Positions 1 to 64,000 of a stretch of 64,000 nucleotides of DNA are shown here, one piece after another (position 1 is the stretch's first letter; every line of letters starts with the position of its first letter). The notes beneath the pieces are model-generated. The model ran no database searches and was not told the origin of the DNA. It saw nothing but the letters and a program-made list of their open reading frames with translations. The stretch covers positions 1 to 64,000 of the forward strand of contig JAFQEB010000054.1 of assembly GCA_017399225.1 (NCBI GenBank). The letters are read 5' to 3'. Origin of the DNA: Clostridia bacterium. Its GTDB lineage: Bacteria > Bacillota_A > Clostridia > Christensenellales > Aristaeellaceae. The position numbers were made by a program, and so were the translations under genes.

Positions 1-478
1 CATTGATAATCAACCCGCTCAGCGCAGGGCCGAAGATGACCGATACGCTGGAGATAAGCATGTACAGTGAAAATCCCTTGGCGACCCGATGGGGCGGAAA
101 ATCCGTCACGATGTAGGACAGCACTACCGGCGCCACGGCTGCACTGCCCACGCCCACGATGAACCGGGCGATCAGCATCACCGGCAGCGACGGCGCAAGG
201 GCCGCCAGCGCATTGCCCAGCGTATAGACGATGATGCCCGTCAGCAGCGTGACGCGTCGGCCCAGAACATCGCCCAGCTTGCCAAGGATCGGCGCAAAGG
301 CTGCGGTGGACATGGCCTGGGCCAGTGCCGTCCAGGTGGTGTTGTTGTAGGAAATCCCCAGATCCTGCACGAAGGCAGGCCCCAACACGGCGGAGAACCC
401 GCCGACAAGGCTGATCAGGAATGCTGCCAGCGCATAGGGGATGAACCCTTTCAGGTGCGATTTGCTTTGCTTCATCAT
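1..478 (-). CDS. MFS transporter, N-terminal part (runs off window edge)
   Basis: Only the first 159 codons are inside the window; the gene continues beyond base 1. The visible part begins MMKQSKSHLKGFIPYALAAF and contains about five hydrophobic segments. Around residues 65-75 it has the loop GKLGDVLGRR, which matches the MFS motif A between helices 2 and 3, and a later RFIVGVGSA segment typical of helix 4. It is therefore a proton- or ion-coupled efflux or uptake permease of the inner membrane; the substrate cannot be read. The start at 478 has an AGGAG Shine-Dalgarno sequence 5 bases upstream; a second ATG follows directly. It diverges from the desulfoferrodoxin gene, and the two share a 95-base intergenic region. 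Confidence 0.85.
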   Translation of the reverse strand, partial: MMKQSKSHLKGFIPYALAAFLISLVGGFSAVLGPAFVQDLGISYNNTTWTALAQAMSTAAFAPILGKLGDVLGRRVTLLTGIIVYTLGNALAALAPSLPVMLIARFIVGVGSAAVAPVVLSYIVTDFPPHRVAKGFSLYMLISSVSVIFGPALSGLIIN

Positions 479-491
479 GGACACTCCTTGC

Positions 492-505
492 AGCGATTCA
501 TCGCT
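492..505. promoter_or_regulatory. short palindrome between divergent genes
   Basis: AGCGAT-TC-ATCGCT is a perfect inverted repeat in the 95-base region between the MFS gene and the oxidative-stress operon. It could be an operator for either gene. It does not resemble the PerR or Fur consensus, so no regulator is assigned. Confidence 0.25.
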
Positions 506-573
506 ATGATGCCCGGATTTCAGTGTATTATTTACATCCCGGCGGACATACTGAATGCGAGGGAGGGATTCGT

Positions 574-948
574 ATGAAACAGAAATTCTATACCTGCCGA
601 CATTGTGGCAATATCCTGGCGATGATCCACGATGCGGGCGTGCCGGTGCAGTGCTGCGGCGAGAAGATGCACCGCCTGGAGCCCGGCACCACTGAGGCCT
701 CCGGTGAAAAGCATATGCCCGTATATACCCGGGAGGGCGATACGGTGCATGTGACGGTGGGTTCCGTGGAGCACCCCATGACGGAGGAGCATTACATCGA
801 GTGGGTGTGCCTGGAGGGCGAGCACGTCATCCAGTATGCTCACCTGAAACCCACGGACAAGCCCAAAGCAAAATTTGCCCTGTGCAAGGGCGATGAGGTG
901 CGGGAGGTTTACGCGTTCTGCAACCAGCACGATCTGTGGAAACATTAA
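574..948 (+). CDS. dfx: desulfoferrodoxin (superoxide reductase)
   Basis: A 124-residue class I desulfoferrodoxin that reduces superoxide to hydrogen peroxide without releasing oxygen, in the cytoplasm of anaerobes. The N-terminal rubredoxin-like iron site is visible as C8-x2-C11 and C27-C28. The C-terminal catalytic iron site shows the expected ligands: H48 in EKHMPV, H67 in EHPM, H73 in EEHYIEW, and C116 and H119 in CNQHDLWK. Length fits the family (about 125). The ATG at 574 is chosen over upstream in-frame codons because GGGAGGG lies just before it. AhpC follows 12 bases after the stop and would remove the peroxide this enzyme makes, so the three genes form a coherent detoxification operon. 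Confidence 0.95.
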   Translation: MKQKFYTCRHCGNILAMIHDAGVPVQCCGEKMHRLEPGTTEASGEKHMPVYTREGDTVHVTVGSVEHPMTEEHYIEWVCLEGEHVIQYAHLKPTDKPKAKFALCKGDEVREVYAFCNQHDLWKH

Positions 949-960
949 GGAGGGTAAAGC

Positions 961-1524
961 ATGTCTCTGATCAACAAGGAAGTATCCGATTTCAAGGTCT
1001 ATGCCTACCACGCCAACGACTTCAAGTTCGTTTCCAAGGAGGATATCCTCGGCAAGTGGAGCGTGTTCTTCTTCTATCCGGCAGACTTCACCTTCGTCTG
1101 CCCCACCGAGCTGGAAGATCTGGCGAACAAGTACGAGCAGTTCCGCAATGTGGGCTGCGAGGTCTACGCGGTGTCCACCGATACCCATTTCGTCCACAAG
1201 GCCTGGCACGATGCGTCCGAGCGCATCCGCAAGATCAGCTATCCCATGCTGGCAGACCCGACCCATGCCCTGTCCCGCGATTTCCAGGTGCTGATCGAAT
1301 CCGACGGCCTGGCGGAGCGCGGCACGTTTATTATCAACCCTGAGGGCAAGGTCGTGGGATATGAGGTCACGGCAGGCAACGTGGGCCGCAACGCGGAGGA
1401 GCTGTTCCGCAAGGTGCAGGCCTGCCAGTTCGTCCACGCCCACGGCGATCAGGTCTGCCCCGCCAACTGGACGCCCGGCGCAGAGACGCTCAAGCCCAGC
1501 CTGGATCTGGTGGGACAGCTGTGA
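961..1524 (+). CDS. ahpC: alkyl hydroperoxide reductase C (2-Cys peroxiredoxin)
   Basis: A 187-residue typical 2-Cys peroxiredoxin of the AhpC/Prx1 type that reduces hydrogen peroxide and organic hydroperoxides. The peroxidatic cysteine is C47 in DFTFVCPTE and the resolving cysteine is C166 in GDQVCPANW. The fold hallmark FYPADFTFVCP is complete and length matches E. coli AhpC (187). AAGGAGGG precedes the start. The stop overlaps the start of the reductase gene by one base (TGATG), which points to translational coupling with its likely electron donor. Confidence 0.97.
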   Translation: MSLINKEVSDFKVYAYHANDFKFVSKEDILGKWSVFFFYPADFTFVCPTELEDLANKYEQFRNVGCEVYAVSTDTHFVHKAWHDASERIRKISYPMLADPTHALSRDFQVLIESDGLAERGTFIINPEGKVVGYEVTAGNVGRNAEELFRKVQACQFVHAHGDQVCPANWTPGAETLKPSLDLVGQL

Positions 1525-3155
1525 TGACCGAAACGAAGAATCTCTACGATGTAATCATCATCGGCGGCGGGCCTGCGGGGCTCACCGCCGCCATCTATCT
1601 GGCCCGGGCGCGTTATCGTGTGCTGGTGCTGGAGAAGGAACAATTCGGCGGGCAGATCACCATCACCCACGAGGTGGTGAACTACCCCGGCATTGGTAAA
1701 ACCAGCGGCAAACAGCTGACTGAAACCATGCAGCAGCAGGCGGAAGCCTTCGGCGCGGAATTCCTGCTGGCGGAGGCGACGGGGCTTGATCTGACGGGCG
1801 ACGTCAAGACCGTCCGTACGGGGCGCGGTGATTTCCAATGCTTTGGCGTGCTGCTGGCGACCGGCGCGCACCCGCGGATGGTGGGCTTCAAGGGGGAAGC
1901 CGAGCACAAGGGCCGCGGCGTTGCCTACTGCGCCACCTGCGACGGCGAGTTTTTCACCGGCAAAGAGGTCTTCGTGGTGGGCGGCGGCTTTGCGGCGGCG
2001 GAAGAGAGCGTATTCCTGACCAAATTCGCCCGGCATGTGACGATTCTGATGCTCACGGAGGACTTCACCTGCGCCGAAGCAGCCGCTGAACCCGCCCGCA
2101 GGCACGAGAAGATCTCCATCCTGCCCACTACGGAATTGCTGGAGGTTGCCGGAGAAAACGGGCTGACCTACGCCCGCTGGCGCAATACCAAAACGGGTGA
2201 GGAAACGGAGTATCGCAGCAAAGACGGCGAATCCTTCGGTGTGTTCGTTTTTGCCGGGTATGAACCGGCAAGCGGCTTGGTGAAGGGCCTTGTGGAGCTG
2301 AATGAGAAGGGCTACATCCTGACCGACGGCTCGCTGAAAACCAACGTAGAAGGCGTGTATGCGGCGGGCGACGTGTGCATCAAGCCACTGCGTCAGGTGG
2401 TCACAGCCACCGGTGACGGCGCACTGGCTGCTACGGAGCTGGAGAAATACGCTGCTGCCATGCAGCGGAAGACCGGCTTGCAGCCGCAACAGCCAGCCCC
2501 AGCAGTCAAGGAGCTGCCTTCCGCACAGGAGGCAGGCGCAGTCCCCGACGGTAGCCTGTTCACCCCGGAAATGTGCCAGCAGCTGGAGACGGTGTTCAGC
2601 CGGCTGAATCGTCCGTTGCAGCTTACGCTGTATCTTGATGAGCGCCCCGTCTCCGCAGAGCTGAAGCGCTTCATGACAGAGCTGACCGGCATGACGGACA
2701 AGCTGACCATGCAAGTGGCGGAACGTTCCGCTTCTTCGCAGGAGGCTCCCTGCGTGCGCGTCTGTCTGCAGGATGGCACGCCTACCCGACTCGCCTTCCA
2801 CGGCGTCCCCGGTGGACATGAGTTCACTTCCTTTGTGCTGGGCCTGTATAATGCAGCAGGGCCTGGTCAGGCGCTGGATGAAGATACACGCCAGGCCATT
2901 GCTGCACTGAACAAACCGGTGGAGATGAAGGTGCTGGTGTCCCTTTCCTGCACCATGTGTCCGGATCTGGTCGTGGCAGCACAGCACATCGCAGCCCTCA
3001 ATCCCAATGTGACTGCGGAAGTGTATGATCTTGCCCATTTTGCGCAGCTGAAGGAGCGCTATCAGGTCATGAGTGTCCCCTGCCTTGTACTCAATGGGAA
3101 TCAGGTGACATTTGGCAAGAAGAATATCCAGCAGCTCTTGGCGCTGCTTTCTTAG
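1524..3155 (+). CDS. AhpF-like peroxiredoxin reductase with C-terminal thioredoxin-fold domain
   Basis: A 543-residue flavoprotein expected to pass electrons from NAD(P)H through FAD to AhpC. Residues about 8-310 form a thioredoxin-reductase module: FAD-binding GGGPAG near residue 14, redox pair C136-A-T-C139 followed by DG, a nucleotide-binding GGGFAAAEES segment and a final GDV motif. A linker rich in Ala, Pro and Gln follows. The last ~200 residues resemble the tandem thioredoxin-fold domain of AhpF, with C476-T-M-C479 and a cis-Pro-type SVPCLV. In enterobacterial AhpF that domain is N-terminal; here it is C-terminal. ATG 1524 is preferred; a GTG at 1521 is the alternative. Position directly behind ahpC supports the role. 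Confidence 0.88.
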   Translation: MTETKNLYDVIIIGGGPAGLTAAIYLARARYRVLVLEKEQFGGQITITHEVVNYPGIGKTSGKQLTETMQQQAEAFGAEFLLAEATGLDLTGDVKTVRTGRGDFQCFGVLLATGAHPRMVGFKGEAEHKGRGVAYCATCDGEFFTGKEVFVVGGGFAAAEESVFLTKFARHVTILMLTEDFTCAEAAAEPARRHEKISILPTTELLEVAGENGLTYARWRNTKTGEETEYRSKDGESFGVFVFAGYEPASGLVKGLVELNEKGYILTDGSLKTNVEGVYAAGDVCIKPLRQVVTATGDGALAATELEKYAAAMQRKTGLQPQQPAPAVKELPSAQEAGAVPDGSLFTPEMCQQLETVFSRLNRPLQLTLYLDERPVSAELKRFMTELTGMTDKLTMQVAERSASSQEAPCVRVCLQDGTPTRLAFHGVPGGHEFTSFVLGLYNAAGPGQALDEDTRQAIAALNKPVEMKVLVSLSCTMCPDLVVAAQHIAALNPNVTAEVYDLAHFAQLKERYQVMSVPCLVLNGNQVTFGKKNIQQLLALLS

Positions 3156-3193
3156 CATAGACTCTATGCATCAGGTCATATCTTCATAGAAAA

Positions 3194-3220
3194 GGGGCTG
3201 CTGCGTCATGCAACAGCCCC
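3194..3220 (-). terminator. Rho-independent terminator after the kinase-like gene
   Basis: The GC-rich stem GGGGCTG...CAGCCCC, extended by further pairs, lies just beyond the stop of the minus-strand gene. On that strand it is followed by TTTTCTAT. It may also stop the convergent ahpF-like transcript. Confidence 0.75.
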
Positions 3221-3229
3221 GATATTCAT

Positions 3230-3985
3230 TTACTGCCAGTCAACAACGCCAACCCAGGATAGCAGGAACTCGCGCTCATGGGCGTTGCCCTTGACGGACT
3301 GGGACGCCGCGACAATGGGCATCCACTTCTGCACGTACTGGCGGGCGGTGTCGCTCTTGCGGCAGAAGAGGGAGAGGTACTTCGAAGCCATGTCCTCGTT
3401 GCCAGCCAGGCAGAAGAGGAGGTAGGTGCGGGCCGCGTCAGCAGAGGCGTTACCCTGCGTGGCGTGGGACCAGTCCAGGATGTAGGGTGTGCCGTCCTCG
3501 GTGATGATGATGTTGGACGGATTGAAATCGCCATGGCACACCTTGTTGTGCTTGGGCATGCCCTCCAGACGGGTATGCAGATCGTAGCGGGTGGTGGCAT
3601 CCAGCTGCGCCTGGCTGATCTTGCGGTTCATCTTGTCCTTCAGCTTGCTCAGCATCGGGCAGGTCATGGAGTGCATCTTCAGCTGCAGATCAACCAGCAG
3701 CTCCAGATACTCCTCCGTATGCTCACCTTCGGTGTCCTCCTGGATCATCTGCGCGAGGGTCTTTCCCTGGATGAACTCAGACACAATCGCCCACTTGCCA
3801 TCCACGGTCGTGACGGCCAGAACGCGCGGGATGTTCAGCCCCGTCTCCTCAATGCGCGCCTGGTTCAGCGCCTCGTTCAGGACGTCAGCCTTGGAATACT
3901 CCTCATCAAACACCTTGATGCACTTGTCGCCATCACGATAGATGGTCTTGTTCTTCCGCTGCGCAATCACATTGTCCAGATTCAT
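3230..3985 (-). CDS. aminoglycoside-phosphotransferase-fold kinase of unknown substrate
   Basis: A 251-residue protein with the APH/choline-kinase fold. The catalytic loop CHGDFNPSN (near residue 153) supplies the Asp and Asn, and the metal-binding equivalent of DFG is ILDWSHA about 17 residues later. An N-terminal lobe segment ending in KCIKVF probably carries the ATP-binding lysine. Family members phosphorylate aminoglycosides, choline, homoserine or sugars; nothing here fixes the substrate, and a resistance role is not supported. The start has GGGAGG about 8 bases upstream and lies only 18 bases after the stop of adhE, so both are probably on one transcript. Confidence 0.8.
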   Translation of the reverse strand: MNLDNVIAQRKNKTIYRDGDKCIKVFDEEYSKADVLNEALNQARIEETGLNIPRVLAVTTVDGKWAIVSEFIQGKTLAQMIQEDTEGEHTEEYLELLVDLQLKMHSMTCPMLSKLKDKMNRKISQAQLDATTRYDLHTRLEGMPKHNKVCHGDFNPSNIIITEDGTPYILDWSHATQGNASADAARTYLLFCLAGNEDMASKYLSLFCRKSDTARQYVQKWMPIVAASQSVKGNAHEREFLLSWVGVVDWQ

Positions 3986-4003
3986 TATTGTTACCTCCCT
4001 CTC

Positions 4004-6706
4004 TTAAGCCATGCGGCCCTTGTTGTACGTAACCTTCACGGGATCAGCCTGCACATCAGAGGGCAGATCCTTCTCGCTGGGGGTGGGCAGCTCCTCGAAG
4101 TGCTTACCGTAGTAAGCATTCAGATACATCTGCTTGATCTCGCTCATCAGCGGATAGCGGGGATTCGCGCCGGTGCACTGGTCGTCGAAGGCCTGCTCGA
4201 CCATCTCGTCCAGCTGCGCCAGGAACGTGGCCTCGTCAATGCCATACTCGGCGATGGTGTCCTTGATGCCGACCTTGTGCTTCAGGTCGTTGATCATGGC
4301 AATCAGGCCCTCCAGCTTCTCCTCGTCAGAGTCGCCCTTCACGCCCAGGTAATCCGCCACCTCGGCGTAGCGGCTGAGAGTGTGGGGATGATCGTACTGG
4401 GAGAAGGTGCCCATCTTGGCGGGCGCCTCGGCGGCGTTGAAACGCAGGACTTCCTCGATCATCAGCGCGTTGGCAACGCCATGGGGCAGGTGGTGGAAGG
4501 CACCCAGCTTGTGCGCCATAGAGTGACACACGCCCAGGAAGGCGTTAGCGAAGGCCATACCAGCCATGGTGGCGGCGTTGGCCATCTTCTCGCGGGCCTC
4601 GACGTCGGTCTGGCCGTTCTCGTAGGCGCGGGGCAGGTACTGGAAGATGGTCTTCAGTGCCTTCAGCGCCAGGCCATCGGTGTAATCGGTGGCCAGCATG
4701 GCGGCATAGGCTTCCAGCGCATGAGTGACAGCATCGATGCCGGAGGCAGCAGTCAGGCCACGGGGGGCGGACATGTGGAAGTCGGTGTCGATGATGGCCA
4801 TGTTAGGCAGCAGCTGGTAGTCCGCCAGGGGGTACTTCACGCCGGTGGTTTCATCGGTGATGACGGCGAAGGGGGTCACCTCGGAGCCAGTGCCGGCAGA
4901 GGTGGGAATGGCGATGAAGTAGGCCTTCTCACCCATCTTGGGGAAGGTGTACACGCGCTTGCGGATGTCGATGAAGCGCATGGCCATGTCCATGAAGTCG
5001 GCTTCGGGATGCTCATACAGCACCCACATGATCTTGGCCGCGTCCATCGCGGAGCCGCCGCCCAGGGCGATGATGGTGTCGGGCTTGAAGGCCGCCATCT
5101 GGGCTGCGCCTTCCTTGGCGGAAGCCAGCGTGGGATCAGGCTGCACATCGAAGAAGGTGGTGTGCACGATACCCATCTCGTCCAGCTTATCGGTGATGGC
5201 CTTGGTGTAGCCATTCTGGTAGAGGAAGTTATCGGTGACGATGAAGGCGCGCTTCTTGCCCATCACAGTCCTCAGCTCGTCCAGAGCCACGGGCAGGCAG
5301 CCCTTCTTGATGTAGATCTTCTCAGGGGTACGGAACCAGAGCATATTCTCCCTTCTTTCAGCCACAGTCTTGATGTTGATCAGGTGCTTCACGCCCACGT
5401 TCTCGGAAACGGAGTTGCCGCCCCAGGAGCCGCAGCCCAGCGTGAGGGAGGGAGCCAGCTTGAAGTTGTACAGGTCGCCGATGCCGCCCTGAGCCGCAGG
5501 CGTGTTGACAAGCACGCGGCAGGTCTTCATGCGGGCGGAGAAGGCGCTCATCTTGGCCTGCTGGGTCTGGGTGTCAATGTAGATGGAAGAGGTGTGGCCA
5601 TAGCCGCCGTCCGCGACCAGCTGCGCAGCCTTATCCAGCGCATCCTCGAAGGAGGTCGCCTTGTACATCGCCAGCACGGGAGACAACTTCTCATGGGCGA
5701 ATTCCTCGCTCAGATCAACACTCTCGACCTCGCCGATGAGGATCTTGGTACCGGCCGGAACGGTGACGCCTGCCAGCTGGGCAATGCGCGCAGCCGTCTG
5801 ACCGACAATCTTCGCATTCAGAGCACCGTTGATGATGATCGTCTTGCGAACCTTCTCGGTCTCAGCAGGATTGAGGAAGTAGCAGCCACGGGCAGCAAAC
5901 TCGGTCTTCACCGCATCGTAGATGCTCTCCATGACGATTACGCTCTGCTCGGAAGCGCAGATCATGCCGTTATCGAAGGTCTTGGAGTGGATGATGGAGG
6001 AAACAGCCAGCAGGATATCCGCGCTGTCGTCGATGATGGCCGGGGTGTTGCCAGCGCCGACGCCCAGGGCAGGCTTACCAGAGGAGTACGCTGCCTTCAC
6101 CATGCCAGGGCCACCGGTGGCCAGAATGATGTCAGCCTCGCGCATGACGGTATTGGTCATCTCCAGAGAGGGCACATCGATCCAGTTGATGATACCTTCG
6201 GGAGCACCGGCAGCGACCGCAGCTTCCAGGATCAGTTTGGCAGCGGCAATGGTGCTGTTCTTAGCGCGGGGATGTGGGCTGATGATGATGGCGTTGCGGG
6301 TCTTCAGGGCGATCAGGCACTTGAAGATCGCGGTGGACGTGGGGTTGGTGGTGGGGATGACAGCGGCGATCACGCCGATGGGCTCGGCGATCTTCTGGAC
6401 GCCGTAAGCCTTGTCCTCCTCGATCACGCCGCAGGTCTTGGTGTCCTTGTAGGCGTTGTAGATATACTCGGCAGCGTAGTTGTTCTTGATGACCTTGTCT
6501 TCCACCACGCCCATGCCGGTCTCCTCCACGGCCATCTTGGCCAGCGGGATGCGGGCCTTGTTGGCAGCAGTCGCAGCAGCCTTGAAGATGCGGTCAACCT
6601 GCTCCTGGGTGAAGGTTGCAAACTCCTGCTGAGCTTTCCGGGTGGCATTGATGGCCGCCAGCAGGGTATCAACATTGTCAATCATCGTGCGATCCTGCGT
6701 ATTCAT
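4004..6706 (-). CDS. adhE: bifunctional acetaldehyde-CoA/alcohol dehydrogenase
   Basis: A 900-residue AdhE that converts acetyl-CoA to acetaldehyde and then ethanol, regenerating two NAD+. The N-terminal half is an acylating aldehyde dehydrogenase: nucleotide-binding GVGAGNTPAIID and catalytic Cys in FDNGMICASEQ (about residue 255). The C-terminal half is an iron-dependent alcohol dehydrogenase: GGGSAMDAAK, DAVTHALEAY and the iron-ligand region MAHKLGAFHHLPHG. Length is normal for AdhE (860-900). The start at 6706 has GGAGG 9 bases upstream; an ATG seven codons later is an alternative. A Rex-like operator lies 39 bases upstream, so NADH-dependent derepression is expected. A kinase-like gene follows closely. 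Confidence 0.97.
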   Translation of the reverse strand: MNTQDRTMIDNVDTLLAAINATRKAQQEFATFTQEQVDRIFKAAATAANKARIPLAKMAVEETGMGVVEDKVIKNNYAAEYIYNAYKDTKTCGVIEEDKAYGVQKIAEPIGVIAAVIPTTNPTSTAIFKCLIALKTRNAIIISPHPRAKNSTIAAAKLILEAAVAAGAPEGIINWIDVPSLEMTNTVMREADIILATGGPGMVKAAYSSGKPALGVGAGNTPAIIDDSADILLAVSSIIHSKTFDNGMICASEQSVIVMESIYDAVKTEFAARGCYFLNPAETEKVRKTIIINGALNAKIVGQTAARIAQLAGVTVPAGTKILIGEVESVDLSEEFAHEKLSPVLAMYKATSFEDALDKAAQLVADGGYGHTSSIYIDTQTQQAKMSAFSARMKTCRVLVNTPAAQGGIGDLYNFKLAPSLTLGCGSWGGNSVSENVGVKHLINIKTVAERRENMLWFRTPEKIYIKKGCLPVALDELRTVMGKKRAFIVTDNFLYQNGYTKAITDKLDEMGIVHTTFFDVQPDPTLASAKEGAAQMAAFKPDTIIALGGGSAMDAAKIMWVLYEHPEADFMDMAMRFIDIRKRVYTFPKMGEKAYFIAIPTSAGTGSEVTPFAVITDETTGVKYPLADYQLLPNMAIIDTDFHMSAPRGLTAASGIDAVTHALEAYAAMLATDYTDGLALKALKTIFQYLPRAYENGQTDVEAREKMANAATMAGMAFANAFLGVCHSMAHKLGAFHHLPHGVANALMIEEVLRFNAAEAPAKMGTFSQYDHPHTLSRYAEVADYLGVKGDSDEEKLEGLIAMINDLKHKVGIKDTIAEYGIDEATFLAQLDEMVEQAFDDQCTGANPRYPLMSEIKQMYLNAYYGKHFEELPTPSEKDLPSDVQADPVKVTYNKGRMA

Positions 6707-6744
6707 ACCGATGAACCTCCATTCTATCTATGACAATCCTTCGA

Positions 6745-6762
6745 TTGTTAAGCAATTAACGA
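6745..6762. promoter_or_regulatory. Rex-type redox operator upstream of adhE
   Basis: TTGTTAA-GCAA-TTAACGA matches the clostridial Rex consensus TTGTTAA-N4-TTAACAA with one mismatch. It sits 39 bases upstream of the adhE start. Rex represses fermentative genes when NADH is low, and adhE is a standard target. Confidence 0.75.
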
Positions 6763-6782
6763 AGTTTTTTCGACAATTTAAT

Positions 6783-6840
6783 AGCGATGGCGGCAAAAGC
6801 CGCAGCAGGTCAATCCATCAGGACTTCTGACGCCATCGCT
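6783..6840 (-). other. structured intergenic element between the permease gene and adhE
   Basis: The ends AGCGATGGCG and CGCCATCGCT form a perfect 10-bp stem. Inside it are two smaller hairpins, CGGC-AAAA-GCCG and one closed by TCAG/CTGA, giving a three-way-junction shape. On the minus strand it is followed by an AT-rich ATTAAATT stretch. It could be a terminator for the lac transcript or a leader structure ahead of adhE. Confidence 0.4.
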
Positions 6841-6876
6841 TAGGGTCTACCGGGTCTCTATCCCCGAGGGGAAAGC

Positions 6877-6902
6877 GTCCCTCCCCCTCACAGAGGAGGG
6901 AC
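6877..6902 (-). terminator. hairpin just after the lactose permease gene
   Basis: GTCCCTCC/GGAGGGAC is a perfect 8-bp stem with a 10-base loop, 9 bases beyond the stop of the permease gene. The U-rich tail is weak (GCTTTCCCC), so termination is probable but not certain. Confidence 0.45.
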
Positions 6903-6910
6903 ACTGGATT

Positions 6911-8284
6911 TTAGGCCTTCAGAGCAGCCTCTTCCTTGATCTTCGCATTTGCCTTCTCAACGTTCAGCTTGGTCAGCAGGAAGGTGACCAGGCCGCAGAA
7001 GATGGCAGGCAGCCACAGGTACATGATGTTCAGCATGGTGAGCACGGATTCGGGCTGAGTAGCAACGCCGCCCTCAATGAAGCCGGCGGCAGCCAGCAGC
7101 CAACCGGAGATTGCAGTACCCAGACCGCCGCCGATCTTGACGCCCAGAGAAGTACAGGAGTACATGGTGCCATCGATCCGCTTGCCGGTGGTCAGGTAGG
7201 TGTAGTCAGAAGCAGAGGCGATAACCGCATTCAGGTCGCCCTGCAGGGGGCACATACCCAGAGAAGCGATGGCGGTAAAGACCAGCATCATGGGGACACT
7301 GCCAATGTAAGCACCCACAATCACCAGAATTCTTGCGATGGTCGCCAGAGCGTAGCCGGTGTAGTTGATCTTGTACATGCCGCCCAGCTTTGCAACGACA
7401 GTGGGCACCAGGAGCAGGCCGATGATCATGGGGATGTTCAGCGCGGTGGCGAACTTACCCAGCAGATTTGCATCCTTCAGGACGTAGGTCATGTAGAAAG
7501 TGCCGACACCGGTGAAGGCGGTGTACAGCTGAGTCAGCAGGTAAACGCCCAGGATCAGCAGGTAGAACTTGTTCTTGATCAGCAGGCTGGCAGCTTCGCG
7601 CAGGGTATACTTTTCTTCGGGGGCGGCAGCTTCCTTCTTGGTCTCATTCTCATCTTCCGGCAGTTCCTTCAAAGACAGAACGGAGATGGTGTTGGAGATG
7701 ATACCGATGATGACGTAGATCAGAGCCACGATCCGCCATGCGGCAGCGTCATTGCCAAAGTGGGCAACAAGGCCGAAGGTGACAGCCTGGATGATGGTGC
7801 TGGTGGTGAAGGCAAAGACGAAACGCAGGGAACCCAGCTGAACGCGCTCGTTTTCATTGCGGGTAACCAGAGCAGTCAGCGCGGAGTACGCGATGTTATT
7901 GGCGGTGTAGAAACCGGCATTCAGCATCACGTAGAAGATGAAGAAGAATGCATACTGTGCAACCTTGCCCCAGGTGGTGGGAATGGCAAAGATTGCGAAC
8001 AGGCAGACACCGCAGCCCAGATAAGGCCAAAGCATCCAGGGGCGGGCCTTACCCATCTTGGTGTGGGTTTTGTCAATGAGGGAGCCAAAGATCACGTCGG
8101 AGATGCCGTCGAAGATCTTCGCAACGGCCATCAGGGTACCGACGATACCAGTGTTCAGGCCGATGGTATCGCTCAGGTAGATCATGACGAAGAAGGTCAG
8201 GAATGCGTAGACCACATTGCCGGCAATGTCACCGGAGCCGTAGCCGATCTTGTTGTACCACTTCAGGTAAGTCTTCTGATTCAT
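6911..8284 (-). CDS. GPH-family sugar:cation symporter, probable lactose permease
   Basis: A 457-residue membrane protein with about 12 hydrophobic helices, of the glycoside-pentoside-hexuronide:cation symporter family (MelB/LacS type). The family signature FDGISDVIFGSLIDKT near residue 60 carries the paired Asp residues used for cation coupling, followed by GKARPWM. There is no C-terminal IIA domain as in streptococcal LacS. The start at 8284 (MNQKTYLKWYNKIGYGSGD) is chosen because AGGAG lies 7 bases upstream; longer in-frame versions overlap the lacZ stop. It lies 22 bases downstream of lacZ on the same strand, so lactose or another galactoside is the likely substrate. Confidence 0.9.
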   Translation of the reverse strand: MNQKTYLKWYNKIGYGSGDIAGNVVYAFLTFFVMIYLSDTIGLNTGIVGTLMAVAKIFDGISDVIFGSLIDKTHTKMGKARPWMLWPYLGCGVCLFAIFAIPTTWGKVAQYAFFFIFYVMLNAGFYTANNIAYSALTALVTRNENERVQLGSLRFVFAFTTSTIIQAVTFGLVAHFGNDAAAWRIVALIYVIIGIISNTISVLSLKELPEDENETKKEAAAPEEKYTLREAASLLIKNKFYLLILGVYLLTQLYTAFTGVGTFYMTYVLKDANLLGKFATALNIPMIIGLLLVPTVVAKLGGMYKINYTGYALATIARILVIVGAYIGSVPMMLVFTAIASLGMCPLQGDLNAVIASASDYTYLTTGKRIDGTMYSCTSLGVKIGGGLGTAISGWLLAAAGFIEGGVATQPESVLTMLNIMYLWLPAIFCGLVTFLLTKLNVEKANAKIKEEAALKA

Positions 8285-8306
8285 GGTATTTCTCCTCTCT
8301 GTCTGC

Positions 8307-11399
<3,093 letters not shown>

Positions 11400-11480
11400 C
11401 TAAGTCGTTTCCGCCTTGCGGGCTGTTCTTTAACTGTCTGTATTTTATCAATCTTTTACCTGAAAAAGCTATAAACTCAT

Positions 11481-11500
11481 TTGCACAAAACATGCACTAT
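11481..11500. promoter_or_regulatory. additional operator-like box close to lacZ promoter
   Basis: TTGCACAAAA followed by CATGCACTAT contains the same TGCACAAA core as the array at 11631-11707, plus a partial second copy. It lies about 100 bases upstream of the lacZ start, a plausible position for an activator touching RNA polymerase. A weak -10-like TAAAAT lies between it and lacZ. Confidence 0.4.
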
Positions 11501-11630
11501 CTTGTACATTTCACGTATTTTCACTATTTTTCGGCAGAAATCTCCGTCAATACGAGTTGTGTTTGTGTCATTATTGGCCATTACCGCGCCATTTAGGCCG
11601 AATTACTCAACTTTTTCACATACTTGGTCA

Positions 11631-11707
11631 TATGCACAAAACCGGCAGAACATGCACAAAATGATACACGCATACACAAACTGATACGCATATGCACAAA
11701 GCAGGCA
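11631..11707. promoter_or_regulatory. array of four operator-like repeats phased at 20 bp
   Basis: The decamer (T/C)AT(G/A)CACAAA starts at 11631, 11651, 11671 and 11691, exactly 20 bases apart, about two helical turns. The two middle copies extend to ATRCACAAANTGATAC (11652-11667 and 11672-11687). The same 16-mer, reversed, occurs once before galK at 13585-13600. Direct repeats about 20-21 bp apart are typical binding sites of AraC-family proteins, and such a regulator is encoded at 12625-13482. It is therefore inferred to be the lac/gal operator array. The rest of the 11385-11849 intergenic region is AT-rich and shows no gene. Confidence 0.65.
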
Positions 11708-11756
11708 GGAGGGCTTAGTTACCAGGAACAGCTCACTCAAATCTCCTGTAGACGAC

Positions 11757-11785
11757 TTGACTGCACACTGGGAATTTCATATAAT
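11757..11785 (+). promoter_or_regulatory. sigma-A-type promoter for the phosphoesterase (and regulator) gene
   Basis: TTGACT, a 17-bp spacer and TATAAT form a near-perfect housekeeping promoter 64 bases upstream of the phosphoesterase start. The AraC gene downstream has no obvious promoter of its own and may be read from here. Confidence 0.75.
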
Positions 11786-11849
11786 AAGAGCAAATAGCAA
11801 GCAAATACATAAGCCCTCCGCAAGGGAATACCGTCAATGAGGCACTCAA

Positions 11850-12557
11850 ATGATATACGTTTTATCTGACATTCATGGTCAGTCAAGAAGATTCCATTCA
11901 ATCCTCAGCCAGATCGACCTTAAAGATGAGGATACACTCTACATCCTCGGTGATGTGATCGACCGCAATCCGGACGGAATCCGGATTCTGAGAGAGATCA
12001 TGAGCCACCCCAACATGCAGATGCTGCTGGGAAACCATGAGCTCATGATGCTTCAATCCCTGTATTACCCATCTTCTGAAGCAGCTGCCCCGTCACCATA
12101 CATGTTAAGGTGGTACAGAAACGGCGGCAAAGTCACCCACGATTACCTGAAGCGCATCAGAAAGCAGCTGCGCGCTGAAATCTTCTCCTACCTTAACGCA
12201 CTCCCCCTCAATATCCCCGTTCAGGTCAACGGACATCAATATCTCCTTGTACACGCAGCACCTGTAGAGATGTATCCCGACTACGGAGAACGCTATGATA
12301 CTGAACGTGACTTTGCGGTCTGGTGGCGTCAGCTGGTGGAAGTATCCCCATCCGGCGAACGGACCATCATTTTCGGACACACCACAACCCATCATTACCA
12401 AACTGATAATCCCATGCGGATATGGTATGGCAGCCATATGATCGGGATCGACTGCGGCTCCTCTTACCCTGATGGCATCAGCGCCGAGAATGGTTACTCT
12501 GGTCGTCTTGCCTGTCTCAGACTCGATGATATGAAAGAGTTTTACTCTGTAGATTAA
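11850..12557 (+). CDS. calcineurin-like metallophosphoesterase
   Basis: A 235-residue protein with all core motifs of the PPP/ApaH-like metallophosphatase fold: D-x-H as SDIHG near residue 7, GDVIDR near residue 34, GNHE near residue 60, a histidine in LLVHAAP and FGHT near the C terminus. It is expected to bind two divalent metals and hydrolyse a phosphate ester, phosphoprotein or dinucleoside tetraphosphate. The sequence does not separate a PrpA-like protein phosphatase from an ApaH-like nucleotidase. A GAGG sits 8 bases before the ATG. It stands between the lac operators and the AraC gene; a direct role in sugar use is not evident. Confidence 0.85.
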   Translation: MIYVLSDIHGQSRRFHSILSQIDLKDEDTLYILGDVIDRNPDGIRILREIMSHPNMQMLLGNHELMMLQSLYYPSSEAAAPSPYMLRWYRNGGKVTHDYLKRIRKQLRAEIFSYLNALPLNIPVQVNGHQYLLVHAAPVEMYPDYGERYDTERDFAVWWRQLVEVSPSGERTIIFGHTTTHHYQTDNPMRIWYGSHMIGIDCGSSYPDGISAENGYSGRLACLRLDDMKEFYSVD

Positions 12558-12624
12558 CTCCAGTTATCACAACCGGAAGTTCGCTGTTCTTCTACTTCGT
12601 CCATTCCGAAAGGCGGGTATACAT

Positions 12625-13482
12625 ATGTATATCAATTCTGGCTATCTGAACAACTCCAAGCTGCCGTTCAAAGACAAGTCGCAGCCTCTGATCGTGGGCA
12701 GCTGTGGTACATACCGCCTCAAAACGCACAAAAAGCTGCCGACCTGGGCTCCCCGTGGACGCGTTGACTGGCAGCTGCTGTTTGTTGCTTCCGGTAAAAC
12801 CCACTTTTACATTGGCGGAAAAGACCAGATTGTGACTGCCGGTCACATGGTTCTTTTCCAGCCCAAGGAAGAGCAGCACTACGAGTATTTCGGTGAAGAC
12901 AAGCCCGAAGTCTACTGGGTTCACTTTACCGGCAGCTCTGTAAAGGAGATTCTGCGCTCCTATGACATTCCGCTGGACGAGCACATTTTCTTTGCCGGAA
13001 CGCCCGCAGCCTACACCCAGCTGTTCAAGAACATGATTGAGGAGTTCCAGAACTGCAAGGTTGGGTACCGGCAGATGCTGGAGATGAACCTTCGCCAGCT
13101 GTTCCTGATGATCCAGCGCACCCGCCTTGAGAAGCCCCCGCTTGTTACCACGGCTGTTCAGCAGGAGATGGACTTTGCTCGTCAGTATTTCCATGAGCAT
13201 TACAACGAGCCCATCAATATTGAAGAGTATGCCCAATCCAGGCATACCAGCATCAGCCTGTTCATGCGCAACTTCAAGAAGGTATACGGTGTATCCCCGA
13301 AGCAGTACATCCTCAACATCCGCATGAACAACGCGCAGAATCTGTTGGAATCCACCGACTACACAGTCGCTGAGATCGCGGCCATTGTCGGTTATGACAA
13401 TGCGCTCTATTTCAGCCGCATCTATCACAAGCAGAAAGGACAGGCTCCGTCCGACTACCGGAAGAAGATGAAGGAGCAGTGA
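12625..13482 (+). CDS. AraC-family transcriptional regulator, probable lac/gal regulator
   Basis: A 285-residue regulator. Residues about 30-110 form an AraC-type cupin ligand-binding domain (HFYIGGKDQIVTAGHMVLFQ, then VYWVHFTG). Residues about 185-283 hold the two helix-turn-helix motifs: EYAQSRHTSISLFMRNFKK followed by YGVSPKQYILNIRMN, then AEIAAIVGYDNALYFSRIYH. This is the arrangement of sugar-responsive activators such as AraC, RhaS and MsmR. Its place between lacZ-permease and galK-galT-galE, and the shared operator-like repeats before both operons, make it the best candidate for their control. The Shine-Dalgarno (AAAGGCGGG) is modest. A strong terminator follows. Confidence 0.9.
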   Translation: MYINSGYLNNSKLPFKDKSQPLIVGSCGTYRLKTHKKLPTWAPRGRVDWQLLFVASGKTHFYIGGKDQIVTAGHMVLFQPKEEQHYEYFGEDKPEVYWVHFTGSSVKEILRSYDIPLDEHIFFAGTPAAYTQLFKNMIEEFQNCKVGYRQMLEMNLRQLFLMIQRTRLEKPPLVTTAVQQEMDFARQYFHEHYNEPINIEEYAQSRHTSISLFMRNFKKVYGVSPKQYILNIRMNNAQNLLESTDYTVAEIAAIVGYDNALYFSRIYHKQKGQAPSDYRKKMKEQ

Positions 13483-13497
13483 TCCGATCCCCGCAAT

Positions 13498-13543
13498 AAG
13501 CCGCGAAGTGGCGCAGATACGCCGCTTCACGGCTTTTTCTTTT
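13498..13543 (+). terminator. Rho-independent terminator after the AraC gene
   Basis: AAGCCG...CGGCTT with an inner GAAG/CTTC and GGCG/CGCC forms a long stem with two mismatches, followed by TTTTTCTTTT. It separates the regulator from the gal operon. Confidence 0.9.
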
Positions 13544-13584
13544 GCCAGTAGACAGCTTGAAGTGACAAAGACTGGCCGCGAACT

Positions 13585-13600
13585 GTATCAATTTGTGTAT
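13585..13600 (-). promoter_or_regulatory. operator-like box upstream of galK
   Basis: On the minus strand this reads ATACACAAATTGATAC, which differs by one base from the lac-side copy at 11672-11687. It lies 95 bases upstream of the galK start and just upstream of the expected -35 position. Confidence 0.6.
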
Positions 13601-13647
13601 ATATTTTCGAATTCCGTTCATTCCCCCCGAGGCAATCCGACGGTTAA

Positions 13648-13653
13648 TATAAT
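13648..13653 (+). promoter_or_regulatory. -10 element of the gal operon
   Basis: A perfect TATAAT lies 27 bases before galK. The -35 region is C-rich and non-consensus, as expected for an activator-dependent promoter. Confidence 0.55.
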
Positions 13654-13679
13654 AACAAAGCAAAGGAAGGGGTGTACTC

Positions 13680-14813
13680 ATGGATCAGCACTTTACCTAC
13701 TCCGCACCGGGACGCACCGAAATCAGTGGAAATCATACAGACCACCAACATGGATGCGTTTTTGCGGCAGCAGTCAACCTTGAGACTGTCGCTGACGTTG
13801 AGCTTGTTGCAGAGAACACGATCACGGTCTACTCCGAAGGTTATCCGAGCTTCAGCATCGATTTGGATGATCTGCAGGCGCATCCGGAGGAGAAGAACAC
13901 GACCATCGCTCTTGTCCGTGGCGTCGCTGCCGGCTTTGTCCAGCGTGGCGCGACATTGCACGGCTTTCAGATGCGGGCGCATTCGTCCGTCCTTCCCGGC
14001 AGCGGTCTGAGCTCCTCAGCAGCCTTTGAGGTGCTGATCGGCACGATCATCAACGACCTGTTCTGCAATGGGAAGTTCACCCCTGTTGAGATTGCCCAGA
14101 TCGCTCAGTATGCAGAGAACGCCTTCTTTGGTAAGCCCTGCGGCCTGATGGATCAGATGGCTTCTTCCGTGGGCGGCCTTGTCTTCATCGACTTCGCCAA
14201 CCCTGCCGTGCCTGTGGTGGAGAGGATCGACTTTGACTTCGCCGCCACAAACCATGCCCTGTGCATCATCGACAGCGGTGCTGATCATGCCGATCTGACG
14301 GATGAATACGGCGCTATCCCCGGTGAGCTGGCTCAGATCTGCCAATGGTTCGGAAAGAAGACGCTGCGCCAGGTTCATCAAAGAGATTTCCTGGCTGCTA
14401 TCCCTGATCTTCGCGGCAGCATCCCCGACCGTGCCATTCTCCGCGCTATCCATGTCTACCAGGAGAACGAGCGTGTCAGGAAGCAGGTGCAGGCACTGAA
14501 GGATAATGACTTCAGCACCTTCCTGCGCCTGGTTACGGAGTCCGGCAAGAGCTCCTGGACGTATCTGCAGAACATCTATCCTGCGGGTGAAACCGAACTG
14601 CAGCCGGTGGCGATCGCGCTGGCCATGTGCGATACACTCCTGCAGGGCAAAGGCGCTTATCGTGTGCACGGCGGCGGTTTCGCCGGTACGGTGCAGGCTT
14701 TTGTTCCCTTTGATATGCTGGAGGATTTCAAGCAGCATATCGAGGCCGTGCTGGGCATGGACAGCTGCCATGTGCTGTCTATCCGTTCCGAAGGTGGAAT
14801 TCGACTGGAATAA
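13680..14813 (+). CDS. galK: galactokinase
   Basis: A 377-residue GHMP kinase that phosphorylates galactose at C1 with ATP. The galactokinase signature appears at the N terminus as APGRTEISGNHTDHQHG. The ATP-binding GHMP loop is LPGSGLSSSAAFEV near residue 105. A C-terminal GHMP motif, HGGGFAGTVQAF, is near residue 340. Length is normal for GalK (380-390). GGAAGG precedes the ATG. The stop is 11 bases before galT, so the genes are co-transcribed. A second, longer galactokinase is encoded at 42568-43854. Confidence 0.97.
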   Translation: MDQHFTYSAPGRTEISGNHTDHQHGCVFAAAVNLETVADVELVAENTITVYSEGYPSFSIDLDDLQAHPEEKNTTIALVRGVAAGFVQRGATLHGFQMRAHSSVLPGSGLSSSAAFEVLIGTIINDLFCNGKFTPVEIAQIAQYAENAFFGKPCGLMDQMASSVGGLVFIDFANPAVPVVERIDFDFAATNHALCIIDSGADHADLTDEYGAIPGELAQICQWFGKKTLRQVHQRDFLAAIPDLRGSIPDRAILRAIHVYQENERVRKQVQALKDNDFSTFLRLVTESGKSSWTYLQNIYPAGETELQPVAIALAMCDTLLQGKGAYRVHGGGFAGTVQAFVPFDMLEDFKQHIEAVLGMDSCHVLSIRSEGGIRLE

Positions 14814-14824
14814 GGAGGTTGTCC

Positions 14825-16315
14825 ATGGATATCAACACTTACATCACTTCCTTGATTCAATACGCACTGAACAGAGGGCTGATCGAACCTTGCGACCGGA
14901 ATTACGCCATCAACCAGCTGCTTCAGTGCCTGAAGATTGACACTTACGAAGAAGCCGAGCCCTGTGTCATCGCGCTGGAAGACATCCTGAAGGGCCTGAC
15001 TGACGATGCTGTGGCCCGCGGCGTTTGCAGCGACGACATCACCAGCCGCGACCTGCTGGACACCATGCTGATGGGTGCATTGACGCCCAGACCTCATGAA
15101 GTCCGCAAGCATTTTGAGGAGCTGCTCAGCCAGGATCCGCAGGCCGCCACAGACTGGTTCTACAAGTTCTCTCAGGATACGGACTACATCCGGCGCTACC
15201 GCATCCAGAAGGATATGCACTGGCTTGCAGCAACGGAATACGGCACCCTTGATATGACGATCAACCTGAGCAAGCCCGAAAAAGATCCCAAGGCCATCGC
15301 AACCGCCGCTGCTGCCCCGATGGCAGGATACCCCAAATGCCTGCTCTGCGCGGAAAACGAGGGGTACGCCGGGAGAATGAATCACCCCGCCCGACAGAAT
15401 CATCGCATTATCCCTCTCAAACTTGATGGCTCGGACTGGTATATGCAGTACAGCCCCTATGTCTACTACAACGAGCACTGCATCGTCTTCAACGCCAGCC
15501 ACACGCCAATGACCATCAACCGGAATACCTTTGCCAAGCTGCTGGATTTCGTCACCATCTTCCCGCACTACTTCATCGGCTCCAACGCTGACCTGCCCAT
15601 TGTGGGCGGCAGCATCCTGACCCACGAGCATTTCCAGGGCGGTCGGCAGGCATTTGCCATGAGCAAGGCGCCCATGGAGAAGACCATCACCTTCAAGGGG
15701 TATCCGAAGGTTAAGGCCGGTCTGGTCAAATGGCCCATGAGCGTCATCCGACTGTCCAGCCCTGATAAGGAAGAACTCATTGATCTGGCAGACAGGATTC
15801 TGCAGGTATGGCGGGGCTACACAGACGAAAGCGCCTTCATCTTCGCCCAGACCCAGGGCGTGGGCCATAATACAATCACGCCTATCGCCCGCCGCAAGGG
15901 CAAGAACTACGAGCTGGATCTGGTTCTGCGCAACAACATCACCACCGCAGAACACCCTCTCGGCGTCTTCCATCCACACAGCGAGCTCCATCATATCAAG
16001 AAGGAGAACATCGGCCTGATTGAGGTCATGGGTCTGGCGGTTCTGCCCGCCCGCCTGAAGGATGAGCTGGCCCGTCTGGAGGTCGCCATCCTCAACAATC
16101 AGGAGCTGACCGGCGATTTGGAGAAGCACAGGGACTGGGTGGCGCAGATCAAGAGCAGAAATGTTCTCACCAAGGAAAACACCAGCTGCATCCTCCGTAT
16201 CGAGGTCGGCAAAGTGTTCGCCAAGGTGCTTGAGCACGCTGGTGTATTCAAGCGGACGCCGGAAGGGCGCGCAGCGTTCCTACACTTCATTGACAAAGTA
16301 AACGAAGGCAATTGA
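14825..16315 (+). CDS. galT: UDP-glucose-hexose-1-phosphate uridylyltransferase (GalT type 2)
   Basis: A 496-residue enzyme of the longer Gram-positive GalT family, exchanging galactose-1-phosphate for glucose-1-phosphate on UDP. The active site appears as LTHEHFQGGRQ, with H267-E-H269-F-Q271 matching the HxHxQ pattern whose second histidine forms the uridylyl intermediate. Other family blocks are CLLCAENEGYAGR and NHRIIPLKLDG. ATG 14825 has AAGGAGG 6 bases upstream; a TTG two codons earlier is less likely. It is the middle enzyme of the Leloir pathway between GalK and GalE. Confidence 0.97.
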   Translation: MDINTYITSLIQYALNRGLIEPCDRNYAINQLLQCLKIDTYEEAEPCVIALEDILKGLTDDAVARGVCSDDITSRDLLDTMLMGALTPRPHEVRKHFEELLSQDPQAATDWFYKFSQDTDYIRRYRIQKDMHWLAATEYGTLDMTINLSKPEKDPKAIATAAAAPMAGYPKCLLCAENEGYAGRMNHPARQNHRIIPLKLDGSDWYMQYSPYVYYNEHCIVFNASHTPMTINRNTFAKLLDFVTIFPHYFIGSNADLPIVGGSILTHEHFQGGRQAFAMSKAPMEKTITFKGYPKVKAGLVKWPMSVIRLSSPDKEELIDLADRILQVWRGYTDESAFIFAQTQGVGHNTITPIARRKGKNYELDLVLRNNITTAEHPLGVFHPHSELHHIKKENIGLIEVMGLAVLPARLKDELARLEVAILNNQELTGDLEKHRDWVAQIKSRNVLTKENTSCILRIEVGKVFAKVLEHAGVFKRTPEGRAAFLHFIDKVNEGN

Positions 16316-16339
16316 CCCAAGTATATGGAGGAATCAGAT

Positions 16340-17343
16340 ATGCAGGTTCTTGTTACAGGTGGAGCCGGGTACATTGGCAGCCACACTGTTGTGGAATTGA
16401 TCAATGCCGGACATCAGGTGATCATTGTGGACGATCTGTCCAATGCCAAGGCGTCAGTTGTTGATCGCATCCAGATCATCACGGGTGTGCGTCCTCAGTT
16501 CTATCAGCTTGACTGCTGCAGCAGCGACTCATCAATGTGTTCCGTCTTAACAAAGTTGATGCAGTGATCCATTTCGCAGCTTTCAAGGCAGTCGGCGAAA
16601 GCGTTCAGAAGCCTCTTGAGTATTACCGGAACAACATTAACAGCACCCTGATGCTGCTTGAAGCGATGGAAGCCGGTGGCTGCAAAAACCTTGTATTCTC
16701 GTCCTCTGCCACTGTCTACGGCCCGAACAACCCGCATCCCTACAAGGAAGATATGCCCGCGATCCAGTCTTCCAGCCCCTACGGTTGGACAAAGGTCATG
16801 ATCGAACGCATCCTGACAGACTATGTCGCAGTGCATCCGGACTTCTGTGCAGTACTGCTCCGCTACTTCAATCCCATTGGTGCTCACGATTCCGCTTTGC
16901 TGGGCGATGATCCCAACGGCATCCCCAACAACCTGATGCCCTACATCGGTCGTGTCGCTGCCGGAAAGCTGGATCACCTGACGATTTTCGGCGGTGACTA
17001 CGAGACTCCTGACGGCACCTGCCTGAGAGACTACATCCACGTTGTCGATCTGGCTGTTGGTCATGTGAAGGCGTTGGAGTATGCACAGCACAACAGGGGC
17101 GTGGAAGCTATTAACCTCGGCGCAGGCGTCGGCGTCTCTGTACTGGATCTCGTCAAAACCTTTGAGCGGGTCAATGGCATCACGCTGCCTTACATCATCG
17201 GCCCCCGCCGCTCCGGCGATCTCCCGGCTTTCTGGGCAGACGCAGAGAAAGCAAAGAAGCTGTTGAACTGGCAAGCCGTCCACACACTGGACGACATGTG
17301 CATCAGCTCCTGGAAATACGCGCAGAACGAAAGCAACTACTAA
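16340..17343 (+). pseudogene. galE: UDP-glucose 4-epimerase with a frameshift
   Basis: The two halves together make a normal GalE of about 335 residues. The first half has the NAD-binding [14 protein letters not shown] motif. The second half has HFAAFKAVGESV, FSSSATVYG and the catalytic SPYGWTK (Tyr-x3-Lys). The reading frame breaks near 16511-16516: after FYQLD the frame runs into unrelated residues and a stop at 16565. Reading resumes one frame back as [20 protein letters not shown]. Restoring one C (GAC-CTG instead of GACTG) would repair it. No heptameric slippery site is visible, so this is a single-base deletion or a sequence error rather than programmed frameshifting. GGAGG precedes the start. 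Confidence 0.9.
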
Positions 17344-17454
17344 ACAAGCTGGAATGACATCGCTTGCATGATCTGACCATGAAGAAGATCCATGCTAAGT
17401 TAGAGATACGAGAGGATTAGGTGACTGAGGTGTTACAAGCGTCACAGTCCCATT

Positions 17455-17493
17455 GGGGCTTACTGCTTCGGTATGAGGCAGTAAGCCCCTTTT
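17455..17493 (+). terminator. Rho-independent terminator of the gal operon
   Basis: A perfect 12-bp stem, GGGGCTTACTGC/GCAGTAAGCCCC, with an 11-base loop is followed by TTTT. It lies about 110 bases beyond galE. Confidence 0.92.
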
Positions 17494-17589
17494 CATTTGC
17501 GATGTCGAATCCTGAAGCATTTTCTAACATATTGGTGGTTCTTGTAACCTCCCCCAACACCCGTTTAGAAAAAAATTTTTTAGTTCATT

Positions 17590-17618
17590 TCAAATGTGTA
17601 CGTTTTTGACACATTTGA
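17590..17618. repeat. inverted repeat upstream of the xis relic
   Basis: TCAAATGTGT and ACACATTTGA are perfectly complementary around a 9-base spacer. No U-tract follows. It lies beside the AT-rich stretch 17560-17585 (A-run then T-run), which resembles the targets used by Tn916-type elements. It could be an operator or a transposon-end feature. The remaining bases of 17494-17718 show no gene. Confidence 0.4.
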
Positions 17619-17718
17619 CGGCTAAGCTGGTGTTGGCAGAAGGAGGCGACGAAGTGAGGGCCAACGAACGGCGTCAAACGATCTGGCACTCATTGTGTCG
17701 CATCCGTCAAATGACTGT

Positions 17719-17925
17719 ATGACAACGATTCAACCCGCCGTACCGATCTGCGAAAAAGCTGCACTCACGATTGAAGAAGCAGCTGCCTTCTCGAATATCG
17801 GTATTAACAAACTACGGGAGATCACAAATGAGAGAAACTGCGACTTTGTTTTCTTTGTCGGGAACAAACGTTTGATCAAGCGCAAGCGCTTTGAGCAATA
17901 CCTTGACAGGGTATTTTCTTTGTAA
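17719..17925 (+). CDS. xis: Tn916-type excisionase
   Basis: A 68-residue protein resembling Xis of the Tn916 family. It has the winged-helix segment LTIEEAAAFSNIGINKLREI, then a basic C-terminal part NKRLIKRKRFEQYL. Xis binds DNA near the element ends and directs Int toward excision. The ATG at 17719 is chosen by family length (Tn916 Xis has 67 residues); there is no clear Shine-Dalgarno sequence, and a GTG at 17695 would add eight residues. The damaged integrase follows 128 bases later. Base composition is more AT-rich than the surroundings, consistent with transfer. Confidence 0.8.
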   Translation: MTTIQPAVPICEKAALTIEEAAAFSNIGINKLREITNERNCDFVFFVGNKRLIKRKRFEQYLDRVFSL

Positions 17926-18053
17926 ATGAAGCAGATTTCTTTGATTTTCTTTTTGATTACACCTTTTCAGAGATGACAGATTTACCCGCGATATGATATA
18001 CTATCTATGTCATACCAAGGCTCTCTGCCCTGTTGAACAGAAAGGAGATTGGC

Positions 18054-18668
18054 ATGGCTATAAAATGCAATGATTCCAAGAGAAGAGATCACAAGGGTCG
18101 CATCTTGAAAACAGGAGAGAGCCAACGCGCAGATTTGATCTATCAATATCGTTACACTGATATTCGAGGGAAACGCCACTGCATCTACAATTCTGACCTC
18201 AAAGCTCTCCGTGAAGAGGAGAAGCGTATTCCAGTCCAACTCACAATGGGCATCGATTACGCCGGCGGTAGTATTACTGTATGGGAGCTTTGCAAACGAT
18301 ACCACAGTCTGAAGCACGCCATTGAAGTTCGCGCAAAACTTGATGTCGAACCCGTTGTTGATGGTATCTCCGGTTTTCTGTTTCTGAACTCTTGGAATGG
18401 TCCGCAATTCAACATGCACATTTCCAAAGCGGTCTGGACAACAATTGATCGGTATAATCGCAAGCACGAAGATCAGCTTCCTCATGCAACAGCACACCAT
18501 CTACGACACAGCTTCTGCACAAATCTGATTGACGCCGGCATGAATCCTAAGAATGTCCAGTATCTCATGGGCCATGCAAGTATCACGGTCACCATGAATG
18601 TATATGCACATTCTAACAGCGATAAAGCCGCTCAGGATTTTTTCCAAACGATCACCACATCAGTGTAA
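18054..18668 (+). pseudogene. int: Tn916-type tyrosine integrase with a large internal deletion
   Basis: The frame is open for 204 codons, but full-length Tn916-type integrases have about 400. Residues 1-60 match the arm-DNA-binding domain (KRRDHKGRILKTGESQ, YTDIRGKRHCIYN). After ITVWELCKRYHSLKH the sequence jumps to the C-terminal part of the catalytic domain (VVDGISGFLF). The HxxR motif HLRHSFCTN, MGHASITVT and the tyrosine in NVYAHS remain. The core-binding domain and the first catalytic Arg and Lys are missing, so recombination activity is not expected. AAGGAGA precedes the ATG. The deletion is in frame, so a stable short protein is still possible. Confidence 0.85.
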
Positions 18669-18678
18669 CCGCTTTTTT

Positions 18679-18711
18679 ACTACACCATTACTACACCACT
18701 ACTACACCATT
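18679..18711. repeat. three tandem 11-bp repeats after int, possible integrase arm sites
   Basis: ACTACACCATT, ACTACACCACT and ACTACACCATT follow each other without gaps, starting 11 bases after the integrase stop. Tandem short repeats at this place fit arm-type binding sites for the N-terminal domain of Tn916-like integrases. Confidence 0.55.
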
Positions 18712-18757
18712 TGCCCGTAGATTTGCGAAAATTTACGTAGACTTACATAACAATAAA

Positions 18758-18797
18758 AAGTCCGCAACCCCTTGAATTCACAGGGTTTTGCAGACTT
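18758..18797 (-). terminator. hairpin at the right edge of the element relic
   Basis: AAGTC-GCAA-CCC pairs with GGG-TTGC-GACTT across an 11-base loop with small mismatches. On the minus strand the stem is followed by TTTTTATTG, so it is oriented as a minus-strand terminator although no minus-strand gene reads into it. It may mark the junction of inserted and host DNA. Confidence 0.5.
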
Positions 18798-18820
18798 ATG
18801 AAGGGAAGTGTAAAATCACA

Positions 18821-19597
18821 ATGAGGTATCATATCGACACCATTCCCGTCTGGGACGCGATGAAGCTGGAGGGCGAGTGCTTCCTGTGCGCACTGCGGCG
18901 CAAGACTGAGCTGGGCGAGGTCGAGCATTATCTGGGTGCATCTGTCATGGAACCGGATACCCGCATCCAGGTCAACAAGAAGGGCTTCTGCTGCAATCAT
19001 CAGCGGATGCTCTACGGCATGGATAACCGGCTGGGCCACGCGCTGATGCTGGAAAGCCACGTCGCCGAGACCAGAGAGCGGCTGGAGAAGCTGTGCAAGG
19101 AGATCCGCAAGGCCGCCAAGGGCTCCGGCGGTTCCATCATCGACCGGCTGACCGGCAAGGCCCCCAGCACCGAAAAGCTGCTGGAGGACGCCGCCAACCA
19201 TCTGGAGGAGCTGACAGAAACCTGCATGGTGTGCGACTCCATCGAAGAGAATATGGGCCGCTATCTGCATACCTTCTTCCACCTATACCAGAACGACACG
19301 GAGTTCCGCAAGAAGTTTGAGGCCTGCAAGGGCATGTGCATCCCCCATGCCGCGGAGGTATTGAAGCTCGCCCCGAAGGAGCTGAGCGGCGCTGCCCTGA
19401 GCGACTTTGCCAACACGGTCTGCAACCTGGAGACCGAAGCCTTCGATCGTATGCAGGAGGACATCAGCTGGTTCTGCCGCAAGTTTGATTACCGCTATTA
19501 TGACGAGCCGTGGAAGAACAGCCGCGACGCTGTGGAGCGCACCGTCAACAAGCTCCGCAGCTGGTGCGTGGGCACCGAGCCCAACCCGAAGGACTGA
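18821..19597 (+). CDS. DUF6062-like cysteine-containing protein
   Basis: A 258-residue soluble protein of unknown function resembling the clostridial DUF6062 family. Conserved blocks are IPVWDAMKLEGECFLCALRR, a LGASVMEPDTRIQVN segment and GFCCNHQRML near residue 55. A second pair of cysteines, CMVCDSIEENM, lies near residue 135 and CKGMCIPH near residue 175. The CxxC and CxxH arrangement suggests metal binding or redox chemistry, but no reaction is known to me. ATG 18821 is used; the ribosome-binding site is poor and a TTG at 18788 is possible. It stands alone beside the element relic and ends at a bidirectional terminator. Confidence 0.75.
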   Translation: MRYHIDTIPVWDAMKLEGECFLCALRRKTELGEVEHYLGASVMEPDTRIQVNKKGFCCNHQRMLYGMDNRLGHALMLESHVAETRERLEKLCKEIRKAAKGSGGSIIDRLTGKAPSTEKLLEDAANHLEELTETCMVCDSIEENMGRYLHTFFHLYQNDTEFRKKFEACKGMCIPHAAEVLKLAPKELSGAALSDFANTVCNLETEAFDRMQEDISWFCRKFDYRYYDEPWKNSRDAVERTVNKLRSWCVGTEPNPKD

Positions 19598-19640
19598 GGC
19601 AAAAACGGGTTCTCCGACGCCACCGCATGGACTTTTTGAC

Positions 19641-19680
19641 AGCATAAAGGCCGCACCATTGACCGGTGCGGCTTTATGCT
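19641..19680. terminator. bidirectional terminator between convergent genes
   Basis: AGCATAAAG-CCGCACC pairs with GGTGCGG-CTTTATGCT over about 16 bp with one bulge. It lies between the converging DUF6062-like and hydrolase genes. Confidence 0.75.
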
Positions 19681-19687
19681 GTCATTT

Positions 19688-20467
19688 TCAATTTTTGCAC
19701 TCTGCCCGGTGCAGCAGCTCCCCCATCGCCTCTGCGATCCGGGGCAGCTTGTCAGACAGGGTGCACACATGGGCTGCATCCTCCAGCCAGAGCGTACCGA
19801 CCGTATCGCTGCTGACGCCGCCGGCGATGATCTCGCAGCTATTGGGGGAAATGACCTCATCCGCCCTGCTCTGCACGGTCAGAATGGGGCACTGCACCGC
19901 GTGCAGATCCCGCCGGGCCATCTTGATCAGCTTGTGCAGATCGGCGCCGCAGGTCGTATAAAAGCCAGGATAGCCATAGTCATAGCGCGCATCCACCTGG
20001 TACGGAGACGCCTCCCGGTTCCTCCACATCACCTGCCGGACAAAGGGCGCGGCCAGCCGGGCAATGGGCAGAAAAGGATTCTGCACCGCCATCGGCGCAC
20101 TGATGGTGATCACGGATACCGGGTGCATCTGTTCAGCGATCAGCAGCGCGATGCAGCCGCCCATGCTCAGCCCGGCAACGCTGACCTGCTGATACCGGGC
20201 CTGCAAACGGCAGAATGCCTCCTTGGCGGCGTCCAGCCAGTCCTGCCAGTGGGTCTGCGCCATGGCCTCCATACTCTGGGCATGGCCGGGGAGGTTGACG
20301 CCCTCCACCGTAAAGCCCTGGGCATGAAGCAGCTCCCCCAGGGGGCGCATATGCGCCGCCGTGCCGGTAAAGCCATGCAGCAGCAGCACGGCATGGTCGC
20401 CGCCCTCCAGATGGAAGGGCTGGCACTCGGGCGCTGAAAAGTCTTTCTCCGGACGGTGCTTCATCAT
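19688..20467 (-). CDS. alpha/beta hydrolase (carboxylesterase/monoacylglycerol lipase-like)
   Basis: A 259-residue serine hydrolase. The oxyanion loop region is LLLHGFTGTAAHM near residue 30. The nucleophile elbow is GLSMGG near residue 100. The likely acid is the Asp in SRADEVIS, and the catalytic His is in DAAHVCTLS near residue 230. Overall it resembles Est30-type carboxylesterases and monoglyceride lipases; the substrate is unknown. There is no signal peptide. GGGAGG lies about 8 bases upstream of ATG 20467. It is the last gene of a minus-strand run after spoIIE, ktrB and ktrA, with a 29-base gap to ktrA. Confidence 0.85.
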   Translation of the reverse strand: MMKHRPEKDFSAPECQPFHLEGGDHAVLLLHGFTGTAAHMRPLGELLHAQGFTVEGVNLPGHAQSMEAMAQTHWQDWLDAAKEAFCRLQARYQQVSVAGLSMGGCIALLIAEQMHPVSVITISAPMAVQNPFLPIARLAAPFVRQVMWRNREASPYQVDARYDYGYPGFYTTCGADLHKLIKMARRDLHAVQCPILTVQSRADEVISPNSCEIIAGGVSSDTVGTLWLEDAAHVCTLSDKLPRIAEAMGELLHRAECKN

Positions 20468-20496
20468 CTGCGCTTCCCTCCCCGATTCGAATTTGA

Positions 20497-21150
20497 TCAG
20501 CGAATGGCCTCAATATCCTTGCTGCGGCCCAGCACCAGCAGCACATCCCCCGGCTGCAGGCACATATCAGCACCTGGGGCTGGCAGAAAGCTCTCCCCGC
20601 GTTTAACGCCCATCACGGACAGGCCATAGTCGCGGCGAACATTGATCTCCAACAGCGTCCTTCCACACCATTTGTCCGGCGTGAGAAGCTCTGCGATCCT
20701 GTAATCGCCGGACAGCTCCGCCAGGTCAAGAATGTTGGGGGCGTCCAGGGAGCGTGCGACCCGCTGGCCCATGTCCTGCTCCGGGAAAACGACCCGATCT
20801 GCGCCGACCTTCCGCAGCACCTTTGCGTGCAGCTCATCCACCGCCTTGGCGATCACCAGCGGCACGCCCGCCTCCTTGCACAGTACGGTCACCAGAATGC
20901 TATCACGGGAATTGGTGCCGATGGCGACCACCGCAGCATCAAAGCTGGCGATATCCATTTCAGCCAGCGCAGCTTCATCGGTGGCATCTGCCTGGATCGC
21001 CTGCGTCACGTGGGGCGCAAGCGTATTGACCAGTTCCTCATCCGCATCCACCGCCAGCACCTCATGTCCCATCTGGCTCAGATGCACCGCAACGCTGGCG
21101 CCAAAGCGGCCCAGCCCCAGAACAATGATCTGCTTCTTTCTGTTTTTCAT
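20497..21150 (-). CDS. ktrA: Ktr/Trk potassium uptake regulatory subunit (RCK protein)
   Basis: A 217-residue cytoplasmic gating subunit for a potassium channel. The RCK_N Rossmann domain begins IIVLGLGRFGASVAVHLSQM, has the acidic end of beta-2 (VDADEEL), and binds NAD(H) or ATP/ADP. The C-terminal RCK_C domain covers about residues 135-217 (GRTLLEINVRRDYGLSV, LQPGDVLLVLG). Length matches KtrA/KtrC of Bacillus (about 220). AAGGAGGG precedes the start. It lies 12 bases after ktrB, the membrane subunit. Confidence 0.95.
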   Translation of the reverse strand: MKNRKKQIIVLGLGRFGASVAVHLSQMGHEVLAVDADEELVNTLAPHVTQAIQADATDEAALAEMDIASFDAAVVAIGTNSRDSILVTVLCKEAGVPLVIAKAVDELHAKVLRKVGADRVVFPEQDMGQRVARSLDAPNILDLAELSGDYRIAELLTPDKWCGRTLLEINVRRDYGLSVMGVKRGESFLPAPGADMCLQPGDVLLVLGRSKDIEAIR

Positions 21151-21162
21151 CTCTAGCCCTCC

Positions 21163-22539
21163 TTACCCTATGGGCAAATTTTCTTCAGGATATCGTATAT
21201 GGCTCGTCTTGCCCTCCTGCTTACGGGCAAGCGCAAGGGCCATGGTCATCGGGCCGACACGGCCCAGATACATCATCAGCACCAGCACGATTCTGCTTAG
21301 CGTGCCAAGGCCGGGCGTACCGGCGCTGGACACGCCGACAGTAGCGATGGCCGAGGCGGTTTCCATCAGCACGTCCTCAAAGGGAACGCGCCCACCCTCT
21401 GCGGTGGTGAGGATCAGCGTTCCGCCAAGGAACACCGTCAGCGTGACCGACACGATGGTCAGCGCCCGCTGCGCCAGGCCTCGGGGAATGCGCTTCTTCA
21501 TGACCACGGCTTCCTGCTCGCCTCGGATCGCCGACCAGACGACCAGCCCCAGCACCGCGATCGTCGTGATCTTCATGCCGCCGCCTGTGGAGGCAGGGGC
21601 CGCGCCCGTGAGCATCAGCAGCACGGATACCAGCTTGCTGCCGTCCTGCATGGCAGCAAGATCCACGGTGTTAAAGCCTGCCGTTCGCATCGTCACAGAC
21701 TGAAAAAAAGCATTGAGCAGCTTATTTCCCGCGCCATCTATGCTTCCCAGCGTACCCGGATTATGCCACTCTGCCAGCGCAAAGCAGACAGTTCCCAAAG
21801 CCAGGAGCAGCACTGTCATCACCATGACCAGCCGGGCGTGCAGGGAGAGCGCACGCCACCTGAACCGGTTGGACAGGATCTCCGTGATCACAGCAAAGCC
21901 CATGCCGCCCAGGATAATCAGGGCCGCAATGGTCAGGAGCACCAGCGGATCCTGCTGAAATGCCGTCAGAGAGGAAAAACCGCCAAAGAGATCAAAGCCT
22001 GCGTTGCAGAAGGCACTTACAGCGTGCCAGAAACTGTAGTACAGTCCCTTTCCCCAGCCCAGCAGCGGCACCATGCGGATGCTCAGCAGCATTGCGCCCA
22101 ACACCTCGATGATCAGCGCCATCGCACCGTACCACAAAAGCACCTGCGTCAGTCCGGACAGCGTGGAGGCATTCATGGATTCCCGCATCAGCACCCGATC
22201 CTTCAGGGTGATGCGCCGCCCAAGGGCCAGCATGATCAGCGTGGCAAACACCATAAAGCCCAGGCCGCCAACCTGGATCAGCGTCAGGAGCACCAGCTGG
22301 CCAAAGAGGGAAAATGTCGTGCCCGTATCGACCACGACCAGACCCGTGACACATATGGCGCTGGTCGCTGTAAACAGCCCGTTTCCAAGGCCAATGGATT
22401 CCCCCGAGGCTGCAGCTGCAGGCAGCGCCAGCAGAACGCCGCCGATCAGAATCAGTGCAAGAAACCCCAAACACAGTATCTGCTCAGGGGCAAAATCCCG
22501 CCCTTTACCTTCGCGGCCTTCCTTTCTCAGCACGCACAT
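21163..22539 (-). CDS. ktrB: Ktr/Trk potassium transporter membrane subunit
   Basis: A 458-residue membrane protein of the TrkH/KtrB family with four M1-P-M2 repeats. The first selectivity loop is TSAICVTGLVVVDTGTTFS near residue 60. Later pore loops include HAVSAFCNAGFDLFGGF, MRTAGFNTVD and ETASAIATVGVSSAGTPG, each with the conserved glycine. It mediates sodium- or voltage-driven potassium uptake and is gated by KtrA. GGAGG lies close before ATG 22539. It starts 30 bases after the spoIIE stop, so potassium uptake may be transcribed with spoIIE. Confidence 0.95.
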   Translation of the reverse strand: MCVLRKEGREGKGRDFAPEQILCLGFLALILIGGVLLALPAAAASGESIGLGNGLFTATSAICVTGLVVVDTGTTFSLFGQLVLLTLIQVGGLGFMVFATLIMLALGRRITLKDRVLMRESMNASTLSGLTQVLLWYGAMALIIEVLGAMLLSIRMVPLLGWGKGLYYSFWHAVSAFCNAGFDLFGGFSSLTAFQQDPLVLLTIAALIILGGMGFAVITEILSNRFRWRALSLHARLVMVMTVLLLALGTVCFALAEWHNPGTLGSIDGAGNKLLNAFFQSVTMRTAGFNTVDLAAMQDGSKLVSVLLMLTGAAPASTGGGMKITTIAVLGLVVWSAIRGEQEAVVMKKRIPRGLAQRALTIVSVTLTVFLGGTLILTTAEGGRVPFEDVLMETASAIATVGVSSAGTPGLGTLSRIVLVLMMYLGRVGPMTMALALARKQEGKTSHIRYPEENLPIG

Positions 22540-22569
22540 CAGGCCTCCTTTGCATTACGATTGCGTATA

Positions 22570-24930
22570 TTATACATCATCCTCCCCGCTTTGTACACCC
22601 TCTGTGTTCTCCAGGCGGATCACCATCACGGTCTGGTCATCCCTGGGCCGTCCCCCGTCCGCTTCGATGGCGCTCTGTACGAGAGCTTCGGCAGCCGCCT
22701 GCGGGTCATATACATTCAGCACCTCTTTCAGCCGCGTCTCCAGCGCAGCCTTGCCTTTGAAGGCTTCCTCCACGCCGTCGGTTATCAGCACCAGCGCATC
22801 TCCTGAATGCAGGCGGAGGGAAGCTGTCCGGCTCTCAATATGCTCCAGGATGCCAATGGGCAGCGCATCCCCTGTCAGGTAGGTCAGCTTATCCTCCTGA
22901 CACAGCCAGGTCCCTGCCGCCCCAAGCTTATCCAGCGAAGCATGCCCGCTCCACAAATCAATTATGATCAGATCCGCCGTGGTGAAGCGCTCGCCATGCC
23001 CACTCAGGAGCATCATGCCGTTAACTGCCGTCAGGGCCTGCTGACTGGTATAGCCCGCATCCAGGCATAGCCGCAGCAGCTCCGCCGTTTCCCGGGAGAA
23101 CAGCGCTGCGCTTTCCCCATGTCCCATGCCGTCGGACAGCACTGCCATGAATCGGCCGTCCTGCAGGATGCCGCTCCAGACCGTATCTCCGCAGACCCCG
23201 CCGTCGCTGCCGCCAAAGGCCGCAGAGGCTATCCCGCATACGGCATGGAACACCGGGCTTTGTGCCAGCTCGACCCGATCTCCGTCTATGCGCCTGACCT
23301 CCACGGGCGCGTCGATCACCGCGCTGACCAGGCCGCACAGCTCCTCCGCCTGCCTGCGGGCGCCGGTGATGAACTGCAGCTCAAAGGCCGCCTGCACATG
23401 CCCCTGCACCCGCCGCACCCAGGACAGGCGCACCGGTGCGGCTGCGTCAGCCAGCTCCCGGCGGATCCTGCGGGCACTGTAATCATCCCACCAGCTTTCC
23501 CCGGCGGACAGCATCGCAAATCGCCGGGCAGCGCCGGCCATTGCCGTCAGATGGGTCACGAGCATATCCCGCTGGTAGCAGGCATTGCGGATGCTCCTGC
23601 GATAGGCCGCATCCTCCTGGCGGAGATAATCCATGCTTTGCCGCAGGTGATAGAGGCGCTGGCAGCCCAGGCCCCGCAGCTCCTCCAGCGCGTCCTGCCA
23701 GATCGGCTCATCCGCTTCCCGGCAGTCCCAGACGGTTTCTGCCTTGCCGACCGCAGCCTCGGTGGTCATGCAGCCGCAGCAGGGCATATCAGGGCAGCCC
23801 TCGCACAGCTTGTGCTCCCACCACCGGCCATCCCGGGTCTCCTCCGGCATGATCGGGGACGGCACCGCCATGGCCATGGCGTCCACCGTTTTCTCCCAGG
23901 CGGCAAGGGTACTGGCGGCATATGCGTCGCCCGGGGCAGGCTGATCGCTGAGGAAGCGCCGGTAGACGGCCTGTCCCCGCTCCACAGCGCCGGGCGGCAT
24001 GAGAGCCCCTGCCAGCGCCGCAGCCAGCACCGCAGCGCCGCAGCCGACCCCCGCGCTGCCGGAAAGAGTCATCGCCAGCAGAGCGCCCAGGGCAAAGGCA
24101 CAGCAGGTCAGGCGTCTGCGGCCAAGTGCCTGCACCACCCCAGCCAGGAATCCCCCCAGCGCCAGCGCAGCCGACATCGTCAGCGGAAAGCCCTGCAAGG
24201 CCATTGTCACCCCGCTGAGCATCCCTGCGGCGCAGCCTGCTCCCACGCCAAGATAGAGCGCCGTCAGCAGCACAGCCAGGGAGGCCATCAGCGCACCGAT
24301 ATTCACCCCCAGCACCAGCAGCCGGGCCCCGCCGCAGATCATGAGCAGCGCCATGAAGGCCACGCAGACCCGCTCTTCCATGCTGTCCAGATGTCGCGGC
24401 GGGGTGCTGCCCGCGGATTCCATCAGCGCCTTGAGGCCCCTGTACATCAGCGGCGCAGCCAGCGCGCTGAGGACAATGCCCGCCCAGGAGAGCAGCATGG
24501 CCTCTGCCGTGGGAGCAAAGCAGGCCGCCACCGCGCCGGGCAGCATCGCCGCTGCGGTGAAGCCCATCAATACCGCATTCCCTCGCCCACAGACCACCAT
24601 GGGGCCGAGCCACATCAGCGCGATGCTGATCAGCCCCTCCCAGCGGGGATCAAAGCCCCAGAGCAGCCGCAGCAGCATCGCCGCGACCGCACCGGCTGCC
24701 GGTTTCCCGATGGGCTTGTCCAGGGCTGAAAGTGCCGTCATCCAGGACAGGTGCAGCCCTGAGGGGATCCCGATCACCTCCGCCAGCGCCAGCAGGAAGC
24801 CCGGTGCAGCCTCTGCCGCAAACCGCAAAAGCCCCTGCAGCTGTACCGCCGAGGGCAGCGCGAACCGCCGCTTGCCGTCCAGCATCCCCTTTTTTCGTCT
24901 TTTTCCCGTTCTGAGCACCATCTCCGCCAT
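22570..24930 (-). CDS. spoIIE: stage II sporulation protein E (PP2C phosphatase)
   Basis: A 786-residue membrane-bound serine phosphatase that dephosphorylates SpoIIAA to release sigma-F in the forespore and also interacts with FtsZ at the asymmetric septum. The first ~330 residues hold about ten hydrophobic helices. The middle region contains a Cys cluster, CEGCPDMPCCGC. The last ~220 residues are the PP2C domain, with metal-binding LSDGMGHG near residue 590, TADLIIIDL and a final DDQTVMVI. Bacillus SpoIIE has 827 residues. ATG 24930 is chosen because GGGAGG lies 7 bases upstream. Its presence shows the organism can probably sporulate. ktrB and ktrA follow. Confidence 0.95.
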   Translation of the reverse strand: MAEMVLRTGKRRKKGMLDGKRRFALPSAVQLQGLLRFAAEAAPGFLLALAEVIGIPSGLHLSWMTALSALDKPIGKPAAGAVAAMLLRLLWGFDPRWEGLISIALMWLGPMVVCGRGNAVLMGFTAAAMLPGAVAACFAPTAEAMLLSWAGIVLSALAAPLMYRGLKALMESAGSTPPRHLDSMEERVCVAFMALLMICGGARLLVLGVNIGALMASLAVLLTALYLGVGAGCAAGMLSGVTMALQGFPLTMSAALALGGFLAGVVQALGRRRLTCCAFALGALLAMTLSGSAGVGCGAAVLAAALAGALMPPGAVERGQAVYRRFLSDQPAPGDAYAASTLAAWEKTVDAMAMAVPSPIMPEETRDGRWWEHKLCEGCPDMPCCGCMTTEAAVGKAETVWDCREADEPIWQDALEELRGLGCQRLYHLRQSMDYLRQEDAAYRRSIRNACYQRDMLVTHLTAMAGAARRFAMLSAGESWWDDYSARRIRRELADAAAPVRLSWVRRVQGHVQAAFELQFITGARRQAEELCGLVSAVIDAPVEVRRIDGDRVELAQSPVFHAVCGIASAAFGGSDGGVCGDTVWSGILQDGRFMAVLSDGMGHGESAALFSRETAELLRLCLDAGYTSQQALTAVNGMMLLSGHGERFTTADLIIIDLWSGHASLDKLGAAGTWLCQEDKLTYLTGDALPIGILEHIESRTASLRLHSGDALVLITDGVEEAFKGKAALETRLKEVLNVYDPQAAAEALVQSAIEADGGRPRDDQTVMVIRLENTEGVQSGEDDV

Positions 24931-25027
24931 AGCTCTTCCTCCCGCTCGCTTCTGTGTGAAAGCATACGGCAAGGAGGTATACATATACGTCGATTGAGGG
25001 GAAAAAGCCTGTCGATGAACAGAGAAA

Positions 25028-25056
25028 ATCCCGGAAGCTGTACAAGCCTCCGGGAT
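25028..25056 (-). terminator. Rho-independent terminator after copA
   Basis: ATCCCGGA/TCCGGGAT with an extended GCT/AGC pairing lies 5 bases beyond the copA stop and is followed on the minus strand by TTTCTC. Confidence 0.85.
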
Positions 25057-25060
25057 GTGC

Positions 25061-27583
25061 TTATTCGATGGAAATGACCTGGTAATCCTCGTCCTCGACA
25101 GCCTGGCGCAGCAGCGCGTCGTCCACCGGCGCGGAAAGCGTCAGGATCGCCGTGCCCTCCGTGTGACTGGCAGTCGCCTCCTCCACGCCGTCGATGGCCT
25201 CCAGCACACGCTTCACCATCGCCTCGCAGTGGCCGCACATCATGCCCTCAATGTGCATGACCCGGCGGACCCCGCAAACGGCGGGCGCTTCCTCTTTGGG
25301 AAGAACGATCTCCGGCAGCTCGACCGGGGCAATGCGCCGATCCTTCCCGGCGTCATGCAGGCGCAGCAGATTCAGCCGCAGGGCATTGGATACCACGCAG
25401 AAGCTGGACAGGGACATCGCCGCCGCTCCAAACATGGGGCTCAGCTCCCACCCAAGCAGCTGTGCAAACACGCCCGCCGCCAAGGGGATCCCCAGCACAT
25501 TGTAGCAGAAGGCCCAGAACAGGTTTTGGTGGATGCTGCGCAGCGTCGCCCGGCTGAGGCGGATGGCAGCCGCCACGTCCGTCAGGCGGCTGTTGATGAG
25601 CACCACGTCCGCAGCGTCGATGGCCACGTCCGTGCCTGCACCGATGGCGATGCCCACGTCAGCGCGGGTCAGGGCGGGGGCGTCGTTGATACCGTCGCCC
25701 ACCATGGCCACGCGGCCCGCCTCGGAAAGCTGGCGGATCACCGCCTCCTTGCCCTCCGGCTTGACCCCCGCGATGACGCGGTCAACGCCGGCTTCACGCC
25801 CCACGGCCTGGGCGGTACGCTCGTTGTCGCCGGTCAGCATCACCACGCGTACACCCATCCCCTGCAGCTCCCGGATCGCCTGGGGGCTGTCCTCTTTGAC
25901 GGCGTCCGCCACGGCGATCGCGCCCAGCAGCTGTCCGTTCCTGGCAAAGAGCAGCGGCGTTTTCCCCTGCCCGGCCAGATTTTCGATCTGTTCCCGCATT
26001 GCATCAGAAACCGGTGCGACGCCCGAAATATAGGCCAAGCTGCCGCCGGAGAGGCGCTGCCCGTCCAGCGTGCCGGTAAGACCGTTGCCCGGCAGGGCCG
26101 TGAAGTCCGCGACCTCCGGGAGGTTTTTGGCCCCCGCATAGGCCAGCACTGCCTTTGCCAGCGGATGCTCCGAGCGGGCCTCCAGCGCAGCGGCAAGGGA
26201 GATCAGCGTCTCCTCGCTCACCTCCGGCGCAGGCAGCACGTCCGTCACCCGGGGTTCACCGCTGGTGATGGTGCCGGTCTTGTCCAGCGCCACGATCTGC
26301 ACACGTCCCGCCGTTTCCAGGGAAGCAGCCGTTTTGAACAGCACGCCGCTTTTCGCGCCCATGCCGTTGCCCACCATGATCGCCACGGGCGTTGCAAGGC
26401 CCAGGGCGCAGGGGCAGCTGATCACCAGCACGGAAATGGCCCGCTCCAGCGCATGGCCGAAATCCGGCTCGATCAGCATCCAGACGATGAAGGTAACGAC
26501 GGCGATGCTGATCACCGCAGGCACAAACACACCGCTGACGCGATCAGCCACCTTGGCGATGGGGGCTTTCGTCGCCGCTGCATCGGACACCATGCGGATG
26601 ATCTGGCTCAGGGTCGTATCCTCGCCCACGCGGGTCGCCTCGCAACGCAGATAGCCGCTGGTGTTGACCGTCGCGGCGGATACGCTATCCCCCACGGCCT
26701 TGTCCACCGGGATGCTCTCGCCGGTCAGGGCCGCCTCGTTGACGGAGGAGAAGCCCTCCAGCACCACGCCGTCCACCGGGATGCTCTCCCCCGGCCGGAC
26801 GATGAAAACATCCCCCTTCTTCACCTCCGCGATGGGCACGGTCTGTTCCCTGCCCTCCACGAGGATCGTTGCAGTCTGAGGTGCAAGCTTCATCAGGGCC
26901 CGCAGCGCGTCGGTGGTTTTGCCCTTGCTGCGCGCCTCCAGCATCTTGCCCACGGTGATCAGCGTCAGGATCATCGCGGCGGATTCATAATAGAAGCCAT
27001 GCAGGTAGTGATGCACCGTCTCCGGCGCATTGAGCTGCGCATGGGTCATGGCAAAGGTCATCCACAGGCTGTACCCGAAGGACGCCATGGAGCCCAGCGC
27101 CACCAGCGTATCCATATTGGGCGAGCGCTTCCACAGGGCCTTGAAGCCGCTGATGAAGAATTTCTGGTTGATGACCATAACGATCGCCGTCAGCACCAGC
27201 TCCAGAAGGGCAATGGCCAGCGCGTTCTGTGCCAGGATCTCCGGCAGGGGCCAGCCCCACATGACATGCCCCATGGATACATACATCAACACCAGCAGGA
27301 ATCCAAGCGACCAGATCAGACGGCGGCGAAGCACGGGTGTATCGTGGTCCGCCAGAGGATCTGCGTCAGCCGCCTTTGGGGCCGCCCCCTTCACGGACGC
27401 GCCATAGCCCGCCTCCGTCACCGCACGGATGATCTCACCTTCCGATGCTCTGCCCTCCACCCCCATGGCATTGGTCAGGAGGGATACCGATACGTCCGTT
27501 ACGCCGGGCACCTTCCGCACGGCCTTCTCCACCCGTGCGCTGCAGGCCGCGCAGGTCATGCCGGTCACGTCAAATTGCTTCAT
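25061..27583 (-). CDS. copA: copper-exporting P1B-type ATPase
   Basis: An 840-residue membrane ATPase exporting Cu(I). An N-terminal heavy-metal domain has GMTCAAC (C11, C14). The membrane metal site CPC is in [13 protein letters not shown]. The phosphorylated Asp is in DKTGTIT, followed by the HP motif [12 protein letters not shown]-binding [10 protein letters not shown] and [10 protein letters not shown]. Helices 7 and 8 carry YN (CYNVLGIP) and M-x2-SS (AAMSLSSF), the Cu(I)-type signature. Unusually, a second heavy-metal domain, [13 protein letters not shown], is at the C terminus (about residue 780). ATG 27583 has GAGG 8 bases upstream; a GTG at 27592 is possible. It follows csoR directly. 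Confidence 0.96.
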
Positions 27584-27593
27584 ACATGGCACC

Positions 27594-27899
27594 TCATTTC
27601 ATCAGCTTCTGGAGCGTAGCCAGCAGCTCATCTACCGCCTCGTCGTGGCCCTGGCGGATATCATCCGCAACGCAGGTGCGGATATGCTCGGAGAGCAGCG
27701 CCCGGGCAAAGGCATTGATGGCTGCACCTGCCGCAGACGCCTGCGTGAGGATATCCGGACAATAAGCGTCCTTCTCCACCATGCCGCGCAGGCCGCGGAT
27801 CTGCCCCTCAATGCGGCTGAGGCGGTTGATCAGCGCCTGCTTTTCCTCCTCGGATCTGATTTTGATGCGGCTGCATTCACAGCTGCCTGTCATGCTCAT
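27594..27899 (-). CDS. csoR: copper-sensing repressor CsoR
   Basis: A 101-residue all-helical repressor of the CsoR/RcnR family. It shows the Cu(I) ligand set: Cys in DAYCPDIL (about residue 47), then His and Cys in SEHIRTCV (about residues 71 and 75). [18 protein letters not shown] is the family DNA-binding helix segment. Copper binding releases it from DNA. AGGAGG lies 6 bases before ATG 27899. A perfect operator overlaps its promoter, so it represses csoR-copA; the stop is 10 bases before the copA start. Confidence 0.95.
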
Positions 27900-27930
27900 A
27901 GCTTGCCTCCTAATCTATCTTCTCACACCG

Positions 27931-27959
27931 ATTATATACCCCCTCAGGGTATCTGTCAA
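27931..27959 (-). promoter_or_regulatory. csoR-copA promoter
   Basis: TTGACA, a 17-bp spacer and TATAAT form a fully consensus sigma-A promoter, 32 bases upstream of csoR. The CsoR operator occupies the spacer. Confidence 0.9.
27936..27952. promoter_or_regulatory. CsoR operator
   Basis: ATACCC-CCTCA-GGGTAT is a perfect inverted repeat matching the GC-tract-in-AT-flank form of CsoR operators. It lies between the -35 and -10 elements, so bound CsoR would block RNA polymerase. Confidence 0.85.
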
Positions 27960-27971
27960 GACAGGAAAAGA

Positions 27972-27989
27972 CCCGGCATTTCTGCCGGG
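27972..27989 (-). terminator. terminator after the peptidoglycan-binding gene
   Basis: CCCGGCA-GAAA-TGCCGGG (minus strand) is followed by TCTTTTCC and lies 20 bases beyond the stop. Confidence 0.85.
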
Positions 27990-28009
27990 CCGTTGAGGTT
28001 GGATCGAGT

Positions 28010-30313
28010 TTACCAGGTCGCCTTGAGGGCCTGCTCCTCACACTTCTTGTGATCCGGATCCACACGGTCGGTGCCGTGGGTCTTGGAGCCATAGAAATGC
28101 AGGCAGAACTGACCATCAAAGTTGTTGCTGGCAATGGTGTCGCTGCCGTGGGGCTCAGAGTAAATGGAGCACGCATAGACGCGGCCATTGTAGAGCACCA
28201 GCATCGGACGACGATGGTAGGTGAACTCGCCACCATTGATCTTCTTGAGGGTCGCCGTATCAGCCGCAGTCAGCGGCTCCGCGTCCAGGTGGTAGCCGCC
28301 AGCCTGACGCTTGGCGGTGAACACCAGTCCGGTCTTGACGTCCTTGACCTGGAAGATCGCGCCGCGCGGGATGCGGGATGCGCCGCCGTTGAACCAGTCC
28401 AGACGCTCGGTCACATAGGTGCCAGCCTGTACATCGTCCTTCTTGACTGCACTGGAGGAGACCATCTTCTTCAGGGTCGCCTCGCCGGCAATGCCGTCCT
28501 GAGTCAGACCATTATTCTTCTGGAAGGCAATGACCGCCTGACGGGTACCGTAGCCGTACTCGCCGTCAATGGTGCTGGTGTAGTAACCCAGCTCCTTCAG
28601 GCGCGCCTGCAGCGCGCGAACCTGCGTGCCGCTGTCGCCGGGGTTGAGCTTCTGGTTGGTCTTAAGGGCTTCAGCTGCAGCAGAGCTGCCGGAGGAAGTG
28701 CTACCGGAAGAGGAACTGCCGGAGCTGCTGCCGGTGGAGCTGCTGGTGCTGCCTGCCTTGATGGCAGAGGAAGAGTAAACCTTCTTGAGGGTCGCGGGGC
28801 CGGCAATGCCGTCCACCGCCAGGCTGTTGCGGGTCTGGAAGGCCATGACCGCCGTGCGGGTGCCGGAGCCGTACACACCGTCGCGGGAGCCGCTGTAGTA
28901 ACCCAGTTCCCTCAGGCGGTACTGCAGCTCCTTGACTTCGGTGCCCTTATCGCCGGGGCGCAGAACGCCGTCGTCCTTGCTGTCGGAGGTATCCTTGTCC
29001 TCTTCCTTCTCCTCTTCCTTATCCGCGTCGGCCGCAGCCTTTGCAGAGGAGGAATTGAGCTTGGTCAGGGTGCTGCCGCCAGCCACGCCGTCGACCGTCA
29101 GGCCGTTACGCTTCTGGAAGGCCTTCACCGCCGCCACCGTCAAGCTGCCGTAGCTGCCGTCGATGGAGTTCTTGTAATAGCCCAGTTCCTTCAGGCGCTT
29201 CTGCAGCGTACGGACCTCGGGGCCGTAGGAACCGGCGCGCAGCTCCTCGCTGACCTCTTCGTCCTCATCCTCAGCTTCCTTGGCGGAGGAGGAGTACAGC
29301 ACCTTCAGGGTGGAGGTGCCGGCAACGCCGTCCACAGTCAGCTTGTTGCGGGTCTGGAAGGCCTTCACGGCGGCAATGGTGCCGCTGCCGTACACACCGT
29401 CCACGCTGCCCTTGTAATAGCCCAGGCGCTTGAGCTTCTCCTGCAGGGTCTTGACCGCCTGGCCCTTGGAGCCCTGGCGCAGGGTCTCGTCGTCCTGAGT
29501 CTCTTCCTTATCTTCTTCCTTGGCTGCTTCCTCATCAGCCTTCTTGGCGGAAGAGGAGTACACCTTGGACTGGGTGGAGGAACCGGCCACGCCGTCCACC
29601 GTCAGGCCGTTCTTCTGCTGGAACGCCTTGACTGCCTTGATGGTACCGCTGCCATACACGCCGTCCACGCTGCCCTTGTAGTAGCGCAGGTCCTTCAGGC
29701 GTTGCTGGAGCTTCTTGACCTCCGTGCCCCTGGAGCCCTCACGCAGGGTGGTATCCTCCTTCTCCGGAGCCGGAGTAGAGGGTGCGCTGCCGGAAGAGGC
29801 ACTTTCGGCCTTCTTGGCGGCAGAACTCATGAGGACGTTCATGGTCTTCTCGCCCACCACGCCGTCAGCCGTCAGGCCATTGCGCTTCTGGAAGGCCTTC
29901 ACAGCCTCCTCGGTCTTCTTGCCAAAGGCGCCGTCGGCAGAGCCAGTCAGGTAACCAAGCTCCTTCAGGCGCTTCTGCACATTCTTCACCGTGGTGCCCT
30001 GGCTGCCCATCTGTACGCCTTCGACCTCATCCCGGGTGGGGATGGTATCGCTGGTCTTGATGTAGCGGCTCATCACAAAGCCGGTATAGCGGCCGTACTT
30101 GACCTTGTACCAGCTGCCGTCCTTATAGATGATATCGAGCTCCTCGCCCTTTTTGAGGGTCTGCACCGCATCGCTCTTGGTAGAGGTCTCCTCGCGCAGG
30201 ACCAGGGAGGCGACATTCACCGTGCCCGACGCTGCCAGCGCCGAGGTGATCCCCAGCATCATGATCAATGCGAGGATCAGAGAGATGAGACAGCGTTTGC
30301 CCATGTGGTTCAT
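28010..30313 (-). CDS. secreted SH3 / six-repeat peptidoglycan-binding protein
   Basis: A 767-residue exported protein. A signal peptide (KRCLISLILALIMMLGITSA) ends near ALAASG. An SH3b domain follows (about residues 25-90). Then come six PG_binding_1 repeats of about 75 residues, each like LGYYKGSVDGVYGSGT...AVKAFQ...LTVDGVAG and ending in SSSA. They are joined by acidic or Ser/Gly-rich linkers. The last ~130 residues (from VTERLDWFNGG to FYGSKTHGTDRVDPDH) form a conserved-looking domain I cannot name. The protein probably binds wall peptidoglycan; the C-terminal domain may be catalytic or structural. ATG 30313 is chosen because AAGGAG lies 9 bases upstream; an ATG three codons earlier is too close to it. 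Confidence 0.9.
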   Translation of the reverse strand: MNHMGKRCLISLILALIMMLGITSALAASGTVNVASLVLREETSTKSDAVQTLKKGEELDIIYKDGSWYKVKYGRYTGFVMSRYIKTSDTIPTRDEVEGVQMGSQGTTVKNVQKRLKELGYLTGSADGAFGKKTEEAVKAFQKRNGLTADGVVGEKTMNVLMSSAAKKAESASSGSAPSTPAPEKEDTTLREGSRGTEVKKLQQRLKDLRYYKGSVDGVYGSGTIKAVKAFQQKNGLTVDGVAGSSTQSKVYSSSAKKADEEAAKEEDKEETQDDETLRQGSKGQAVKTLQEKLKRLGYYKGSVDGVYGSGTIAAVKAFQTRNKLTVDGVAGTSTLKVLYSSSAKEAEDEDEEVSEELRAGSYGPEVRTLQKRLKELGYYKNSIDGSYGSLTVAAVKAFQKRNGLTVDGVAGGSTLTKLNSSSAKAAADADKEEEKEEDKDTSDSKDDGVLRPGDKGTEVKELQYRLRELGYYSGSRDGVYGSGTRTAVMAFQTRNSLAVDGIAGPATLKKVYSSSAIKAGSTSSSTGSSSGSSSSGSTSSGSSAAAEALKTNQKLNPGDSGTQVRALQARLKELGYYTSTIDGEYGYGTRQAVIAFQKNNGLTQDGIAGEATLKKMVSSSAVKKDDVQAGTYVTERLDWFNGGASRIPRGAIFQVKDVKTGLVFTAKRQAGGYHLDAEPLTAADTATLKKINGGEFTYHRRPMLVLYNGRVYACSIYSEPHGSDTIASNNFDGQFCLHFYGSKTHGTDRVDPDHKKCEEQALKATW

Positions 30314-30337
30314 GAGAAACATCTCCTTTCGAAGTAT

Positions 30338-30366
30338 AATATATTACATTTTTGTTGCAATGTCAA
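30338..30366 (-). promoter_or_regulatory. promoter of the peptidoglycan-binding gene
   Basis: TTGACA, a 17-bp spacer and TATATT lie 25-53 bases upstream of the start. The segment 30367-30520 between this and the rplJ promoter is AT-rich and shows no gene. Confidence 0.75.
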
Positions 30367-30524
30367 CCAGTTTTTCCTTTTGTTTTACATTTGTGAAACA
30401 TTTTTGTCAGGTACGGTGCAGAATGCCATTCTGACGCTGCTCACCCAACTATATTATATAATAACGAAGCAATTCTGTAAAGCCAAAAAGGAGAAATAAG
30501 ATCGAAATACTTGAAAAAAAGCCC

Positions 30525-30553
30525 TTGACAGCAGGCTGTGATGATGCTATAAT
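30525..30553 (+). promoter_or_regulatory. rplJL promoter
   Basis: TTGACA, 17 bp and TATAAT form a perfect consensus promoter, fitting a highly expressed ribosomal operon. Confidence 0.92.
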
Positions 30554-30559
30554 GCTTAA

Positions 30560-30697
30560 GGTTTTGAAGAAACCTGTGCCGTAGACAGCCGGTGTCCCTC
30601 CGGGGACTTAAACGGGACGCGCTCCCCGCCTGCCGAGGTGTAATGGATATAGCATGACTTTGCTCATCCCTTGCACCTGTTGCAAGGGTTTTCTTTT
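30560..30697 (+). promoter_or_regulatory. ribosomal protein L10 leader with attenuator
   Basis: The transcript leader contains the conserved L10-leader elements CCGTAGACAGC and CTGCCGAGGTG around a kink-turn-like internal structure. It ends in a terminator-like hairpin, CCCTTGCA/TGCAAGGG, followed by TTTTCTTTT (30668-30697). Excess L10(L12)4 complex is known to bind this leader and reduce rplJL expression. Confidence 0.88.
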
Positions 30698-30727
30698 ACT
30701 CCAAACCTTAAAGGAGGTGCAAGAGAA

Positions 30728-31240
30728 ATGAGCAAGGTGCATGAGATCAAGCCCGAGAAGGTGGCAGCAGTTGCTGACATCGTTGAGAAGCTGAAGAACG
30801 CCCAGTCCGTGACCATCTGCTCCTACAGCGGCCTGACCGTGGAACAGGTGACCAACCTGCGCAAGCTGTGCCGTGAGGAGGAAGTGGCTTACGTGGTGCT
30901 GAAGAACCGTCTGGTTCTGCGCGCGCTGAACGAGCTGAACATCTCTGGTCTGGAAGATCTGCTGAATGGCCCCAACGCTTTCGTGTTCTCCATGAAGGAC
31001 GCGGTCGCCGGTCCCCGTGTGATCAACGACTTCATTGAGAAGAACAAGCTGCAGAGCCTCAAGATCACCGGCGGTATCCTGGAGGGCAAGGCGATCGACG
31101 TCGCCACCGTCAAGGCGCTGGCCAACCTGCCCAGCCGCGAGGTCCTGCTGGCCAAGCTGCTTGGCTGCATGTCCAACACCGTTGCGAGCTTCGTGCGCGT
31201 TATCGACGCCTACCGCAAGAAGCTGGCCGGCGAGGAGTGA
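30728..31240 (+). CDS. rplJ: 50S ribosomal protein L10
   Basis: A 170-residue L10, the base of the ribosomal stalk that carries L12 dimers. Family features are VAAVADIVEKLKNAQSVTIC, SGLTVEQVTNLRKLCRE and YVVLKNRLVLRAL. The helical C terminus (ASFVRVIDAYRKKL) is the L12-binding spine. ATG 30728 has AAGGAGG 10 bases upstream. It lies behind the autoregulatory leader and ahead of rplL; the 118-base gap before rplL has a small hairpin (GCTGCC/GGCAGC at 31261). Confidence 0.98.
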   Translation: MSKVHEIKPEKVAAVADIVEKLKNAQSVTICSYSGLTVEQVTNLRKLCREEEVAYVVLKNRLVLRALNELNISGLEDLLNGPNAFVFSMKDAVAGPRVINDFIEKNKLQSLKITGGILEGKAIDVATVKALANLPSREVLLAKLLGCMSNTVASFVRVIDAYRKKLAGEE

Positions 31241-31358
31241 GGGTCTTCGACCTGATCATCGCTGCCTGATGGCAGCATAAGGGACATGGTTCCCTACCCC
31301 ATCAATACAAAATTTACTCAGGGTCAATGACCCCCACGAAAATAGGAGGAACATCAAA

Positions 31359-31739
31359 ATGACTCATGCTGAGATCATTGCCGCCGTCGAGTCTATGACG
31401 GTGCTGGAGCTGGCCGATCTGGTCAAGGCCATGGAAGAGAAGTTCGGCGTTTCCGCCGCTGCTACCGCTGTCGTCGCGGGCCCCGCTGCTGCTGCTGCCC
31501 CCGCCGCTGAGGAGAAGACCGAGTTCGACGTCGTGCTGAAGGGCTTCGACGCCGCTGCGAAGCTGAAGGTTCTGAAGGTCATCCGCGAGGTTTGCGGCCT
31601 GGGCCTGAAGGAAGCCAAGGACTTCGTCGAGGCTGCCGCCACCGCCCCCAAGACCGTCAAGGAAGGCCTGTCCAAGGAAGACGCCGACAAGCTGGCTGCT
31701 TCCCTGAAGGAAGTCGGCGGCGAAGTCGAGGTCAAGTAA
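31359..31739 (+). CDS. rplL: 50S ribosomal protein L7/L12
   Basis: A 126-residue acidic stalk protein. The N-terminal dimerization helices ([17 protein letters not shown]) are joined by an Ala-rich hinge. The C-terminal factor-binding domain contains [20 protein letters not shown], the [14 protein letters not shown] helix and a final GGEVEVK. It recruits translational GTPases. GGAGGA precedes the start. Codon use is strongly biased, as expected for high expression. Confidence 0.98.
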
Positions 31740-31766
31740 TCTCGCTCGTCACAATGACGCTTTCAC

Positions 31767-31797
31767 AGAGGGTGCTCGCAAGAGCATCCTCTTTTTT
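31767..31797 (+). terminator. terminator of rplJL
   Basis: AGAGG-TGCTC-GCAA-GAGCA-CCTCT with one mismatch is followed by TTTTTT. Confidence 0.92.
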
Positions 31798-31806
31798 GTT
31801 GCAAAA

Positions 31807-31830
31807 GGCCCGTACCTTTCGGTACGGGCC
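31807..31830 (-). terminator. terminator of the secreted SH3 gene
   Basis: A perfect 10-bp stem, GGCCCGTACC/GGTACGGGCC, with a 4-base loop is followed on the minus strand by TTTTGC. The same stem recurs at 33309-33333. Confidence 0.88.
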
Positions 31831-31853
31831 GCAGTATTTTTTGGGGGCTTGTC

Positions 31854-33191
31854 TTACTGTATCTCCGCTACGCCGCTGTGGAGGTAGCCGGTGCGGCCGT
31901 CCACGTCGATGACGTACCAGTCGCCGCTCTGCTCGATCAGCTCGTAGGTTTCACCCTTGTACGCGGTCTTGATCAGGCCGCCGCTGATGCTGGCCTCGGT
32001 GCGGATCTTGCCGCTGTCGGCGGTGATGACGACGTAGTCAGCCTGGGCGTCGGCGATCATGTCCTCCTCGGTCACGCCATCGATTTTTACGGGAAGCATG
32101 ATGTCCTTAGCGATTCTCTCTTTTTCCTCCATCATCAATACTTCGCCATCTACAGTCACTGAGTAGTAGACGCCCTGATATGTCTGCGAACAGAAAACGA
32201 TGAAACCTTTCATTGTCATAACCGGTTCGCCATTGAGCATACCAATATCTTCTTCAACGGCATTAAGAGCAATAACAACTGCCAGGTTCGGATCCGTATA
32301 TCCAGAGACTGTTTCTCCCATCAAAATGGTCGCCTGCTGAGAGGTAATTGGCAGACCATTTTCTTTGCTCTCTTTCACGGACGCCTGAATGATATCATCA
32401 TTGATCGTCCAAGAAACCAGACTCAAAGAGCATACATCCGATTGGAAGTGTCCATCCATCTCCGTAATTCTCGTCTCTGTGAGTCCTGCCGGAATCTGGA
32501 AGGTCACGCTGCCGATCTTCACTTTCCTCTTTTCGCCGTTCAGGATATTTGATACAGCTTCAGCAAGGGCCGCTTCCTTTGCAGCCGCCTCTGCCTCCTT
32601 GGCCGCCATTTCTTCTTCGGTCATAGTATGCGGGCGGGCGGTGAGCAGGATTGTGCTGAACTTATTTACAAGGTAATCCACCCACCGTTTTTCAGTCGCC
32701 TTGAAATTTGATTCGGCACTGAACTCACTCCTGATTGTCAAAAGCGCATTATTGTCAAAAAGGCTTATATCTAAGACATACAAGCCACTATACTCATCCA
32801 CCCAAATTGCCACACAAGCAGGTTCACCATTGTACAGTCCAATGTCTACATTATCCTTATAGATATAGTATCCATCACAAATCCCGGCGAAATACGCAGC
32901 CTCCGCCTTCGTCATCGGCTCACTACCAGTCCAATTTCCAGACCAGAGATACTCGTACTGAACACGTGAAGGCAATTCTTTTTGAAACGTCTCGGCTATG
33001 ACACGATGATCATCAAAATACGCAACTTTAACGTTGCCAAAATCATCTGTACCATAATATGTTCCTGCCCATGCAGGAACTTGAAGCAAAAAGCCACCGA
33101 TCTGGAGTTCAGTCGTGCCCTCCTCCGCCACCGCAGTCCACGCGCCGTACATCATGCACAGTGCCAGCAGCAGGGAAACCAGTTTACGCAT
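31854..33191 (-). CDS. secreted protein with two copies of an unknown domain and a C-terminal SH3b domain
   Basis: A 445-residue exported protein. A signal peptide (RKLVSLLLALCMMYGAW) ends at AVAEE with no lipobox cysteine. Two related segments follow: about residues 28-160 (ELQIGGFLLQVPA ... LYNGEPACVAIWV) and about 225-370 (VKIGSVTFQIPA ... MLNGEPVMTMKGFI). They share the QxPA and NGEP landmarks and look like an internal duplication. An Ala/Glu-rich helix joins them. The last ~65 residues are an SH3b domain (VVITADSGKIRTEAS ... GRTGYLHSG). The function is unknown; wall binding through SH3 is plausible. AGGAGG precedes the start. It stands alone between two terminators with the same stem. 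Confidence 0.8.
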   Translation of the reverse strand: MRKLVSLLLALCMMYGAWTAVAEEGTTELQIGGFLLQVPAWAGTYYGTDDFGNVKVAYFDDHRVIAETFQKELPSRVQYEYLWSGNWTGSEPMTKAEAAYFAGICDGYYIYKDNVDIGLYNGEPACVAIWVDEYSGLYVLDISLFDNNALLTIRSEFSAESNFKATEKRWVDYLVNKFSTILLTARPHTMTEEEMAAKEAEAAAKEAALAEAVSNILNGEKRKVKIGSVTFQIPAGLTETRITEMDGHFQSDVCSLSLVSWTINDDIIQASVKESKENGLPITSQQATILMGETVSGYTDPNLAVVIALNAVEEDIGMLNGEPVMTMKGFIVFCSQTYQGVYYSVTVDGEVLMMEEKERIAKDIMLPVKIDGVTEEDMIADAQADYVVITADSGKIRTEASISGGLIKTAYKGETYELIEQSGDWYVIDVDGRTGYLHSGVAEIQ

Positions 33192-33308
33192 AGGGAAAAC
33201 CTCCTAACGTTTTTTGCGTTACTATCTAATTCGTTTTTTTTTTTTTTCTCCTGCTGTTCCCAAAGAAATTGCAAAATTTTATTGTTCGGCTTTTCCGGCA
33301 CGAGAAAA

Positions 33309-33333
33309 GGCCCGTACCAAACCGGTACGGGCC
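33309..33333 (-). terminator. terminator of the aldo-keto reductase gene
   Basis: GGCCCGTACC/GGTACGGGCC with a 5-base loop is followed by TTTTCTCG on the minus strand. The stem is identical to the one at 31807. A run of 14 T (33234-33247) lies nearby, upstream of the SH3 gene. Confidence 0.85.
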
Positions 33334-33360
33334 ATCACTTTTGGGGATTCAGTTTTCCGT

Positions 33361-34491
33361 TTACTTCCCGCTGCACTCCTCGTGGATCTCCTGGAGGTAC
33401 TGGATGATGGACAGATGCTGGGGGCAGTTGCTCTCGCACTGGCCGCACTGCATGCAGCGGGAGGCGTCGCCCTCCTCCGCAGCGATGCGGGCGTAGCCAC
33501 CCTTGAAGTCCGGCTCGGCATGGAGGCGGGAACCGTCGTAGCCCTGGAAAATGCGGGGAATCTGCACGCCCATCGGGCAGGGCTGGCAGTAGCGGCAGCC
33601 GGTGCAGCCTGTCTTCATGCGGGCCAGGTAGGTGGCCTTGGCGGTCTTGAACAGCTCGTGCTCCTTTTCGGTCAGCACGGGGCGCTCGGGGATGTCGAAG
33701 ATGCGCAGGTTGTCGACAGTCTGCTCCCAGTTGCTCATGCCGGAGAGGATCGTCACCACCTCGGGCATGGCGTACAGGTAGCGGAAGGCCCATTCCACGG
33801 GGCTGCGCTTGTCCTCAAATGCCTCGTACACCGCCTTCACGTCCTCCGGCGGGTTGGCCAGCATGCCGCCGCGCAGGGGCTCCATGATCACCACGCCGAT
33901 GCCGCGCTTGCCCGCCTCGCGGATGCCGGCCAGGGTGGCCTGGTTCTCGTCGTCCAGGATGTTCATCTGCACCTGGGCCATCTTCCACTGATCCCAATCG
34001 TTCAGGATCCGGATGAAGGCCTCGGCGTTGTCGTGGAAGGAGAAGCCCGGGTAGCGGATCTTGCCCTGGGCCAGCGCCTCCTTGTAGAAGCCCTTGTAGT
34101 CGTAGCTGTTCATCTCATCCAGGCGGCCATTGTTCAGCGCGTGCAGGATGTAGAAGTCCACGTGGTCCGTTTGCAGCTTCTCCAGCTGTTCGTCCAGCAG
34201 CTTCATCATATCCTCATGGCAGTGCACGTTCCAGCAGGGCAGCTTGGTGGTCAGGATGACCTTCTCGCGGTAGCCATCCTGGAGGGCCTTGCCGACCACG
34301 CGCTCGCTCTCGCCGCCGTGGTAGGGATAGGCGGTGTCGATGTAGGTGACGCCGTTGTCGATGGCGTGGCGGATCATGCGGATGGCCTCGGCCTCGTCGA
34401 TCTTGCCGTCGGGGGTGGTCGGGAAACGCATACAGCCAAAGCCCAGGATGGAGCTCTCGCGGTCGATGGTGGGGAACGTCGTCTTCAGCAT
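33361..34491 (-). CDS. aldo-keto reductase with C-terminal 4Fe-4S ferredoxin-like domain
   Basis: A 376-residue oxidoreductase. The first ~275 residues are an aldo-keto reductase barrel: GFGCMRFPTT, catalytic Asp and Tyr in DTAYPYHGGESE, Lys in LTTKLP and His in YILHALNN. The C-terminal part carries two cysteine clusters, CTGCRYCQPCPMGV and CMQCGQCESNCPQHL, of the kind that hold 4Fe-4S clusters. Such fused reductases are common in anaerobic clostridia; the physiological substrate is unknown. ATG 34491 has AAGGAG 8 bases upstream; an ATG at 34497 is too close. It follows the HAD phosphatase gene, so the two are probably co-transcribed. Confidence 0.92.
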   Translation of the reverse strand: MLKTTFPTIDRESSILGFGCMRFPTTPDGKIDEAEAIRMIRHAIDNGVTYIDTAYPYHGGESERVVGKALQDGYREKVILTTKLPCWNVHCHEDMMKLLDEQLEKLQTDHVDFYILHALNNGRLDEMNSYDYKGFYKEALAQGKIRYPGFSFHDNAEAFIRILNDWDQWKMAQVQMNILDDENQATLAGIREAGKRGIGVVIMEPLRGGMLANPPEDVKAVYEAFEDKRSPVEWAFRYLYAMPEVVTILSGMSNWEQTVDNLRIFDIPERPVLTEKEHELFKTAKATYLARMKTGCTGCRYCQPCPMGVQIPRIFQGYDGSRLHAEPDFKGGYARIAAEEGDASRCMQCGQCESNCPQHLSIIQYLQEIHEECSGK

Positions 34492-34504
34492 ATCCATTTC
34501 TCCT

Positions 34505-35311
34505 TTACAGGTATTCGATCATGTCGCTCAGTCGTGAAAAGATCATGTCCGGCTTCACGTCAGAGGCAACCACGTCATCCATCGTCGCCTCGCCCGACAG
34601 CACCAGGATGCCCTTCATGCCGTGGTTGACGCCAGTGGCGACGTCGGTGTACAGCCGGTCGCCGACCATGGCCATCTCGGAAAGCGGACGGCCCGTGCGC
34701 ACCAGGGCCTCGCGGACGATGCCATAATGGGGCTTGCCGATGATCACGTCCGCCTTGCGGCCGGTGCTGGCCTCGATGAAGGCCATGATCGCGCCCATGT
34801 CCGGGACGAACCCGGTCTCGGTGGGGCAGTTGAAATCCGGATGGGTCGCAATGTAGGGCTTCCCCCAGCGGATCAAGTCGCACACGCGGCACATCTTCCG
34901 GTAATCCAGCGTCGTGTCGAATGCCACCAGCACGTAGTCCACATCGTCCGCATCGTCGAAGGCAAGGCCCATGCCCGTCAGTTCCTCCCGGAGCATCTCA
35001 TTCCCCAGCAGGTATCCCCTACCCTCCGGGAACTTCTCCAGGATGTACCTGGCCGCCGCGTGCCCGCTGGTCATCACCTGATTGCAGAAGCGCTCCGGCA
35101 CGCCCATTCCCTGCAGCTTTCTGGTATACACCGCCGCAGACTTGGAGGAGTTGTTGGTCAGGAACCAGGCGTCGCGCCCAGTCCGCTCCAGGGCGGCCAG
35201 GAAGTCCAGCGAGCCGTCGATCAGCCGGTCGCCCAGGTAAAACGTGCCGTCCATATCCAGAAGAAAGCAGCGCACCTGCGCTAACTGCTCCCTGAGACTT
35301 TGCTTCATCAT
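34505..35311 (-). CDS. HAD-IIA family sugar phosphatase (NagD-like)
   Basis: A 268-residue haloacid-dehalogenase-type phosphatase. Motif I is DMDGTFYLGD near residue 20, motif II is the threonine in FLTNNSSK, the motif III region is IIGKPHYGI, and motif IV is MVGDRLYTDV near residue 215. A C2A-type cap lies between motifs II and III, giving subclass IIA with NagD and p-nitrophenyl phosphatases. The likely activity is dephosphorylation of sugar phosphates or similar metabolites. ATG 35311 is followed by a second ATG; AAGGA lies about 11 bases upstream and a TATAAT -10-like element is near 35340. The aldo-keto reductase follows after 13 bases. Confidence 0.9.
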   Translation of the reverse strand: MMKQSLREQLAQVRCFLLDMDGTFYLGDRLIDGSLDFLAALERTGRDAWFLTNNSSKSAAVYTRKLQGMGVPERFCNQVMTSGHAAARYILEKFPEGRGYLLGNEMLREELTGMGLAFDDADDVDYVLVAFDTTLDYRKMCRVCDLIRWGKPYIATHPDFNCPTETGFVPDMGAIMAFIEASTGRKADVIIGKPHYGIVREALVRTGRPLSEMAMVGDRLYTDVATGVNHGMKGILVLSGEATMDDVVASDVKPDMIFSRLSDMIEYL

Positions 35312-35489
35312 CGGATCGATCTTCCTTTCAGTGAAGCATTATATCATACTCCTTGCGCAAAAGAAAGACGAACAGGACACAATCATAAAATAACGCCCGA
35401 TATTACAAATTGGATACATTTGCACCAATTTCTCCCCTATGCCATTCTAAATCATGCTATATCTCTTACAAAAGAAAGGAATGGTTACT

Positions 35490-35849
35490 ATGCACAGGGA
35501 ACTGGTACTTGACACACTCGAACGACTGGGGATCGGTCACCGCTTTTCTGGCCATCATGTTGCCGTGGAGGCAATCTGCATGGTCGCCGAGGACGACACG
35601 CTGCTGTTATGTATGAAGCGCAACATTCTCCAGCCGCTCTCAGAAAAGTACCACTGCACCACCAACAGCCTTGAACGGAATCTGCGCACCGCTGTCCAGC
35701 ACGCATGGCAGATCAACCCGGCTTACCTCTGCCAACTGGCCGGATATCAGATGACCTCCGCCCCCAGCGTAAAAGAGTTCATCGACATCGTATCCACCTG
35801 CATTATCCGCAACCGGATCTGTGCGCCTGCCAACCGGTTTTCCCGATGA
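35490..35849 (+). CDS. stand-alone Spo0A C-terminal-type DNA-binding protein
   Basis: A 119-residue protein that consists of little more than the effector domain of Spo0A. It aligns by eye with that domain: LERLGIGHRFSGHHVAVEAI, then the recognition-helix region YHCTTNSLERNLRTAVQHAW, then a segment like the end of Spo0A (SAPSVKEFIDIVS). There is no phosphoacceptor receiver domain, so it cannot be a normal phosphorelay output. It could bind 0A-box-like sites constitutively or compete with Spo0A. ATG 35490 has AAAGGA about 11 bases upstream; earlier in-frame starts lack good spacing. It is followed by a strong terminator. Confidence 0.8.
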   Translation: MHRELVLDTLERLGIGHRFSGHHVAVEAICMVAEDDTLLLCMKRNILQPLSEKYHCTTNSLERNLRTAVQHAWQINPAYLCQLAGYQMTSAPSVKEFIDIVSTCIIRNRICAPANRFSR

Positions 35850-35881
35850 AGCCCGCAGTTCTCCGCATCTTCACAGCAGCA

Positions 35882-35914
35882 GGCTCCCGGCACATCCCGC
35901 CGGGGGCCTTTTCT
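35882..35914 (+). terminator. terminator after the Spo0A-domain gene
   Basis: GGCTCCCGGC/GCCGGGGGCC (one G-U pair) with a 7-base loop is followed by TTTTCTCT. Confidence 0.88.
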
Positions 35915-35959
35915 CTACAAAATAATTTCAAAATTCCTGTGATTTTTTCAAATTTATGC

Positions 35960-35988
35960 TTGACATTCATTCACCCCTGTGGTAATAT
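35960..35988 (+). promoter_or_regulatory. tRNA promoter
   Basis: TTGACA, a 17-bp spacer and TAATAT lie 46 bases upstream of the tRNA. Confidence 0.8.
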
Positions 35989-36033
35989 ATATATCGTTCG
36001 CGAGGCACAAACGCTTCCGAGCAAAGAGAATAT

Positions 36034-36107
36034 CTGGGTGTGGCGCAGTTTGGTAGCGTGCTTGAATGGGGTTCAAGAGGCCGGAAGTTCGAATCTTCTC
36101 ACCCAGA
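36034..36107 (+). tRNA. tRNA-Pro (anticodon GGG)
   Basis: A complete 74-nt cloverleaf: acceptor stem CTGGGTG/CACCCAG, D arm GCGC...GCGT, anticodon stem CTTGA/TCAAG around the loop ATGGGGT (anticodon GGG), T arm GGAAG-TTCGAAT-CTTCT and discriminator A. The 3' CCA is not encoded. It has its own promoter and terminator. Confidence 0.97.
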
Positions 36108-36110
36108 CGC

Positions 36111-36143
36111 AAGCCTTGAAGCATATGTGTTTCAAGGCTTTTT
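36111..36143 (+). terminator. terminator of the tRNA
   Basis: AAGCCTTGAA/TTCAAGGCTT is a perfect 10-bp stem with a 10-base loop, followed by a T-rich stretch. Confidence 0.9.
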
Positions 36144-36260
36144 GCTTTGTCTGTTTCCTGTTCTCCGCTTGCAATCAAAGTAAAAATTTGGTATACTTCT
36201 ATCATTGCATATCGGGCCGAGGCTCACTCCCCTGCCCCGATTCGAAGGGAGCGAAGGCCG

Positions 36261-36956
36261 ATGAAGATCATGTCAGAGCAGCTTTCTGCCGCACGCCGCG
36301 CCAAGGGATATACGCAGGAGCAGTTTGCGGAGATGCTGCATGTGTCCCGGCAGGCGGTGTCCCATTGGGAGAATAGACGCGCCACGCCCGACCTGGGCAC
36401 CCTGCAGGAGATCGCCCGGCTGCTGGATCAGCCCGCGCTGCTGTCCCCGGAGGAGCCTGCACAATCGGAAGCCCCTCAGCAGCCGAAGAGCAACCGGAAG
36501 GCCCTGGTTCTATCGGCCTCGCTTCTGCTCGTACTGCTGATCGTCCTGGTCATTGTGATGCACACGCTGAGCGAGAAGCCGCGCGCCGAAGTCGTCGTTA
36601 GGCCGGAAAGCCCCGTGGCCTACCGGCTCCGGAACAGTGATCTTCTCTGGAACGTGATGTTCAGTATCGAGAACGTCTCTGACGTGCCCTTTACGCCGGA
36701 TTGCGTCATCGCCTGCTTTTATGTCAACGACCAGCCCGATGACAGCATCACACTCATGGGCGAACAGCTGCATCGCTACATGGGCGGCAAGACCCTCCTT
36801 CGGGATAATGCGCCGCTGCTCATGCCCATAGGAAGCGACAGGCCCTTCTACACCAGCGTTGTCTGCCACACCTACGGCACCGACGAAAACGGGCATCTGC
36901 TGCACTTCGAAGGCAGCTGTGAACTGAAATATGCCTACGCCCCCGAAGGGGAATGA
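36261..36956 (+). CDS. membrane-anchored XRE-family regulator
   Basis: A 231-residue protein. Residues 5-58 form a Cro/C1-type helix-turn-helix (SAARRAKGYTQEQFAEML, HVSRQAVSHWENRR). A Pro/Gln/Ser-rich linker leads to one hydrophobic helix at about residues 88-107 (VLSASLLLVLLIVLVIVM). The remaining ~120 residues would be outside the cell and do not resemble a family I know. Such one-component membrane regulators sense extracellular or envelope signals. AAGGGAG lies upstream of the ATG. The gene overlaps the start of the following small frame and ends before a terminator. Confidence 0.82.
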   Translation: MKIMSEQLSAARRAKGYTQEQFAEMLHVSRQAVSHWENRRATPDLGTLQEIARLLDQPALLSPEEPAQSEAPQQPKSNRKALVLSASLLLVLLIVLVIVMHTLSEKPRAEVVVRPESPVAYRLRNSDLLWNVMFSIENVSDVPFTPDCVIACFYVNDQPDDSITLMGEQLHRYMGGKTLLRDNAPLLMPIGSDRPFYTSVVCHTYGTDENGHLLHFEGSCELKYAYAPEGE

Positions 36957-37161
36957 CGGCGTAACAGAGCGATCCGTCTGGGGCAGCCTGCGCTCAGGAA
37001 GGTTTTTTCCTGACGGTGAGGAGATTACACCAGAAGAAAAGCCTGGAACTCCTGCTGTATCTGCTATGGACGAGTTAAAGAAATTGAAAGAGCTGCTCGA
37101 CCTGGGTATTGTTACACAGGAAGGATTCGATACTAAGAAGAAGCAGCTACTGGGACTGTAA
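36931..37161 (+). CDS. small protein with C-terminal SHOCT domain
   Basis: A 76-residue frame whose last ~31 residues, from MDELKKLKELLD to KKKQLLGL, match the SHOCT domain, a short helical pair found at the ends of many bacterial proteins. The N-terminal part has no recognisable feature, and no ribosome-binding site supports the ATG at 36931, which overlaps the upstream gene by 26 bases. An ATG at 37066 would give SHOCT alone. It may be the displaced tail of a larger membrane protein. Confidence 0.45.
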   Translation: MPTPPKGNDGVTERSVWGSLRSGRFFPDGEEITPEEKPGTPAVSAMDELKKLKELLDLGIVTQEGFDTKKKQLLGL

Positions 37162-37227
37162 TCAAATTGAACAGCCGTCCTCCCCCGCTTCGAGCTTTTG
37201 TATTCTCTTACCAAAAACACCAATAGG

Positions 37228-37261
37228 AAAGCAGCTGCCCGCATTTACAGGCAGCTGCTTT
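37228..37261. terminator. bidirectional terminator
   Basis: AAAGCAGCTGCC/GGCAGCTGCTTT is a perfect 12-bp stem with a 10-base loop, lying between converging genes. Confidence 0.82.
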
Positions 37262-37264
37262 GCA

Positions 37265-38206
37265 TTACAGTCCATTCACAATATTCTCCGGCCGCTTCCC
37301 TGCCAGCGCGTCCAGGATCTGCGCTGCACAGGCGGCGGCCATCTCATCGCGGGTCTGAACGGTGTTGGTGCCGATGTGCGGCGTGCAGACCACGTTTGTA
37401 TGCGTCAGGAGCCTCTCCGGGATATGTGGCTCATTCGGATAGACGTCCAGGCCCGCGCCGCGCAGACGGCCGCTTTCGAGGGCTTCCAGCAGCGCATCGT
37501 GATCCACCACCGCGCCCCGGGACGTGTTGATGAGGATCGCCCCGGGCTTCATCCGACTGAAGGCTTCCGCGTTCATCAGCCCGCGGGTCGCATCCGTCAG
37601 CGGGCAGTGCAGGGAGACTACGTCCGCCCGCTCCAGCATTTCCTCCAGAGAGACCGGCTCGCATACTGCCGGATCTGCGCCGCGGCGGCTGTAGCCCAGC
37701 ACCTGCATCCCCAAAGCCGAGGCCATTTTCGCCGTGCAGGAGCCGATCCGCCCGTAGCCGATGACGCCAAGGGTCTGCCCGCGAAGGCTGCGGCCCATGT
37801 AGCGACCCATGCCGAACAGAGTCGGCGAGGGCTCCGAGCGCAGGCGCAGGTTCATTTCGCCAATGCGGCGCGAGACCGCCAGCATCAGGCCGATCGCCAG
37901 CTCCGCCGTGTCATGGGTGACTGTATCGGGGATGTTGGTCACGGGCACGCCGCACGCCGCCGCGGCACGGACGTCCACGCCGTCATAGCCTGCGCCGTAG
38001 TTGGCGATGATCCGCAGCTTTTTGCCAAGGCGGATGATATCTCCCGGCAGCTTGCCGCCTGCGACGACCGCATCGGCAGCAGGGATCAGCTGGGCGAGCT
38101 CCTCCATGGAGTAAGCCGCCAGCGGTGCGGGCATGATGATCTCGTGGCCGTACAGCGCGCGCAGACCATCAGCAGGGATGCCGTGGGTAACAAGGATCGT
38201 GGCCAT
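37265..38206 (-). CDS. D-isomer-specific 2-hydroxyacid dehydrogenase
   Basis: A 313-residue NAD(P)-dependent dehydrogenase of the phosphoglycerate/glyoxylate reductase type. The dinucleotide-binding motif is GVIGYGRIGS near residue 150. The catalytic Arg is in NTSRGAVVD, the Glu in LDVYPNEP and the His in TPHIGTNT. VANYGAGYD-like IIANYGAGYDGVDV is the substrate-site segment. There is no C-terminal ACT domain, so it is probably a hydroxypyruvate/glyoxylate reductase or a related enzyme. ATG 38206 has GGAGG 7 bases upstream; an open extension to 38446 runs into the divergent gene and is rejected. Confidence 0.9.
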   Translation of the reverse strand: MATILVTHGIPADGLRALYGHEIIMPAPLAAYSMEELAQLIPAADAVVAGGKLPGDIIRLGKKLRIIANYGAGYDGVDVRAAAACGVPVTNIPDTVTHDTAELAIGLMLAVSRRIGEMNLRLRSEPSPTLFGMGRYMGRSLRGQTLGVIGYGRIGSCTAKMASALGMQVLGYSRRGADPAVCEPVSLEEMLERADVVSLHCPLTDATRGLMNAEAFSRMKPGAILINTSRGAVVDHDALLEALESGRLRGAGLDVYPNEPHIPERLLTHTNVVCTPHIGTNTVQTRDEMAAACAAQILDALAGKRPENIVNGL

Positions 38207-38233
38207 CAAAACGCCTCCTTTGGAGTGATGGAA

Positions 38234-39553
38234 ATGTTGGATGAATACGGGCCGATGCGGGGCATCCACCGGGCCGATACGGTGATCGTCGGCGGGGGGC
38301 TGACCGGCCTGATGACAGGCGCAGCGCTTGCTGACGCGGGTCTGCGGGTGATCGTGCTGGATGCGCAGCAGCCCGGCAGCGGGGCCGGAAGCAGGTCGGT
38401 CACGGTGATGGCCGCGCCGGTATATGAGCGCATCGCCAGGCAGCACGATTGGGAAACCGCCCGCCTTTATCTTAAGCGTCTTCAGGAAACGATGACAGAG
38501 CTGTCCTGCCAGCAGCAGGGCATATGCCGGGAAGCAGACGCTTACACCTACGCATTCCTACCCCGGGATCTTCCGGCGCTGGACAGGCAGCTGACGCTCT
38601 ATGAGAAGCTGCGTCTGCCGGTCATGATCGCACAGGACGCAGGGGGCTGTCCCTTCCCGGTGGAGCTCTCGCTGATGCTGCCGGGACAGCAGCTGCTGGA
38701 GCCCGAGCGACTGGTAGCCGCTTTGGCGAGCAGGATCATCCGTCGGGGCGGAATGGTATGCGCCAATTCGCGCGTGCTGGACTTCCACAGCGGGCATGTG
38801 TACACCCTGAAGGGCCGCGCCGACGCGCCGGTTGTGATCCTGGCGGCAGGCATACCGCCGGGCACAAGATCCCGCAGGCTGCTTTCACTGCTGGAGAATC
38901 GGCGGATGCTTCATTGCAGGCTGACAGGCGGTTTTCCCCTGCACAGCTGTCAGCAGTCTGTCCGGGAGGACGGATTGAGGCTGTCGCCCGGCCCTGGCGG
39001 CATCACCGCAACCTGGTGTGCCGGACGCACGGGAACACAGTCCGCCGAAGCACGGACTACCCTGTTCCAGCGGGTGCTGCAGGGCCGCCTGAAGGACTGG
39101 CAGCCCGGAGAGGTTTCCTTTTATCAGGAGATCCGGTCTTTGGATGGGCTGCCCGTCATCGGACGGCTGCCGGATATGGGGATGCAGGTTCTGTGCGCGA
39201 CCGGCTACAGCGGTCACGGTATCCTGGGCGCGCAGCTGGCAGCAGGGGTGCTGTCACGGCAGGTGCTCGGCAGGGAACGCTTCGACGACCGGCTCTACGC
39301 CCCGGACCGGGCCCTCCCGCGGCGAACGCAGCTGTATGCTCTGGGGCGCCTGCAGGGGATCTTCGCCCGGAACAGCCTGCGCAGGCGCGCGCCGGTTTGT
39401 CCGCACATGGGCTGCCGGCTGCGCTACAGCGTGGAAGCCCGGCGTTGGGAGTGTCCCTTCTGCGGCTCCGTGTTCAGCATGTTCGGGCAGGTTCGCAGCG
39501 GCCCTGCCCTGCGCGGGAAGAGGATCTCCGCCCTCAAAAGGCCGGATCTGTAG
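38234..39553 (+). CDS. FAD-dependent oxidoreductase (DAO family) with variant Rieske-like C-terminal domain
   Basis: A 439-residue flavoprotein. The N-terminal FAD site is DTVIVGGGLTGLMTGAALAD near residue 18, and the DAO-family C-terminal FAD block is near residue 318 (GYSGHGILGAQLA). The last ~60 residues resemble a Rieske domain as in Bacillus YhfW: C389-P-H391-M-G-C394, then W-E-C407-P-F-C410-G-S-V-F and SGPA. The canonical second pair is Cys-x2-His; here the histidine is Cys (TGC codon). The cluster would have three Cys and one His, or may be lost. ATG 38234 has GGAG 8 bases upstream; ATG 38228 is possible. The start is only 27 bases from the divergent dehydrogenase start. Confidence 0.85.
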   Translation: MLDEYGPMRGIHRADTVIVGGGLTGLMTGAALADAGLRVIVLDAQQPGSGAGSRSVTVMAAPVYERIARQHDWETARLYLKRLQETMTELSCQQQGICREADAYTYAFLPRDLPALDRQLTLYEKLRLPVMIAQDAGGCPFPVELSLMLPGQQLLEPERLVAALASRIIRRGGMVCANSRVLDFHSGHVYTLKGRADAPVVILAAGIPPGTRSRRLLSLLENRRMLHCRLTGGFPLHSCQQSVREDGLRLSPGPGGITATWCAGRTGTQSAEARTTLFQRVLQGRLKDWQPGEVSFYQEIRSLDGLPVIGRLPDMGMQVLCATGYSGHGILGAQLAAGVLSRQVLGRERFDDRLYAPDRALPRRTQLYALGRLQGIFARNSLRRRAPVCPHMGCRLRYSVEARRWECPFCGSVFSMFGQVRSGPALRGKRISALKRPDL

Positions 39554-39560
39554 TAAAAGA

Positions 39561-39584
39561 GCGCAGCCCGTACATCGGCTGCGC
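39561..39584 (-). terminator. terminator of the ribU-tsaE-tsaB-rimI operon
   Basis: GCGCAGCC/GGCTGCGC with an 8-base loop is followed on the minus strand by TCTTTTACT. It lies just beyond rimI and may also stop the converging oxidoreductase transcript. Confidence 0.8.
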
Positions 39585-39590
39585 CCATCG

Positions 39591-40082
39591 TCACTCGTGT
39601 ACCGTTTCTGCCTCGGTAAAATCCGGGTCAGCCTCCGGCATATGATCGCAGACCATGATCAGCGCGTCCTCGCCGTTATCCTCGTAATAGCGCTTTCGCA
39701 CGCCGAGCTTGATAAAGCCGAGGGAAACGTAAAGGCTTTGGGCGACCGCGTTGCTCTTGCGGACCTCCAGGGTCGCATAGGCAGCCCCGAGGTTGGACAG
39801 GTACTGCATCAGGCCATGGGTCAGCCGGCGGCCGATCCCCTGCCCGCGGCAGCTTTCCAGCACGGCAATGTTGGTGATGTGGCTTTCATCCAGGATGATC
39901 CACGCACCGGCGTAGCCGATGATGCTGCCGTCCTTTTCCGCCACGAGGTAGCGGGCTGCAACGTTTTTCATTTCACTGGCAAAAGCGTCACGGCTCCAGG
40001 GGGTCGGGAAGGTCGCAGCCTCCACCGCCGCAACGCCGTCAACGTCCGCCATGGTCATGCGGCGGATGATCACGTCACTCAT
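39591..40082 (-). CDS. rimI: ribosomal protein S18 alanine N-acetyltransferase
   Basis: A 163-residue GNAT acetyltransferase. RimI acetylates the N-terminal alanine of ribosomal protein S18 and is commonly encoded beside tsaB. The acetyl-CoA-binding motif is RGQGIGRRL near residue 80. TFPTPWSRDAF and NAVAQSLYVSLGF are family-typical. The start overlaps the end of tsaB by 8 bases, showing tight coupling. Confidence 0.93.
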   Translation of the reverse strand: MSDVIIRRMTMADVDGVAAVEAATFPTPWSRDAFASEMKNVAARYLVAEKDGSIIGYAGAWIILDESHITNIAVLESCRGQGIGRRLTHGLMQYLSNLGAAYATLEVRKSNAVAQSLYVSLGFIKLGVRKRYYEDNGEDALIMVCDHMPEADPDFTEAETVHE

Positions 40083-40797
40083 GCCTGGCAGCCTCCGTCA
40101 GCTTCTTGTTCAGCGCGGCGTTGGGCGCGCGCAGGTACATGGGCATCAGGCTGCGGTAATCCGTCGTTTCGGTTTCCAGCGAGGCCAGATAGGCCACCGA
40201 CGCAGGGCGCAGATAGGCCCTCTGGGGCTGGGCGAACACGGCCTGCTCCCCCAGCAGCTTTTCCAGCTTTTCACGGTGCACCGGCATACCGTCGCCCACA
40301 AAGAGGAACCGGTCGCCGAAGCTGCGGATAGCGTCCACATACTCCTCCAGCTTCATGGGGGTGTCGGGCATGAGGCGCTCCGGGCGCTGCTCGCCCCAGG
40401 AGAAGGCTGCGCCGTACACCTGCCCGGCACGGGCGTCCTGAATGGGGCAGATCACCCCGCCAAACTCCCCTGCCCCGGCAGCCATTGCCTCCAGCGCATC
40501 CACCGCGACGCAGGGCTTGCCGTCGTCGCCGTTACGGGAAGCGCCATGGGCCAGACCCTTGAGGGTGCTGACGCCGATGCGCACGCCGGTGAAGGAGCCG
40601 GGGCCGGTCACGCAGGCCAGGCGATCCATATCCATCATGGTAAGCCCGGTAGCCTGGAGCGCGGTGTCGATCATGGGAAGCAGGTTGACCGAGTGGGTCA
40701 TGCGGTTGACGGTCGCCGCCTCGTAGACGATGGCGCCGTCTGAAAGGATGGCCACGCCGCAGACGGGGCCGGAGGTATCAATGGCAAGCAGCTTCAG
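40075..40797 (-). CDS. tsaB: tRNA t6A biosynthesis protein TsaB (apparent CTG start)
   Basis: A 240-residue ASKHA-fold partner of TsaD needed to make t6A37 on ANN-decoding tRNAs. The expected N terminus, MKLLAIDTSGPVCGVAI, is encoded from a CTG at 40797. Between it and the upstream in-frame stop there is no ATG, GTG or TTG, and GAGGG lies 8 bases upstream of the CTG. The first conventional start would be a GTG at 40755, which would delete the conserved IDTS strand. A second family block is TGPGSFTGVRIGVSTLKGLA near residue 65. It sits between tsaE and rimI with a 18-base gap and an 8-base overlap. Confidence 0.9.
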   Translation of the reverse strand: MKLLAIDTSGPVCGVAILSDGAIVYEAATVNRMTHSVNLLPMIDTALQATGLTMMDMDRLACVTGPGSFTGVRIGVSTLKGLAHGASRNGDDGKPCVAVDALEAMAAGAGEFGGVICPIQDARAGQVYGAAFSWGEQRPERLMPDTPMKLEEYVDAIRSFGDRFLFVGDGMPVHREKLEKLLGEQAVFAQPQRAYLRPASVAYLASLETETTDYRSLMPMYLRAPNAALNKKLTEAARHE

Positions 40798-40815
40798 GGT
40801 CTTCGCCCTCTTTCG

Positions 40816-41253
40816 TCAAAGATTGATCGTACGGAAATCCCCCATCGGGGTCAGGGTGATCTCCCGTTCATTTTCGCCCACAGGCGTCAGGCGGACAGCC
40901 AGATGCGTCTCCGGGATCGCCTCCGGGCACTGGCTGGGCCACTCGACCACCGCCACGCCGTCCTCGCCCAGGTACTCATCCATGCCCATTTCGTAGAGCT
41001 CATCGACACTGTTAAGGCGGTACCAGTCAAAATGGTACAGGGGGATGCGCCCGTCATTATAGACATTGAGGATGGTAAAGGAGGGACTGGTGACCGTGGC
41101 TGTAACACCCAGGCCCTCGGCAATGCCGCGGGTCATTTCGCTCTTGCCAGCCCCCAGGTCGCCCCAGAGGAGAAGCACGTCGCCGGGACGGAGCTGCCGG
41201 GCGAGGCTGCTGCCCAGCGCGCGGGTCTCCTGCGGGGAATGGGTCTTCATCAT
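40816..41253 (-). CDS. tsaE: tRNA t6A biosynthesis ATPase TsaE
   Basis: A 145-residue P-loop ATPase that recycles the TsaB-TsaD complex in t6A synthesis. The Walker A motif is LLLWGDLGAGKSEM near residue 30. Other family blocks are SPSFTILNVY, YHFDWYRL and VAVVEWPSQ. The start is within two bases of the ribU stop, and ATG-ATG lies at 41253/41250. Length (145) is normal. Confidence 0.95.
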   Translation of the reverse strand: MMKTHSPQETRALGSSLARQLRPGDVLLLWGDLGAGKSEMTRGIAEGLGVTATVTSPSFTILNVYNDGRIPLYHFDWYRLNSVDELYEMGMDEYLGEDGVAVVEWPSQCPEAIPETHLAVRLTPVGENEREITLTPMGDFRTINL

Positions 41254-41254
41254 A

Positions 41255-41929
41255 TCAAGCCTTTCTCTTCACGCCGTCATGCGCGGTATTCCCGGCGCTC
41301 TCCGGCTTTGCCTGCGGTTTACGCCCCGCGCCCCGCACATGCAGCAGCGGAGAGAGGCGCTTGTACATCACGAAGGTAAGGATGCTGAGGATCACACCCT
41401 TCAGCAGATTAAAGGGAGCGGTAGCAAAGGCCAGCACCTTCCACTCGGAATCAATGATGGGCACGAGCTTCTGGAACAGGCCGACGATCGCTTCCATCGG
41501 CATACCCATGGCCAGGGTGTAGAACGGGAACATGATCTTCCAGTTGACAAGCACAGAGATCACGACCATGACCACCGTACCGGTCAGCATACCGATCAGC
41601 GCATTCTTCCGGTTCTTGTGGCGCTGGTAGATCAGCGCTGCCGGCAGCACATAGGCCGCGCTCATCAGGAAGTCCGCCAGCTCGCCGACGAACTGATTGC
41701 TGGAATGCAGCATACCGGTCAGGTCCTTGATGACCAGGATCGCAAGACCCGGCAGCGGGCCCATGGAAAACGCGCCGAGCAGCACCGGGATGTTGCTCAG
41801 ATCCAGCTTATAGATCGGCGGGAAGATCGGGATCTCCGGCCAGTAGAACAGGATCGACGCCAGCGCGCCCAGAATGGCGATGCGGGTCATGTACTGCACG
41901 GACAGACTGCCTTTGCGGGAATTGGACAT
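41255..41929 (-). CDS. ribU: riboflavin ECF transporter substrate-binding protein
   Basis: A 224-residue membrane S-component of an energy-coupling-factor transporter for riboflavin. It has about six hydrophobic helices and the family block IYKLDLSNIPVLLGAFSMGP near residue 45, which is characteristic of RibU. The shared ECF ATPase and EcfT components are not in this window. ATG 41929 has AAGGAGG 10 bases upstream; a TTG three codons earlier is rejected. The FMN riboswitch directly upstream confirms the riboflavin assignment. Confidence 0.94.
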   Translation of the reverse strand: MSNSRKGSLSVQYMTRIAILGALASILFYWPEIPIFPPIYKLDLSNIPVLLGAFSMGPLPGLAILVIKDLTGMLHSSNQFVGELADFLMSAAYVLPAALIYQRHKNRKNALIGMLTGTVVMVVISVLVNWKIMFPFYTLAMGMPMEAIVGLFQKLVPIIDSEWKVLAFATAPFNLLKGVILSILTFVMYKRLSPLLHVRGAGRKPQAKPESAGNTAHDGVKRKA

Positions 41930-42044
41930 GGGACACAAGCCTCCTTAAAATACGCACAGCCCCCCGAAGCAATTTCGCTCCAAAGGGGGCAGGGGGACTT
42001 CGTCCCATTTTCCGTTCAGGAAATATGGACGCGCCTCGCCGCTC

Positions 42045-42198
42045 TCTTCTCTCATCCAGACTGTAACTGTCGGCACCGGATTCTCACCGGTTCGGCAGAC
42101 TTCACCGATCCCCCGGAACACGCACTGTATTCCAGAAAACCAGGCAAAGCCTGTTCGCGGGCTGTACCGCCGGTAGGGATTTTCACCCTGCCCCGAAG
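42045..42198 (-). promoter_or_regulatory. FMN riboswitch (RFN element)
   Basis: On the minus strand the leader has the RFN landmarks in order: GGGGCAGGGTGAAAATCCC, TACCGGCGGT, AGCCCGCGA, GATCGGTGAA, a GAGAATCCGGTGCCGAC segment and AGTCTGGATGAGAG closing the first stem. Between it and ribU (41930-42044) a GC-rich segment pairs CCCCC with GGGGG and can act as the expression platform. FMN binding is expected to switch off ribU. Confidence 0.95.
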
Positions 42199-42250
42199 AA
42201 GCTTCAAGTGGCTTATGCTGTTTATGGCAGGCAAAACCGCCTGCGCATTC

Positions 42251-42279
42251 ATCATAGCACAGGCGGTTGTATGTGTCAA
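42251..42279 (-). promoter_or_regulatory. promoter of the ribU operon
   Basis: TTGACA, a 17-bp spacer and TATGAT lie upstream of the riboswitch. A 9-bp inverted repeat, AACCGCCTG/CAGGCGGTT (42235-42268), overlaps the -10 and start region. Confidence 0.82.
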
Positions 42280-42286
42280 GTTTTTT

Positions 42287-42530
42287 GGGGTGCTGCGGAT
42301 TTCTTGTGGGCCGGGTGGTTTTTCTGGGGTGCTGCGGATTCCTTGCTGGCCGGCTGGTTGGGGAGGTATGGCCTTTCCTTTGGAGCCGCGCGGACTGTTT
42401 GTGTGATTCTTTGAATCACACAAAGGCGTCAGGTCGTTTTGCGCTGCGGCGCAGGGCCTCCGGCGGCAAGGGCGCTGCCCTTGACCTGCGAAGGGCCTTC
42501 AGCCCTTTCGAAACCCATCGCGCGATGCAG
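42287..42530. repeat. repeat- and hairpin-rich intergenic region
   Basis: The region holds no supportable gene. GGGGTGCTGCGGATT occurs at 42287 and 42326, part of a diverged 39-bp tandem repeat. A perfect 12-bp stem, TTTGTGTGATTC/GAATCACACAAA with a 3-base loop, is at 42398-42424. CAAGGGC-GCT-GCCCTTG is at 42467-42483 and AAGGGC/GCCCTT at 42491-42507. It resembles dispersed palindromic elements; the hairpins may also end the galactokinase transcript. Confidence 0.6.
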
Positions 42531-42567
42531 CGGGTTTGTCCTTTGGCGTAAGCTCCGCGTGTTGCTT

Positions 42568-43854
42568 TTAGAGCTTGATGACTGCGGGGCCCTCGGGACG
42601 GATGTCCAGCACATGACAGCAGCGCTCGCCAAAGGCCGCTTCCATCATCTCAATGAAGGGCTTCAGCTGAGACTGAGGCACAAAGTTCAGCGTCGTGCCG
42701 GCAAAGCCGCCGCCGTGAATGCGCCATGCACCGTCCTTGTCCAGCAGCATGTGCTCCGCCATCGCCAGCGCCAGGGACAGGCTCTGATCCTCCGGACGGG
42801 CGTAAACGTTCTGCAGATACATGTAGGACGAGCGGCCGGAGCAGATGATCTCCCACATGAAGGCAAACAGATCGTTGCGATCCAGCGCCGCTACCTGGCG
42901 TACCACGCGCTCGTCCTCCTCAAAGAAGTGAATGGCGCGCATCAGGGCCCGGTCGCTGACCTTGCCCCGCAGGGAGGGCAGCGCCTGGTAGAACTCCTCC
43001 GGGCGCACGCGGCGCAGCCAGGGCTCGCCCAGGAGCTCCGCCACCTGCTTCATCTCAGCAGGAATGGCCGCGTAATCGTCGGTCAGGTCGGCATGGGAGC
43101 CGCCCGTGGCCACCACCACCAGGGAGAAGCCGTACTTGGCGAAGTCGAAGTTCATCGCGCGAACCTCGGGATCGTCGTTGCGGAAGTCCACCGTCACCAG
43201 ACCGCCGGCAGAGGAGGCCATCTGATCCAGCAGGCCGCTGGGCTTGCCGAAGTAGACGTTCTCTGCATACTGGCTGAGCTTGGCACGGGTGATGAAATCG
43301 ATATCAAAGTTGTTGTACAGCTTGTCCAGGATGGCGCAGACCAGCACCTCGAAGGCTGCGGAGGAGGACAGGCCGCTGCCGGAAGCCACAGAGGAAGTCA
43401 CCGCCGCGTTGAAGCCGCCGATACGGTAGCCCAGCTCCTTCATGCGGGCAGCCACACCGCGCACCAGCGCAGCCGTCGTGCCCTTCTCCCCTTCCACAAC
43501 GCTCAGGTCGCTCAGATCCATCACCAGGGGCGCATAGCCGTCGGAATAAATATGAACCTCCATATCGTCACGGGCAGACACGGCAGAGAGCGTATCCAGA
43601 TTGACCGCCGCCGCCAGCACACGGCCGCGGTTGTGATCCGTGTGGTTGCCGCCGATCTCCGTACGGCCGGGCGCGCTGATCAGCAGCACTTCCTTCTCCG
43701 TTTCATGGAAGAGCTCCTCATGACGCTTCACGATACCGGTATAGCGGGCGGTCTGCTCGACCAGCATCCCCTCGCGGTTACCGTACAAATGCATCAGGCG
43801 TTCAATGACCTCGGGGGATTTCAGCTCTCGGATCATGCTCGCGTACTGATTCAT
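42568..43854 (-). CDS. second galactokinase-family GHMP kinase
   Basis: A 428-residue paralogue of the GalK at 13680. It has the same galactokinase signature (APGRTEIGGNHTDHNRG), the GHMP ATP loop VASGSGLSSSAAFEV and the C-terminal HGGGFAGTTLNF. It differs by an N-terminal extension of about 60 residues with no recognised motif. It probably phosphorylates galactose or a related sugar. AGGA-type pairing lies before the ATG. A gene for a secreted sugar-binding-like protein is 56 bases upstream on the same strand; no galT or galE is adjacent. Confidence 0.92.
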   Translation of the reverse strand: MNQYASMIRELKSPEVIERLMHLYGNREGMLVEQTARYTGIVKRHEELFHETEKEVLLISAPGRTEIGGNHTDHNRGRVLAAAVNLDTLSAVSARDDMEVHIYSDGYAPLVMDLSDLSVVEGEKGTTAALVRGVAARMKELGYRIGGFNAAVTSSVASGSGLSSSAAFEVLVCAILDKLYNNFDIDFITRAKLSQYAENVYFGKPSGLLDQMASSAGGLVTVDFRNDDPEVRAMNFDFAKYGFSLVVVATGGSHADLTDDYAAIPAEMKQVAELLGEPWLRRVRPEEFYQALPSLRGKVSDRALMRAIHFFEEDERVVRQVAALDRNDLFAFMWEIICSGRSSYMYLQNVYARPEDQSLSLALAMAEHMLLDKDGAWRIHGGGFAGTTLNFVPQSQLKPFIEMMEAAFGERCCHVLDIRPEGPAVIKL

Positions 43855-43910
43855 AGTATCCTACCATCCTTCCGGTTGATTACTGTATCTGTTAAGCTGT
43901 AAAGGTGGAT

Positions 43911-45428
43911 TCAGCGGGCGTCAGCAGCGGACTGCCAGATGGACACCATTTCGTCGATGCCCTTTTCCCGCACGTTCTGGCAGAACTCGTTCCAGGTTTC
44001 GTCGTTCAGCGGAACGTCACCGACGATGAACCAGACCATCTGCTGCTCGGCATAGCTGCCGATCTGGTAGATCAATTCGTCCACGCGTTCCTGCTGCTCC
44101 TGCGTCAGCCACACCATCGGATACGGCATGGTATCAACGCCCTTGAGCCGCAGGAGCTCATTGACCACATGAACGGTTGCCGCTTGCATGGGCGCAGAGA
44201 CGTCCATCTTCTGCTGGAAGCTGACGGAGGCCTTGCCCGGCATTCCGGCGCCGCCGCGGATCGTCGCTTCGGGCAGCGTTTTGGCCAAAAGCGTTTCAGA
44301 GGCGTCTACCCAGAGCCAGGTGCCGTCGTCGTTCCAGTCGAACTCCTCGCCGGCCATTCCGACGTCAGAGAGGATGAAGCCCTCCTCGGTATAGAGGTAA
44401 TCCACCCAGCGGAGCAGCTCCTCCGGCTTTTCGCAGGCGCGGGTGATCGCAAAGGTGCCGCGCGTCAGATCGCCGGTCAGATCACGGTAGACCTGGCGGC
44501 CGCCATATACCAGCGGATCAAGGATCACATAATCGCTGATGTGGGAATAGTGGACCAGCTCCGCCGGAGAGGAGGCGATCATCATGCCGTAGATCACATC
44601 CGCGTCCGCATCGGGGCCTTCTGCCAGCTGTATGCGGGTGAAGCCGTTTTTGTCCAGCAGCCCTTCGTCCCACAGGGATTTGAGCCACTCCAGGAAGGCG
44701 CGGTTCTCATCAAGCGTAAGGATCTCCTTCACCTGGCCGCCTTCATCCATGGTCACATAGTAATCATTGGCGTTGATGCCAAAGGCATGGGCCAGGAATC
44801 GCAGATCCCACATGCTGCCATAGGTCAGCGGGATCTCATCATCGCGCCTGACATTGCCGTTGACGTCATAATCCCGGAAGGCACGGAGCACCCGCGTCAG
44901 CTCCTCGGCCGTGGTGGGCATATCCAGCTTCAGCCGCTTGAGCCATGCCTGGTTGATCCAGACCGCGTTATTAAACTGCAGCTCGTCAATGGCAGGCAGG
45001 GCAACGATGGCGCCGTCCGGCAGGGTGATAGCCTCCAGCCATTCGGGATGCTCCTGCAGCTCAGCCCAGAGGTTGGGCGCATACTCCGCCAGATAGGGCT
45101 TGAGGTCGATCAGCTTGCCGGCCTTATACCACGCCTGCGTTTCCTGGGTAGTCAGCTGGGCCTTGAAGAGCGCGTCCGGCATTTCGGCCGTGCCGCTGAA
45201 CATGTCCTCCTTGGCCTTTATCCAATCCTGCTGCGTCATGTACTGCTCAAGATCCAGCTGCACGCCGGTCCGCTCTTCCATACGCTCAAAAAACAGGTTG
45301 TCCTTCCATACGCGCTTGCTTTCCTCGTCGTCATATCCGGCCATACTGAAGGACTCCTCAGCATAAGCGCCAGGAGCCGACATCAGCAGCATCATGACAA
45401 GGAGCAGCCATACGCTCAGCTTGCGCAT
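43911..45428 (-). CDS. extracellular solute-binding protein, family 1-like (orphan)
   Basis: A 505-residue exported protein resembling LplA/YtcQ-type sugar-binding proteins. A signal peptide (RKLSVWLLLVMMLLMSAPGAYA) ends without a lipobox cysteine, so it would be released or held by other means. Typical binding-protein segments are ERTGVQLDLEQYMTQQDW, DLKPYLAEYAPNLW, a PTTAEELTRVLRAFRDYD block and AITRACEKPEELLRWVDYLY. No ABC permease or ATPase gene is nearby. GGAGGG precedes the ATG. It probably shares a transcript with the second galactokinase. Confidence 0.82.
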   Translation of the reverse strand: MRKLSVWLLLVMMLLMSAPGAYAEESFSMAGYDDEESKRVWKDNLFFERMEERTGVQLDLEQYMTQQDWIKAKEDMFSGTAEMPDALFKAQLTTQETQAWYKAGKLIDLKPYLAEYAPNLWAELQEHPEWLEAITLPDGAIVALPAIDELQFNNAVWINQAWLKRLKLDMPTTAEELTRVLRAFRDYDVNGNVRRDDEIPLTYGSMWDLRFLAHAFGINANDYYVTMDEGGQVKEILTLDENRAFLEWLKSLWDEGLLDKNGFTRIQLAEGPDADADVIYGMMIASSPAELVHYSHISDYVILDPLVYGGRQVYRDLTGDLTRGTFAITRACEKPEELLRWVDYLYTEEGFILSDVGMAGEEFDWNDDGTWLWVDASETLLAKTLPEATIRGGAGMPGKASVSFQQKMDVSAPMQAATVHVVNELLRLKGVDTMPYPMVWLTQEQQERVDELIYQIGSYAEQQMVWFIVGDVPLNDETWNEFCQNVREKGIDEMVSIWQSAADAR

Positions 45429-45463
45429 CGCAGTCCCTCCAGTGTGAAAATACTGTCCAATAT

Positions 45464-45492
45464 ATTATAGTCCTTTTTTCACCGTTTGACCA
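45464..45492 (-). promoter_or_regulatory. promoter of the binding-protein/galactokinase unit
   Basis: TGGTCA, 17 bp and TATAAT lie 36-64 bases upstream of the binding-protein start. Confidence 0.6.
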
Positions 45493-45615
45493 GCCCTATT
45501 TTCGTAGAAAGTGGCGATTGCCGAAAATTTTCTGGATTTTACAGGACTTACCGTGGGAAGAAATGAAGCATTTCCGTCATTTCGGGCAAGAATGGAAGTG
45601 TCAGGAGGGATGTAT

Positions 45616-48006
45616 GTGAAATTTCGTCGATGGCTCCAGCCGGCGCTCTGGCTGGTGCTGCTGGGTGTACTGACCGGCGCGGCAGTCTGGGCATACGACT
45701 ATTTTGCGGTGGACTCCTGGCAGACGCTGGATCCGGCCAAGCTGACCAACGTAGCCCAGAAGGGCGCGATCTACGATAAGGACGGCAGCTATGTCACCAC
45801 CTTGGTGGGGCGCGAGAACCGTACCGTTATCGACACCGCTTCCCTGCCCCGATATGTGGCAGACGCCTTCCTGGCCGCTGAGGATCTGCGCTTTTACAAG
45901 CATCCTGGCTTTGACGTCACGCGGATCCTGGGCGCTGTGGTCAGCAACGTCCGGGCAGGCGGATTCTCCCAGGGGGCGTCCACCATCACCCAGCAGCTGG
46001 TGAAGCTCTCCCATCTGTCCAGCCAGAAGACGATCGCCCGCAAGCTGGAGGAGATCCATCTGGCGCTGCAGCTGGAAAGGCTGTACACCAAGGAGCAGAT
46101 CCTGGATATGTACCTCAATTTCATCTACTTCGGTCAGGGCGCTTACGGCATCCAGGCCGCCGCTGAGGTGACCTTCGGGGTCGACGCCGCCGAGCTGACG
46201 CCTGCCCAGGCTGCGGCGCTGGCAGCTGCAATCAAGGCGCCCTCGGCCTATAGCATTCAGACCGCACCCGAGGCCAACCGGGAGCGGCGGGAATACATCC
46301 TCGCCGTCATGTTGGAGGAAGAGATGCTCTCCCCCGAGGAATATGCCGCTGCGATGCAGGAGGAGCTGCAGGCCGTCTCCTCTGCTGCCGTACAGACGGA
46401 ATACGGCTGGTTCGTGGACGCCGTGCTGGACGAGGCAGAGCTGCAGCTGGACGTCTCAGCCGAGGTGCTGCTGGCCGGCGGCTACCGCATCGAAACGACC
46501 CTCGACCCGGCCATGCAGGACGTCCTGGACGCCCAGTTCAAGGCCAAAAGCATTTTCCCCGCCAACGCCAGGGACGGCACCCCCGTGCAGGCCGCCGCAG
46601 CGGCAGTGGATACAAACACCGGGGCTGTGCGGGCCATCGTGGGCGGCCGGGAATACCAGACCCGACGGGGCCTCAACCGCGCCACGCACCTGCGCCGGCA
46701 GCCAGGCAGCGCCCTCAAGCCCCTGGCGGTTTACGCCCCGGCCATTGAATATGCCGGCTGGACCTGCGCCGACGTCATCCTCGATGAGCCGACCAGCTTC
46801 GGGAGCTATAAGCCCAGGAATGCCGGAAACGCCTACTACGGTCATGTGACCGTGCGCACCGCCCTCAAAAACAGCCTCAACATCCCGGCGGTCAAGCTCA
46901 TCGAGGAGATCGGCCTGGCCAGCAGCCGGCGCTACCTGTCCGCCGTGGGGATCGAGCTGACAGACCGGGACTGGAATCTCTCCCTGGCCCTGGGCAGCAT
47001 GACCTACGGCGCATCTCCGGTGCAGATGGCTGCTGCCTACAGCCCCTTTGCCAACGGCGGGATGTACTACGCGCCCTACTTTATCGAGCGCATCACCGAC
47101 CAGAACGGCGTGGTGGTCTATCAGCATCAGGATGCGGGCACAAGGGTGCTCTCGCCCCAGTCCGCCTACCTGATGACGCATCTGCTGCAGACGGTCGTCT
47201 CCTCCGGTACCGGCACGCGCCTGAACAGCGTCGGCGTTCCCGTGGCCGGCAAGACAGGCACCGTCAACATGACAGGCGGCGGCAACCGGGACGCCTGGAT
47301 GTCTGCCTACACCGCCGAGATCTCCACCACTGTGTGGATGGGCTATGATGAGCCCGACGAATCCCACCGCCTGCCCAACAGCGTCTCCGGCGGCACGAAC
47401 CCTGCCTCGCTGGCGCGGGCCTTCCTTAAAGCGTGGTACAGCGGCAAAAGCAAGCCCAGCTTCAGCAAGCCCTCCGGGATCGTCAGCGCAACGCTGGACA
47501 AGAAGGCCATCGAGCGCCGGGGCGAACCCATGCTGGCAACCTCCCTCACCCCGGACGCTTATAAGATCACCGAGGTCTTCCGCGAAGGAACGCAGCCGAC
47601 CAAAAAGAGCGACGTGTGGACAGCCCCCGCCTCTGCGCGCTCCTTCTATGTGACCCACGACGAAAGCGGGCAGCCCAAGCTGGTCATCCAGGCCAGCGGC
47701 GAGGCGGTCTACCGGGTACAGCGGGACGCCGTGGGCGAAAGCTTCATCCTGACCGAAATGCGGGCCGAGGCCGGGCAGACCCTCACCTACACCGACAATC
47801 GCGCCCAGCCGGGGATCACCTACACCTACCGGGTCATCCCCGTGCACGCGGAGCTGCTGGACAACGGCATTCTGCTGGAGGGGATGCAGAGCGTGCAGGT
47901 GGCGCGGGTGGAGAGGCCCAATTCTTTTGGAAGCTGGTTCAGCAGCCTGTTCAACCGGGATAACGAAGACGCTTCCGACCGTCCGGTCTCCATCTTTGCC
48001 GAGTAA
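45616..48006 (+). CDS. class A penicillin-binding protein (PBP1a-like)
   Basis: A 796-residue bifunctional peptidoglycan synthase. After a short cytoplasmic tail and one membrane helix (ALWLVLLGVLTGAAVWAY), the GT51 glycosyltransferase domain shows AEDLRFYKHPG and QGASTITQQLVKLS. The transpeptidase domain has the active serine in GSALKPL (SxxK), SLN in LKNSLNIPA and KTG in VAGKTGTVNM. A C-terminal ~150 residues contain a fibronectin-like segment (GITYTYRVIPV). GTG 45616 is chosen because AGGAGG lies 7 bases upstream; the ATG at 45610 directly abuts it. It polymerises and cross-links the wall. Confidence 0.94.
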   Translation: MKFRRWLQPALWLVLLGVLTGAAVWAYDYFAVDSWQTLDPAKLTNVAQKGAIYDKDGSYVTTLVGRENRTVIDTASLPRYVADAFLAAEDLRFYKHPGFDVTRILGAVVSNVRAGGFSQGASTITQQLVKLSHLSSQKTIARKLEEIHLALQLERLYTKEQILDMYLNFIYFGQGAYGIQAAAEVTFGVDAAELTPAQAAALAAAIKAPSAYSIQTAPEANRERREYILAVMLEEEMLSPEEYAAAMQEELQAVSSAAVQTEYGWFVDAVLDEAELQLDVSAEVLLAGGYRIETTLDPAMQDVLDAQFKAKSIFPANARDGTPVQAAAAAVDTNTGAVRAIVGGREYQTRRGLNRATHLRRQPGSALKPLAVYAPAIEYAGWTCADVILDEPTSFGSYKPRNAGNAYYGHVTVRTALKNSLNIPAVKLIEEIGLASSRRYLSAVGIELTDRDWNLSLALGSMTYGASPVQMAAAYSPFANGGMYYAPYFIERITDQNGVVVYQHQDAGTRVLSPQSAYLMTHLLQTVVSSGTGTRLNSVGVPVAGKTGTVNMTGGGNRDAWMSAYTAEISTTVWMGYDEPDESHRLPNSVSGGTNPASLARAFLKAWYSGKSKPSFSKPSGIVSATLDKKAIERRGEPMLATSLTPDAYKITEVFREGTQPTKKSDVWTAPASARSFYVTHDESGQPKLVIQASGEAVYRVQRDAVGESFILTEMRAEAGQTLTYTDNRAQPGITYTYRVIPVHAELLDNGILLEGMQSVQVARVERPNSFGSWFSSLFNRDNEDASDRPVSIFAE

Positions 48007-48013
48007 CGCAAAC

Positions 48014-48039
48014 GCCCCGACGCCTGATGACGTCGGGGC
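48014..48039. terminator. terminator between converging PBP and secreted-protein genes
   Basis: GCCCCGACG/CGTCGGGGC is a perfect 9-bp stem with an 8-base loop. The T-tract is weak in both directions. Confidence 0.65.
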
Positions 48040-48046
48040 AAACCTG

Positions 48047-48706
48047 TTATTCCGGAAAGATCTCCCGGCAGGTCATGGGCATACCGTTTTTGAGGAACCA
48101 CAGGCTCACCTGTCCACTGCTTGCACAGTCAGCCAGCTGCTTGCTGGGAATGAACCACCCCGTCAGGCAAACGGCATTGTTCTCCGCGCTGGCAAGGATG
48201 AGGATGGGCTGTGCGTCCTCGTAGAGCACCAGGTAGTATGCCGTGCCCGCCGGGCCCTCCTCGGCATAGATCATGCTGCAGTTCAGCAGTCCGTTGACCT
48301 CAAGGATCTCCTCATATTCCACCGCTCCGACAACGGACTCATAGGCGGCGTACACCATGGCGTAGGACACGACTTCCATCATCACGGTGCTCTCCGCCTC
48401 AAAGGCGACCATCGGATGCTCGTTGGCAAAGTAGGCCCGCATGTTGCGGACAAATGCGGCATTTTCAACGTCCAGGCGCACGATCATGCGGGGCTCGCCA
48501 TCCACGCCAGCCGCCCATCCCCGGGCCGTTCGCTGAAGGCTTTCCGGCACGCCGTTGATGGCCAGGTAATCGCCGCTGGCGATCTGACGCATGTGCTGGG
48601 CCATATCCACAGCCCGCTGCCACGACAGCTCGGAGCCCGCAGCATATGCAGGCAACAGGGCCGCGCACAGCAGCAGGATGAGCATCAGAAAGACGAGCTT
48701 CTTCAT
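48047..48706 (-). CDS. secreted protein of unknown function (paralogue 1)
   Basis: A 219-residue exported protein with a signal peptide (KKLVFLMLILLLCAALLPAYA). The mature part has no family I recognise. Its C-terminal half (LVLYEDAQPILILASAENNA, then SGQVSLWFLKNGMP) resembles that of the next gene upstream, so the two are tandem paralogues. The start overlaps the upstream stop by 4 bases (ATGA), showing coupled translation. They lie between a class A PBP and ftsZ, which hints at an envelope role without proving it. Confidence 0.7.
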   Translation of the reverse strand: MKKLVFLMLILLLCAALLPAYAAGSELSWQRAVDMAQHMRQIASGDYLAINGVPESLQRTARGWAAGVDGEPRMIVRLDVENAAFVRNMRAYFANEHPMVAFEAESTVMMEVVSYAMVYAAYESVVGAVEYEEILEVNGLLNCSMIYAEEGPAGTAYYLVLYEDAQPILILASAENNAVCLTGWFIPSKQLADCASSGQVSLWFLKNGMPMTCREIFPE

Positions 48707-49428
48707 TCGTAATGCACCTCCTCAAAGGCAGCCGGAGGCAGGCCCTTCCCAGCGAACCAATCCGATACCTGCTGCGCGCTTTCGCAAGCTGACAGCGCTT
48801 CATCCGGCAGGAAGCTGGCAGACATACAGACCGCACCGTTGTCCGCGTACCAGGTCACCAGCACGGGCACAGCGTCCTCGTAGAGCATCACCAGCAGGCC
48901 GCAGCCCTGGGCCTCCTCCCAGGCAAACACCTTGAAGCGGTGCAGGAGACTAATCAGCGAAAGCTCCTGCTCCTCCCGCTGCCCGCGGAGGATATCCGGC
49001 AGCTGCTCCATCAGATCCCGGCGCAGCTCCGGCCTTTCCAGATCGGGCAGCACCGCACCCTCCGGCATATTGCCGAAGAGCGCTTCGGTCAGCGCCTCAG
49101 CATTCAGAGCATAGATGCGAGCGGGGGTGGTATGGTCACCGCCGGAAACCGCCTCGATCTCCGCTTTGCTGGAGTAGGTGTAGTCGCAGTTTGCCATGAA
49201 CACGCTGCTCTCGGCCAGCAGATCGATGCGCCGGGCGATCTCCACGGCGTTGGCATAGAAGCCGTCCGCAGGCAGCGGAGCGTCCGTGGGGCGCGGCGTC
49301 GCCGTGGCGATCAGGCGGCGCTCCCCTTCCGGCGTCGCCAGCACGTCGGGCCGCGGCGTGGCCGTCTCCGCATATGCCCAGCACAGGCAGGCCAGCAGCG
49401 CCAGCACACCGGCAAGCAGCCTTTTCAT
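48703..49428 (-). CDS. secreted protein of unknown function (paralogue 2)
   Basis: A 241-residue exported protein. The signal peptide is KRLLAGVLALLACLCWAYA, then a Thr/Pro-rich stretch with two TATPRP repeats. The C-terminal half (VMLYEDAVPVLVTWYADNGA, then QQVSDWFAGKGLPP) parallels the neighbouring 219-residue protein. ATG 49428 is chosen because it starts at the signal peptide with GGAG 10 bases upstream; ATG 49452 is an alternative. No function is assigned. Confidence 0.7.
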   Translation of the reverse strand: MKRLLAGVLALLACLCWAYAETATPRPDVLATPEGERRLIATATPRPTDAPLPADGFYANAVEIARRIDLLAESSVFMANCDYTYSSKAEIEAVSGGDHTTPARIYALNAEALTEALFGNMPEGAVLPDLERPELRRDLMEQLPDILRGQREEQELSLISLLHRFKVFAWEEAQGCGLLVMLYEDAVPVLVTWYADNGAVCMSASFLPDEALSACESAQQVSDWFAGKGLPPAAFEEVHYE

Positions 49429-49589
49429 TTGCACATCGCTCCTTTTTTTCATCCTGACGGTTTCTTCCGGCAGATGGCGTTTACGTCGTATCTCTGCGTC
49501 CATTATATACCAGCCTTTGCAGCATTGCAACGCAGGCCGCTCCGCCGCGCGACAATTTTACATTTGACCCCACTTATCCACAGACAGAA

Positions 49590-49622
49590 AGAACAGGAGA
49601 ACCGCTGCGGCTCTCCTGTTCT
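49590..49622 (-). terminator. terminator of ftsAZ
   Basis: AGAACAGGAGA/TCTCCTGTTCT extends inward and is followed by TTCTG on the minus strand, 13 bases after the ftsZ stop. It marks the end of the dcw cluster. Confidence 0.85.
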
Positions 49623-49635
49623 CTGTATTCATTTA

Positions 49636-51063
<1,428 letters not shown>

Positions 51064-51136
51064 GTTGCATCCCCCTGACTTCTATCACGATGGTAGTAAT
51101 CTCTTGCTTGTATCGGCTCTGGCAGCCGCTGCGTCA

Positions 51137-52333
51137 TCAGCCGCCCACCAGGGAGCGGAAGAAATCGCTGATCTTTCCGGCAAGCCCGGAAGCAGGCTGA
51201 CGCTGCTGCTCCATGGTGTCGATGATCAGGTCCATCAGGCCCATCGTGGAAGAGTAGATGGGGCTGGACATTTTCACGGTGCGCTTGGGTGTATCACGGA
51301 CGGGGCGGCCCAGCTTGGAGGACAGGTAATCCTTGCCGCCGCGGTTGAAGGCGATGCCGCCGCCGGTGAGGTAGACGTTGGACCAGTTGCCCAGCTTCAC
51401 GCCGCTCTCCTCCAGCGTCTGCTTGATCTCCGCCGCCAGCTCGTCCACCCTTGCGGTGATGATGGGGCTGACCTGCTCGCGGGTGAAGGACTGCGCGGGC
51501 TGATCCGCCGTTGCGGGGATCTCATAGGTCTCAGGCGTGGCGGACATGCTGTAGACGAAGTGCTGCTTGATCTTCTCCTCCGCGTTCTTGAAGGAGATAT
51601 CCAGCTCCTCTGCCAGATCTGCCGCGATGTGGCCGCCGCCGATATCGATGCACTTGTGGAAAATGAGCGCGTCGCCCTCCACAGCCATGACCTCGGTGTT
51701 CAGGTATCCCACGTCGATCAGCACCGCCGTGCGGTCACGATCCTCCTCGGGCAGGTAGAGCATCGCCTCGCCTGCGGGGGTGGAGAAGAAGTTCCTCGGC
51801 TTCACGCCCATATTGGCCAGGCGGGTGCTGACGTCGTCGATAAAGAACTTGTTGGCGGTGACGAAGGAGATCATCGCAGTCAGCTCGCGGCCCTTGACGC
51901 CCACGGCCTGCAGCATCTTCTTGCCGTCGTCCACGCGGAACCAGGCGGGGCTGAAGTGAATGATCTCGCCGGGCAGCTCGCCCAGATTCTTCTGCGCCTC
52001 GGCAAAGATGGCGCGCACGTCGCTGGCCGTCACATGGGGATCAGGGCCGGTCAGGGATACGCGGGCCTCGGTCACATACACCTTGGTGAACGCGCCGGGG
52101 ACGCCGATATTGACCTCACGGATCTTGCGGTGGCTCTGGGTCTCCGCCTGCATGATTGCCTCGCGGAGGCAATCGTCGATCTCGCCGGGGTTATTCCACC
52201 CGTCCGCCAGGAAGCCGTTGTAGGTCACAATACCCGCGCCTACGATATCGCATCGGGTAGCGGTGCTGTTCTCCGCCACCAGCGCAACGATCTTGTTCGT
52301 ACCGAAATCGATGCTCGTTACCGTAGTCTTCAT
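51137..52333 (-). CDS. ftsA: cell division protein FtsA
   Basis: A 398-residue actin-like protein that tethers FtsZ to the membrane. The phosphate-1 motif is VTSIDFGTNKIVALVAE at the N terminus. The SHS2/1C domain region is near residues 85-160, phosphate-2 is LIDVGYLNTEV and the adenosine motif is VYLTGGGIAF. It ends in an amphipathic helix, KISDFFRSLV, the membrane-targeting sequence. ATG 52333 matches the FtsA N terminus; a longer frame to 52468 is rejected. It has its own promoter upstream and ftsZ follows. Confidence 0.95.
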   Translation of the reverse strand: MKTTVTSIDFGTNKIVALVAENSTATRCDIVGAGIVTYNGFLADGWNNPGEIDDCLREAIMQAETQSHRKIREVNIGVPGAFTKVYVTEARVSLTGPDPHVTASDVRAIFAEAQKNLGELPGEIIHFSPAWFRVDDGKKMLQAVGVKGRELTAMISFVTANKFFIDDVSTRLANMGVKPRNFFSTPAGEAMLYLPEEDRDRTAVLIDVGYLNTEVMAVEGDALIFHKCIDIGGGHIAADLAEELDISFKNAEEKIKQHFVYSMSATPETYEIPATADQPAQSFTREQVSPIITARVDELAAEIKQTLEESGVKLGNWSNVYLTGGGIAFNRGGKDYLSSKLGRPVRDTPKRTVKMSSPIYSSTMGLMDLIIDTMEQQRQPASGLAGKISDFFRSLVGG

Positions 52334-52488
52334 AGAACTCTCATACCCCCTGTTTTCCGGCCGGGCCATATCCGCCGGCAGGAACAATCTGGAAAGCCAT
52401 TTCTGCTGCGGACGGCTCGTCCGCCTGTGCATCAAGCCGCCGACATGCGCATACGCATGGACAGCCACTATCCAATATACCAGTTTCC

Positions 52489-52517
52489 ATTATAGCCATT
52501 TTTTTGGAAGAATGCAA
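52489..52517 (-). promoter_or_regulatory. internal promoter for ftsAZ
   Basis: TTGCAT, a 17-bp spacer and TATAAT lie in the 248-base gap between ftsQ and ftsA. A GATTTGTG/CACAAATC hairpin (52539-52566) sits just beyond ftsQ. ftsAZ can therefore be expressed apart from the upstream dcw genes. Confidence 0.8.
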
Positions 52518-52581
52518 GGGTTTTCCTGCATTTACGGGGATTTGTGCGCATTTTGTTACACAAATCACCATCAGCCGGCGC

Positions 52582-53661
52582 TTATTCGACCCCCGGCGGC
52601 ATGTAGGAGGGGCTTTCCGGGTCCGTCACCACGATGGTGCCGCCCTTTTGCTGCCCGTAATAACCCTTTTCCAGCACGACCTCATGGACGATGGTCGCCG
52701 CCCGCAGCTTCTCATGGATGCGCTCTGCGCTGCCCAGAAGGATGGTGAAGCCGTCCTCACGGGTCTTCATGGTTATACTGTCCATGCCGGCCATATCCAA
52801 TTCCCCGATCATGTCAAGCTTTTTCATCGCCTTGAGCTCAACGAGGATCTGTGTGTAGGTCTGCAGATGGGCAGGCGTACGCAGGTTGATCGCCTGACCG
52901 GCGCTGGCACGGCTGACGTCCAGGCCGGTGATGTGAATGAGCCCGTCCACCGATTCGGCAAGGTTCTGGGATACTTCCAGCACCCAGCCCCGATTATCCA
53001 GCTTGACGATCCTGCCGTTATACTGGATGTACGCCACCGGCACGCGCTCCACCACATGAATGGTCACCGTATCGAAGGCAACGTCCACCAGCGTGCAGCG
53101 CAGATAGCGGTTGCGGCTGATGCGCTGGATGACGTCATCCTGATTGATAGACAGGGTGCTCATGCCCGGCTTCAGCTGCGACAGCTCGATAACTTCCTGC
53201 GCTGAAACGCGGGCATTGCCCACGACCTCGATGCGCTTGACCTGCAGGAAGGAGCTGTGCAGCGTCAGGCCCACCACGACGATCAGGGCGATCACCGCCA
53301 GGGTGATCCACAGCGCCCGGGAGCCGAGGAACTTCCTCACCTTGTCGCTGAGCCTGTCCGAATCGATGTGCAATATGCGTTCATCCCGGAGGGATTCGGG
53401 GTGATTCCAGTAGTTGGGATCGCGGGGATATTCCTCCCCTTCCTTGGGCAGCTCCACCACCCGGTCCCAGAAGGGCTCGCTGCGGCTGTAGAGGTTTTCA
53501 GAGCGCTCGCTGCGCAGCTCAGGCGCCTGCTCCGGCTCCTCGAAGGGATAATCCGCATCGAAGGCAGCGCTGTTGCCCGCAGGCGGGAAACCCGCGCCGG
53601 TATGCTGTACAGGCTCGCGGTGCCCGGTATTGATATTCTCCCCCCATGGCGGCATGTCCAT
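52582..53661 (-). CDS. ftsQ: cell division protein FtsQ/DivIB
   Basis: A 359-residue bitopic membrane protein of the FtsQ-FtsL-FtsB complex. It has a long cytoplasmic tail of about 115 residues rich in Glu/Pro/Arg and one membrane helix (ALWITLAVIALIVVVGLTL). A POTRA domain follows (FLQVKRIEVVGNARVSAQEV), then the beta domain with VERVPVAYIQ. Regulators of septal synthesis bind this part. AGGGAGG precedes the ATG. It lies between murA and ftsA, as in many Bacillota. Confidence 0.92.
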   Translation of the reverse strand: MDMPPWGENINTGHREPVQHTGAGFPPAGNSAAFDADYPFEEPEQAPELRSERSENLYSRSEPFWDRVVELPKEGEEYPRDPNYWNHPESLRDERILHIDSDRLSDKVRKFLGSRALWITLAVIALIVVVGLTLHSSFLQVKRIEVVGNARVSAQEVIELSQLKPGMSTLSINQDDVIQRISRNRYLRCTLVDVAFDTVTIHVVERVPVAYIQYNGRIVKLDNRGWVLEVSQNLAESVDGLIHITGLDVSRASAGQAINLRTPAHLQTYTQILVELKAMKKLDMIGELDMAGMDSITMKTREDGFTILLGSAERIHEKLRAATIVHEVVLEKGYYGQQKGGTIVVTDPESPSYMPPGVE

Positions 53662-53725
53662 CGTCCGAAACCTCCCTCCGCGCCGGCAGGTACCGGGGCA
53701 CGCCCCGGTACGGCCGCCGGATCAT

Positions 53726-54991
53726 TCAGATCTGCGTCTGTACCCTTGTAACTTTTGCACCCAGCAGGTTCAGCTGGCGCTCAAAGCGCTCGTAGCCCCG
53801 GTCGATCAGCTCGGCGTGCTCCACCAGCGTTTCGCCCTGGGCCTGCAGCCCCGCCAGCACCAGCGCAGCCCCGCCCCGAAGGTCGCGGGCCGTTACATTC
53901 GCGCCGCTGAGCCGCTCTACACCGCGCACCACCGCCGTCCGGCCCGTGCACAGGATCCGCGCGCCCATCCGGTTCAGATCACCGGCATGTGTAAACCTGT
54001 TCTCAAATACATTCTCCACAATTACGCCAGTTCCTTCTGAAACTGCCAAAAGTGCCAGCATCTGCACCTGCATATCCGTCGGGAAGCCCGGATGGGGCTG
54101 CGTCTGCAGGACGGAAAAGGCGTTCAAGCGCTCTGGAGCCGTCAGAAGCAGCGTATCCTTCGTTTCCCGAAGATCGCAGCCCATCTCCCGCAGCTTGGCG
54201 TTTATGGCGTGCATATCCCCCACCGGCGCGTTGGTCAGCTCGATCCGGCCGCCGGTGATGGCCGCAGCAGCCAGCAGCGTACCGGCAACGATGCGGTCCG
54301 GCATGGGGGTGTACTCCGCGCCATGAAGACGCTCAACGCCCTCCACGGTGATGGTGGCGCAGCCTGCGCCGCGCACCCTTCCGCCCATGGCGTTGATAAA
54401 GCCCATCAGATCCACGATCTCCGGCTCCCGGGCGGCATTGTGGATGGTCGTCGTTCCCGGCAGGCAGGCTGCCGCCATCATCACGTTTTCCGTCGCCCCC
54501 ACGCTGGGATAGTCCAGGTGGACGTCCCCGGGGTGCATGTGCCTGCCGTCGCAGTGAATGATGCCGCCGTCCTCGCTGATCCTCACGCCCAGCGCCCGGA
54601 GCCCCGACAGATGCAGGTCGATGGGACGCAGGCCGATCTCGCAGCCGCCGGGATATGTAACCGTTGCCTGCCGGAAACGGGAAAGGATCGGCCCCAGCAT
54701 GAAGATGGAGGAGCGGATCTGCTTGGACAGCTGATCGGGCATCTCATGGCTGCTCATGTCCATCCCGGAGATGCACATGTCATGCCCCTGGCAGGTCACG
54801 CGGCAGCCCAGTATCCTGAGGATATCCACCATGCGCCGCACATCGGTGATGTCCGGCATAGCGTGCAGGGTTACCTCCTCCTCCGTCAGCACACAGGCCG
54901 CGAGGATGGGCAGCGCAGCATTCTTCGCACCGTCCACCCGGATGGAGCCCTCCAGCCTTCTGCCGCCTTCCACAACGAACGATTCCATCAT
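53726..54991 (-). CDS. murA: UDP-N-acetylglucosamine 1-carboxyvinyltransferase
   Basis: A 421-residue enzyme for the first committed step of peptidoglycan precursor synthesis, transferring enolpyruvate from PEP. The conserved start has VDGAKNAALPILAA. The catalytic, fosfomycin-sensitive cysteine is in TYPGGCEIGLRPIDLHL near residue 117. The C-terminal DLRGGAALVLAGL and HAELIDRGYERF blocks are typical. Length matches MurA (417-430). It sits between ftsW and ftsQ, where many Clostridia place murG/murB or murA. Confidence 0.96.
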   Translation of the reverse strand: MMESFVVEGGRRLEGSIRVDGAKNAALPILAACVLTEEEVTLHAMPDITDVRRMVDILRILGCRVTCQGHDMCISGMDMSSHEMPDQLSKQIRSSIFMLGPILSRFRQATVTYPGGCEIGLRPIDLHLSGLRALGVRISEDGGIIHCDGRHMHPGDVHLDYPSVGATENVMMAAACLPGTTTIHNAAREPEIVDLMGFINAMGGRVRGAGCATITVEGVERLHGAEYTPMPDRIVAGTLLAAAAITGGRIELTNAPVGDMHAINAKLREMGCDLRETKDTLLLTAPERLNAFSVLQTQPHPGFPTDMQVQMLALLAVSEGTGVIVENVFENRFTHAGDLNRMGARILCTGRTAVVRGVERLSGANVTARDLRGGAALVLAGLQAQGETLVEHAELIDRGYERFERQLNLLGAKVTRVQTQI

Positions 54992-55057
54992 CCGCCACCT
55001 CCGCTTCGATGCTTCAATACTATGATGAAGCCCGGAAGGTGTGCAGTTTTTGGCGCA

Positions 55058-56212
55058 TCAGCAATCCATTTTGCCTGCCGTGCGGGAAATGTTCATCAGC
55101 ACGCCCATGGCGGCCATGGTGATGGAGACGGAGGTGCCGCCCGCCGAAAAGAAGGGCAGCGGCAATCCGGTGGTCGGCAGCAGCCCCACGACCACGCCCA
55201 TGTTCAGGAAGGCCTGAACGGTGATGGAGGCCGTAATGCCAGCTGCCAGCAGCGCGCCGAATTTATCCCGGCACGCAATGGCGACCCGGAAGCCCGCGAT
55301 CATCAGGCAGACAAAGAGCGCCACGACTGCCAGGCAGCCCAGGAGGCCAAAGTCCTCGCCGACGATGGCGAAGATGAAGTCGCTTTCCGGATACGGGAGG
55401 TACGCATACTTCTGCCTGCCCTGCCCCAGGCCCATCCCGAAGAGGCCCCCGGAGCCAAAGGCGATCAGCGACTGGGACAGCTGGTAGCCCTCGTCCGACA
55501 TCATCGCAAAAGGATCCCGGAAGGACAGCAGCCGCCGCCTGCGGTAGGGCTCCGACCAGGCGTAGAAGCCGCCCACCGCCACGCCGCCCACCAGCATCAA
55601 CAGGATGTGCCGCCACTTCGCCCCGGCCATGATGATCAGGATCAGACTGACGATCATGATGGAGCCGGCAGTGGAGAGGTTGGGCTGCTCCAGGATCAGC
55701 AGAAAGGCGATCCCCGGCACGACCAGGATGGGCACGATGCCCGTCCAGAGCCTCTTTATGCGGTGCCCGGCATAGGAAAGCACCGTGGCCATGTACAGGA
55801 CGATGGCGAACTTCGCCAGCTCAGAGGGCTGGAAGGACATGCCGCCCAGCACAAGCCAGCGCCGCGAACCGTTGATATACACACCGATCCCCGGAATGAT
55901 GACCAACGTCAGCAGGATCGCGGAGATCCCCAGGCCGGTCGCCACCACCCACGTCTGCCGCCAGAAGCGGTACGGGATGCGGCTGGTAACAGTGCAGGCC
56001 ACAGCGCCCAGCGCTATGCCGATCAGCTGCTTGAGCACCTCGCTGAGGGGATTGCCCGTATCCTGGGCCGTGTAGTAGGTGGCTGAAAACAGAACCAGCA
56101 ATCCCGCAGACAGCAGCAGGATCATGACGATGACCAGCATACCGTCCACAGGATTGCGTCTGCGCGTGAGTACATTGATGAATCTCTTTGGTGCGCTTTC
56201 ATGCTGCAGCAT
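55058..56212 (-). CDS. ftsW: SEDS peptidoglycan glycosyltransferase FtsW (or SpoVE)
   Basis: A 384-residue polytopic membrane protein with about ten helices, the septal peptidoglycan polymerase that works with a class B PBP. SEDS landmarks are INGSRRWLVLGGMSFQPSELAKF, GMGLGQGRQKYAYLPYPESD (with the catalytic-loop region) and IVGEDFGLLG. The C terminus has GLPLPFFSAGGTS. ATG 56212 has AAAGGAG 6 bases upstream. Its place in the dcw cluster favours FtsW; in spore formers a close SpoVE paralogue exists, so the name is by position. Confidence 0.93.
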   Translation of the reverse strand: MLQHESAPKRFINVLTRRRNPVDGMLVIVMILLLSAGLLVLFSATYYTAQDTGNPLSEVLKQLIGIALGAVACTVTSRIPYRFWRQTWVVATGLGISAILLTLVIIPGIGVYINGSRRWLVLGGMSFQPSELAKFAIVLYMATVLSYAGHRIKRLWTGIVPILVVPGIAFLLILEQPNLSTAGSIMIVSLILIIMAGAKWRHILLMLVGGVAVGGFYAWSEPYRRRRLLSFRDPFAMMSDEGYQLSQSLIAFGSGGLFGMGLGQGRQKYAYLPYPESDFIFAIVGEDFGLLGCLAVVALFVCLMIAGFRVAIACRDKFGALLAAGITASITVQAFLNMGVVVGLLPTTGLPLPFFSAGGTSVSITMAAMGVLMNISRTAGKMDC

Positions 56213-56257
56213 AGCTGCTCCTTTCAGCGCTGACAAAGATTCCCGGACTTCATCCGG

Positions 56258-57631
56258 TTAATTCAGTTCGTTCACAAGCTCCTTGAAGATGCGGCCGCGG
56301 GCCTCATAATCCGGGAACATGTCAAAGGAGGCACAGGCCGGGCTCAGCAGCACGTTCCAGCCCTCCGAGGCCAGGGCGCGGCACTGGTCGATGGCGTCCT
56401 TCAAAGTGCCTGCCCGGTGGATGCGGTCATAGCCGTTCTCGCGGCACTGGCGTTCGATCTGATCCGCCGTCACGCCAATGAGAACCGCCTCGCGGATGAA
56501 GGGGCTCGCCAGCATCTCCTTCACCATGGGGGTGAAGTCGCTGTGCTTGTCGTAGCCGCCCAGGATGATAGCCGTGGGGCGATCCATGGTCTGCACAGCC
56601 TTGATGGTGGAGTCCACATTGGTGCCCTTGGAGTCGTTGATGTACCGCACGCCGTCCAGCTCGCGGACGAACTCGATGCGGTGTTCCACGCCCCGGAAGG
56701 TGCGCAGCGTGTGGGCGATGACCTCCGCGTTCACGCCGCAGGCCGTAGCCATGCAGGCCGCCGCGAGGGCGTTCTCAAGGTTGTGCGGGCCGGGGATGAA
56801 CACGTCCTTGGCCGGGCAGACCTCGCATTCCACGCCGCCGAAGCGGGTGACGATCACGCCGTCCCGGACGAACGCGCCCTGTTCGACCTCCCCCTTGCGG
56901 GAGAAGGTCAGCACCTGCGCCCTGACCATGCCGATGTAGGACGTAAGCGCCGGGTCGTCCGCGTTGAAGACGGCCACGTCGTCGGCGGTCATATTGGCGA
57001 ACATGCGCATTTTGGTCAGCGCGTAGTTCTCCATCGTGCCGTGACGGTTGAGGTGATCCTCAGTCAGGTTCGTGAAAGCCGCGCAGCGCGGGTGGAAGGT
57101 CTCCGCCGTCTCCATCTGGAAGGAGCTGACCTCGCAGACAAACATGTCGCTTTCGACGCTGTCATAGCCCGCCGCCGAGTAGGGGTAGCCGATGTTGCCC
57201 ACCACATGGGTGGTGCGGCCGGCATTGCGGAAGATCTCGCCCAGCAGGGTGACGGTCGTGGTCTTGCCGTTGGTGCCGGTGATGGCCACCATTTCGCCGG
57301 AAGACAGCTGATGGGCCATCTCCAGCTCGCCGGTGACGTAAATGCCCATCTCCTTCGCCCTCACGACAAAGGGCGCCGTATCCGGGATGCCGGGGCTGAT
57401 GACCATGCAGTCGATGCCCTCCAGGCACTCCCCTGCCGCACAGCCCAGCCTATATTCGATGTCCAGCCCACTGAGGGGCGCCAGGGCGTCGCCCAGTCCC
57501 TCGGCGGTCTTGCTGTCGTTGATGATAACCTTCGCGCCAGCCTTATGCAGCAGTTTCGCTGCCGCCACGCCGCTGCGGGCCATGCCGACGACGAGGACGC
57601 GCTTGCCAGCGTATCTATCCATGTTGCGCAT
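56258..57631 (-). CDS. murD: UDP-N-acetylmuramoyl-L-alanine:D-glutamate ligase
   Basis: A 457-residue Mur ligase adding D-Glu to the precursor. The N-terminal Rossmann domain starts KRVLVVGMARSGVAAAKLL. The ATP-binding loop is AITGTNGKTTTVTLLGE near residue 110. The carbamylated-lysine and metal region is LTEDHLNRHG, and the C-terminal domain has NDSKGTNVDSTIKAV. AGGAGG lies about 10 bases before ATG 57631. It follows mraY and precedes ftsW. Confidence 0.96.
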   Translation of the reverse strand: MRNMDRYAGKRVLVVGMARSGVAAAKLLHKAGAKVIINDSKTAEGLGDALAPLSGLDIEYRLGCAAGECLEGIDCMVISPGIPDTAPFVVRAKEMGIYVTGELEMAHQLSSGEMVAITGTNGKTTTVTLLGEIFRNAGRTTHVVGNIGYPYSAAGYDSVESDMFVCEVSSFQMETAETFHPRCAAFTNLTEDHLNRHGTMENYALTKMRMFANMTADDVAVFNADDPALTSYIGMVRAQVLTFSRKGEVEQGAFVRDGVIVTRFGGVECEVCPAKDVFIPGPHNLENALAAACMATACGVNAEVIAHTLRTFRGVEHRIEFVRELDGVRYINDSKGTNVDSTIKAVQTMDRPTAIILGGYDKHSDFTPMVKEMLASPFIREAVLIGVTADQIERQCRENGYDRIHRAGTLKDAIDQCRALASEGWNVLLSPACASFDMFPDYEARGRIFKELVNELN

Positions 57632-57674
57632 GTGGATGCGCCTCCTAATAGTAAAAGTATTTCCCCGAAGGATT

Positions 57675-57718
57675 CCAAAGGGCGATCGGAAATCCCTTTG
57701 GTCGCCTCCGCAGAGGCG
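57675..57718 (-). other. paired intercistronic hairpins between mraY and murD
   Basis: CCAAAGGG/CCCTTTGG (57675-57701) and CGCCTC-CGCA-GAGGCG (57703-57718) are both perfect stems in the 94-base gap. Neither has a U-tract, so they look more like processing or stability elements than terminators. Confidence 0.4.
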
Positions 57719-57725
57719 AAATCTC

Positions 57726-58787
57726 TTACAGGATTACGGACAACACCGCAATCGCGCTCAGCACCAGTGTCACGACGGCGTACATCAGCACGATTTGCGT
57801 TTCCTTCATGCCGCACTTCTCGAAGTGATGGTGAATGGGCGACATTTTGAACAGGCGGCGGGGCTCGCCGAAGATCTTGCGGGTCAGCTTGTAGTAGTAG
57901 CGCTGCAGGATGACGCTCACGCTGGACATGACCATCGTGAAGCCGATGAGCAGCAGCAGGAAGGGCTCGCGCAGGATCATCGCCATGCCGACTACCGCGC
58001 CGCCGATGAACATCGAACCCGTATCGCCCATGAAGATGGTTGCCGGGTAGTGGTTGAAGCGCAGGAAGGCAACGCACGCGCCGCACAGCGCCGCCGCAAA
58101 GACGGCGACGGTCATGTTCTGCGACACGATGCCGGCGGAAGCAGCGATCATCGCGATGGCCGCCCAGCCCACGCAGCCCACGGAGGTCACCGTGGAGAGA
58201 ATGCCGTCCAGGCCGTCCTGGAGGTTGGCGGAGTTGACCATGAACAGCACCGTCAGCGCCAGCAGCGGGATGTAGAAGATATCCAGATCCCACATGATGT
58301 CGGTGAAGGGCACATGCACCTCGCTGCCGATCTCCGGGTGGAAGTAGCAGTAGCAGGCAAAGCCCACGCACACGATCGCCTGGCCGATGATCTTCTGCCA
58401 GGGAGTCAGGCCCTCGTGGCGCTTCTTGACCATCTTGATCCAGTCATCGCCAAAGCCCACCGCCATGGAGCCCAGGGCCACGAACAGCAGCGCCAGCGCG
58501 TGATCCCAGGCAAAGCTGAAGCCGGAGAGCTCGGAGTTCTCCACAGGGACGGGCAGCAGCACGTTGACCACGCCCGAGGCGAGGAACGCCGCCACGCAGC
58601 CCAGCGCGATGAACAGGCCGCCCATGATGGGGGTACCCTGCTTCTTGCGGTGGGACTCCGGGCCCAGCTCGTAGATGGTCTGGCCCAGCTTCAGCTTGCG
58701 CAGCCAGGCGATAAAGTGGGGGCCGGTCAGCAGCACGATGGCTGCGGAGAGGATCAGAGCGACCAGCATCTCTGTCATTCTCAGCAT
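57726..58787 (-). CDS. mraY: phospho-N-acetylmuramoyl-pentapeptide transferase
   Basis: A 353-residue membrane enzyme with ten helices that links the UDP-MurNAc-pentapeptide to undecaprenyl phosphate, forming lipid I. Landmarks are ESHRKKQGTPIMGG near residue 45, GFGDDWIKM with the catalytic aspartates, SANLQDGLDG near residue 180, FMGDTGSMFIGG and SPIHHHFEK. AAGGAAG precedes the start. It lies 27 bases after murE. Confidence 0.97.
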   Translation of the reverse strand: MLRMTEMLVALILSAAIVLLTGPHFIAWLRKLKLGQTIYELGPESHRKKQGTPIMGGLFIALGCVAAFLASGVVNVLLPVPVENSELSGFSFAWDHALALLFVALGSMAVGFGDDWIKMVKKRHEGLTPWQKIIGQAIVCVGFACYCYFHPEIGSEVHVPFTDIMWDLDIFYIPLLALTVLFMVNSANLQDGLDGILSTVTSVGCVGWAAIAMIAASAGIVSQNMTVAVFAAALCGACVAFLRFNHYPATIFMGDTGSMFIGGAVVGMAMILREPFLLLLIGFTMVMSSVSVILQRYYYKLTRKIFGEPRRLFKMSPIHHHFEKCGMKETQIVLMYAVVTLVLSAIAVLSVIL

Positions 58788-58814
58788 GGTATTTCTTCCT
58801 TCCGGTTTTCTGTA

Positions 58815-60269
58815 TTACTGCATCTCGCTCAGCAGCTCCGCCACGACGACCTTCTCGTCGAAGGGGTGCTTCACGCCGTTGATTTCCTGATAATTCTCAT
58901 GGCCCTTTCCGCACAGGGCGATCACGTCGCCCGCCTTGCCGATCTGCAGCGCATGGCGGATGGCCTCGCGGCGGTTCTCGATCACCACATAGGGGCAGGC
59001 AGTCTCCTGGATGCCCTCCTCAATGGCCTTGAGGATGGCCATGGGGTCCTCGGTGCGGGGGTTGTCGCTGGTCAGGATGCACAGATCCGCCAGCTCGCCG
59101 CCGATACGGCCCATGATGGGGCGCTTGCCCTTATCACGGTCGCCGCCGCAGCCAAAAAGGGCAATGAGGCGGCCCTTGGTGAAGGTGCGGCAGGTTTTGA
59201 GGATGTTGTCCAGCGCATCCGGCGCATGGGCGTAATCCAGGATCACACGGTAGGGCGTGCCGGTGGGCAGCATCTCAATGCGGCCGGGCACGTTCTCGAT
59301 CTTCTCCAGGCCGGCCTTGATGTCGTCAGCCGAAATGCCCATGACCATCGCGCAGCTGGCAGCGGCAATGGCGTTGTACACGTTGAACATGCCGGTCATA
59401 CGCAGGTTGATGGGCAGGGCGTGCATCCCCTGGAGCTTCACGTCAAAGGACACGCCGTCCTCGGTGATTTCGATGTCGCGGGCAAAGAGATCAGCCGCTG
59501 CCGCGATGCCGAAGGTCAGGTGCGGCGTCTCAATATCCCGCAGGATGTCCGCGCTGGTCTCCTCGTCCACATTGAGCACGGCGTTTTTCACCATGCCGCG
59601 GGTGAAGAATTCCTTTTTGCACTCAAAGTACTTCTGCATCGTGCCGAAGTAATCCAGATGATCCTGGGAAAGGTTCGTGTACGCGCCGACCTCAAAGACC
59701 ATGCCGTCCAGGCGGAACATGTCGATGGCATGGGCAGACACCTCCATGATGACCGCCTGCACGCCCTCGTCCGCCATCTGGCGCAGGTCGCGCTGCAGGT
59801 CGATGGGGTCGGGAGTGGTGTAGTTGGAGGCGATGCGCTTTTCGCCGATCATGTTGCCGGTGGTGCCCACCAGGCCGCATTTGAGCCCTGCCTGCTCCAG
59901 GATGGACTTGATCATGTAGGTCGTCGTGGTCTTGCCCTTGGTGCCGGTCACGCCCACAAAGCGCATCTCCTGCGCCGGATGGCCGTAGAAGGCCGCCGCC
60001 ATGCGGGACATGGCCGCACGGACATTGGACACCTTCACCTGCGGGACGTCCACATCCACATAATGATCAACGACCAGCGCCACACAGCCGTTGGCAACGG
60101 CCTGGGGCGCGTAGTCATGGGCGTCAAAGCGGGCGCCGGGGATGCAGAAGAACAGGCCCTTATCGACCTTCTCCCGGCTGTTGGAGCATACGGAAAGGAT
60201 CTCCGTATCCATATTCCCCTGCGTTTCCGTCAGGTAGGGCATATTCTCCGTCAGCTTCCGCAGCAACAT
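58815..60269 (-). CDS. murE: UDP-MurNAc-tripeptide synthetase, meso-DAP type
   Basis: A 484-residue Mur ligase that adds the third amino acid of the stem peptide. The ATP loop is GVTGTKGKTTTTYMI near residue 108. The specificity motif TSDNPRTEDP near residue 400 is the DNPR form that binds meso-diaminopimelate, not lysine. The C-terminal domain ends near the LCGKGHENYQ block, also typical of MurE. GAGGAG lies 8 bases before the ATG. It sits between the class B PBP and mraY. Confidence 0.96.
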   Translation of the reverse strand: MLLRKLTENMPYLTETQGNMDTEILSVCSNSREKVDKGLFFCIPGARFDAHDYAPQAVANGCVALVVDHYVDVDVPQVKVSNVRAAMSRMAAAFYGHPAQEMRFVGVTGTKGKTTTTYMIKSILEQAGLKCGLVGTTGNMIGEKRIASNYTTPDPIDLQRDLRQMADEGVQAVIMEVSAHAIDMFRLDGMVFEVGAYTNLSQDHLDYFGTMQKYFECKKEFFTRGMVKNAVLNVDEETSADILRDIETPHLTFGIAAAADLFARDIEITEDGVSFDVKLQGMHALPINLRMTGMFNVYNAIAAASCAMVMGISADDIKAGLEKIENVPGRIEMLPTGTPYRVILDYAHAPDALDNILKTCRTFTKGRLIALFGCGGDRDKGKRPIMGRIGGELADLCILTSDNPRTEDPMAILKAIEEGIQETACPYVVIENRREAIRHALQIGKAGDVIALCGKGHENYQEINGVKHPFDEKVVVAELLSEMQ

Positions 60270-60318
60270 AGCGATTCTCCTCTTTCCTGATGGCCGTGCA
60301 TGTGCACAGGCCCGTCCT

Positions 60319-62436
60319 TTATTCCTGATACTCCGAGAACGTCACATGCACGCTGGTTCCCGGCTTTACATATTCTCCTGCGGCAGGGCTCTGGCGTATG
60401 CACAGGCCGCTGCCCGCCATGGAGATCAGCAGCCCACGCTGCCGCAGCAGCCGGGCGCAGTCCACATCACTCATGCCCGTCAGATCCGGCACGCACGCCA
60501 GCTCCTCCGGCGTGAGCGCCTCCGACGAGGCGGTATAGGCCATCACATGGCCTCCTCTGACCAGCCTGGCGCCCTCGGGCGGCAGCTGATCCAGCACGAC
60601 GGACGAAACGCCGTCATCCATCATTTCCAATCCTGCTTCTGCCAGTGTACGCCTTGCGTCGGAAATCGTCAAGCCCTTTATGAGCGGAACGGCAACTTCC
60701 TCCGGTGCCTCAGCCGTGGAGGGCTCGCAGCCCACGCACATCAGCGCCTCCTGGAGGATCTGCCTTGCAAAGGGCGCTGCCGTCGTTCCGCCGTAATCCA
60801 CCGGCACCTGCGCCTCATTCACCACCACCAGCACGCTGATGAGGGGATCATCCGCAGGAGCAAAGCCGTAGAAGGAGCCGATGTGCACATTGGAGACGAT
60901 GCGGCCCTCCTTGTACACCTGGGCCGTGCCGGTTTTGCCGCCGATGCGGTAGCCGGCAATGTAGGCATTCTTGCCGCCGCCGTTTTCCACCACGTTTTCC
61001 AGCAGTCCTCTGAGGGTCTGGCTGGTTTCCGGGCGGATGGGCGCGGCCACCACCGTCGGATTGAAGCGCTGGAGCGTCTCTCCGTCCGGCGTCTGGATCT
61101 CCGACACGATGTAGGGCTTCATCAGCTTGCCGCCGTTGATGGCGGCGTTGCAGGCCATCACCAGCTGGAGCGGCGTGACGGCAACGGATTGCCCAAAGCC
61201 GATGCGGGCCAGATCGACCCGTTTTACATACCTGGAGCCGATCAGGATACCGGCGGACTCTCCCGGCAGATCGATCCCCGTCTTTTTCCCAAGGCCGAAG
61301 GCCGTCAGGTAGCGGTAGAAGGTATCCGTGCCCATGCGGAGCGCCAGCTCCACAAAGACCGGGTTGCAGCTGTTTTTCAGGCCGTCCGCCATGGTTTCCG
61401 CCCCATGGGCAGCGCCCCAGCATCGGATGGTATCGCCGTCCACCTTGACCCGGGCCGAGCAATAGAAGCTGTCCTCCGGGGTGGTGACGCCGCTGTCCAG
61501 GGCGGCTGCGGCGGTAAGGATCTTGAAGGTGGAGCCGGGCTCGTATACGTCGGAAATGGTGCTGATGCGCATCATCTCCGTCAGCGCGGCCACGTCGCTG
61601 CGGGGCGGCTCATTGGGATCGTAATCCGGCTTGATGGACATGGCAAGGATCCCGCCGGTGCGCACGTCGGTGACGATACACATGACCGAGGCCGCCTCGT
61701 TGACCTCGACGCATTCCCGCATGGCCTTGTCGACGATCTCCTGGATATCCGCATCGCAGGTGAGCTTGAGGGTGCTGCCCTGCCTGGAAGGGATATACCA
61801 CCCCTCCAGCCCCGCCAGCGTGCGGTTACGCGCATCCACCTGACGCAGATAGCTTCCCTCCACGCCGGCCAGCACGGATTCATAGCGGGCCTCCAGGCCC
61901 GATTGCCCCTCGCTGTCGATGGTGGTCAGACCCAGCACCTGCGTAAGGAATGCGCCGTGGGGGTAATAGCGGCTGGTGTCCTCATCGAAGACCAACGCGT
62001 TCAGGCAGGCCTCCTCCGGCGATTCCTGCTGAAGCTGGCGGATGGCGTCCACCGTGGCCCGGCTGACCTGCCTTTTCAGAATGACGGAACCCTTGGTTTT
62101 GTCTGCAAGCTTTTTCAGTGCGCTCTCCCGGTCAAGGGGCAGCACCGTATCCAGGGCATCCAGAAAGAGCGCTGCGTCCGTCACCCGCCGGGGATCGGCC
62201 GTGACGATGTAGGAAGTCGCCGACTGCACAAGCAGGTTGCCGTTTCTGTCGATGATACTTCCGCGCTTGGCCGTGATCACGCCCTCTTTTGTCCATTGAT
62301 TGACGCCGCGCTGCGTCAGCGCCTCCGCGTCCCGTATTGTCAGGGCGGCGATGCGCCCGCAGACCAGCAGGAACAGTCCCGCCAGCACCAGCGTCATCAG
62401 CCAGATCCTCTTGCGTACCAGCAGTTCAGGATGCAT
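60319..62436 (-). CDS. spoVD: class B penicillin-binding protein with PASTA domains (FtsI/SpoVD)
   Basis: A 705-residue transpeptidase. One N-terminal membrane helix (WLMTLVLAGLFLLVCGRIAAL) is followed by a pedestal with KRGSIIDRNGNLL. The transpeptidase domain has the active serine in EPGSTFKI, SCN in LKNSCNPVFV and KTG in IGGKTGTAQVY. Two PASTA domains end the protein (about 570-635 and 640-705). The dcw position suits FtsI/PbpB, while the domain plan equals SpoVD, a spore-cortex paralogue; the sequence does not separate them. It lies behind ftsL and ahead of murE. Confidence 0.9.
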   Translation of the reverse strand: MHPELLVRKRIWLMTLVLAGLFLLVCGRIAALTIRDAEALTQRGVNQWTKEGVITAKRGSIIDRNGNLLVQSATSYIVTADPRRVTDAALFLDALDTVLPLDRESALKKLADKTKGSVILKRQVSRATVDAIRQLQQESPEEACLNALVFDEDTSRYYPHGAFLTQVLGLTTIDSEGQSGLEARYESVLAGVEGSYLRQVDARNRTLAGLEGWYIPSRQGSTLKLTCDADIQEIVDKAMRECVEVNEAASVMCIVTDVRTGGILAMSIKPDYDPNEPPRSDVAALTEMMRISTISDVYEPGSTFKILTAAAALDSGVTTPEDSFYCSARVKVDGDTIRCWGAAHGAETMADGLKNSCNPVFVELALRMGTDTFYRYLTAFGLGKKTGIDLPGESAGILIGSRYVKRVDLARIGFGQSVAVTPLQLVMACNAAINGGKLMKPYIVSEIQTPDGETLQRFNPTVVAAPIRPETSQTLRGLLENVVENGGGKNAYIAGYRIGGKTGTAQVYKEGRIVSNVHIGSFYGFAPADDPLISVLVVVNEAQVPVDYGGTTAAPFARQILQEALMCVGCEPSTAEAPEEVAVPLIKGLTISDARRTLAEAGLEMMDDGVSSVVLDQLPPEGARLVRGGHVMAYTASSEALTPEELACVPDLTGMSDVDCARLLRQRGLLISMAGSGLCIRQSPAAGEYVKPGTSVHVTFSEYQE

Positions 62437-62470
62437 ATCCCGTCCCCCTGATCACGCCAATATTCCAAAC

Positions 62471-62495
62471 GGGGAACTGAACGAATCAGTTCCCC
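62471..62495 (-). other. hairpin between ftsL and spoVD/ftsI
   Basis: GGGGAACTGA/TCAGTTCCCC is a perfect 10-bp stem with a 5-base loop in the 90-base gap. The tail GTTTGGAA is weak, so it may attenuate rather than end transcription. Confidence 0.5.
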
Positions 62496-62526
62496 TGTAT
62501 GGTCGGATGCCTGTTCCGGCCTGTCA

Positions 62527-63123
62527 TCACCAGATGGCCGCCAGATCCTGTGTGCTGTTCACGGTGCCGGGGCCAAAGACAGCCTCCTCCGGCACGTCAA
62601 GGTATTCCACCGTAATGCTGCGGGCGTTGATCATCCCCAGCCGGCGCGCAGCCTGCCGGATGTTGGCGTCGTTGGACTGCACGGCGATCTCGTTGAGCGT
62701 ATCGCTGGCCTGGGCGCTGAGCGCCTCCAGCTCCGCTTCCTGCGCTGCGATCTGCTTGGCAATGCGGGTGTTCTCCGCCTGAGCCAGCACGACGGCGCAG
62801 GCCATGACCATCGCCAGCACCGTCAGGAGCGCGATGGCAGGGATCAGCTTCATGCCGAAGCGGTTGACCACAGGCAGATGCATGGTATCCATCGCACCCA
62901 CAGCCTGATAGCTGCCCGTCATGCCCGCAGAGGCGGCATAGCGGCGGCGCTGACCGGATACGTCCACCGGCTGGCCGGTCAGCTCATCCGGGAATTCGCC
63001 GGTAAAGGAGAAACCCTGGGAGCCGGGGCGATAGCTGCCCGTATGATGCTGCTGCATCCGCTTGTCCGCATAAGCCGCGGGGCGCGTATGACGGTGCATA
63101 CCGGAAAAGATCGCGCTCAGCAT
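62527..63123 (-). CDS. ftsL: FtsL-like cell division protein
   Basis: A 198-residue bitopic protein in the position of ftsL. A cytoplasmic region of about 90 residues with no recognised motif precedes one membrane helix (LIPAIALLTVLAMVMACAVVL). A short coiled coil (KQIAAQEAELEALSAQAS) and the FtsL-type segment AARRLGMI follow. FtsL joins FtsQ and FtsB to activate septal PBPs. The sequence is poorly conserved, so the name rests on topology and location. The N-terminal tail is longer than usual. AGGAGGA lies upstream of the ATG. Confidence 0.75.
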   Translation of the reverse strand: MLSAIFSGMHRHTRPAAYADKRMQQHHTGSYRPGSQGFSFTGEFPDELTGQPVDVSGQRRRYAASAGMTGSYQAVGAMDTMHLPVVNRFGMKLIPAIALLTVLAMVMACAVVLAQAENTRIAKQIAAQEAELEALSAQASDTLNEIAVQSNDANIRQAARRLGMINARSITVEYLDVPEEAVFGPGTVNSTQDLAAIW

Positions 63124-63193
63124 AGTCTATTCTTCCTCCTGACAGTCCATTCCTGATCATCTTATGTTCATTAACAAATATTCATGTGTACTT

Positions 63194-63745
63194 TTAACGG
63201 CGCAGGTTCATCGCGCTGAGATTGCCCTGAATGCCATTGCGGAAGCTGGCGAAGCTGCTGACGCAATCCACATGCGTAAGCACGCGCAGGTGATCGCCGC
63301 TGCCCATGATATCGACTTCCTTGTCCTCCCCCAGCATCTCCTGGCGGAGCCTGGCAGGGAGCAGCACGCGGCCCTGGCCGTCGCACTCCTGGGCGCGGAA
63401 GGTAAAGGCGTCCAGCCACTGGAGGTACTCCAGGATCTCGCTGCTGCCCAGCTCATCGTAGAGGCGGGCGTAGCGCTCGCGCATACGGACGTAGGCGACT
63501 TCGGGATAGATGGCGATGGACTTGAAGTCAAAGGACGGGGTAATAGTGAACACCTTGCCCAGCATATCGCGGAAGGCCAGGGGCACCACCATGCGGCCCT
63601 TGCTGTCCAGCGAGTGGGCAAAATTTCCGGTGAAGCTGCGCTCATACTTCTCGATCAGCTTCTGATCCGCCTCAGAAACAACGGGTTCGGCAGGCGCGGA
63701 CGCTTCCGCTGCCCTGGTGCTCTGTTCGAGCTCCTGATCCGACAC
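63194..63745 (-). CDS. mraZ: transcriptional regulator MraZ
   Basis: A 183-residue DNA-binding protein with two AbrB/SpoVT-like halves. The DxKGR motif appears as HSLDSKGRMVVPLAFRD and the second copy as CDGQGRVLLPARLRQ. MraZ binds repeats upstream of the dcw operon and represses or activates it. Usual MraZ is about 143 residues and begins near the GNFAHSLD strand; here about 40 extra acidic residues precede it. GTG 63745 is chosen because GGGAGG lies 8 bases upstream; a GTG at 63754 is the alternative. It is the first gene of the cluster. Confidence 0.92.
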   Translation of the reverse strand: MSDQELEQSTRAAEASAPAEPVVSEADQKLIEKYERSFTGNFAHSLDSKGRMVVPLAFRDMLGKVFTITPSFDFKSIAIYPEVAYVRMRERYARLYDELGSSEILEYLQWLDAFTFRAQECDGQGRVLLPARLRQEMLGEDKEVDIMGSGDHLRVLTHVDCVSSFASFRNGIQGNLSAMNLRR

Positions 63746-63800
63746 CCACCTCACCTCCCACTTTTCAACACAAATTTGGGCTTAAAAACCACTCATCATC

Positions 63801-63829
63801 ATCTTATCCCACTTTTTGAAAGAAAGCAA
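63801..63829 (-). promoter_or_regulatory. dcw promoter with possible MraZ boxes
   Basis: TTGCTT, a 17-bp spacer and TAAGAT lie 56 bases upstream of mraZ. AAAGTGGGA occurs inside the spacer (near 63808-63816) and again just before the gene (63760-63768), with a TGAGTGG between them. GTGGG-type repeats are the known target of MraZ, so autoregulation is likely. Confidence 0.6.
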
Positions 63830-63965
63830 GCGTAAATTCAAATTCTTCTAAAGAAGTTGCACTTCTTGCGTTGTCATACTTCTTCACCTTTGTTTCATCA
63901 TTTTTTAACATTTATTCGGATATTTGTATGTAAGCCGCCTGCTTTGCACAAATTATGGTACAAAA

Positions 63966-63997
63966 AAACATACCCGACACATGTTCGGGTATGTTTT
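63966..63997. terminator. bidirectional terminator at the window edge
   Basis: ACATACCCGA/TCGGGTATGT is a perfect 10-bp stem with a 7-base loop, with seven T on the minus strand and TTTT on the plus strand. It isolates the dcw cluster from whatever lies beyond 64000. The segment 63830-63965 shows no gene. Confidence 0.85.
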
Positions 63998-64000
63998 ATG

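Follow-up and report, generated by a model that had tools for sequence, protein, structure and literature searches.

The window, by which we mean the whole stretch of 64,000 nucleotides analysed here, carries lac and gal genes on opposite strands, and the coordinates of these genes and of their control elements are collected in Table 1. A GPH-family symporter gene lies behind lacZ, and a metallophosphatase gene and an AraC-family gene stand on the other strand, followed by galK and galT. The position of the AraC-family gene between the two operons agrees with the sequence-only reading made earlier of this DNA. The AraC-family protein matched PF02311 (38.7 bits) and PF12833 (72.6 bits), both above cut-off, and its predicted structure (mean pLDDT 81.7, pTM 0.56) is rich in strands in the N-terminal part and helical in the C-terminal part; the domain order, ligand-binding and then HTH, fits this predicted model. 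The protein differs from E. coli AraC in that it reached 92.5 bits with the E. coli AraC equivalog model NCBIfam NF007860, below the curated cut-off of 208. The promoter given in Table 1 for the divergent metallophosphatase-araC unit is a consensus match only, because three such sites were found against 3.0 expected by shuffling; its TTGACT and TATAAT hexamers can also be read in L001, a near-identical locus in the goat-caecum MAG G001. We also observed that galE (16325-17343) is split in the window into two overlapping frames (16325-16567 and 16537-17343) and is a single open frame in L001; either a real disruption or a sequencing error could account for the split.

Table 1 Genes, promoters and half-sites of the lac/gal locus in the window. 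Offsets (+) are counted in bp from the I1-like half-site.
Feature	Position	Strand	Basis
GPH-family sugar:cation symporter (MFS_2), behind lacZ	6911..8314	-	profile search
lacZ, GH2 beta-galactosidase	8307..11384	-	profile search
Predicted lacZ -10, TAAAAT, +54	11442..11447	-	alignment, composite model
lacZ-proximal second half-site (I2-like) ATGAGTTTAT, +21	11471..11480	-	alignment, composite model, offset test
Extra half-site TTTTGTGCAA within the lacZ-proximal operator, +11	11481..11490	-	motif match, alignment, composite model
lacZ-proximal strong-type half-site (I1-like) GATAGTGCAT, degenerate	11492..11501	-	second-best composite site of the window
Array copy 1 TATGCACAAAACCGGCAGAA, nearest lacZ; on the lacZ strand TTTTGTGCAT	11631..11650	+	motif match; core same in L001
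Array copy 2, containing 16-mer ATGCACAAAATGATAC	11651..11670	+	motif match; core same in L001
Array copy 3, containing 16-mer ATACACAAACTGATAC	11671..11690	+	motif match; core same in L001
Array copy 4 TATGCACAAAGCAGGCAGGA	11691..11710	+	motif match; core same in L001
Sigma-70-like promoter TTGACT-17-TATAAT of the divergent metallophosphatase-araC unit	11757..11785	+	consensus match
Calcineurin-like metallophosphatase, between array and araC	11850..12557	+	
AraC-family regulator, 285 aa (AraC_binding + HTH_18), presumed cognate regulator	12625..13482	+	
galK 16-mer, on the galK strand GTATCAATTTGTGTAT	13585..13600	-	motif match; best composite site of the window
galK I1-like half-site ATTTGTGTAT	13591-13600		within the galK 16-mer
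galK second half-site (I2-like) TTCCGTTCAT, +21	13612..13621	+	alignment, composite model, offset test
Predicted galK -10, TATAAT, +57	13648..13653	+	alignment, composite model
galK	13680..14813	+	
galT	14819..16315	+	

Upstream of lacZ, the motif ATRCACAAA occurs on the plus strand at 11632, 11652, 11672 and 11692, at a step of exactly 20 bp, and its longer form YATRCACAAA occurs there without mismatch at 11631, 11651, 11671 and 11691, which bears out the four copies 20 bp apart described in the sequence-only reading. The degenerate 16-mer ATRCACAAANTGATAC is found at 11652-11667 (+), 11672-11687 (+) and 13585-13600 (-), with zero mismatches at all three. The earlier description of a 16-mer present twice at the array and once reversed before galK therefore stands; the single mismatch ascribed to the galK copy does not, given that this copy matches the degenerate form exactly. 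The array does not adjoin lacZ and lies 248-317 bp upstream of its ATG, and the remainders of its units are of two kinds, GGCAG in copies 1 and 4 and TGATAC in copies 2 and 3. In the whole window ATRCACAAA occurs five times, against a mean of 0.54 in dinucleotide shuffles (n = 300), and pairs of it spaced by 19-22 bp occur three times, while 0 of 300 dinucleotide shuffles of the window hold any. When scored loosely, the array motifs are unremarkable: the 16-mer at up to three mismatches gave three matches against 1.05 expected, a number reached by 9 of 100 shuffles, and the 10-mer with one mismatch gave nine matches against 7.96 expected. The case thus rests on exactness and spacing. A degenerate extra copy of the 10-mer, TTTGCACAAA, lies at 11480.

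Relatives of the regulator were collected by class-, family- and order-level searches. Protein homologues nearer to this AraC, at 82%, 79% and 73-77%, also exist. At E<=1e-60 these gave AraC homologues in 8 of 391 genomes of the class and 5 of 21 in the family of G896, and the homologues so gathered were of 40-62%; the order-level search at the same cut-off gave 2 of 396 genomes, namely G001 and a 41% homologue of G630. The level of E<=0.001 was uninformative because any AraC-family gene matches there (250 of 250 genomes). Two of 308 genomes in the family of G001 carry this AraC (E<=1e-60), G001 itself and G046, as does the one genome in the genus of G046 at the strict cut-off. Within the genus of G001 it was found in 1 of 18 genomes (E<=1e-50), so the cluster is patchy, through transfer, loss or binning error.

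Alignment of the relatives' promoters brought out a common geometry. The site turned towards the target gene is the strong half-site GTATCA-TTTTGTGCAT, or a variant of it, of an AraC-type direct-repeat operator, and in the 40-42% AraC relatives only its TTTTGTGCAT part is kept. A weaker second half-site, approximately CTGTTTAT, begins exactly 21 bp downstream of the strong one and ends 22-26 bp before the -10 box, which stands at +53/54 in all nine training promoters when the strong half-site is set to 0. With matrix rows identical to a promoter's own second half-site excluded, +21 came first among 36 offsets in 10 of 12 promoters and second in the other two (the near-identical L065 and L066). 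The gal promoter of G1048, outside the training set, is among these ten; this genome, counted apart, has galT-galM-galK beside an N-terminal piece of an AraC homologue, with the pair site between them. On this alignment, the second half-site lies against the predicted -35 region with the -10 at a set distance, and the putative operator is a pair of AraC direct-repeat half-sites about 21 bp apart, in an orientation fixed relative to the gene. The sequence-only reading had taken a 20-bp polymer as the unit, and this has to be replaced by a conserved 20-21-bp direct-repeat pair followed by a -10 box.

A composite model of this operator and promoter was trained on nine relatives' promoters, the window excluded; L059, whose contig ends before the second half-site, and L068, which is the same as L067, were left out of training, and L102 served as a test. 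With the -10 range and the +21 offset fixed after viewing the alignment and a -10 matrix of typed general consensus forms (TAAAAT included), the model ranked the galK site of the window first (27.8) and the lacZ-proximal site, which had been spotted by eye ahead of the model test, second (18.9) on both strands of the 64 kb; the third site scored 9.8. In 0 of 500 shuffles of the galK or lacZ upstream region was the top composite score matched. The -10 of galK in the window is three to four bp off the norm, and the lacZ-proximal strong-type half-site scores only 5.0 bits. Because the model ranks the lacZ-proximal site second in 64 kb, the working lacZ operator is probably the one at 11471-11501, which together with its -10 would occupy the stretch 58-117 bp before the lacZ start, and the four-copy array would be a distal extra 140-200 bp further up. 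The lacZ promoter is thus predicted at 11442-11501, downstream of the array. That the array itself might be the operator of this promoter was considered and rejected: the composite model gives its best two copies 7.7 and 6.5, and the proximal site 18.9.

Searches with the pair or the whole promoter as a pattern were of unequal use. The exact composite promoter pattern was found in 0 of 398 phylum genomes, so there was no independent rediscovery; the pattern is too strict and misses the variants of G001 itself. In the 13 AraC-bearing genomes, zero-mismatch pair matches numbered 11, ten of them at lac, gal or GPH promoters, two of these ten being one G046 locus on two contigs. The remaining exact match, in G896:C3, lies inside a reading frame and was taken as chance. 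The one-mismatch pair pattern was noisy in the 13 genomes (69 matches versus 15 for the reversed control) and gave no match in G001, where the sites are more degenerate.

G001 served as a stand-in for a genome-wide scan of the window's own genome. L001 is the same locus, with an AraC 99% and a LacZ 99.4% identical to those of the window, and it holds all four array copies. Between the two sequences the array cores changed at 0 of 36 positions, the array spacers at 7 of 54 and the lacZ-proximal elements at 1 of 37. Such conservation is the one direct indication that the array itself may have a role. Its equal 20-bp units in a single orientation could also be what is left, neutrally, of the tandem duplication of one half-site. 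However, the unit remainders are of two kinds, the cores stayed unchanged while the spacers did not, and in G046 extra copies stand at both lacZ and galK with other spacings, and we regard a neutral remnant as quite improbable.

The distances around the array bear on which gene it serves. Array and lacZ are 248 bp apart in both window and L001, and array and metallophosphatase are about 850 bp apart in L001 against about 150 in the window, L001 having some 700 bp extra; because L001 keeps only the distance to lacZ, the array appears to belong with lacZ and not with the divergent gene. This weighs against the alternative that the array is mainly an araC autoregulatory operator at the divergent metallophosphatase-araC promoter, with the control of lacZ incidental. 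Autoregulation is plausible in some relatives: those of 40-62% have a single site, placed in the gap that separates araC from its neighbouring gene, and in G896 and G1046 it falls between the -35 (TGGACA or TGAACA) and the -10 (TATAAT) of the best candidate promoter for araC. In the window, though, the array copies are oriented to lacZ as the sites elsewhere are to lacZ, GPH and galK, and galK carries the same site without a divergent promoter, so that we hold a mainly autoregulatory array to be unlikely. The extra DNA of L001 includes a 91-aa reading frame between array and metallophosphatase (L001:4540-4815), without a Pfam match and absent from the window, with a TTTGTGCAT motif upstream of it.

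The site is linked to one clade of regulators. Of 10 genomes with an AraC homologue of 40-62%, 9 carry the site no more than 107 bp upstream of araC, while among the matches listed at 25-37%, 0 of 27 homologues have it in the 350 bp before the gene; this upstream comparison excluded L044 (a 107-residue match) and L057 (the split gene of G1048), counted L055 and L056, and covered 120 bp only in L049. The one genome of the ten that lacks the motif, G903 (44% AraC homologue), shows no match to lacZ or GPH either over the 17 kb read. In six of the nine genomes the site faces GPH, with lacZ behind it in G896, G630, G773 and G721 and GPH by itself named in G1046 and G1047; in G791 it faces the end of the contig. 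In G739 and G712 a large secreted protein, uncertain in kind, stands there; these two genomes carry nearly the same sequence and are thus non-independent, as are G721 and G773 at this site. The site before the secreted protein means that the AraC clade is not strictly a lac/gal one. Upstream of araC itself, the first 350 bp are free of the motif in L001, and in G046 a single reversed copy lies at 206 bp. In G712 and G739 the half-site stands before large secreted proteins both at L101:5947-5977 and at L068, upstream of araC; the two secreted proteins scanned match CBM6 or GH99 below threshold and have a stretch resembling Cu_amine_oxidN1, which in one of them exceeds its cut-off.

A genome-wide search with the 16-mer, as proposed in the sequence-only reading, found exact copies in G001 at three sites, all at the lac/gal locus, and the regulon therefore looks local. 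With one or two mismatches allowed, ten more matches appeared, including two on the same contig; the reversed control gave 7. Comparison with orthologous lac/gal loci, proposed likewise, showed that relatives retaining the genes have retained the motif as well. Since AraC binding here is predicted from sequence, the motif might in principle be bound by another protein, a global regulator or nucleoid factor acting at the sugar genes by chance. Yet the site goes with the AraC clade (9 of 10 genomes and 0 of 27 distant homologues, as above), exact copies in G001 are confined to the lac/gal locus, and the off-locus one-mismatch match in G001 (C132) was rejected, having neither a second half-site nor a -10; binding by another protein is in our view highly improbable. 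The conserved motif and its tracking of the AraC clade instead suggest, in line with the earlier proposal of one lac/gal regulon, that the neighbouring AraC protein is the likely regulator of both operons.

Support for a joint system, and for a looser geometry of its extra sites, also comes from G046 (AraC 76%). Its genes run araC-galK-galT-galE and are followed by a lacZ-type control region, and lacZ-GPH stand behind the same control region on an overlapping contig. At lacZ the sites lie at 0/21/61/82 on both contigs, and at galK they lie at -50/-29/0/+21. The copies thus come as 21-bp pairs, 0/21 and 61/82 at lacZ and -50/-29 and 0/+21 at galK. With spacings of 21/40/21 and 21/29/21, respectively, strict 20-bp phasing, on which the sequence-only reading had laid weight, is not conserved. 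The idea of binding on one face of the helix survives only as an approximation, because the helix has 10.5 bp per turn and a 20-bp step drifts by about 34 degrees per copy.

From the observed sites, which are constant in orientation and geometry, conserved, and linked to the AraC clade, we infer binding, activation, inducer, direction of control and the role of the array as follows. A dimer of the AraC protein (12625-13482) would bind two half-sites arranged as a direct repeat with a step of about 21 bp, of which the distal is strong and the proximal weak and placed against the -35. With sugar bound, the dimer would switch on galKT and lacZ-GPH in the manner of E. coli AraC at I1-I2 of pBAD, and the inducer is probably lactose, galactose or a derivative. 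The array (11631-11710) would be an auxiliary distal operator, most likely holding two more dimers, and it may either raise local occupancy or contact the proximal site by a loop. Taken as a whole, with the motif as AraC half-site, the dimer on the pair as activator and the array as auxiliary operator, we consider this account likely.

The array could alternatively be the distal arm of a repression loop like that of araO2, in which a dimer without sugar would bridge an array copy and the lacZ-proximal half-site and would move to the proximal pair upon binding sugar. The copies lie 140, 160, 180 and 200 bp upstream of the lacZ-proximal half-site, and E. coli AraC loops araI1 to the distal araO2, according to the excerpt of PMC4760080 considered. 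On the other hand, 140 bp does not divide into full turns of 10.5 bp, and galK of the same window has no distal half-site copies; such a loop seems to us doubtful, if possible.

Activation of the kind proposed above has counterparts in known systems. I1 and I2 of E. coli are direct repeats about 21 bp apart. Both are bound in the presence of arabinose; I2 overlaps the -35, and the protein bound there recruits polymerase, as described in the available parts of PMC4760080 and PMC11434276. As far as these parts describe araBAD, the window system resembles it in having an AraC_binding plus HTH_18 protein, two proximal sites with the promoter-side one overlapping the -35, and several sites in one control region, one of them distal (PMC4760080, PMC11434276). 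It differs in the sequence of its half-site, in its targets, which are lac and gal genes, and in its four tandem copies, where E. coli has one O2. Among clostridia, BgaR is an AraC-family protein and bgaL a beta-galactosidase gene, and to our knowledge BgaR has no link to a gal operon. The BgaR-PbgaL system of Clostridium perfringens, a regulator gene used together with its promoter and with lactose as inducer, is like the window system by its description in the portion of PMC10312008 consulted, in being clostridial and in lactose, a candidate inducer here. In enteroaggregative E. coli, AggR, an AraC-XylS activator, has its site 21-23 bp before the -10 of the promoters that depend on it, a rule close to the 22-26 bp seen here; unlike in the window system, a single site can confer AggR dependence and AggR is without sugar control, as the consulted part of PMC6392122 has it. 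The AraC-family carbohydrate regulons of Caldicellulosiruptor bescii also have tandem repeats upstream of promoters, there with large spacers and read as activator sites, but they serve other sugars, and the galactose row in the part of PMC8579813 considered names no regulator. In the titles and abstract openings of the literature searched, we recognised no description of an AraC regulon uniting lac and gal in this clade.

Control of sugar operons by AraC-type proteins from several sites is well known, and the distal homotypic array is the less usual feature. What is offered here is a concrete predicted lac/gal regulon for an uncultured gut Clostridia lineage, directly testable in that half-site, pair geometry and regulator are defined; otherwise it extends a well-known type of switch to a new clade. 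The single-pair and array forms found across relatives make up a natural series on the role of extra upstream half-sites at an AraC-type promoter. One speculative view, which we put forward with little confidence, is that a single AraC-type protein runs lac and gal, and that where araC adjoins the gal genes, lac (in G046 also gal) has gained multi-dimer arrays acting at a distance on a weakened proximal operator. If true, one strong proximal operator would have given way, at a bacterial promoter, to a homotypic cluster lying distally; which way the change went is a guess. In G046, the contigs bearing these arrays (L002:5210-5595 and L099:3721-4108) are 88% identical where they overlap, across the lacZ control region, pointing to a mixture of strains in this MAG; the half-site cores are kept in both.
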